From positions 1-25,422 of the IMG/VR virus record IMGVR_UViG_3300021964_000471: 25,422 bases of DNA; one strand, given 5' to 3'. This DNA is from a virus. The notes below the pieces were generated by a model, which was not told the origin of the DNA, made no database searches, and was given only the letters and a program-made list of their open reading frames with translations. A program made the translations under genes and the position numbers. Positions 1-25,422 of this stretch are shown here, piece by piece. Each line of letters opens with the position of its first letter. Position 1 is the stretch's first letter.

Positions 1-528
1 GAAATGTTTCTTTACTTCACGAATAAACGCATTTCGTTCTGATCTACGTTGACCAATTATACTGTAAAACAAAAAAGGTTTTTCTTCTGATATCCAATTG
101 CTGGTATCATGATAACAATAGCCGTAGGTTGTGGTATCGTTTGCAATCATTGGCAACATGTGCAACACATACTGTATCTGTATAACATCATAGGTATAGC
201 TCATTGGAAAGTCAAGTTGCGAAAAATTGCCATTGCTGAGAAACACATAGTGCTTGTCGGAAGGATATTGGTCCAATGTTTGTTTTGTCAATGCTTGCTC
301 GAATATGTTTGCACCTTCAAGCACACTGTCTACAAATATGATTTTACTGTCCGTGTTTTTGATTAAATCTAAATTCCACCAACTTATAACAGGTATGCCA
401 GTGCTACATTCTTGGACCACTGGAGATTTATCTAAATCATAATCTTCGTATAATGAGTTACACCAAGTCATATATCTATGATAAAAATGTTCTGCGTGTG
501 CAGCATGCTCAAAATTTAACTTTACCAT
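1..528 (-). CDS. Truncated exostosin/glycosyltransferase-like protein (N-terminal 176 residues)
   Basis: An open frame begins with ATG at 528 and runs off the left edge without a stop, so the C-terminus is missing. The protein begins MVKLNFEHAAHAEHFYHR. Near residue 152 it has the segment FLFYSIIGQRRSERNAF, which resembles FLCCFNGSGHVGRRMLTSA in the exostosin-like protein at 22364-23347. That resemblance is the only functional hint and suggests a distant glycosyltransferase-type fold. The start overlaps the stop of the zinc-finger gene as ATGGTAA (7 bases), so translation is probably coupled and it closes the uvsW-containing operon as far as visible. No catalytic motif lies in the visible part. 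It could equally be an unrelated protein sharing one beta-strand/loop motif. Confidence 0.6.
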   Translation of the reverse strand, partial: MVKLNFEHAAHAEHFYHRYMTWCNSLYEDYDLDKSPVVQECSTGIPVISWWNLDLIKNTDSKIIFVDSVLEGANIFEQALTKQTLDQYPSDKHYVFLSNGNFSQLDFPMSYTYDVIQIQYVLHMLPMIANDTTTYGYCYHDTSNWISEEKPFLFYSIIGQRRSERNAFIREVKKHF

Positions 529-1196
529 CCTGCTTCCTTCAATAGTTGTTTAAGATACTCTTGGTCAGCAGGATATCGACTAAATGTCTTGCTCCAACGG
601 TCACTGTCAATAAAAGGCCACACTATTTGTATTTGTTCTGTGGTTAAATCTTCTAGTAGTTCAATTCCGCTTGCACAATTGTAAAGCACCCACGCACTGA
701 GTCTTCCACTGGAAATTTTATAACACAAACCATTACGATTGGCATACTTGAGATAATCTCTGTCTGGATTTTCAGTTTCTTCACTCCATTCCACAGACAA
801 TTCAAGTGCCCGGGTTAGAGCTTGTGTTGCATTTTCTTCATATACATAGTTTTCTAAATACTCACTGTATAAGCTATCTTTTGCCCAATTATCCAGTCGT
901 TTGTTGTTATCCAATAACCAATGCAGAAATCCTTCAGGATTGATCACTCTTGTGTTTACACAATATCTGCCCCATTTTACAAAAGCTTTGTAATAACTAC
1001 TGGAGCTAAAATCATCATAGGTTTTATTTTTAGCACTGCCTTGTGCCTTGCGATAAAATTCAATATAGCCATGATAACCAAGCTGAACTCCACGTTCATC
1101 TTTTTGTTGATGTCTTAATTTTTGTTCACAAACATGTACCAGAAAACTACTTTCACGAACGTATTCTTTACCACAATAGCTACACTGATGTGCCAC
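522..1196 (-). CDS. C2HC zinc-finger protein of unknown function, GTG start
   Basis: This is a 224-residue protein with an N-terminal zinc-finger signature, C5-x2-C8-x12-H21-x-C23 (CSYCGKEY then FLVHVC). It probably binds one zinc ion and may contact nucleic acid or protein. The remaining 200 residues are rich in Tyr, Trp and Glu and I do not recognise a domain. The start codon is GTG, placed directly after the TAA of the clamp-loader-like gene, with no intergenic base. Position beside replication genes suggests a role in phage DNA metabolism, but that is inference from context only. The finger is short compared with classical C2H2 fingers, and a purely structural zinc site is possible. Confidence 0.7.
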   Translation of the reverse strand: MAHQCSYCGKEYVRESSFLVHVCEQKLRHQQKDERGVQLGYHGYIEFYRKAQGSAKNKTYDDFSSSSYYKAFVKWGRYCVNTRVINPEGFLHWLLDNNKRLDNWAKDSLYSEYLENYVYEENATQALTRALELSVEWSEETENPDRDYLKYANRNGLCYKISSGRLSAWVLYNCASGIELLEDLTTEQIQIVWPFIDSDRWSKTFSRYPADQEYLKQLLKEAGW

Positions 1197-1640
1197 TTAT
1201 TCTTCTCCATACGCTTCTAATAATTTTTTATAATCACTTTTATCGTATATTGCAAGCATGGTGTTTATTTCATCTGATTTTGCATTTGGATACACAGATT
1301 CTAGAAGTTTGCGATTTTTGTTGTCATTGCTTGTTTTCTTTTTATAACCAATCCATTTATGTCTTTGTGATCCGAATCCAGGACTTACAGTGGTACACAA
1401 TAACCACAGCAATTTATTGTGTTCTTTTTTAATATCAAAATAGTGCTTGTTTAACCGTTCATTGACTGCTACTATGTAAAACTTCTGCAGGAGAGCACTG
1501 CCTTCTACACTGCTTCCCCAACGAATCATAAGGTACAGCCCAAACTTTTTGCGTTCTTCATCTGTTAATTCATCATAAAACTGTCGATTTTTAATATCAA
1601 ACTGTTTCATTTCATTGCCAATGTTTAGTTTATCGCTCAT
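1197..1640 (-). CDS. 62: Probable DNA polymerase clamp-loader small subunit (T4 gp62-like)
   Basis: This 147-residue protein fits, from memory, the pattern of the short gp62-type clamp-loader A subunit of marine T4-like phages. It has an early DELTDEERKKF segment, a MIRWGSSVEGS stretch, a helical NKLLWLLCTTVSP block, a basic RHKWIGYKKK patch, and a C-terminal helix ending KKLLEAYG. In T4, gp62 forms a complex with four gp44 ATPase subunits that loads the gp45 sliding clamp for DNA polymerase gp43. No gp44, gp45 or gp43 is in this window; the AAA protein at 5397-6407 does not look like gp44. It overlaps the thioredoxin-like gene by 11 bases and abuts the zinc-finger gene. The identification rests on a motif pattern, not an alignment. 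Confidence 0.6.
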   Translation of the reverse strand: MSDKLNIGNEMKQFDIKNRQFYDELTDEERKKFGLYLMIRWGSSVEGSALLQKFYIVAVNERLNKHYFDIKKEHNKLLWLLCTTVSPGFGSQRHKWIGYKKKTSNDNKNRKLLESVYPNAKSDEINTMLAIYDKSDYKKLLEAYGEE

Positions 1641-1911
1641 TGTATTCTACCCAAAATTGGTACTCTTCGAATCCTTCCCAAGTTTTAACTACTTCTCTGT
1701 CTTTGATGATTATAAAGGTTGGATAACCTCTTACAAGATTTTTATAACTGTGTACATCGCTGATAGAACCATGCAAAAACTTTGATTCACTGGCGTTCCA
1801 TACTACAACTTGTTCTTCTTTGCTGGCTAGTATTCCAGGTAGTGCTTCTTGTTTGAATCTATCACAATAAGCACAATAGTTTATAACAAAAGCCAGAAAA
1901 ATTGTATTCAA
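1630..1911 (-). CDS. Thioredoxin/glutaredoxin-like protein, TTG start
   Basis: This is a 93-residue thioredoxin-fold protein. The redox motif CAYC is at residues 13-16, straight after the first beta strand (TIFLAFVINY). A cis-proline motif (RGYPTFIII) follows further on. Both are diagnostic of thioredoxin-like dithiol reductases; in T4-type phages such proteins typically serve as electron donors for ribonucleotide reductase. It is compact compared with about 105-110 residues for classic thioredoxins because the N-terminal strand-helix is missing. The frame has no ATG near its beginning. The only plausible start is TTG at 1911, directly after and in frame with the TAA of the upstream gene, with AGGTG about eight bases before it. 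Terminator read-through giving a fusion is an alternative. Confidence 0.75.
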   Translation of the reverse strand: MNTIFLAFVINYCAYCDRFKQEALPGILASKEEQVVVWNASESKFLHGSISDVHSYKNLVRGYPTFIIIKDREVVKTWEGFEEYQFWVEYNER

Positions 1912-2412
1912 TTAACACACCTGATTTAGATCAACTAGTTCGCAATGTCTAGAAATATCTTTTACAAAAAATGCACATTGAGGACTATCATCGTTGCTCA
2001 ATGGCACTGTTAACAACTGTCCGTTTTTTAACTTAGGTGCATACCAATTTACATCATGATATACATCAACTATTTCAATATCACCATACTCTGGTCTATA
2101 GCTACTTCTTGGATTGTATAAAAATGCTTTGAACCCTCTATCGTTCAAGCTGGTAAGAGGCACCACTTCCATTTCTCCACAATCTGGCTCTGCAATTAAA
2201 ATTTTCCAGTCCATGGGCATTTTAACAGTGTTTTCTCCAATTCGCAACACCAACGCAGGACTGGTAAACCCTTCGAGATAGATCAGTGGAAGATAAAAAT
2301 AATCTGCACTGGCTGGATCGCTGTTGTCTAAAATACTAAACCTAACATCTTCGACTTGTTCGGGTAAAACGTCCAGTTCGTATACACTGTCTTCTACTGT
2401 GAGTATTTTCAT
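1912..2412 (-). CDS. Unrecognised 166-residue protein
   Basis: I do not recognise this protein. It is acidic and rich in predicted beta strands, with an N-terminal MKILTVEDSVYELDVLPEQV segment and a proline/tyrosine-rich middle (FLYNPRSSYRPEYGD). Three cysteines are present (ECxx absent; they lie singly), with no metal-binding spacing. No signal peptide or membrane segment is visible. The ATG at 2412 has a very good ribosome site (AAGGAG, about five bases upstream), the clearest in this operon, so it is probably well translated in its own right. It sits between another unknown and the thioredoxin-like gene, in the same run as UvsW. Confidence 0.75.
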   Translation of the reverse strand: MKILTVEDSVYELDVLPEQVEDVRFSILDNSDPASADYFYLPLIYLEGFTSPALVLRIGENTVKMPMDWKILIAEPDCGEMEVVPLTSLNDRGFKAFLYNPRSSYRPEYGDIEIVDVYHDVNWYAPKLKNGQLLTVPLSNDDSPQCAFFVKDISRHCELVDLNQVC

Positions 2413-2420
2413 TGTTCTCC

Positions 2421-2978
2421 TTAGTTTATTTCTTCAATGAGTTGCTGAGCAAACTGTTTGTAATCAGCTTCTGATATATCTTCAATTGCTTTGTTTAACA
2501 AATCATTGGACATAGCATGCATTTTGGTTATGGCAAGAGACTTGGTCATTATATGATGTTCTGGAATTTGTACACTTTCTAACAATTTGTCCATAGTATA
2601 CACTGTGAGTCCTAAAGTCCTTGCTATTTTTAAAACCGAATCCACTGTGGCTAATTCTTTTACACTGGCATTGTGCCAATTTACGCGACTTTCAAAAGGA
2701 GCTTTGTAATCATCCCAATTGTCATCTGGATAAAATTCAAAACTGTCAGTGATATCCATGCCAGTGAACGATACATATATTAGATGAGGCATGCCGTATT
2801 TGTTAAAAGGATTTTTACTAAAAAAATTTACTGCATCGACATTGCGGAAGTTTTCTTTGGTAAGCAACTTTACTTGACAATTATCAGGCAACCAATGTGT
2901 CCAGTGTGTTTCTGGATTAACTGCATAATCTGGATTGTGATAATGATTGCCAATTACCCAAATCATTTTACTTTTCAT
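2421..2978 (-). CDS. Unrecognised 185-residue protein downstream of UvsW
   Basis: The function is unknown. I place the start at ATG 2978, which overlaps the UvsW stop as TAATG; a GTG three codons upstream would also be in frame but is less likely. The N-terminal half is aromatic and asparagine-rich (MIWVIGNHYHNPDY at residues 5-18), with strand-like segments such as PHLIYVSFTGMD. The C-terminal third is helical and acidic (SEADYKQFAQQLIEEIN). The N-terminal strand followed by a His-rich loop is reminiscent of a Rossmann or nucleotide-hydrolase-like first strand, but I see no firm motif. Translational coupling to UvsW suggests co-expression with DNA repair functions. Confidence 0.75.
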   Translation of the reverse strand: MKSKMIWVIGNHYHNPDYAVNPETHWTHWLPDNCQVKLLTKENFRNVDAVNFFSKNPFNKYGMPHLIYVSFTGMDITDSFEFYPDDNWDDYKAPFESRVNWHNASVKELATVDSVLKIARTLGLTVYTMDKLLESVQIPEHHIMTKSLAITKMHAMSNDLLNKAIEDISEADYKQFAQQLIEEIN

Positions 2979-4435
2979 TATTTCCACTCCAATTTTTCAA
3001 TCTGAAAAGGATAGTTTGCTTCTTTGTAGAACTGTTTTCTTTTGGTTAAATGTCTTTTTGCAAATCGGCAGGTGCTTGTAATGTCCCAAATTTCTACATG
3101 GTCTTTGTCTTCGGCTTTGCGAATACCTCGGCCAATGCTTTGGATTACCCTAACAAAACTCTTGCCAGGCTCAATGAGAACAAGATTAAATATCCTAGGA
3201 ATATTAATCCCAACAGCCGCAACTCCGTACGTTGCAATAATAATTTTGTTCGTCGCTTCTTGGACTTCGTCATATTGTTCTTGTCGGTCTACAGCTTTGG
3301 TTGATCCTGAAATAAACACACTGCCGGGTAAACGTTCCTGTAGTGCTGTACCAGCAGAAATTCTATCAACCAAAATCAAAGTATTACCTGTTTCTTTGAC
3401 CTGCTGTACCAGACTGGATATAGTATCCAATCTTCCTGGTTCTTCTAATAAGTATTTAAGCTCACTTTGATAATTTTGATGCTCGGCATGATCCACTAGT
3501 TGCACAACATTTACATTGCATTGTGCCAGCACACCTCTTTGTTGCAATTCACTGGCTGCCACATGGTTAATCACAGGACCAAGAGCCACATGAATCGCTT
3601 GCCATTCAAACTGTTCTTTGGGAATGGTACCAGTTAGTCCCCAACGCATTGGAACATGACTCATTACACCTGTGAGCAGTGTTTTTAAAGCATCAGCTTT
3701 TGCTTGGTGTACTTCGTCAACAATCACACATACCACATCTTCTAGAAACTCACCAATGGTGATATCCACAGTTCCACGTTTGGTATTTTTTAGCAACACG
3801 TTTAGACTTTGCCAAGTACAAATAGTATGCCGATGACCAAACTCTTTGCGATCGCCATAAAACACACCCACATCCAATTGCATATTGCGATAGTCTTTTT
3901 CTGTTTGTGTTACCAAACTCTTGTTGGGTACAATAACAATACTACGACCATACTGTTCTACACGCTCACTGAGTGCGGCAGTCATGATTGTTTTTCCTGC
4001 ACCGGTTGCAATTTCTTGTATACTTTGTGTATTCTTTAAAAAGTTGTTGATAATTTCAACTTGGTAATCTCTTAGTTCTATAGGTTGCCCGGCAGCCGGA
4101 TGGCCCTTGGGCCACATTATGTCTGCATAGCTTTCAGTGTCAACTTCAGTAAATTCATAATTGATTTTATAATCTCGTAGATCTTCGAGTTCAATATCCC
4201 AGTCATGGTCGTCTAGATCTTGTAATATTTCTGGCAGTAGGTTAATATAGGTACTTCCACCTAACTGAAAGAATCCAACTTTACCGTCCCATCTTCCAAG
4301 ACGAACTGCTGGCAGATATCTAGCATACGGAACTTCGTATTTGAATTTATTGGTTAATCGTTTTCTAGTATCAAGATCCAGTCCTTCAATTTTTACATTG
4401 ACTTCGTCTTTGATGATAAGTTTACATTCACGCAT
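2978..4435 (-). CDS. uvsW: UvsW-type superfamily 2 helicase
   Basis: This 485-residue protein is close to T4 UvsW in length and has all the core SF2 motifs. They are a Q-like RDYQ at 122-125, Walker A ATGAGKT at 143-149, DEVH at 240-243, LTGT at 267-270 and motif VI SIGRGIRK at 433-440. The N-terminal ~110 residues correspond to the small DNA-binding domain of UvsW. In T4, UvsW unwinds branched DNA and R-loops, rescues stalled forks and moves the phage from origin-dependent to recombination-dependent replication. It overlaps the upstream gene by eight bases and its stop forms TAATG with the next gene. In T4 uvsW is late-expressed; no TATAAATA box is visible nearby here, so expression probably comes through from the upstream gene. 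Confidence 0.93.
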   Translation of the reverse strand: MRECKLIIKDEVNVKIEGLDLDTRKRLTNKFKYEVPYARYLPAVRLGRWDGKVGFFQLGGSTYINLLPEILQDLDDHDWDIELEDLRDYKINYEFTEVDTESYADIMWPKGHPAAGQPIELRDYQVEIINNFLKNTQSIQEIATGAGKTIMTAALSERVEQYGRSIVIVPNKSLVTQTEKDYRNMQLDVGVFYGDRKEFGHRHTICTWQSLNVLLKNTKRGTVDITIGEFLEDVVCVIVDEVHQAKADALKTLLTGVMSHVPMRWGLTGTIPKEQFEWQAIHVALGPVINHVAASELQQRGVLAQCNVNVVQLVDHAEHQNYQSELKYLLEEPGRLDTISSLVQQVKETGNTLILVDRISAGTALQERLPGSVFISGSTKAVDRQEQYDEVQEATNKIIIATYGVAAVGINIPRIFNLVLIEPGKSFVRVIQSIGRGIRKAEDKDHVEIWDITSTCRFAKRHLTKRKQFYKEANYPFQIEKLEWK

Positions 4436-5306
4436 CTGTTAAGTATACCTGTTTTATCCTTTGCCGTCTACTTATTTGGTAAATGATTTCATCGCGGTCT
4501 TGTTCTTCAATCAATTGTGCTACAGGAAAACGCAAAGGCAATATACGCGGATGTTCGAATTCATTGTAGCCTCTAGCTTCGAACCAATCTCTGTTCCATT
4601 CGAAATAGGTTCTCATGGTGTTGCATTTTTTTACAACATCAGTTTCTTCGTAAAATCTTGCTACAAAATCAGCACTATAGTGTTGCCAAGGTTTGAATCC
4701 CATATCACTTGGATATTCTTTATCCAATGCAAGATCTTCCAGTGTTTTACCTATTTCACAGTAGCTTAAACAAAGACTTCCCCAAGGTGGTGTCATTGTG
4801 CCATGCTCTTTGAGCATGCGATCTGTAAGTAAATGAGTTTTAGGTAATCCCCAGCGTGTTACCACAAAACGTGGATTTTGACTTTCGCTTTTTGCTGTTT
4901 CTACAGCATGAACATATACATTTATGTTTGCCAACGCTTGTTGTACATGCAAGGGTGCTGTAACAAAAAACTCACTTGTTTGATTGTCCAACGTACCATG
5001 TTGTTCTTCAAAAATTGTGTGGACAGTGTTTAACCAGTCTTGATCTGTTGCATCACTGGGCAATGGAATTATACGTTGATGTGTGTTTACAGTTTCAACA
5101 GCATCTAAAAGTTTTTTAACACTATGAGCTAGCTCACTGCGTTTACTAACCCAACCATAAAAACGATCTGGATGGTCGATAGGATACTGCATTCCTGCAA
5201 CCAGTCTGTCGGTCCACTTTTTACCAAGTTCTGTGTCATGGACCTTGTACCGCAATGTAAAATCGCTGTCCTGTTCTGGGAATCCTAAAGCTATGTTAAC
5301 AATCAT
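4428..5306 (-). CDS. Unrecognised 292-residue protein coupled to UvsW
   Basis: I do not recognise this protein. It is soluble, tryptophan- and histidine-rich, with conserved-looking patches FVVTRWGLPKTHLLTDRM and TMTPPWGSLCLSYCEIGKTL near the middle, followed by a helical acidic C-terminus that overlaps the UvsW start by eight bases. The start, ATG at 5306, is odd. It lies eight bases after the T-run of a strong terminator, and no Shine-Dalgarno sequence precedes it (the leader is a nine-base T-run and AT-rich). No sigma70 or late promoter is evident between it and the terminator. Expression therefore probably depends on read-through or antitermination. A more internal start (for example at an internal ATG near residue 39) cannot be excluded. 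Confidence 0.75.
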   Translation of the reverse strand: MIVNIALGFPEQDSDFTLRYKVHDTELGKKWTDRLVAGMQYPIDHPDRFYGWVSKRSELAHSVKKLLDAVETVNTHQRIIPLPSDATDQDWLNTVHTIFEEQHGTLDNQTSEFFVTAPLHVQQALANINVYVHAVETAKSESQNPRFVVTRWGLPKTHLLTDRMLKEHGTMTPPWGSLCLSYCEIGKTLEDLALDKEYPSDMGFKPWQHYSADFVARFYEETDVVKKCNTMRTYFEWNRDWFEARGYNEFEHPRILPLRFPVAQLIEEQDRDEIIYQISRRQRIKQVYLTDA

Positions 5307-5325
5307 AATTTAATAAAAAAAAACA

Positions 5326-5345
5326 GGCACCCCCGAAAGGGTGCC
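5326..5345 (-). terminator. Rho-independent terminator after the AAA ATPase gene
   Basis: On the minus strand the stem GGCACCC/GGGTGCC (7 bp, arms 5339-5345 and 5326-5332, six-base loop) is followed after two bases by nine consecutive T residues (positions 5323-5315). This is a textbook intrinsic terminator for the transcript coming from 6407. It lies immediately before the ATG of the next gene at 5306. Confidence 0.9.
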
Positions 5346-5350
5346 CAAAG

Positions 5351-5395
5351 TGTTCAAGTTATCGAGGAGCTAGACAGTGAGTGATAACTTGAACA
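5351..5395 (-). repeat. 13-bp perfect inverted repeat, long RNA hairpin after a stop codon
   Basis: Arms TGTTCAAGTTATC (5351-5363) and GATAACTTGAACA (5383-5395) are perfectly complementary around a 19-base loop. The hairpin begins two bases after the TAA of the ATPase gene and precedes the terminator by only five bases. It lacks a T-run, so it is not itself a terminator. A role in 3'-end stability, antitermination or as a processed RNA is possible. Confidence 0.85.
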
Positions 5396-5396
5396 A

Positions 5397-6407
5397 TTAC
5401 AGTCGACGCATGCAAGTACTTTCAGCAAGTTCTTTCCAGTTGTCGGCCGATACGCGAGTTAAATCTGCGATCTTTAAAGCCATCCGCAGACTCATTTCAC
5501 GTAACCTGTTTTGATTCTTATCCATAAAGTCAAGAATCTCTTCGCCCTGTTCTGGGCTAAGTTTATAATCTTTAAACAACTCACCTTTTCGGAAAATTTG
5601 TTTAATGCGTAAATAACAATCTCGCATGGTATCCATTGTTAGATCAAGATAGTGACAACGGCTTTGTAATGCATCCAAGTGATCTTTGAGTTTTTTGCTT
5701 TTGATATGTTCAAACTTAAGATTTGTAATAAAGATCACACTACCATTGAAATCAAAACTGCTTGGAATACCTTCGCTACGCAATTTGCTACTGTCAGCGT
5801 TCCAGTAGATCCTACGACGCTTGCCTGAATCCAGTGCGGCTTTTAAAATATTTAAGCTTAGATCATCAAGCAAGATACTATCACAGTCATCAAATACCAA
5901 TACATGATTGCGATCACTGTGCTTGTACAATGTTGCATATAACCCAACTGGAGTCATAGCACCTTTTACAACTTCATACTTGGTGTTATTGCCGCCGATA
6001 CGATCAAAAATGCTGCTTTTCTCAAGCTCGTATTCCACGCCGTAACTTTTACCAACACCTGGAGGACCTGTCACAATCATGGCTCGGACATCTCCGTTGA
6101 TAGCCGCACGAGTCATATCGTGCAAAATATCAAATCTCTTGCCAATGCGTTCCATGACTTCTTCGTCTGACTCGGTTTTGGCTTTGAAAGCAACAATGCT
6201 TTCTTTCATTTTTCCTCCAGTAAATTCAATACAGTTGGCACTGTCAATACTTACACGAATTTTCTCTGGGCCCTCAAAAGAACCAGGATTCTTTACTGTA
6301 ATGAATTGACCATTTTTACCACGAGTCAATGGACGCACCATTTCAAACACTTGATCTTTGATTGCGGTATTTCTATACTCGCCTTTTTTAATTAGTACAG
6401 TATTCAT
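5397..6407 (-). CDS. AAA-family ATPase
   Basis: This is a 336-residue AAA ATPase. Walker A is GPPGVGKS at residues 114-121, Walker B is VLVFDDCD at 169-176, sensor 1 is FITN at 226-229, and a possible arginine finger is R250 in LQSRCHYLDL. About 100 N-terminal residues precede the ATPase core and lack a recognised domain. Similar stand-alone AAA proteins occur in marine T4-like phages, without a proven role as far as I know; loading or remodelling of a DNA-bound partner is a reasonable guess. It is not the gp44 clamp loader by layout. The start ATG at 6407 has AAAAGGAAG about nine bases upstream. The gene is a one-gene transcription unit with its own promoter (6439-6467) and terminator (5326-5345). 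Confidence 0.88.
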   Translation of the reverse strand: MNTVLIKKGEYRNTAIKDQVFEMVRPLTRGKNGQFITVKNPGSFEGPEKIRVSIDSANCIEFTGGKMKESIVAFKAKTESDEEVMERIGKRFDILHDMTRAAINGDVRAMIVTGPPGVGKSYGVEYELEKSSIFDRIGGNNTKYEVVKGAMTPVGLYATLYKHSDRNHVLVFDDCDSILLDDLSLNILKAALDSGKRRRIYWNADSSKLRSEGIPSSFDFNGSVIFITNLKFEHIKSKKLKDHLDALQSRCHYLDLTMDTMRDCYLRIKQIFRKGELFKDYKLSPEQGEEILDFMDKNQNRLREMSLRMALKIADLTRVSADNWKELAESTCMRRL

Positions 6408-6438
6408 TGGTCTAGCTTCCTTTTGTTACTGTTCTATT

Positions 6439-6467
6439 ATAATACTAGGCTGCTAGCAGTTTGTCAA
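6439..6467 (-). promoter_or_regulatory. Early sigma70-type promoter for the AAA ATPase
   Basis: Read on the minus strand, -35 TTGACA (6467-6462), 17-bp spacer, -10 TATTAT (6444-6439). The spacer contains the perfect palindrome CTGCTAGCAG. The -35 lies inside the 3' end of the metalloprotease gene. The inferred transcript start is near 6432, 25 bases before the ATPase start codon. Confidence 0.75.
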
Positions 6468-6933
6468 GAACATTTGCATTTTCAGTGTATCCAAAATACA
6501 ATGCTTTTTCCAAACCGTATGCTTCTACTTCCCAAGGAAAAGCATAATACTCAGCAAGCGACACAGGCTGTGACAAATCAAAGTTTTTCCCTTTGTAAAC
6601 AAAAGCATTACCTTCAGCGACCAACTCACCAGTCATGTACTGTTTAACATGTACCATTTCGTGGCACAGGGTCTGCAACAGTTTCTCCATGTCACCGTTT
6701 ACCAAGTCATAATCCAAGGTGATTTCAAACAAGCTAGGAGATTCTGTATCCCACTCGTCATCATGCACTGCTGCCTGGGCATCATAACCAAAATCTCGTT
6801 CTACATTGATGTCCAGCACCAACTGATTGTAGAGATCTTTGTCAAACAGTTTACTGGCACAATACTGTACTACACCTTGCACTTGATTCTTTTGCACAGG
6901 ATATTCACTGAGGTTGTTAAAATAAATTTTCAT
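6445..6933 (-). CDS. Putative zinc metalloprotease (HExxH)
   Basis: A 162-residue protein with the zinc-protease signature HEMVH at residues 91-95, inside a helix (LLQTLCHEMVHVKQYMTGEL). A glutamate-rich PWEVEA segment at 134-139 could supply the third zinc ligand. This layout resembles SprT-like or other small gluzincin-type peptidases found in phages. The target is unknown; virion or host protein processing are both possible. I chose ATG 6933 because it overlaps the upstream stop as ATGA; an ATG four codons earlier is less well placed. It is the last gene of the 7449-6445 operon. Confidence 0.8.
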   Translation of the reverse strand: MKIYFNNLSEYPVQKNQVQGVVQYCASKLFDKDLYNQLVLDINVERDFGYDAQAAVHDDEWDTESPSLFEITLDYDLVNGDMEKLLQTLCHEMVHVKQYMTGELVAEGNAFVYKGKNFDLSQPVSLAEYYAFPWEVEAYGLEKALYFGYTENANVLDKLLAA

Positions 6934-7151
6934 AGTGCTAAACACTCCTTGCGAGCTTGAGCAGTTTTTTTAGCTGACTCCACTGAATTGCACAAACGTT
7001 CCATATATGGAACAACGTTTGCCATATTACGCACTGATGTTTGATAATCCCATAACATGGATTCCAAATCACGCTGTGATTGTTCAGTGAAGGCACCCAA
7101 CTCTGTGCCTCTTGCTAACAACTTGGTGAAAGCGATTTCAATGTTGTTCAT
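6930..7151 (-). CDS. Unrecognised 73-residue helical protein
   Basis: The start is ATG 7151, preceded by AAGGAG at about eight bases, and it forms ATGA with the stop of the 27-residue peptide gene. The frame extends further upstream, but that extension is asparagine-rich and overlaps the peptide gene, so it is probably not translated. The protein begins MNNIEIAFTKLLARGTELGA and looks fully alpha-helical, mildly charged, with a lysine-rich end (ESAKKTAQARKECLAL). No motif gives a function. It is translationally coupled to the metalloprotease through an ATGA overlap. Confidence 0.75.
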   Translation of the reverse strand: MNNIEIAFTKLLARGTELGAFTEQSQRDLESMLWDYQTSVRNMANVVPYMERLCNSVESAKKTAQARKECLAL

Positions 7152-7231
7152 AATATGAACTCCTTGATAATTCCAATTACAAATGAAAATGCAATTACGC
7201 CAATTATTCCCAAAATTACCATTGTTTCCAT
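7148..7231 (-). CDS. 27-residue single-pass membrane peptide
   Basis: This short frame encodes METMVILGIIGVIAFSFVIG followed by a KEF-containing tail. It is one hydrophobic helix of about 18 residues with few charged residues at the ends. Its ATG overlaps the stop of the upstream gene as TAATG (7233-7229), and its TGA overlaps the ATG of the next gene as ATGA (7151-7148). The fact that the frame exactly bridges two genes with coupled overlaps argues that it is real. Such peptides in phages are often membrane-acting (holin-like, superinfection or host-takeover factors), but none of these is shown here. The ribosome site of the next gene lies inside it. Confidence 0.7.
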   Translation of the reverse strand: METMVILGIIGVIAFSFVIGIIKEFIL

Positions 7232-7449
7232 TATGCATATACTCCTACCGCTAGTGGAAGTTCAAAGATATCATTGGGTCCTTGCAAGGGTGCGATGTAC
7301 TCTGTTGGACATGTGTATACTTCTTCTGGAGCATACTGGTCGTAAAAATACACAACACCGTTGTCGTCAATACGATCAACAACCCCATACACTGTAGGAA
7401 TCATTGCACCGTATTGACCGTAAATCTTTTGACCAACTTCAACTTTCAT
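7231..7449 (-). CDS. Unrecognised 72-residue protein
   Basis: A small beta-rich, SH3-like-looking protein: MKVEVGQKIYGQYG, then VYGVVDRIDDNGVVYFYDQY. The glycine turns and alternating hydrophobics suggest a small barrel, but this is a guess from composition. It is the first gene after a strong early promoter, with a good ribosome site (GAGGAG, about seven bases before the ATG), so it should be highly expressed early in infection. Its stop overlaps the ATG of the membrane peptide as TAATG. Confidence 0.8.
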   Translation of the reverse strand: MKVEVGQKIYGQYGAMIPTVYGVVDRIDDNGVVYFYDQYAPEEVYTCPTEYIAPLQGPNDIFELPLAVGVYA

Positions 7450-7476
7450 AAGTGTCTCCTCACTGTCTATATTATT

Positions 7477-7505
7477 AGTATACCCTAAGTAGACAAAAAG
7501 GTCAA
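7477..7505 (-). promoter_or_regulatory. Early sigma70-type promoter of the 7449-6445 operon
   Basis: On the minus strand, -35 TTGACC (7505-7500), exactly 17 bp, -10 TATACT (7482-7477), followed by AATAAT. The -35 sits in the loop of the inverted repeat at 7493-7514. The same -35 context (AAAAAGGTTGACC) and -10 context (TATACTAATAAT) recur at 10793-10821. Confidence 0.85.
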
Positions 7506-7514
7506 CCTTTTTGT
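7493..7514 (-). terminator. Hairpin/terminator overlapping the early promoter
   Basis: Arms ACAAAAAGGT (7493-7502) and ACCTTTTTGT (7505-7514) are perfectly complementary; a realistic stem is nine base pairs with a UUGA loop. It starts within the stop codon of the gene at 7514-8128 and has a T-rich 3' arm, so it may terminate that transcript, although no separate T-run follows. It overlaps the -35 of the next promoter. Confidence 0.6.
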
Positions 7515-8128
7515 TAAAAAGATCTTTGATTTACCAAATATGAAAACATATCAAAGTGATCATTCAGTGACATTGTGCTGGATATTTGCACACCGTCATA
7601 GGTTTCAAACACACCGTTGACTGTAAAACAGTTGGTATAACGTGTCCAAAAATTGTAGATATCTGGAGTTTGGCTAGCCCAACCTGATTCACGTAAAAGA
7701 TCATCTTTGTCTTTGCTTAGTTTACATGTGGGCATATTGCAAGCCTGTTCTGCTGTGATTACATCGTGTAACAGTAAGTCCCGAACAGTGCTGTTGGGAA
7801 TCATGTGTTCAAAAATGCCGTTGTCTTCGCAGTGTAAATCAATGTAGTGAGCACCAATATTTTGCTTAATACAGTACTGATGATATCTTCTTAGTGCATT
7901 ATCAATATCATCTCTAATAAGTCTTGATGTCTGTTCATCATTGCGAGTGTTGGTGTACTCGTCGCAAAGTTCATTGAGTCTACGTATTACATATTTGGCA
8001 GTGGCTTGATATGTGTCATTGCTTCTACGAGTACGAATATACTTAGGCTGTCTAAAACTAGCAATGCTATCTTTTAAACTTAGATTCATAAAATCGCCTG
8101 CTGTGGTAAACTTTAAATCACCCATCAT
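7514..8128 (-). CDS. Unrecognised 204-residue protein downstream of the ParB-like gene
   Basis: I do not recognise this protein. It starts with ATGATG at 8128/8125, one base after the stop of the ParB-like gene, so the two are co-transcribed and probably coupled. The N-terminus contains DFMNLSLKDSIASFRQPKYI and an arginine-rich helical stretch (TRRSNDTYQATAKYVIRRLN) that could contact DNA. The C-terminal half has an aromatic segment (DIYNFWTRYTNCF). It has five cysteines with no clear metal spacing. As a partner of a ParB-like protein, a DNA-linked role is plausible but unproven. The gene ends at a hairpin (7493-7514). Confidence 0.75.
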   Translation of the reverse strand: MMGDLKFTTAGDFMNLSLKDSIASFRQPKYIRTRRSNDTYQATAKYVIRRLNELCDEYTNTRNDEQTSRLIRDDIDNALRRYHQYCIKQNIGAHYIDLHCEDNGIFEHMIPNSTVRDLLLHDVITAEQACNMPTCKLSKDKDDLLRESGWASQTPDIYNFWTRYTNCFTVNGVFETYDGVQISSTMSLNDHFDMFSYLVNQRSF

Positions 8129-8129
8129 G

Positions 8130-9203
8130 TTAGGCCGCCTTTTCTTTTTGTTTAAACAACCCTGTAACAGGATTGGTTGCTAGTTGCAACTGACTGCCTG
8201 CACCGTGATATGGCAGTGGCAACTTACCACCATTGATAATGTACAACTCACGAATAAAGTTGCTCATCATGTTTGGTGCGTCCCAACCACGACCTGGAGT
8301 GATATGCTCTACTTGCAGTTTAGCCTTGTCCTTGTACAAGCTGGTTTGCTTTATAGTTGTACTGCGAGGATAAGTTTCTGCACACTTTTGTAGCACTTCG
8401 GTCATCCATCCTGCTGGCAGTTCTTGGCGTACATCTAATCGTGCAAGTTCATACAACCCGATAAACAGATCCTGACTTACTTCTTCGTCCATTGGATATG
8501 CTGTGGTAATAGCAGACAAAATGTCCTTTAGTGTACCACCAGTCTGATCAATGTCAATGCCTTTGTATGCATACTTGAAGTGCGAAAAGAAATGCTTGCC
8601 AGATCCACGCAGATTGTCACTCTTCCGTGTTGCTTTGTCCTCAAGATCAACATCACAAGCATCAAACTGCTCCTGTAATGTCCAAGCAGTAAGCACTTCA
8701 ATTTCGGTAGCACCAAGTTTGTAACGTGTTAACCGATTGCGATGAATATCCCCAGGTCCAAGTTTCTTGGTGCTCATGTTGCACTCTTCAAAAGCATAAC
8801 TTGGAAAACTTTCGTCGTCTGTTTCGTTGATGATAATTGGAATTTCTGTAAAGCCAAGCACACCAGTTGCTACAATACGATGTTGTCCGTCATATACATA
8901 GATTGGGTTTTTGTGATCGTACTTGGCTGTGCAAGCACTTGCTGGGCTACAGATTTGTGGATTGTAACGCTTCACAATGCTGAGAATGTGCTTTAGGTTA
9001 ACGTCACGTTGTACTGTGTAATCAATTTCCAATTCACTGATAGGCACTAGATGACTACCAATTGGGAAATCTTTTTTACTGTTATCTACCCGACGGCGTT
9101 CTGCGTCGATTTTGTCCTGTCCAAAGCCGTGCTCTGTGGCAAGTTCTTGTTTGACTTCTGCAATAACGTCAGAAAGTCGGCGTGTTTCACGAGTTGCTCT
9201 CAT
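8130..9203 (-). CDS. ParB-like (DGQHR) nuclease-fold protein
   Basis: A 357-residue protein with a ParB-like domain at about residues 45-130. The signature is DGQHR (105-109) in the context IYVYDGQHRIVATGVLG, followed by a strand IPIIIN, after an upstream HLVPISELEIDYTVQRD segment. In partition proteins and phage relatives this fold binds or hydrolyses CTP or acts as a nuclease; DGQHR variants are widespread in phages and in defence or DNA-modification loci. The long C-terminal part (130-357) is mostly helical with no domain that I recognise. No typical helix-turn-helix is evident. The start ATG 9203 has AGGATG about nine bases upstream. Its ~100-base leader carries a palindrome and a small hairpin, suggesting autoregulation. 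Confidence 0.8.
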   Translation of the reverse strand: MRATRETRRLSDVIAEVKQELATEHGFGQDKIDAERRRVDNSKKDFPIGSHLVPISELEIDYTVQRDVNLKHILSIVKRYNPQICSPASACTAKYDHKNPIYVYDGQHRIVATGVLGFTEIPIIINETDDESFPSYAFEECNMSTKKLGPGDIHRNRLTRYKLGATEIEVLTAWTLQEQFDACDVDLEDKATRKSDNLRGSGKHFFSHFKYAYKGIDIDQTGGTLKDILSAITTAYPMDEEVSQDLFIGLYELARLDVRQELPAGWMTEVLQKCAETYPRSTTIKQTSLYKDKAKLQVEHITPGRGWDAPNMMSNFIRELYIINGGKLPLPYHGAGSQLQLATNPVTGLFKQKEKAA

Positions 9204-9222
9204 AATTTTTCATCCTATCTAA

Positions 9223-9236
9223 GGGCGGTATTGCCC
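9223..9236 (-). repeat. Small GC hairpin in the ParB-like gene leader
   Basis: GGGC (9223-9226) and GCCC (9233-9236) pair around a six-base loop, 20 bases upstream of the start codon and just before the ribosome site. There is no T-run, so it is not a terminator. It may affect translation. Confidence 0.5.
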
Positions 9237-9237
9237 G

Positions 9238-9250
9238 TACTATCATAGTA
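9238..9250. promoter_or_regulatory. 13-bp palindrome, possible operator
   Basis: TACTAT-C-ATAGTA is a perfect inverted repeat of six bases around a single central base, inside the leader of the ParB-like gene and about 30 bases downstream of its candidate -10. It looks like a dimer-binding site. No second copy was noticed in the window. Confidence 0.45.
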
Positions 9251-9278
9251 AGAGGTCCGATTTCTCATCGCTCTTGTT

Positions 9279-9303
9279 ATTATATTACAACATTTTGTAC
9301 TAA
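9279..9303 (-). promoter_or_regulatory. Candidate promoter for the ParB-like operon
   Basis: A perfect TATAAT is at 9284-9279 on the minus strand. A -35-like TAGACC lies upstream; its spacing to the overlapping TAATAT is 17 bp and to TATAAT 20 bp. The match is weaker than for the other early promoters here. Confidence 0.4.
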
Positions 9304-9307
9304 AGGT

Positions 9308-9808
9308 CTATCTAGAAACCAAAGATTCAATATTATCGTTCCGCCAAAAAATATGGTCATCTACAACCATAACTTTGGTCATAGCTCTATTCCAACTTGG
9401 ATTTACATTTTTGGTATGATAAAACATACTGCCAGCGGTAAGGTCAAATCCATTTACATGCAACAAATATGCTTGTCTAGCAATATACTGAGCATGTTTC
9501 CATGCATCTTTTTCCTTGGGATCATCGCTAAGTCCATCGCAGTACCATGAAAATTGACATTTGTGCCTGATTGGTACTTCTTTGCCTTTGTTTTCAAGCC
9601 ACCACTGAGATAATTTGGCTTGTTTGATAACTTTACAAATGCTATCTGGAAATTTTGGATTTTGCACACGATTGAGAACAACATGAGAAACAGCTATACC
9701 GCCTGTGTCGCTTTGATTTCTGGCTTCAAAATAAACATTCTTTGCCAGACATTCGGCATCCACAGGAGACAGCGAAAGAGTCAAGGTCATGAGTAGTTCA
9801 TTTATCAT
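9308..9808 (-). CDS. SleB-type cell wall hydrolase (probable endolysin)
   Basis: A 166-residue protein of the Hydrolase_2/SleB family. The domain starts about residue 17 and has LAKNVYFEARNQSDTGGIAV with the conserved glutamate E28, then VVLNRVQNPKFPDSICKVI and QFSWYCDG. SleB enzymes cleave peptidoglycan, as lytic transglycosylases or amidases; in phages they act as endolysins or tail lysins. The N-terminus (MINELLMTLTLSLSPVDAEC) is hydrophobic but uncharged, so it is a poor signal peptide; release by a holin is more likely. The ATG at 9808 has GGAG seven bases upstream and overlaps the preceding gene by 11 bases. Expression from the late box at 10021-10028 fits a lysis function. Confidence 0.9.
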   Translation of the reverse strand: MINELLMTLTLSLSPVDAECLAKNVYFEARNQSDTGGIAVSHVVLNRVQNPKFPDSICKVIKQAKLSQWWLENKGKEVPIRHKCQFSWYCDGLSDDPKEKDAWKHAQYIARQAYLLHVNGFDLTAGSMFYHTKNVNPSWNRAMTKVMVVDDHIFWRNDNIESLVSR

Positions 9809-10004
9809 TAACTATCTCCAGAAGACTGCGATCGTCTATGACTTTCATTTCACGTTTGCTTGGACTAAAAGGAAGTGGTTTAGAAAACACTGTGATTTCG
9901 TCTGTGTTTTCTTTACGGTAAGCAAGCACCTTACTTTTGGTATCGTTTACCAAATAAGAATGGTTCAACCCTGTTTTAAAGGTTGTATCTTTTAAAATTT
10001 TCAC
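9798..10004 (-). CDS. 68-residue unknown, first gene of the late lysis unit
   Basis: The start codon is GTG at 10004, with GAGG about nine bases upstream and a late promoter 17 bases upstream of the start codon. The protein is basic and soluble (begins MKILKDTTFKTGLNHSYLV, ends SLLEIVNDK), with no membrane segment, so it is not a holin. It overlaps the start of the SleB-type hydrolase by 11 bases, indicating coupled translation. It could be an accessory of lysis or a small virion protein; nothing in the sequence decides this. Confidence 0.65.
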   Translation of the reverse strand: MKILKDTTFKTGLNHSYLVNDTKSKVLAYRKENTDEITVFSKPLPFSPSKREMKVIDDRSLLEIVNDK

Positions 10005-10020
10005 TGTCTTTGCCTCAAGG

Positions 10021-10028
10021 TATTTATA
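10021..10028 (-). promoter_or_regulatory. T4-type late promoter (TATAAATA) for the lysis genes
   Basis: A perfect TATAAATA on the minus strand, 17 bases before the GTG of the 68-residue gene. It matches the box used by the gp55 late sigma factor in T4. It lies directly after a terminator, as expected for a new late unit. Confidence 0.8.
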
Positions 10029-10031
10029 AAC

Positions 10032-10053
10032 AAAACCGCCTCAATCGAGACGG
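10032..10053 (-). terminator. Rho-independent terminator before the late promoter
   Basis: On the minus strand CCGTCTC and GAGGCGG (10053-10047 and 10042-10036) form a seven-pair stem with one G-U pair and a GATT loop, followed by TTTTGTTT. The stem includes the stop codon of the gene at 10041-10409. The T-run leads straight into the TATAAATA box. Confidence 0.75.
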
Positions 10054-10409
10054 CTACCAGCATACACCCTATCAAGTCCTAGTTCAGCTTTGAATACATC
10101 AGCATAGGCTCTAGCACCTGCTTCTGCGGCATCAACGCTTTGTCCAAAGTACCAGCCGTTGCGACCGTTCCAAAGCTGAAGTCCACCGCTGTACGACTTG
10201 CTGAAGCCCACAGTTTTAAGTGCCTTGCCGAGACGTGTGTTGCCTTTGACTCCATAAACTTCGACCCAGCCAAAGCCACATGCTCCGCCATCGCCACCAT
10301 TGAAATGCTTGTTTGAAAAGTCTTTTGCCGCAACACGTGCTGCACTTAATGCTTTAGCATGAGCTGATTCTACCAAAAGATTTTCAATTTCACGAGTTGC
10401 TACTGTCAT
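10041..10409 (-). CDS. Unrecognised 122-residue Gly/Ala-rich protein
   Basis: Start chosen at ATG 10409, with AAGGAG six bases upstream; the frame extends further but overlaps the upstream gene. The N-terminus is helical (MTVATREIENLLVESAHAKA), followed by a glycine- and aromatic-rich middle (NGGDGGACGFGWVEVYGVKG, LWNGRNGWYFGQS) and an alanine-rich end (DAAEAGARAYADVFKAEL). Its regular strand-turn pattern looks like a compact alpha/beta protein; I remember similar short hypothetical proteins from marine phages but no function. Early promoter, terminator at the stop. Confidence 0.75.
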   Translation of the reverse strand: MTVATREIENLLVESAHAKALSAARVAAKDFSNKHFNGGDGGACGFGWVEVYGVKGNTRLGKALKTVGFSKSYSGGLQLWNGRNGWYFGQSVDAAEAGARAYADVFKAELGLDRVYAGSRLD

Positions 10410-10419
10410 GTTTTTCTCC

Positions 10420-10773
10420 TTAAAGATAAGCTGGACCGGTCCACTGAATACGATAACCACCATCTAAGATGTTACCACGTGGCTTGTTGCGAGCAGGTGC
10501 ATTGAACCCTGCTGGCTTTAAAATGTCACCTTTGCGGAACATCTTATCATCATCTACATTTACGATGAAGCCCCACACACTGCCGTCACGGATGATTTTC
10601 ACATACTTTTTGCCTTCCTTGACTTCAACATTGTCGTCCCAGTTAGCAATAGTTTCTTGAAAATACTTACTTGGCTCGCCGCGGGTCTTTTCGGCACGAT
10701 CTGTCCAATCAACGTAGTCTTGCTTGATTGCATCAAGTAGTTGTTCGATTTGCTGTTGCATTTCTTGCTCCAT
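10420..10773 (-). CDS. Unrecognised 117-residue early protein
   Basis: This begins with a coiled-coil-like helix (MEQEMQQQIEQLLDAIKQDY), followed by a beta-rich half (KYVKIIRDGSVWGFIVNVDD) and ends GYRIQWTGPAYL. No function is recognised. Two starts are possible. ATG 10773 has AAGGA only one or two bases upstream, too close. ATG 10761, four codons later, has GGAG six bases upstream and is better placed. It is the first gene after a strong early promoter and is separated by ten bases from the next gene. Confidence 0.75.
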   Translation of the reverse strand: MEQEMQQQIEQLLDAIKQDYVDWTDRAEKTRGEPSKYFQETIANWDDNVEVKEGKKYVKIIRDGSVWGFIVNVDDDKMFRKGDILKPAGFNAPARNKPRGNILDGGYRIQWTGPAYL

Positions 10774-10792
10774 TTCCTTAACTCACATTATT

Positions 10793-10821
10793 AGTATAAG
10801 GGATGGCTGTACAATGGTCAA
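10793..10821 (-). promoter_or_regulatory. Early sigma70-type promoter for 10773-10041
   Basis: On the minus strand, -35 TTGACC (10821-10816), 17 bp, -10 TATACT (10798-10793), followed by AATAAT. The -35 overlaps the stop of the upstream gene. Its -35 and -10 contexts are nearly identical to those of the promoter at 7477-7505. Confidence 0.85.
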
Positions 10822-11582
10822 CCTTTTTTTATAAAAGATTCTACTATGTCGCGAATTTCAGTCTTAGACCAATGCTCGCCATTGATATGCACAGATAGAG
10901 GTGAGTCAGCGTATTTTAAATTTTCAATATATTGTATAGCATGAGCAGGAATAAATGGTAGATTTAGCAATCTACACAAAATTCCAGGACCATTCTGCGA
11001 TACTACGTGCTTATAGTCTATTTCTAATACTTTTCGTTTAGGATACAAAATTTTTTTACAATACCATTTGGGTAACATTACATTTTTAACAAAATCAAAA
11101 TATTCAGATTTATTAAAAACAACATTTTTTCCAGTGTGATGCTCAACGGTTTTTTGGAAAACTTTGCCGGCATGAACTCCACTTTTTGCTGTGTATTCCC
11201 AAATAATTTTTGTAAGTATCTCAATATCTGTATTATCATAAACAATTCGAATCATATCAACATTGTTTTGATCAACATATTTTAAAAATTGTTCACCCCA
11301 GTGGCATTTACTTACTATAAAGCCTGCTGATGGATCATAGGATTGTGATATTTGTAAATCATGACCTAGTGTAGGAACACCTTTTCCACTGGATCCATTT
11401 GTATCAATTATCCAGTTACTATGTTCAAAGGAACATGCATCAGAGTGTTGTAGTAAAAATTTAACTAAGAAATCTGGTCGAGCTCCGCCCTCCCCCCAGA
11501 TTATAATATGCCTGCTGTGATTTTGAGAATAATAATTGTATAAATCTGGACGGTTTTGTGTTAGTTCACTTAGTGAATACAT
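10818..11582 (-). CDS. P-loop/sulfotransferase-like protein
   Basis: A 254-residue protein starting at ATG 11582, with GGAAGG five bases upstream; this overlaps the end of the DNA methyltransferase gene by 17 bases. A TTG or ATG further upstream would make a longer overlap and is less likely. The motif HIIIWGEGGARPDFLVKFLL (residues 25-44) is a strand, a glycine loop and a helix, as in P-loop sulfotransferases and their relatives. It resembles FIPGAGGNFFSRCLN in the protein at 21002-21634. A mid-protein WHR-like motif or PAPS 3'-phosphate site is not obvious, so the catalytic activity is uncertain. Association with a DNA methyltransferase is notable. Confidence 0.65.
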   Translation of the reverse strand: MYSLSELTQNRPDLYNYYSQNHSRHIIIWGEGGARPDFLVKFLLQHSDACSFEHSNWIIDTNGSSGKGVPTLGHDLQISQSYDPSAGFIVSKCHWGEQFLKYVDQNNVDMIRIVYDNTDIEILTKIIWEYTAKSGVHAGKVFQKTVEHHTGKNVVFNKSEYFDFVKNVMLPKWYCKKILYPKRKVLEIDYKHVVSQNGPGILCRLLNLPFIPAHAIQYIENLKYADSPLSVHINGEHWSKTEIRDIVESFIKKG

Positions 11583-12687
11583 ACACGCCTTCCCATTTTT
11601 CTCGTCCTGCTGTTTTATCATTGCCAACGCCAGGTCTAGTGTTCAGCATCATTTTCACAGTTTCACTGTGCCGAAATCCTATTTTTTCTGCTGTTTGTAT
11701 CCATCGATCCACCACAGCAAATGACTTGTTACCGTATGACTTATAGTCTGCGATGTTTGTTGCGAATACACCATCAGCGTTGAGGCCATTATATATGTTT
11801 CGCATAGTGGGAGCAACATAACCGTCAAACCAGTCATCCATTGTTCCGTAGCGTACCATACACTGTGTATCTTCGTCCGAGTATTTTTCGAGATTGAAAT
11901 ATGGCGGACTGCTGAAGGCACAGTCGATGTCCTGCGGTGTGTAATCTTCCGACGTCGAGCAGATGATTTCGTGACTTCTTCCTGTTGCTTGTTCTATTAT
12001 ACTATTTAAATATTGTAAGTATTTTACAGTTTCAGTGTTTGGGTCTACAGCTCGGTAATTGAATAACATGTTCGAAGAAGCAATGCCAAGAAGTCTGCCT
12101 CCATAGCCTGCTGAATAATCGTAAATATTGCCCCACATAACAGGGCAAAGATACTCAACAATGCTGCGAGCGTTTGCCGCCTTGAAATTAGTAACATTTT
12201 CGCCTGTAACAAGTTCAAGGGCCCTTCGCATAGCCACAGGACCAACAAGATTATTGCCATCACGAAACTCGAAGCAAATGCGAATTGCACGGCGTAACTT
12301 AGTGTCGTCAAAGAATCTATCACGTAAACTGTTGCTTCCTCGGCCTTTTGGCTCTGCTGTCATCATGTTAGGAAACAAAAATCTGTTTATACTTTGTCCG
12401 TGATTGTTACCTAATCCTAGTCTGCTATTGTTTATTGTGTTATATTTAGCGGATGCAAAGTTGCAAATAGCTTGTACTAATCCAGTCTCGGTATAGTAAG
12501 TTATTGGAACTAGATTTACACTACGGTAAAGAGAAAATACCTGTTCGATTGTGCTAGCAGGGTTTTTTTGGTATACAGACTTGTTAAAACTATCTAGTTG
12601 ATCTTGTATAGATTCGTAGCCAGTAAACTGGTTACCGACTACGTGATGTGGTTTAATATTCCAAATTTGATATAGATGATCAATCAT
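11566..12687 (-). CDS. DNA methyltransferase (SPPY, N6-adenine or N4-cytosine type)
   Basis: A 373-residue protein with the amino-methyltransferase motif IV SPPY at residues 260-263 (AFSSPPYFNLEKYS) and a cofactor-binding motif I at about 190-201 (DYSAGYGGRLLG). This order, motif I then SPPY, fits amino-group (N6-A or N4-C) DNA methyltransferases. No restriction endonuclease is adjacent, so it is likely an orphan phage methyltransferase that protects phage DNA or modifies specific sites; target unknown. The N-terminal ~180 residues carry no recognised domain and may include the target-recognition part. The ATG at 12687 lies about seven bases from the -10 of its promoter, so its transcript may be leaderless. 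Confidence 0.85.
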   Translation of the reverse strand: MIDHLYQIWNIKPHHVVGNQFTGYESIQDQLDSFNKSVYQKNPASTIEQVFSLYRSVNLVPITYYTETGLVQAICNFASAKYNTINNSRLGLGNNHGQSINRFLFPNMMTAEPKGRGSNSLRDRFFDDTKLRRAIRICFEFRDGNNLVGPVAMRRALELVTGENVTNFKAANARSIVEYLCPVMWGNIYDYSAGYGGRLLGIASSNMLFNYRAVDPNTETVKYLQYLNSIIEQATGRSHEIICSTSEDYTPQDIDCAFSSPPYFNLEKYSDEDTQCMVRYGTMDDWFDGYVAPTMRNIYNGLNADGVFATNIADYKSYGNKSFAVVDRWIQTAEKIGFRHSETVKMMLNTRPGVGNDKTAGREKWEGVYVFTK

Positions 12688-12693
12688 TGCACC

Positions 12694-12723
12694 AGTATAA
12701 CATACTGATTTTTAATTTGTCAA
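12694..12723 (-). promoter_or_regulatory. Strong early promoter of the DNA methyltransferase
   Basis: On the minus strand, consensus -35 TTGACA (12723-12718), 18 bp, -10 TATACT (12699-12694). The -10 ends only seven bases before the start codon, so the mRNA would begin at or next to the ATG. No Shine-Dalgarno sequence precedes the start. Confidence 0.75.
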
Positions 12724-12727
12724 TCTA

Positions 12728-13303
12728 TTAGTTAGGAGCACCGCCGCTGACATCACCTGGAATGCCAAAGTCATATTGCAGAACACTTCCTACTGTTGCA
12801 TCAATGTATTCAAAGTTTGTGCTTATACTATGAGCTTCGCCATCTAGTATAATGTTTGCCCGTGGGTCTAAATCTTTTATAGGTGAATCTACAGAATAGA
12901 TGGTATTTTTTCCTGGGTACCAACTAAATTCATTAGGATCTTTTGCACCCCAAGCAGCGTCTAGTGCTGGCACAGTGGTATCTCCATCTGTGATTACATC
13001 GTGCTTAAATTTAAACGTGTTATCTGCGTCACTTAAAGTAGCAGGTATGTAAGCATTGTTCCACCATAGGCAACCTATTAAAAACGTTCCTTCGTTGACT
13101 GTGATACTTACAGTGTGAGCACTGTCTACAGCGTCATCGACGTCATATGTTCCAGTAGCAATAAACGCATGAGTCCCGAACCTATCAGTATACTCCGAAG
13201 ATTCGGCTGTAAGGTTAGATGCAACTGTGGTTCCATCTATAGCTATGTCTAACGAACCAGGCCATACAATTTGGCCTTCCAGTTTCCAAGATCTAGTGGT
13301 CAT
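12728..13303 (-). CDS. Beta-rich probable virion protein, late-expressed
   Basis: A 191-residue protein with a serine/threonine/aspartate-rich, strand-turn composition typical of phage tail, fibre or capsid-decoration proteins: LDIAIDGTTVASNLTAESSE, then HTVSITVNEGTFLIG, GNTIYSV-like loops and a C-terminal FGIPGDVSGGAPN. No enzyme motif is seen. It is preceded by a perfect late box (TATAAATA, 13322-13329) and TAGGAG six bases before the ATG, so it should be abundant late in infection. A decoration protein that is the acceptor for the glycosyltransferases encoded just upstream is an attractive but unproven idea. Confidence 0.75.
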   Translation of the reverse strand: MTTRSWKLEGQIVWPGSLDIAIDGTTVASNLTAESSEYTDRFGTHAFIATGTYDVDDAVDSAHTVSITVNEGTFLIGCLWWNNAYIPATLSDADNTFKFKHDVITDGDTTVPALDAAWGAKDPNEFSWYPGKNTIYSVDSPIKDLDPRANIILDGEAHSISTNFEYIDATVGSVLQYDFGIPGDVSGGAPN

Positions 13304-13321
13304 GAAATTCTCCTATCAACG

Positions 13322-13329
13322 TATTTATA
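13322..13329 (-). promoter_or_regulatory. T4-type late promoter (TATAAATA) for the beta-rich protein
   Basis: A perfect TATAAATA on the minus strand, 18 bases upstream of the ATG at 13303. It is within the short gap between the glycosyltransferase gene and the virion-like gene. A ribosome site, TAGGAG, follows directly. Confidence 0.8.
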
Positions 13330-13330
13330 C

Positions 13331-14032
13331 CTATTGCCAATTGTCAACGATTATAGGGTCAGCTACCACATCAAGAGTAGGATAACCGTGGAATACCAAT
13401 AACTTGCAATCTTCTGGGACATCAGGTTCAATTACAGTTTCAAATCTCATGTTCTCTTTTTTTCCAACCAATTCTCGACGATTTCTAATTTCCCATTTAT
13501 AACTGCGTATCCAATCATCAGGAAAAAATCTAAGCAGATGTTTGTAGCGATCCCAAATATAATCTTGATCGCCGCGATAGATGTTAATTAATCTATCATC
13601 TTTGCTTATTGGTTCCCATATACAATTTAGTGTTTTTGCTTGCCAACGCATCACAGCACTGCCAAGTTTTTGTCTATTAGGATTGAATATTCTGCTAACA
13701 TCTCGTAACCCAACAAACTCGCCTGGTTCAAAATCAAAAAATTCGTCTATGCTTTTAATAATCACTAGATCTAGATCTAAAAAAAGTATGGTATCATTGT
13801 CGTTGAATAAGTCATCAGAAAACAAATAGGGTTTCCACCACCAGCCGCTGAGCCAATGTGGCACCAACGGAAGCTGATGAATGTTTACATCTTGATCTAT
13901 GCCATTAGCATCATCAGTAAAGCACCAAAATTCAAAAGGAAGGCTAAGATGACGTTTAACCATGTTTTTAAGTTTGTTGACATAACTGCTGTCAAACTTT
14001 GTGCCATGTTTTAGACATACCACTTTGATCAT
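13331..14032 (-). CDS. Glycosyltransferase (GT8-like, DxD)
   Basis: A 233-residue protein with a glycosyltransferase A-type fold. It opens MIKVVCLKHGTKFDSSYVNK, has the segment LPFEFWCFTDDANGI at 31-45, and the metal-binding DLD motif at 86-88 (ILFLDLDLVI). It is closely paralogous to the N-terminal half of the next upstream gene, with identical spacing to the DxD. This arrangement resembles GT8-like and phage-encoded transferases that use nucleotide-sugar donors. The acceptor is unknown; virion proteins, host surface glycan or DNA are all possible. It overlaps the upstream gene by ATGA and ends the long uvsX transcript, just before a late promoter. Confidence 0.85.
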   Translation of the reverse strand: MIKVVCLKHGTKFDSSYVNKLKNMVKRHLSLPFEFWCFTDDANGIDQDVNIHQLPLVPHWLSGWWWKPYLFSDDLFNDNDTILFLDLDLVIIKSIDEFFDFEPGEFVGLRDVSRIFNPNRQKLGSAVMRWQAKTLNCIWEPISKDDRLINIYRGDQDYIWDRYKHLLRFFPDDWIRSYKWEIRNRRELVGKKENMRFETVIEPDVPEDCKLLVFHGYPTLDVVADPIIVDNWQ

Positions 14033-15447
14033 AAATGACTTTGATCTATGCCGTGTTCTGCTAGTATTTCTTCAACAAATGCAGGCAGCCGATTTACACG
14101 ATACCCGTACTTGTTCATAATACTTACCCACAATGGAGCACGTTGTCTAACCACCTTATCTTCAGTGAATTCTGGTCCTAAGTGATATCCAATTTTACCT
14201 TGGTCAAATGTTTCTACAAATCCTGCATTGGAATCAATGTACAATCTTTTAGGAGTGTCTTTGTAGTATTTGTTTGCATCTTGTGCAGACGTTATTTCTG
14301 GACAATCAGTGAATCTATCGTGCCAATCATTGACTATACAAGGAATAGTTAGATTATGCTTTTGTGCTACGTGTAAACGACTACCGCCTGTTGTGCCTTC
14401 TAAAATAAGCAAACTTGCTGGATCAGCTTCTAGCATTTCAGGAGGCAAAAGATGCAATTTTCTTTTTCTAGGCTGTCCAGCAGTTATTACAACAGGATTG
14501 CGGCATCCTTCTTGCAGCATACTTTGTTCAAGTTTATCATAGTGTCCGCAAATATCATTCATACCCCTTTCGTACTCTTCCATAATTTTGCGACGGGCTA
14601 TTCTGCCGCTGGTACTCCAATCTTCCCATATGGTATTATATCCGCCGCCGCAACGACCTACCATACCAAAAATATCTTTTGCTGGTAATTCTACATATCT
14701 TATTTTGCAAGGAGTATTCATCAAGGGTGTCTCTCTATCAGTCCAGTGATCAAGTACCCAAGGTGAAGCAGGTACATGTCGTTTACTATCTTTGTAAGGT
14801 GTTCGGGCACTCTCAGGTATACTCGGTCTACCATGATAGCAAACCACTGAGGCACTTGACGGCAAGCCATTTTGACAATGAACTTTATAACTTATCACTT
14901 TGTCAGGTAAAATTTCTTGCCAATATCGTCTTTGTCCACTTTGATCTGTCCAAATTTCAATCCAACGCTGATCTCCGTGTGGTTCGCACATTTTTACTGC
15001 TTGCGTTGGATTGGCAATAAAACGTTTCCATATATCAAATCTACTGCCGTGTGTCCAGCTCATAATACCACTGGCAGCTTTGCCGGCTGTTTTAGCAACA
15101 CCATAATAAAAATCTTTTAACATTATGATATCGCCTTTTTGTGGCACTGTTATAATATCATCAATATTATTCACAATAAGTGTATCTAAGTCTATATACA
15201 ATATTATATCATTTATCTTAAATGGCATTTCGCTGCTGAACAACCAAAGTTTATTCCACCAAGTATCCAACTCTCTTGCATGAGGCAATCGATGTTTCTT
15301 TACGTCTATATGAATACCAGCAGCATTGTCAGTGAAACACCAAAATTCAAATGGTATTGTGGTATTTCTTTTTACTGCATAGTACAAACGATTAACATAT
15401 TCGGCACCATACTTTTCTCCCCATTTGAGGCAAATAATTTTAATCAA
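14029..15447 (-). CDS. Glycosyltransferase fused to a ParB-like domain, TTG start
   Basis: A 472-residue two-part protein. Residues 1-235 form a DxD glycosyltransferase (DLD at 86-88) paralogous to the next gene. Residues 300-375 look ParB-like: a helix LEQSMLQEGCRNPVVIT at 306-322, then ILEGTTGGSRLHVAQKHNL at 348-366 with a terminal strand IPCIVND. The region between (about 240-300) is unassigned. I place the start at TTG 15447: GGAGG lies five bases upstream, the codon overlaps the upstream stop as TTGA, and the resulting N-terminus aligns with the paralog (MIKIICLK/MIKVVCLK). A GTG four codons upstream would add residues missing from the paralog. Coupling of sugar transfer with a nucleotide- or DNA-linked domain is unusual. 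Confidence 0.78.
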   Translation of the reverse strand: MIKIICLKWGEKYGAEYVNRLYYAVKRNTTIPFEFWCFTDNAAGIHIDVKKHRLPHARELDTWWNKLWLFSSEMPFKINDIILYIDLDTLIVNNIDDIITVPQKGDIIMLKDFYYGVAKTAGKAASGIMSWTHGSRFDIWKRFIANPTQAVKMCEPHGDQRWIEIWTDQSGQRRYWQEILPDKVISYKVHCQNGLPSSASVVCYHGRPSIPESARTPYKDSKRHVPASPWVLDHWTDRETPLMNTPCKIRYVELPAKDIFGMVGRCGGGYNTIWEDWSTSGRIARRKIMEEYERGMNDICGHYDKLEQSMLQEGCRNPVVITAGQPRKRKLHLLPPEMLEADPASLLILEGTTGGSRLHVAQKHNLTIPCIVNDWHDRFTDCPEITSAQDANKYYKDTPKRLYIDSNAGFVETFDQGKIGYHLGPEFTEDKVVRQRAPLWVSIMNKYGYRVNRLPAFVEEILAEHGIDQSHL

Positions 15448-16151
15448 TGTTGCCTCCACATGTGTTCGTTGATAAAATCCATAGCCGCAATGCTTCCAAT
15501 AGTAGGATTATAACTGCTGTTATTCCACTCAAGATGCATGCATTGATTGTCAAATCTGCCAGTTTTCTTTATTGTTTTGCTCACACTTTCGGGAAATAAG
15601 TCTAAATCAGCCAAAGCTTCTAGACTATAAAGAATTTCTTTTTCTGGGTTGTAGTTGTTTGCTTTGGTTACCCAGGCTCTTAGGTGGCTGCGGCTTTTCG
15701 TAAACTTCCTTCCTTTGGTTGTATACCCGCTTACTGCAAGTGTGTACATTAACATGGGTAAATTAAAAATATTGATATGCCCTGAGCTCATTTTAGTACC
15801 TATTTCTGGTACTGTGAGTAAAAGGTGCCCGCCAGGTTTAAGATAACTTCTCCATTTTATCAAAGCTCCAATTGGATCTCTAATGTGTTCTAGAGCATGA
15901 TGGCTCCATACTGCGTCTAGGTCAGACAAATTACATTGATCTGGATGTTGCCAGGCTAATGCAAAATCAGGAAGTGAAGGTTTAACATAGTCAACGCAGA
16001 CGACATCATGTCCTTTCTCAATAAGTGCTCGTGCTTGATATCCTGGTCCACTGCCAATGTCTGCTATTCTGTGAATACTGTGAGGAATCAGTTTAATAAA
16101 TTCAAGACTGCTGTCGTACTGTATTTGATCATGTTGAGTTAAAAATTCCAT
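15444..16151 (-). CDS. SAM-dependent methyltransferase (class I)
   Basis: A 235-residue class I methyltransferase. Motif I is IADIGSGPGYQARAL at 29-43, the acidic motif II is VCVDY at 51-55, and later motifs are SHHALEHIRDP (83-93) and KPGGHLLLTVPEI. This is the pattern of small-molecule and sugar methyltransferases (UbiE/Methyltransf_11-like). The C-terminus (DLFPESVSKTIKKTGRFDNQ, HLEW) closely resembles that of the protein at 17837-18589, so the two are paralogs. It overlaps the FkbM gene by TAATG and the next gene by TTGA. Within this glycan cassette, methylation of a sugar residue is likely. Confidence 0.85.
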   Translation of the reverse strand: MEFLTQHDQIQYDSSLEFIKLIPHSIHRIADIGSGPGYQARALIEKGHDVVCVDYVKPSLPDFALAWQHPDQCNLSDLDAVWSHHALEHIRDPIGALIKWRSYLKPGGHLLLTVPEIGTKMSSGHINIFNLPMLMYTLAVSGYTTKGRKFTKSRSHLRAWVTKANNYNPEKEILYSLEALADLDLFPESVSKTIKKTGRFDNQCMHLEWNNSSYNPTIGSIAAMDFINEHMWRQH

Positions 16152-17065
16152 TAATGTATTTCAACTCCTGTTTCTTGCAAAATTTCTTGAAGCTGGTCTT
16201 TTGTTTTTAATGTACACAGTGTGTTTAAATTATACATATTATCAGATGATTCAATATTAGATGTGTTGTATAAAATTTTATTTTTATCATCGATATGATA
16301 AAATGTATAGCCAATTGATTTTAAATTTTTTGTAATTTCATCGTTATGGTCATTATTTAGAATTTCAATAAAAATATCTGGTGTGTACTTTTTAAGAGTT
16401 TCCATAGCACCTTTTATAACAAGATGCTCTGCATTTTCTGCATCAATTTTAATTAATCCAACATTGATATCGTTGTTTTTTAAATGCGAGTCTAGAGTAA
16501 CAGTTTCTATTGTTTTTTTGCCGTAAACTTCTCTTCCTACAGACTGCTTCTCTAGCAAGCTGGAAGCTGATACCAACACACTGTCGCCAGAAAATATATT
16601 GAGTTCAACTTTACCGTTGCTGTCACTAACTGCTTGTGGAAACACGTTTATTCTAGAAAACACATTTGCAACTTGATTGATTAATACCCTAGAGTAAACT
16701 CTATCCAACGGTTCAAATGCATGAACATGTGTTGCAGGATTAGCGGCTGCACTTACTAGAGAATATACACCAGTATATGCTCCAATATCAAGCACAAAAG
16801 AGCAGCTCTTACTTAATTGTTCCCATATTCGCAAACTTGCATCTTCATAAGCATTAGCACCATTCCAAAAATAATGCTTGGCAACAGCATCGTCATTGTT
16901 GCTAAACATTACAAAAGTGCATTCTCCTACTGTAACTTCAACAAAACCTTTGTAAGAGTAGATCTTACTTAAATCATGTATTTCTTTAGCCGATAGAATC
17001 TTTTCCAAATTTTGTTTTTTACGCAAAGCTTTTTTATTTTGTGATAAGAGATTTTCTAAATTCAT
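16151..17065 (-). CDS. FkbM-family methyltransferase
   Basis: A 304-residue FkbM-type methyltransferase. Motif I is VLDIGAYTGVYSLV at 91-104, followed by HAFEPL at 115-120, and the family hallmark IKIDAENAEHLVIKGA at 205-220. FkbM enzymes O-methylate sugars and polyketides and are common in surface-polysaccharide gene clusters, including phage ones. The N-terminus is lysine-rich and helical. It overlaps the nucleotidyltransferase by ATGA and the next methyltransferase by TAATG, so the set is translationally coupled. The substrate cannot be read from the sequence. Confidence 0.88.
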   Translation of the reverse strand: MNLENLLSQNKKALRKKQNLEKILSAKEIHDLSKIYSYKGFVEVTVGECTFVMFSNNDDAVAKHYFWNGANAYEDASLRIWEQLSKSCSFVLDIGAYTGVYSLVSAAANPATHVHAFEPLDRVYSRVLINQVANVFSRINVFPQAVSDSNGKVELNIFSGDSVLVSASSLLEKQSVGREVYGKKTIETVTLDSHLKNNDINVGLIKIDAENAEHLVIKGAMETLKKYTPDIFIEILNNDHNDEITKNLKSIGYTFYHIDDKNKILYNTSNIESSDNMYNLNTLCTLKTKDQLQEILQETGVEIH

Positions 17066-17829
17066 TTTCTTTTAATGTCTTCTTCAATGCAATTTTCGCC
17101 ATATTGTATTTCTATAATTCGAACTGGCTTATCTGTGGTATTGCTTAGTCTATGCCAGCTACTAACTGGTATATGCACATCTTCGTGTTTGTGTAAACGT
17201 CTTACTACTTCACCTTCCCAGGTATTTGGTTGATGCTCAACATGAGCAACACCTTCGCTTACCAGCCAAAACTCACTGCGTTGCTGGTGTTTTTGCATGC
17301 TTAAACTTTGTCCTGGATCAACTGCCAGTTCTTTTACTTTGATTCCTGGTTCTTCGTGAAGGACTCGGTAATATCCCCAAGCTCGTTCTGTTCGCGGTGC
17401 TTTCCATTCCTCAAGTATCCAACTACTGCTGTTAGCTTTGTCTGTGCCGCCAACACCAAATTCAAAAGAGAGATTTTCAGCAACAACTTCCATTTCAGGA
17501 ATGTTGCCGTCATTTCTATCACCGCCGTTAGCAAATACAACTTCATCTTCTTCATAATTCCAACAACTGTCCTCAATAAAACGACGGCAACTACCATCTG
17601 CATCATAGTCGTCTTCAAACGCAACAACAGCATCTACCATGCTCAACGCACGGATAACTTCTGCTCGTTCTTCAACAGGCATGAAAGGTCTGCCTTTTTT
17701 GCGTGTGAGCCAAGCATCGCTGTTAACACCGACAATTAGTCGATCTCCTAGCGATTTTGCTTCTTCAAAATAACGGATATGTCCGCTGTGCAGTGGATCA
17801 AACCCACCAGTGACTAATATTATACGCAT
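17062..17829 (-). CDS. Cytidylyltransferase fused to a sugar-isomerase-type cupin
   Basis: A 255-residue fusion. Residues 1-140 form a cytidylyltransferase-like nucleotidyltransferase with HSGH at 14-17 (GGFDPLHSGHIRYFEEA) and KANSSSWIL at 131-139, matching the HxGH and ISSTxI-type motifs that bind CTP/ATP. Residues 146-240 are a cupin like the C-terminal domain of type II mannose-6-phosphate isomerase/GDP-mannose pyrophosphorylase: RAWGYYRVL, KELAVDPGQSLSMQKHQQRS, then SSWHRLSN. It could activate and isomerise a sugar phosphate for use by the neighbouring transferases. The start is ATG 17829; the frame upstream has only a TTG inside the preceding gene. No clear ribosome site precedes it, but a TATAAATA box lies five bases upstream. 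Confidence 0.85.
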   Translation of the reverse strand: MRIILVTGGFDPLHSGHIRYFEEAKSLGDRLIVGVNSDAWLTRKKGRPFMPVEERAEVIRALSMVDAVVAFEDDYDADGSCRRFIEDSCWNYEEDEVVFANGGDRNDGNIPEMEVVAENLSFEFGVGGTDKANSSSWILEEWKAPRTERAWGYYRVLHEEPGIKVKELAVDPGQSLSMQKHQQRSEFWLVSEGVAHVEHQPNTWEGEVVRRLHKHEDVHIPVSSWHRLSNTTDKPVRIIEIQYGENCIEEDIKRK

Positions 17830-17833
17830 AGAA

Positions 17834-17841
17834 TATTTATA
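17834..17841 (-). promoter_or_regulatory. Possible late promoter box within the glycan operon
   Basis: TATAAATA on the minus strand, overlapping the stop codon of the upstream gene and ending five bases before the ATG of the nucleotidyltransferase. If active, the transcript would start essentially at the start codon. Chance occurrence in AT-rich DNA is quite possible. Confidence 0.35.
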
Positions 17842-18589
17842 TATCGCACAGAGCCAGCAAAGATCTATCAATCCATTCTAAAATTAGATCTTGCTCTCGT
17901 AAGTAACCATTCTTAATGATGCTTTTCTCAGCAGATACCGGCAATAATCCTGTATCGCAAAGATTATATAAACTGGTAGTTTTAGGATCTCGCACTGGTT
18001 CATTGGAATTGTAAACCAAAGCAGTGATCCATCCAGTAACTGGATTGATTTTAAAATACCCTCCTCTACTCTCCCAACCAGCCATTGTAAGCATGTGTAT
18101 CAACTGAACAACAGTCCAGTTATACATACAGTGACTTGTTTGATCGTAGAGTTTTTTCTTGCCAAACACCTGTATATTTTGTGGCACACTTATAATTAAT
18201 GCACCTTGTTTTTCTACAACAGTTCTCCAGTTGCACAATGTTTGAAAAGGATTTACCAAATATTGTAAAACATTGTGGCACCAAACCACGTCGTACACAT
18301 GATGTTTTTCAAAAGGTATTTCTATGTCGTGTTTTAAATAACGAGCATTGCTGTGTTGGTTTGCAGTGATACAAGAGTCGACTAATCCTACTCCGGTGCA
18401 TCTTATGTTCAATGGCACCGGAGTTTCGTCGCGTGTGGTTAAACTACACCACCAATCCAATTCCTTGCTTTCTTTACCGCATCCAAAAACTGCAAGAGTT
18501 TTTATGCTTTCAAGAAAAGTATCATACTGTCTAATGTCAGAAAATAATAAATTACACTGTGAATCGCTTTGTTCTTGTGTGACTAACAT
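17837..18589 (-). CDS. Methyltransferase-like protein, paralog of 15444-16151
   Basis: A 250-residue protein starting at ATG 18589, which overlaps the UvsY-like stop as TAATG. Its middle (YDVVWCHNVLQYLVNP, ALIISVPQN) follows the class I methyltransferase pattern and its C-terminus (GLLPVSAEKSIIKNGYLREQ, ILEW) matches that of the protein at 15444-16151. Motif I is altered to LAVFGCGKESKELDW at 32-46, keeping only part of the GxGxG loop, so cofactor binding may be weakened or divergent. It could be an active enzyme with another substrate or a non-catalytic partner of the paralog. Confidence 0.78.
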   Translation of the reverse strand: MLVTQEQSDSQCNLLFSDIRQYDTFLESIKTLAVFGCGKESKELDWWCSLTTRDETPVPLNIRCTGVGLVDSCITANQHSNARYLKHDIEIPFEKHHVYDVVWCHNVLQYLVNPFQTLCNWRTVVEKQGALIISVPQNIQVFGKKKLYDQTSHCMYNWTVVQLIHMLTMAGWESRGGYFKINPVTGWITALVYNSNEPVRDPKTTSLYNLCDTGLLPVSAEKSIIKNGYLREQDLILEWIDRSLLALCDI

Positions 18590-19041
18590 TATACTTGAAT
18601 GTCTTCCATACCTGCTGTGCGTAGTCGGACAATATGACCCATTTGCCATTGTTTAGTATCTAGTCCTTTCATGATACCTAACCAACGGTTTCGTAACAGT
18701 GCTACTTCGTTGATAATAGTTTCAAAGTCGATAACCTCGTCTTCTCCGTCTACGTACTTTTCGGCATCACGACTACTCAATGCTCTATTATAATTTTCAA
18801 GATATTTTTGAAAATGTTTTCTACGTATTTTACGCAATTGAATATTAAGATAGTTGAGTACCGCTTCAATCTCTTGTAGCTGATTAAAACGATGCTCGGT
18901 TATACCTGGTAAATCTTTTATGTTGCTTTCAACATAACCACTTACTCTGCACTCAGTTTTTGCGGATTCAAGTTCACGTTCATAGTGTCCTATGAAATCA
19001 GGAACTGCTGCTAGATTAGATACAACCCTTGTATACCACAT
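18589..19041 (-). CDS. uvsY: Probable UvsY-type recombination mediator
   Basis: A 150-residue, helical, charged protein. It resembles T4 UvsY in size, position (behind uvsX) and C-terminal layout: a long basic helix (YLNIQLRKIRRKHFQKYLE) then LLRNRWLGIMKGLDTKQWQM followed by VRLRTAGMED, echoing the T4 C-terminus. In T4 UvsY is a hexamer that helps UvsX displace gp32 from single-stranded DNA. The start codon follows the stop of the acidic protein without a gap. Identification rests on context and pattern; another recombination-associated protein is possible. Confidence 0.55.
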   Translation of the reverse strand: MWYTRVVSNLAAVPDFIGHYERELESAKTECRVSGYVESNIKDLPGITEHRFNQLQEIEAVLNYLNIQLRKIRRKHFQKYLENYNRALSSRDAEKYVDGEDEVIDFETIINEVALLRNRWLGIMKGLDTKQWQMGHIVRLRTAGMEDIQV

Positions 19042-19269
19042 TTAAGCATACTCGTCTTCGTCGTAATACTCGTCTTCTTCGTCGTCTTCTACCCCAAGGC
19101 ATCGCAAGATGTCGTTATCGTCATCAAATGCTACGATAATTACATCCTCTTTTACTTCGTGGTCTTTTAATACAGTTACTACACTGTTTGCTGCTTCTTC
19201 ACGTTCCACTTCTGGAACATAGTCTTTTAATACAGCATATACTTCTGCTACTAAGTCAATATCAATCAT
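19042..19269 (-). CDS. Small acidic protein between uvsX and uvsY
   Basis: A 75-residue protein, starting at ATG 19269 with GAGG about nine bases upstream and overlapping the uvsX stop by eight bases. A TTG further upstream would lengthen it by seven residues, inside uvsX, and is not favoured. It begins MIDIDLVAEVYAVLKDYVPE and ends in an extremely acidic tail with DDEEDEYYDEDEY. Such tails mimic DNA or bind basic surfaces; acting on UvsX, UvsY or gp32 is a fair guess from context. I do not recognise the family. Confidence 0.8.
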   Translation of the reverse strand: MIDIDLVAEVYAVLKDYVPEVEREEAANSVVTVLKDHEVKEDVIIVAFDDDNDILRCLGVEDDEEDEYYDEDEYA

Positions 19270-20347
19270 TAATGGTTTCCTCTGATTCAATCGTTTGAAT
19301 TTCTTCTTGTTGATCAGAGTTACTTATCCTTTCGTTGTTAAAGTCTTTCATTACCATGTCAAGACAACCATCAGTGTTTGACTCCCAAGCCTTGCGGAAT
19401 TGTTTGATTTCCTCTCCAGTACTGGTATTGTATCTCAAACGGTTACCGTCTTTTTCTAACAAACCTTTCTTCTCAGCCATGTCCACAAGTCCTGAATATG
19501 GATTCATACCAGTTTCGTAAGGAATCTTAACCTGCACACCTTCAAACGGTTTTGAATAGCGTGTTTTCATAACTTTACAACCTGCACGGATACCACGTAC
19601 ATCGCTGATCTTATTACCTGCTTCGTCTTCCTTGAGCTTCATTTTCTTCATAGCAACTACAATACTCGATGCATAGATAAAGCCTTGTCCGCCTGAGATT
19701 TTATCATCTGGATCAAACATGTCTTGGCTTGCGTATGTGTGGTTAGTACATACCATACCAACGTTGTAACTGCCAAACATGTTCACACAGTTACGTACCA
19801 GTGCTGTAAGTGCTTTAGGCTTACGACCTAGGTCACCTTTTAAATCACCCGAATCAAATTGATTGATATCAGTAGGAGTAAGCAACATACCCAAACTGTC
19901 AATAATAAACAGCACTTTAGGACGATCTTCAGCTTCTAACTTTTTGTAATCAGCCATAAATGTTGAAATTGTTTTAGCAACATCATCAATCATTGCCATG
20001 CTGAGTTTTAAAAGCTTGTCTTCACTGGTGTCTACACCTAGTGCTTGCAACCATTGTTCATCTAGTGCATTTTCACTGTCAACCATTACAACAAAGATGC
20101 CTTGCTCTTGGGCACTCTTAGCAATGTTGCCTGATACAAAGTAACTTTTACCTGCACCCGATTCGCCGGCAAACACTGTAACCTTGCCCAGTGGCACACC
20201 CTTGTGAAAATCACCTGAAATTAAATAGTTTAAAGCATAATTCCCTGTGCTGATCCAGTCTGTAGGATCATTGAACCCAATGCTGAGCCCGTCTATGCTT
20301 TTTGTAATGTCCTTGCGGAACTTGCTTACATCAAATGGTTTGGCCAT
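19262..20347 (-). CDS. uvsX: UvsX/RecA-like recombinase
   Basis: A 361-residue RecA-family recombinase close to T4 UvsX (about 390). Walker A is GESGAGKS at 61-68, Walker B is in KVLFIIDSLGML (D150), and the second DNA-binding loop region is KISGGQGFIYASS. It polymerises on gp32-coated single-stranded DNA and drives strand exchange, needed in T4-type phages for recombination-dependent replication. The C-terminus is acidic (EEIQTIESEETIND), as is typical. Its own early promoter and AGGAGG ribosome site precede the ATG. It begins the long transcript that continues through the uvsY-like gene into the sugar-modification genes. Confidence 0.95.
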   Translation of the reverse strand: MAKPFDVSKFRKDITKSIDGLSIGFNDPTDWISTGNYALNYLISGDFHKGVPLGKVTVFAGESGAGKSYFVSGNIAKSAQEQGIFVVMVDSENALDEQWLQALGVDTSEDKLLKLSMAMIDDVAKTISTFMADYKKLEAEDRPKVLFIIDSLGMLLTPTDINQFDSGDLKGDLGRKPKALTALVRNCVNMFGSYNVGMVCTNHTYASQDMFDPDDKISGGQGFIYASSIVVAMKKMKLKEDEAGNKISDVRGIRAGCKVMKTRYSKPFEGVQVKIPYETGMNPYSGLVDMAEKKGLLEKDGNRLRYNTSTGEEIKQFRKAWESNTDGCLDMVMKDFNNERISNSDQQEEIQTIESEETIND

Positions 20348-20371
20348 GTTGCCTCCTAAGTTATTAGTGTT

Positions 20372-20400
20372 AGTGTAAATTATTAATTTGTTAAAGTCAA
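20372..20400 (-). promoter_or_regulatory. Early sigma70-type promoter of uvsX
   Basis: On the minus strand, -35 TTGACT (20400-20395), 17 bp, -10 TACACT (20377-20372). The -35 overlaps the stop of the upstream sulfotransferase-like gene. An AGGAGG ribosome site follows before the ATG. Confidence 0.8.
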
Positions 20401-21005
20401 TCTGTTTTTGGATTTAATCTTTCAATTAAATCATAATCTATGCTGTAGTAAGATTTTACCTTGTTTTTGAATTTTTTACTTTTGTTTAAAGCTTCGTGTA
20501 TATATTCACTGAATGTTTTTTTAATTTCATATTCCTGTGTAGTATGTACTGTGTCAAAACTACTACAACAATTATACACAGTGTCTATACGTTGTAAAAC
20601 GCTTGGACTGAATTCATAAGCATCAATGGTTTCAAATTTGAGTCCTTGTAAAAATACCGCTTGGGGGAGAGTGTGAGTATCAATAGAAATCTTTGGTACA
20701 ACTACATGATTAAAAAGATCTACAAACGTATCTATTCTGGTAACACCTGCTCTGTGAAAATATTCCGCAGTACCTGATATCCAACGATCAATTGGATCTC
20801 TCAATATACAAATGTAGGTATCAAAAATTTGGTCGTTGAAATTGCCTATTTCCCATGATATATTAGATTTTACGGCACTACTTGCACACTTGGTTATATG
20901 CACAATACACGTATTGTCTTGAAATTGACATTGACCTGCCGCATGTCCCATAAGAGACCAGGTCATTTCAACAGTGTTTGCAAATTTTTGATTTAAAATC
21001 ATCAT
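20397..21005 (-). CDS. Sulfotransferase-like protein
   Basis: A 202-residue protein with the two PAPS-binding signatures of sulfotransferases. The 5'-phosphosulfate loop is HITKCASSAVK at 36-46, and the 3'-phosphate motif is RDPIDRWISG at 69-78. Such enzymes transfer sulfate to sugars, lipids or proteins. The protein is a little shorter than typical 230-300-residue members, and the C-terminal part is divergent. It is coupled to the upstream gene by an ATGA overlap (ATG 21005). Together with glycosyltransferase and SGNH hydrolase neighbours, sulfation of a surface glycan is the simplest idea. Confidence 0.78.
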   Translation of the reverse strand: MMILNQKFANTVEMTWSLMGHAAGQCQFQDNTCIVHITKCASSAVKSNISWEIGNFNDQIFDTYICILRDPIDRWISGTAEYFHRAGVTRIDTFVDLFNHVVVPKISIDTHTLPQAVFLQGLKFETIDAYEFSPSVLQRIDTVYNCCSSFDTVHTTQEYEIKKTFSEYIHEALNKSKKFKNKVKSYYSIDYDLIERLNPKTD

Positions 21006-21634
21006 AGGCCTAACTCACCTTTCCATTTATCTGTATTTGCACACAAAGTGGTTAACCATTGACTGTGTAATTTCTCTACGTAAAGTTTTCCATTGGTACT
21101 ATAATTTAACCCTATTTCATGTGCAAAATCCATAAACTTGTGTATAAATCCTTTGTCTAGCATGTCCTTGAATTTAAATTTTTTAAAACTATCATCTTTT
21201 TGATATTCTACACCTGTTTTTAACCAGTCAACAACAACATAACTGTTTTTATAAAGTGCTTGTAATAAACAATAATCAGCAATGTCTTCGGGATCTATGT
21301 ATATTTTAACCTGGTTATCATTTGGTTGAACAAACCCTTGATTTAAAACTGAATTGTCTGGATGAGTATACCATATTCTGTTTGATTGTAAAATTTTATG
21401 TTGACTGTTTCTGAAATGAATTGCTTTAGATTCAAAAGTTTTCCAATTTCTTTGATGATAGACTTTGCCTATTACACTGTTGTAACTTAGAAGCATAAAT
21501 TTTTGTTCCGCTGTAGTGGGAATACCCAATCTTGGATGAGCAAAACAAACACTATCTTCAGCAAAGTTTAGACACCGGCTAAAAAAATTACCTCCTGCAC
21601 CAGGAATAAATGTCACCCAGTAATAGGTTACCAT
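21002..21634 (-). CDS. P-loop protein, distant sulfotransferase relative
   Basis: A 210-residue protein. Its first strand and loop, WVTFIPGAGGNFFSRCLNF (residues 6-24), resemble a P-loop, and there is a similar motif in the protein at 10818-11582. The remaining sequence is rich in Asn, Lys and aromatic residues with no clear 3'-phosphate motif, so it is at best a divergent sulfotransferase-like fold. The start ATG 21634 overlaps the upstream stop as ATGGTAA, and the end overlaps the next start as ATGA. Confidence 0.65.
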   Translation of the reverse strand: MVTYYWVTFIPGAGGNFFSRCLNFAEDSVCFAHPRLGIPTTAEQKFMLLSYNSVIGKVYHQRNWKTFESKAIHFRNSQHKILQSNRIWYTHPDNSVLNQGFVQPNDNQVKIYIDPEDIADYCLLQALYKNSYVVVDWLKTGVEYQKDDSFKKFKFKDMLDKGFIHKFMDFAHEIGLNYSTNGKLYVEKLHSQWLTTLCANTDKWKGELGL

Positions 21635-22377
21635 AGATGTTTTACTTCCGTTGCCCAGTCTTGCATACAGTCTAATTCTACATGAAAGTTATCTGGCATT
21701 AGCCCGTTGTGCTTTACAGCATACTCAAAAGGTGTAAGATCAATATAGTTGTGCCAGTAGATTTGCTCGTATAATGGATGATCTTTTCTTAGATGTCCAA
21801 ATTGTTTTTTATTCTTCTCATCAAAAACATCAGCAATAAAGCTGAATCGATAATCGATTTTGTAATTTTCTGCATAGCATTGTATCTTTAACAAAGATAA
21901 TAACGTTTGAGTTTGCCAATGATAATTTGCATCAATTGCAAAGGTTTCCAAGGCCAATTGTTCCACACTGTGGCCTGTATTAAATAAACCGCGTGTTAAG
22001 GTTTCGTTTTTCTTTACTGCTGGTAACTCATTCCACTCCATGAAACTGGTTATATCAGGCCAATTTGGTCCTTTCATTTTGTTATAATTGTCAGTGGGAA
22101 AAGGTTTATTAGGCAAGTGTATGTATTGTGTTCCATGAACATTGGTTGTATACACCTCTTGTGATTTCACATGACTAGGCAATGTTAAATCCAAGCGATT
22201 TATCCCGGACCAAAGCACAAATATTTTTTCTGGTGTTTCTTGGTTAGTTTCTAAATATATGCTATCAGCAATATAACCATTGCCGGCTACAACACTGCCT
22301 AAGTTTTTGTGTTGTCCAAGTAATAATTGTGGCCAACTGGCTCCATATGTGTAACTACAACCACTAACTAAATTCAT
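21628..22377 (-). CDS. SGNH/GDSL-type hydrolase, probable esterase
   Basis: A 249-residue protein matching the four SGNH blocks. Block I is GCSYTYG with nucleophile S8, block II is AGNGYIAD, block III is WSGIN with N60, and block V is PDNFH with D229 and H232 (DxxH). SGNH enzymes in such clusters typically remove or add O-acetyl groups on sugars. The start, ATG 22377, has GGA nine bases upstream and puts block I at the very N-terminus; the frame extends 15 codons further, deep inside the upstream gene. It overlaps that gene by 14 bases. A transferase rather than hydrolase activity is possible. Confidence 0.75.
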   Translation of the reverse strand: MNLVSGCSYTYGASWPQLLLGQHKNLGSVVAGNGYIADSIYLETNQETPEKIFVLWSGINRLDLTLPSHVKSQEVYTTNVHGTQYIHLPNKPFPTDNYNKMKGPNWPDITSFMEWNELPAVKKNETLTRGLFNTGHSVEQLALETFAIDANYHWQTQTLLSLLKIQCYAENYKIDYRFSFIADVFDEKNKKQFGHLRKDHPLYEQIYWHNYIDLTPFEYAVKHNGLMPDNFHVELDCMQDWATEVKHLW

Positions 22378-23347
22378 TGTGTTTTTCCGCACTGAGTAAA
22401 CATTTTTTATGTGCGTCTCCACTTAGGAAGTGCTGAATATTGAATTCAATATTGTCTAATTCCATCAAGTAAAGATCGTGCCAATCTGCGTGTTTTAAAT
22501 TTTTAAAAGGTAAAAGCATTTGTAATAATTTATGCAATCTAATCACAGGGTTGATTTCTTTGTCAAAGTCATAGTCAAATAATGTGTCATACAAACGATA
22601 TCCGTACAGGTCTCGTATTGTAGAATGCCATAATGGCTGTGCATAAGCTACAAAGAGTCCGCGGGTTACAACACTGTAAACAAACTTTTCAGTGATAAAA
22701 GGCTGATAACTGTGACTCCAACTTTCGCTTACTAAATTCACAAAGCTCTGTGTAATAGTACTAGCCAGGGCTTGTATATTGCTTGCATGAGCAAATCTAT
22801 CCTGGTGCCAAGTGTTCATCGAATAAACTTTTTGTGAAAACTTATTATCATGAGATACTAAAAATTTTCTATAAAATCGAGTTTGGTGTTCGTTGAGATA
22901 ATCTTTTAAATGGCCATCGATGCTATCAGGAGTGTATGCAAAATTTTTAGTACAACTTTCATCATTCCATAATTCTAATGCATGCACAGCACTGGTTAGC
23001 ATGCGTCGACCTACATGTCCACTTCCATTGAAACAGCATAAAAAATTCTTGTATTCAAGAGGTGGATGACGAGTATAGGTTTTGAGCCCTGCGTAAAGAT
23101 ATTCTTCGCCTAACTCTGGGTCCCATAATAGATCAAGATTTGTATAGTTTTTTTTAACCTGGGGTAAAAAAGGCATTGCCCAGCGTACCAAAGTACGAGG
23201 ACCGGGCAGTGCCTGAAAATGATCTAACAGAGGATTCTGAAGATCTTGATTAAACCCATTGATATAGTCCCGTAGGACAATCAACCCAGGCCTAGGACCT
23301 GGGTGATTGAGATAATAGTCGTATTGGGCTACATCAATATCCCACAT
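22364..23347 (-). CDS. Exostosin/glycosyltransferase-like protein
   Basis: A 327-residue protein whose C-terminal half carries a motif seen in exostosin-type and phage glycosyltransferases. PFITEKFVYSVVTRGLFVAY (216-235) is followed by the YRLYDTLFDYDFDKEIN segment (250-266), an acidic run with spaced Asp. The N-terminal part has a Rossmann-like strand FLCCFNGSGHVGRRML at 102-116, also seen in the truncated protein at 1-528. The donor and acceptor are unknown. It starts three bases after the gp32 stop, without a strong ribosome site, so it is likely translated by coupling to gp32. Confidence 0.75.
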   Translation of the reverse strand: MWDIDVAQYDYYLNHPGPRPGLIVLRDYINGFNQDLQNPLLDHFQALPGPRTLVRWAMPFLPQVKKNYTNLDLLWDPELGEEYLYAGLKTYTRHPPLEYKNFLCCFNGSGHVGRRMLTSAVHALELWNDESCTKNFAYTPDSIDGHLKDYLNEHQTRFYRKFLVSHDNKFSQKVYSMNTWHQDRFAHASNIQALASTITQSFVNLVSESWSHSYQPFITEKFVYSVVTRGLFVAYAQPLWHSTIRDLYGYRLYDTLFDYDFDKEINPVIRLHKLLQMLLPFKNLKHADWHDLYLMELDNIEFNIQHFLSGDAHKKCLLSAEKHNEFS

Positions 23348-23350
23348 TGA

Positions 23351-24334
23351 TCAACCGGTTTGGCGAGCTCGAATTTTCGCAAGAATATCTTGAGCGTTTT
23401 GTCCGCCGGAACTAGCTTCAGTTGCCACTGGTTCGCTTGCTGGTGTATCTGTGGTATCAAATGGCACGTCTGTAGCAACAGGAACATTTTCCTGTACTGG
23501 TGCCGGTGTTGGAACAGGTGTTGCATTAGACTCACTACGAGCAGGAGCCGCCATCCCGACGGGACGGAAATATTGTCCCCAGCGTTCCATGTCAAAGCTT
23601 TGTCCATCAACACTTGCTTCAAACATTTCTACCATAACCTTAAGCTCAACATCTGTTGGCTTTTTAGGCAGAAAATCATTAAGGTTATACAAACCATGTG
23701 TTTCAATGGCTGCACGTTCTTGATCAGTAAGTGCAGATTCTTTACGAGCCCATTTAGATGTGCTGTAATCTGCATAACCGCCTTTGGAAGTTTTAGTAAT
23801 GCGGAAGTCCAATCCATTGTCGTAATCTGTTGGCAGTTCTTCCAAATCTGGATCCATTAATGCGGCTTTGATAATTTGAAAGATTTGCGGACCAATGATA
23901 AATCGGCGAATTGGATTCTCTGGTGTTTCGTCATCTGCGAGTGCATTTTCTCGAACAAATCCTTGAAACACATAACTGCGTTTTTTCCAATAACGCCGAC
24001 CCATTTCTTCCAATGAGCTGTCTTTGAACCATGTACGAACTTCTTGTAAGATAGGACATGTTTCATTCCACATCTCAACACAAGGTACTTGCACCAGAGT
24101 GCTCTTACTATCCATTTCGCCTTTTACACCAGCGAATGGCAGTTTGATCATTGCACGTTCTGCCCAGAAGAATGTGTTTTGTGGATTTTCATCCGGAAGG
24201 AATCGCAGTGTAGTGTTAGTACCTTCTGCCATATTCCAATGTGGATAAATTGCGTTGTCGCCACCTGATGTGCGGGAACCGCCAGTGTTTTCTTGTGCTT
24301 GTAGACGAGCACGGATTTCTGCTAAAGATGCCAT
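23351..24334 (-). CDS. 32: Single-stranded DNA-binding protein gp32
   Basis: A 327-residue T4 gp32-type protein, slightly longer than T4's 301. The N-terminal segment (MASLAEIRARLQAQENT) is basic and may drive cooperativity. The core has WNETCPILQEVRTWF, RRYWKKRSYVFQGFV and FIIGPQIFQIIKAALMDPDL, characteristic of the OB-fold core. Only C85 and C93 are evident, so the T4 zinc site (H-C-C-C) is not intact. The C-terminal ~70 residues are a Thr/Pro/acidic linker ending in a basic ILAKIRARQ tail similar to the N-terminus. It coats single-stranded DNA for replication, recombination and repair. The ATG has GAGG about eight bases upstream. Confidence 0.92.
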   Translation of the reverse strand: MASLAEIRARLQAQENTGGSRTSGGDNAIYPHWNMAEGTNTTLRFLPDENPQNTFFWAERAMIKLPFAGVKGEMDSKSTLVQVPCVEMWNETCPILQEVRTWFKDSSLEEMGRRYWKKRSYVFQGFVRENALADDETPENPIRRFIIGPQIFQIIKAALMDPDLEELPTDYDNGLDFRITKTSKGGYADYSTSKWARKESALTDQERAAIETHGLYNLNDFLPKKPTDVELKVMVEMFEASVDGQSFDMERWGQYFRPVGMAAPARSESNATPVPTPAPVQENVPVATDVPFDTTDTPASEPVATEASSGGQNAQDILAKIRARQTG

Positions 24335-24376
24335 GATATTTTCCTCTTGTTGCCTTTGCTTTAGTTTTGCCTAATA

Positions 24377-24392
24377 ATATGCCTGTGCATAT
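24377..24392 (-). promoter_or_regulatory. Hairpin at the 5' end of the gp32 mRNA
   Basis: ATATGC (24377-24382) and GCATAT (24387-24392) form a perfect six-pair stem with a four-base loop. Given the promoter at 24400-24428, the stem would be the first structured element of the mRNA, followed by a purine-rich stretch to the ribosome site. In T4, gp32 represses its own translation by binding a 5'-end pseudoknot. Confidence 0.5.
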
Positions 24393-24399
24393 ACCGTTA

Positions 24400-24428
24400 A
24401 GTATACACAAAGATATTTAGCATGTCGA
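24400..24428 (-). promoter_or_regulatory. Early sigma70-type promoter of gp32
   Basis: On the minus strand, -35 TCGACA (24428-24423), 17 bp, -10 TATACT (24405-24400). The start of transcription is inferred near 24393, about 60 bases before the ATG. Confidence 0.7.
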
Positions 24429-24444
24429 ACAAAAAGGTTAAAAT

Positions 24445-25422
24445 TTAAAGTAGTTTTTTAATGCTTTCCAACATTGGATCTCGCTCTGCACGTAGAGCAA
24501 CTTTTCCAGTGTCTATATCATCTACTTCTTGGAGATCAAGATCAATACCAAGTTCTTTGAATCTTTGAATAATAGCACTGCTTGAGAATATATTTGCCTG
24601 AGGATTTTTTTCTCCTAATTTTGCAATCAAGTCAAACAATGTTTCATCATCAACGATATCTGCTAGTGTATTATTTGCTTCTAGCCCATCTACACCTGCA
24701 ACCAAACCTTGATTTGCCAATTGAGCAATGGTATCGCGTTGCTGTTCTGTATCGGGAAGATTGTAGGTCTCTTCTGCAATCCAACTTTCAAACATCTTCA
24801 ATGAGTCTTCAACAGGAATATAGTTGTTTTCAAAAGTTTCTATTCTTTCCATTACTTTAGTGTCAACTGTGGCTGGATGCCAGCTTTCGTGATACTTTGA
24901 ATATCCTCTTTTGCTACTTAAACTTTTTAGGTTTCGTTTGATTTCACTTCTACGGTTTTTAGCATCTGTTACCAGGGTGATTACATCTTCATCGAGATTG
25001 CGATTATGCTTTCGAACAAAATGTGTAATGCTGTTCATTTCTTTGACCATATTATGTATGTGCTGACCAAATGCATCGTAGGGTGTACCACCTTCGCTGA
25101 CATGTCTAACCATTGCTTTTGCAGCATTAAGATTTTTAAAAGGTAGTTTAAAACGTTCACCACTATTGGTTTCAACAAAAAGTTCTTCAACAAATCTGTA
25201 TCTAGGATCAGTTTCTTCTAATTTTTTGCTATGACGTATTTTAAGTTTTGCACCATCAGCAGATTTATTGTAACTTACTCGTTTTCCTCCGTAGTAAGAT
25301 TCAAATATGTTTTCGTTAACAGTGTTCATGACACGCATTCCGTGCTTGAGTTTTGTGAAATCCTTCAGACTAAAACGCATCATATTTCTACTAGCAAAGC
25401 TTTTTAGGTGGTGTAAGAAATC
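24445..25422 (-). CDS. Unrecognised protein, probably truncated at the window edge
   Basis: The ATG at 25383 gives 312 residues, but the frame stays open to the right edge (DFLHHLKSFASRN precedes it) and no ribosome site precedes that ATG, so the true start may lie outside the window. The visible protein is basic in its first half (GGKRVSYNKSADGAKLKIRH), with long charged helices in the middle (TDAKNRRSEIKRNLKSLSS), and an acidic C-terminal segment (DLDLQEVDDIDTG) before a basic end. I recognise no domain. It lies upstream of gp32. A DNA-binding or structural role is equally possible. Confidence 0.75.
   Translation of the reverse strand, partial: DFLHHLKSFASRNMMRFSLKDFTKLKHGMRVMNTVNENIFESYYGGKRVSYNKSADGAKLKIRHSKKLEETDPRYRFVEELFVETNSGERFKLPFKNLNAAKAMVRHVSEGGTPYDAFGQHIHNMVKEMNSITHFVRKHNRNLDEDVITLVTDAKNRRSEIKRNLKSLSSKRGYSKYHESWHPATVDTKVMERIETFENNYIPVEDSLKMFESWIAEETYNLPDTEQQRDTIAQLANQGLVAGVDGLEANNTLADIVDDETLFDLIAKLGEKNPQANIFSSSAIIQRFKELGIDLDLQEVDDIDTGKVALRAERDPMLESIKKLL

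Follow-up and report, generated by a model that had tools for sequence, protein, structure and literature searches.

Known and proposed self-targeting RNAs encoded at mRNA 3' ends

The closest described counterparts of the RNA element analyzed here are OppZ and CarZ, two autoregulatory sRNAs derived from 3' UTRs in Vibrio cholerae (PMC7398697). In these systems, as is proposed here from sequence, a transcript gives rise at its 3' end to an RNA that pairs with this same transcript and inhibits its translation. OppZ and CarZ are bacterial, stem from operons and are made by RNase E, and OppZ requires Hfq (PMC7398697), whereas the present element is defined by comparative sequence analysis, is phage-encoded, follows a single-gene unit in the window, usually carries its seed in the loop of a variable stem and occurs in a wide phage group. 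A second parallel is found in icaR of Staphylococcus aureus, for which pairing between the 3' UTR and the 5' UTR was described (PMC3868564). A pyrimidine-rich 3'-UTR motif, UCCCCUG in icaR, faces the Shine-Dalgarno region of the same mRNA, and complementarity and co-variation place a 3'-UTR motif against the Shine-Dalgarno sequence of the same mRNA at the phage loci as well. The icaR 3' UTR is long and an RNase III substrate (PMC3868564), in contrast to the compact hairpin-terminator module of about 80 nt described below, whose 28 different seeds co-vary with their target. Phage-encoded sRNAs have been reviewed (PMC12197685), and the element resembles them as a candidate phage-encoded regulatory RNA, several of the reviewed examples being base-pairing. 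A text search of that review returned no autoregulation or feedback, and neither a self-targeting phage RNA from a 3' UTR nor a description of the element was found in the open-paper literature. The analysis started from a 25.4-kb virus record, termed the window, in which a hairpin follows an ATPase gene. Very probably, the 3' end of the ATPase mRNA provides an antisense RNA directed against that same mRNA, with the hairpin as the part that bears the seed; this RNA would repress translation of the ATPase.

The ATPase transcription unit and its 3' end

The ATPase gene, the hairpin, a terminator and the next gene are all located on the minus strand of the window. The ATPase gene (6407-5397) belongs to phrog_1250, the T4 NrdC.10 family (E 1e-86), and would be both the regulated gene and the parent transcript. 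It is preceded by a sigma70-like promoter at 6467-6439 (TTGACA, 17 nt, TATTAT; score 11/12), which lies 31 nt before the ATG. The gene therefore looks like a single-gene unit that extends from 6467 to 5315 by its predicted boundaries, as its own promoter is found approximately 30 nt ahead of the start. This arrangement is general among the relatives: a sigma70-like promoter about 30 nt upstream of the ATPase start was detected in 79 of 80 leader classes, compared to 3/80 for in-gene controls, and at a score of at least 10/12 the numbers were 78/80 and 0/80.

One base after the ATPase stop codon TAA (5399-5397), a hairpin spans positions 5395-5351, with a perfect 13-bp stem formed by 5395-5383 and 5363-5351 and a 19-nt loop at 5382-5364 (ACUCACUGUCUAGCUCCUC). 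The intrinsic terminator that follows (5347-5315, minus strand) consists of a stem at 5347-5324 with 10 pairs, six of them G-C, and a U9 tract at 5323-5315; it marks the predicted 3' end of both the ATPase transcript and the proposed sRNA. A 97-nt piece comprising hairpin and terminator folds at -31.8 kcal/mol versus -15.5 +/- 2.7 kcal/mol for shuffled sequences (z -6.1; 0 of 200 shuffles as stable), and both structures are real. A sequence-only reading of the stretch had described this stem, its 19-base loop, the terminator and an ATG eight bases further on, all of which held; its placement of the stem directly after the ATPase stop was also right, with a distance of one base rather than two. 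As for 3'-UTR-derived autoregulatory sRNAs of the OppZ/CarZ kind, the element is thus predicted to lie at the 3' end of its parent transcript, with which it would have the terminator in common.

No Rfam family reached its gathering threshold for the element (the best was sbrA, with 24.8 bits against the required 45), a tRNA search detected none and a nucleotide search of a phage collection gave no match. A possible gene on the antisense strand over the hairpin was dropped after inspection, as no such start is kept in relatives.

Conservation of the hairpin-terminator element

Relatives were drawn from viral contigs with the ATPase protein as query, which yielded approximately 140 related phage loci (143 counted). 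In most of them a hairpin followed by a terminator is found 3' of the ATPase gene in the same architecture. The stem sequence varies from phage to phage with compensatory changes, so that a search for the exact stem in viral contigs gave no match. The loop, in contrast to the stem, keeps one of a few words, namely GUCUAGCUCCU (type A, to which the window belongs), GGUUGGCUCCG (type B) or other GCUCC-like words. When a gapped loop pattern was used as query, many of the loci obtained were chance matches, and only those with hairpin and terminator were retained.

An alignment of 13 type A sequences was used to assess the structure. All stem cells (100%) are paired and 11 of the 17 pairs show double changes, seven among the 10 hairpin pairs and four among the seven terminator pairs; the covariation score of 0.529 compares with 0.239 for shuffled alignments and a maximum of 0.115 for slid structures. 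Conservation of the stem in relatives, whose lack the sequence-only reading had named as evidence against its proposal, is thereby verified. A covariance model built from the 13 sequences detects the element in the majority of 41 other loci and gave one strong match on each of 12 large phage contigs, and the element is present in a single copy per genome.

The seed comprises 7-12 nt and usually resides in the loop or in the stretch just 5' of the hairpin. In 71 of the 143 loci the first terminator is located more than 75 nt past the ATPase stop, up to about 2.4 kb away with extra genes in between. A seed of at least 8 nt is still present in 64 of these 71 loci, which indicates that the element goes with the end of the transcript rather than with the stop codon.

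The loop is complementary to the ATPase ribosome site

The loop seed of the window, GUCUAGCUCCUC (5375-5364, minus strand), is complementary to the Shine-Dalgarno sequence and spacer of the ATPase gene, GGAAGCUAGAC (6420-6410, minus strand). The partners GUCUAGCU and AGCUAGAC can form 8 bp, to which 3 bp are added across a 1-nt bulge, with a duplex energy of -17.4 kcal/mol; this match is weaker than in many relatives, and of 2,000 random 35-mers taken from the window strand, 16 reach the same pairing strength. The seed is thus directed against the translation start region of its own transcript, as are those of the OppZ/CarZ kind. Type B loops read GGUUGGCUCC and face the site GGAGCCAACC-AUG. 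Further pairs are GAAUGCUCCU with AGGAGCAUUC (locus L002), GUUAGCUCCU with AGGAGCUAAC (L080), UUGAACUCC with GGAGUUCAA (L036) and AUACUCCGUUA with UAACGGAGUAU (L023), the last with its seed between stop codon and hairpin. In L074 and L078, where UUUCUAGCCC faces GGGCUAGAAA, the Shine-Dalgarno sequence has changed from GGAGC to GGGGC and the loop has changed to match.

To quantify the complementarity, the first terminator after the ATPase gene was located and the 75 nt ahead of it were taken as the test region, a choice made blind to complementarity. An exact run of 8-11 nt to the locus' own ribosome region was found in 107 of 143 loci with 28 different seeds, counts that are not independent because the loci are related. 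A short seed match or none at all was seen in some relatives (L015, L021, L022, L219, L222 and L285). The permutation test was restricted to a single member of each of 77 leader classes: own pairs gave a mean longest run of 8.03, compared to 5.63 +/- 0.15 for permuted ones, and none of 5,000 permutations was as high. Runs of at least 8 nt nevertheless occur in 12% of permuted pairs.

Since any CUCC pairs with any GGAG, the comparison was also anchored on that core and only the flanks were scored. On the spacer side, positions d1 to d5 match in 94, 83, 79, 67 and 58% of own pairs versus 72, 33, 62, 40 and 35% of cross-locus pairs. On the ATPase protein tree, 15 double changes at d1-d5 fall on the same branch and keep the pairing, against an expectation of about 4.6 same-branch coincidences whatever their kind; the test is approximate and handles relatedness only roughly. 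Natural compensatory changes in many lineages are difficult to account for without pairing between seed and target. That the hairpin and complementarity arose by chance without function is scarcely credible: CUCC fits every GGAG, and runs of 8 nt or more also turn up in permuted pairs, but neither the permutation result, nor the strong stem covariation, nor the flank and tree test of the spacer-side positions would be expected.

Target preference

All predicted genes of five large relatives and of the window were searched for seed targets. In five of these six genome sequences (G003, G005, G006, G012 and the window) the seed finds its best target at the ATPase ribosome site. In the remaining one, G001, the genes 138520 and 139379 are as good a match to the seed as the ATPase gene, whose start was missed by the simple gene caller; a small regulon is possible in this phage. 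The two genes (contig coordinates; pieces L159) lie about 0.9 kb apart and have AGGAGCUAGA ribosome sites. Self-pairing was also looked for at other genes with a nearby terminator in the searched genomes, and none was found.

The 5' half of the window loop, CUCACUGUCUA (5381-5371, minus strand), is perfectly complementary over 11 nt to the leader of the minus-strand gene 7449-7231. The matching site, UAGACAGUGAG (7469-7459, minus strand), adjoins the Shine-Dalgarno sequence of that gene, with a duplex energy of -18.8 kcal/mol. The gene is the first of the upstream operon, a separate unit with its own promoter-like site, and the match is common to the window and its closest relative L001 (L001:2021-2031). 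This candidate second target was noticed post hoc and is no more than suggestive.

The gene downstream of the terminator

The next gene encodes a protein of 292 aa without family assignment. Its ATG (5306-5304, minus strand) is located eight bases past the U9 tract. In the closest relative, L001, the protein also has 292 aa and aligns from MIV, which supports the start at 5306. No ribosome site and no convincing promoter were detected before 5306 in the window, the best promoter score being 8/12, in agreement with the sequence-only reading. According to that reading, the run of genes from 5306, the uvsW operon, seems to need read-through, antitermination or a hidden promoter. The missing promoter was indeed confirmed for the window, but the difficulty is local: a TTGAC(T/A)...TATACT-like promoter, such as TTTTTTTGACTT...TATACT, scores at least 9/12 in 64 of 82 classes and starts within the U-tract or immediately after it, while the window and L001 have no convincing one. 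As most relatives possess such a promoter, its absence is a peculiarity of these two phages. The 5306 gene may be expressed through leaky termination or from another promoter. The puzzle is real for the window and L001 but separate from the hairpin. A very compact joint is observed in L005, L013, L019 and L030, where the terminator's U-tract also serves as the beginning of the -35 element (TTTTTTTGACTT) in the promoter of the next gene.

Cultured phages and MAGs

The element model gave no convincing match in the cultured phages PA5oct and Acj9. Seed pairing in Acj9, T4, K356, phiA8-29 and ValKK3, all of which are cultured and carry the ATPase gene, was at shuffle level only. The pairing in PA5oct is borderline and suggestive only, as 20 of 300 shuffles were as good and the partner sits in the hairpin arm. 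In this Pseudomonas phage (L151:3820-3862), the homologous gene has a short 3' UTR in which the hairpin arm AUGCUACU matches the gene's own ribosome site. PA5oct is available in culture and its record cites an RNA-seq-based annotation. ATPase relatives were additionally found in a Methylophilaceae MAG and a Porticoccaceae MAG. The two contigs, which are possibly phage contigs, have no visible seed.

Proposed mode of action

The ATPase unit would be transcribed from its own host-type promoter and end at the terminator. The loop would then pair with the Shine-Dalgarno sequence and spacer of the ATPase mRNA and block translation initiation, so that more ATPase mRNA would mean a stronger damping of its translation. 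That pairing over Shine-Dalgarno and spacer should block initiation is the best-supported expectation by analogy with OppZ, CarZ and icaR. From the predicted unit boundaries, the conserved architecture, the complementarity and its co-variation, the single copy and the preference for the ATPase gene, we infer pairing in the cell, repression and the release of the 3' end as a free sRNA of roughly 80 nt. Hfq-type sRNAs are compact and have a terminal terminator, a U-rich stretch behind a hairpin and a long U tail. The element likewise has U-rich sequence behind its hairpin and ends in a long U tail, which would fit Hfq dependence, and owing to this resemblance in size, terminator and U-rich parts its release as a free RNA is likely.

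The most serious alternative is pairing of the icaR kind, in which the ATPase mRNA stays intact, its 3' UTR reaches back to the ribosome site of the same molecule, and no free sRNA arises. Both partner sites are present on one short single-gene transcript in the window, the seed is often only a few nt from the stop codon, where terminating ribosomes could mask it, and all co-variation results are accommodated equally well. Pairing solely in cis is nonetheless considered rather unlikely: the element stays with the terminator even when up to about 2.4 kb of genes intervene, the loop in the window and L001 has a further match, to a leader of another transcription unit, and hairpin, U-rich stretch and U tail resemble an independent sRNA module. 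An sRNA acting in trans is accordingly the mode that we favor, with modest confidence.

The CUCCU in the loop raises the further question of a general anti-Shine-Dalgarno RNA that targets many mRNAs or titrates ribosome sites, AGGAG being the usual ribosome site in these phages and further good targets existing in G001 (two) and in the window (one). Such a role is improbable: bases on the spacer side, beyond the Shine-Dalgarno sequence itself, change in step with the ATPase gene, which also provides the best target in five of the six genome sequences searched. Even less probable is an element for antitermination, processing or mRNA 3'-end protection that serves the uvsW run. A stable hairpin can shield 3' ends, and this one is positioned just before a terminator and a promoterless gene; such functions, however, give no reason for the loop to co-vary with the ribosome site of the gene upstream, and the downstream gene has its own promoter in most relatives. 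Nothing points to the antitermination site that the sequence-only reading had envisaged, nor does the hairpin form part of the uvsW operon to which it was assigned there. It belongs to the upstream ATPase gene, because its loop is the antisense counterpart of the ATPase ribosome-binding site and both have changed together. Among the roles suggested by that reading, the source of a small RNA fits best.

With regard to the self-targeting RNA, a wider reading is put forward tentatively, and we would not yet bet on it as a whole: a large phage family of trans-acting autoregulatory sRNAs, one per genome, would be tied to one conserved ATPase, its seed sequence re-invented many times and gated by terminating ribosomes, and in the window and L001 the RNA would also silence the first gene of the neighbouring operon.

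Significance

Self-silencing by mRNA 3' ends is known from few bacterial cases, and the element described here is conserved across many uncultured phages. The natural compensatory changes between seed and ribosome site amount to a mutational test of the pairing. If the proposal is true, a phage RNA family with a stated target would be at hand and the unexplained NrdC.10-type ATPase would seem to need dosage control. The elements would then also offer compact, re-targetable parts for autoregulated expression.
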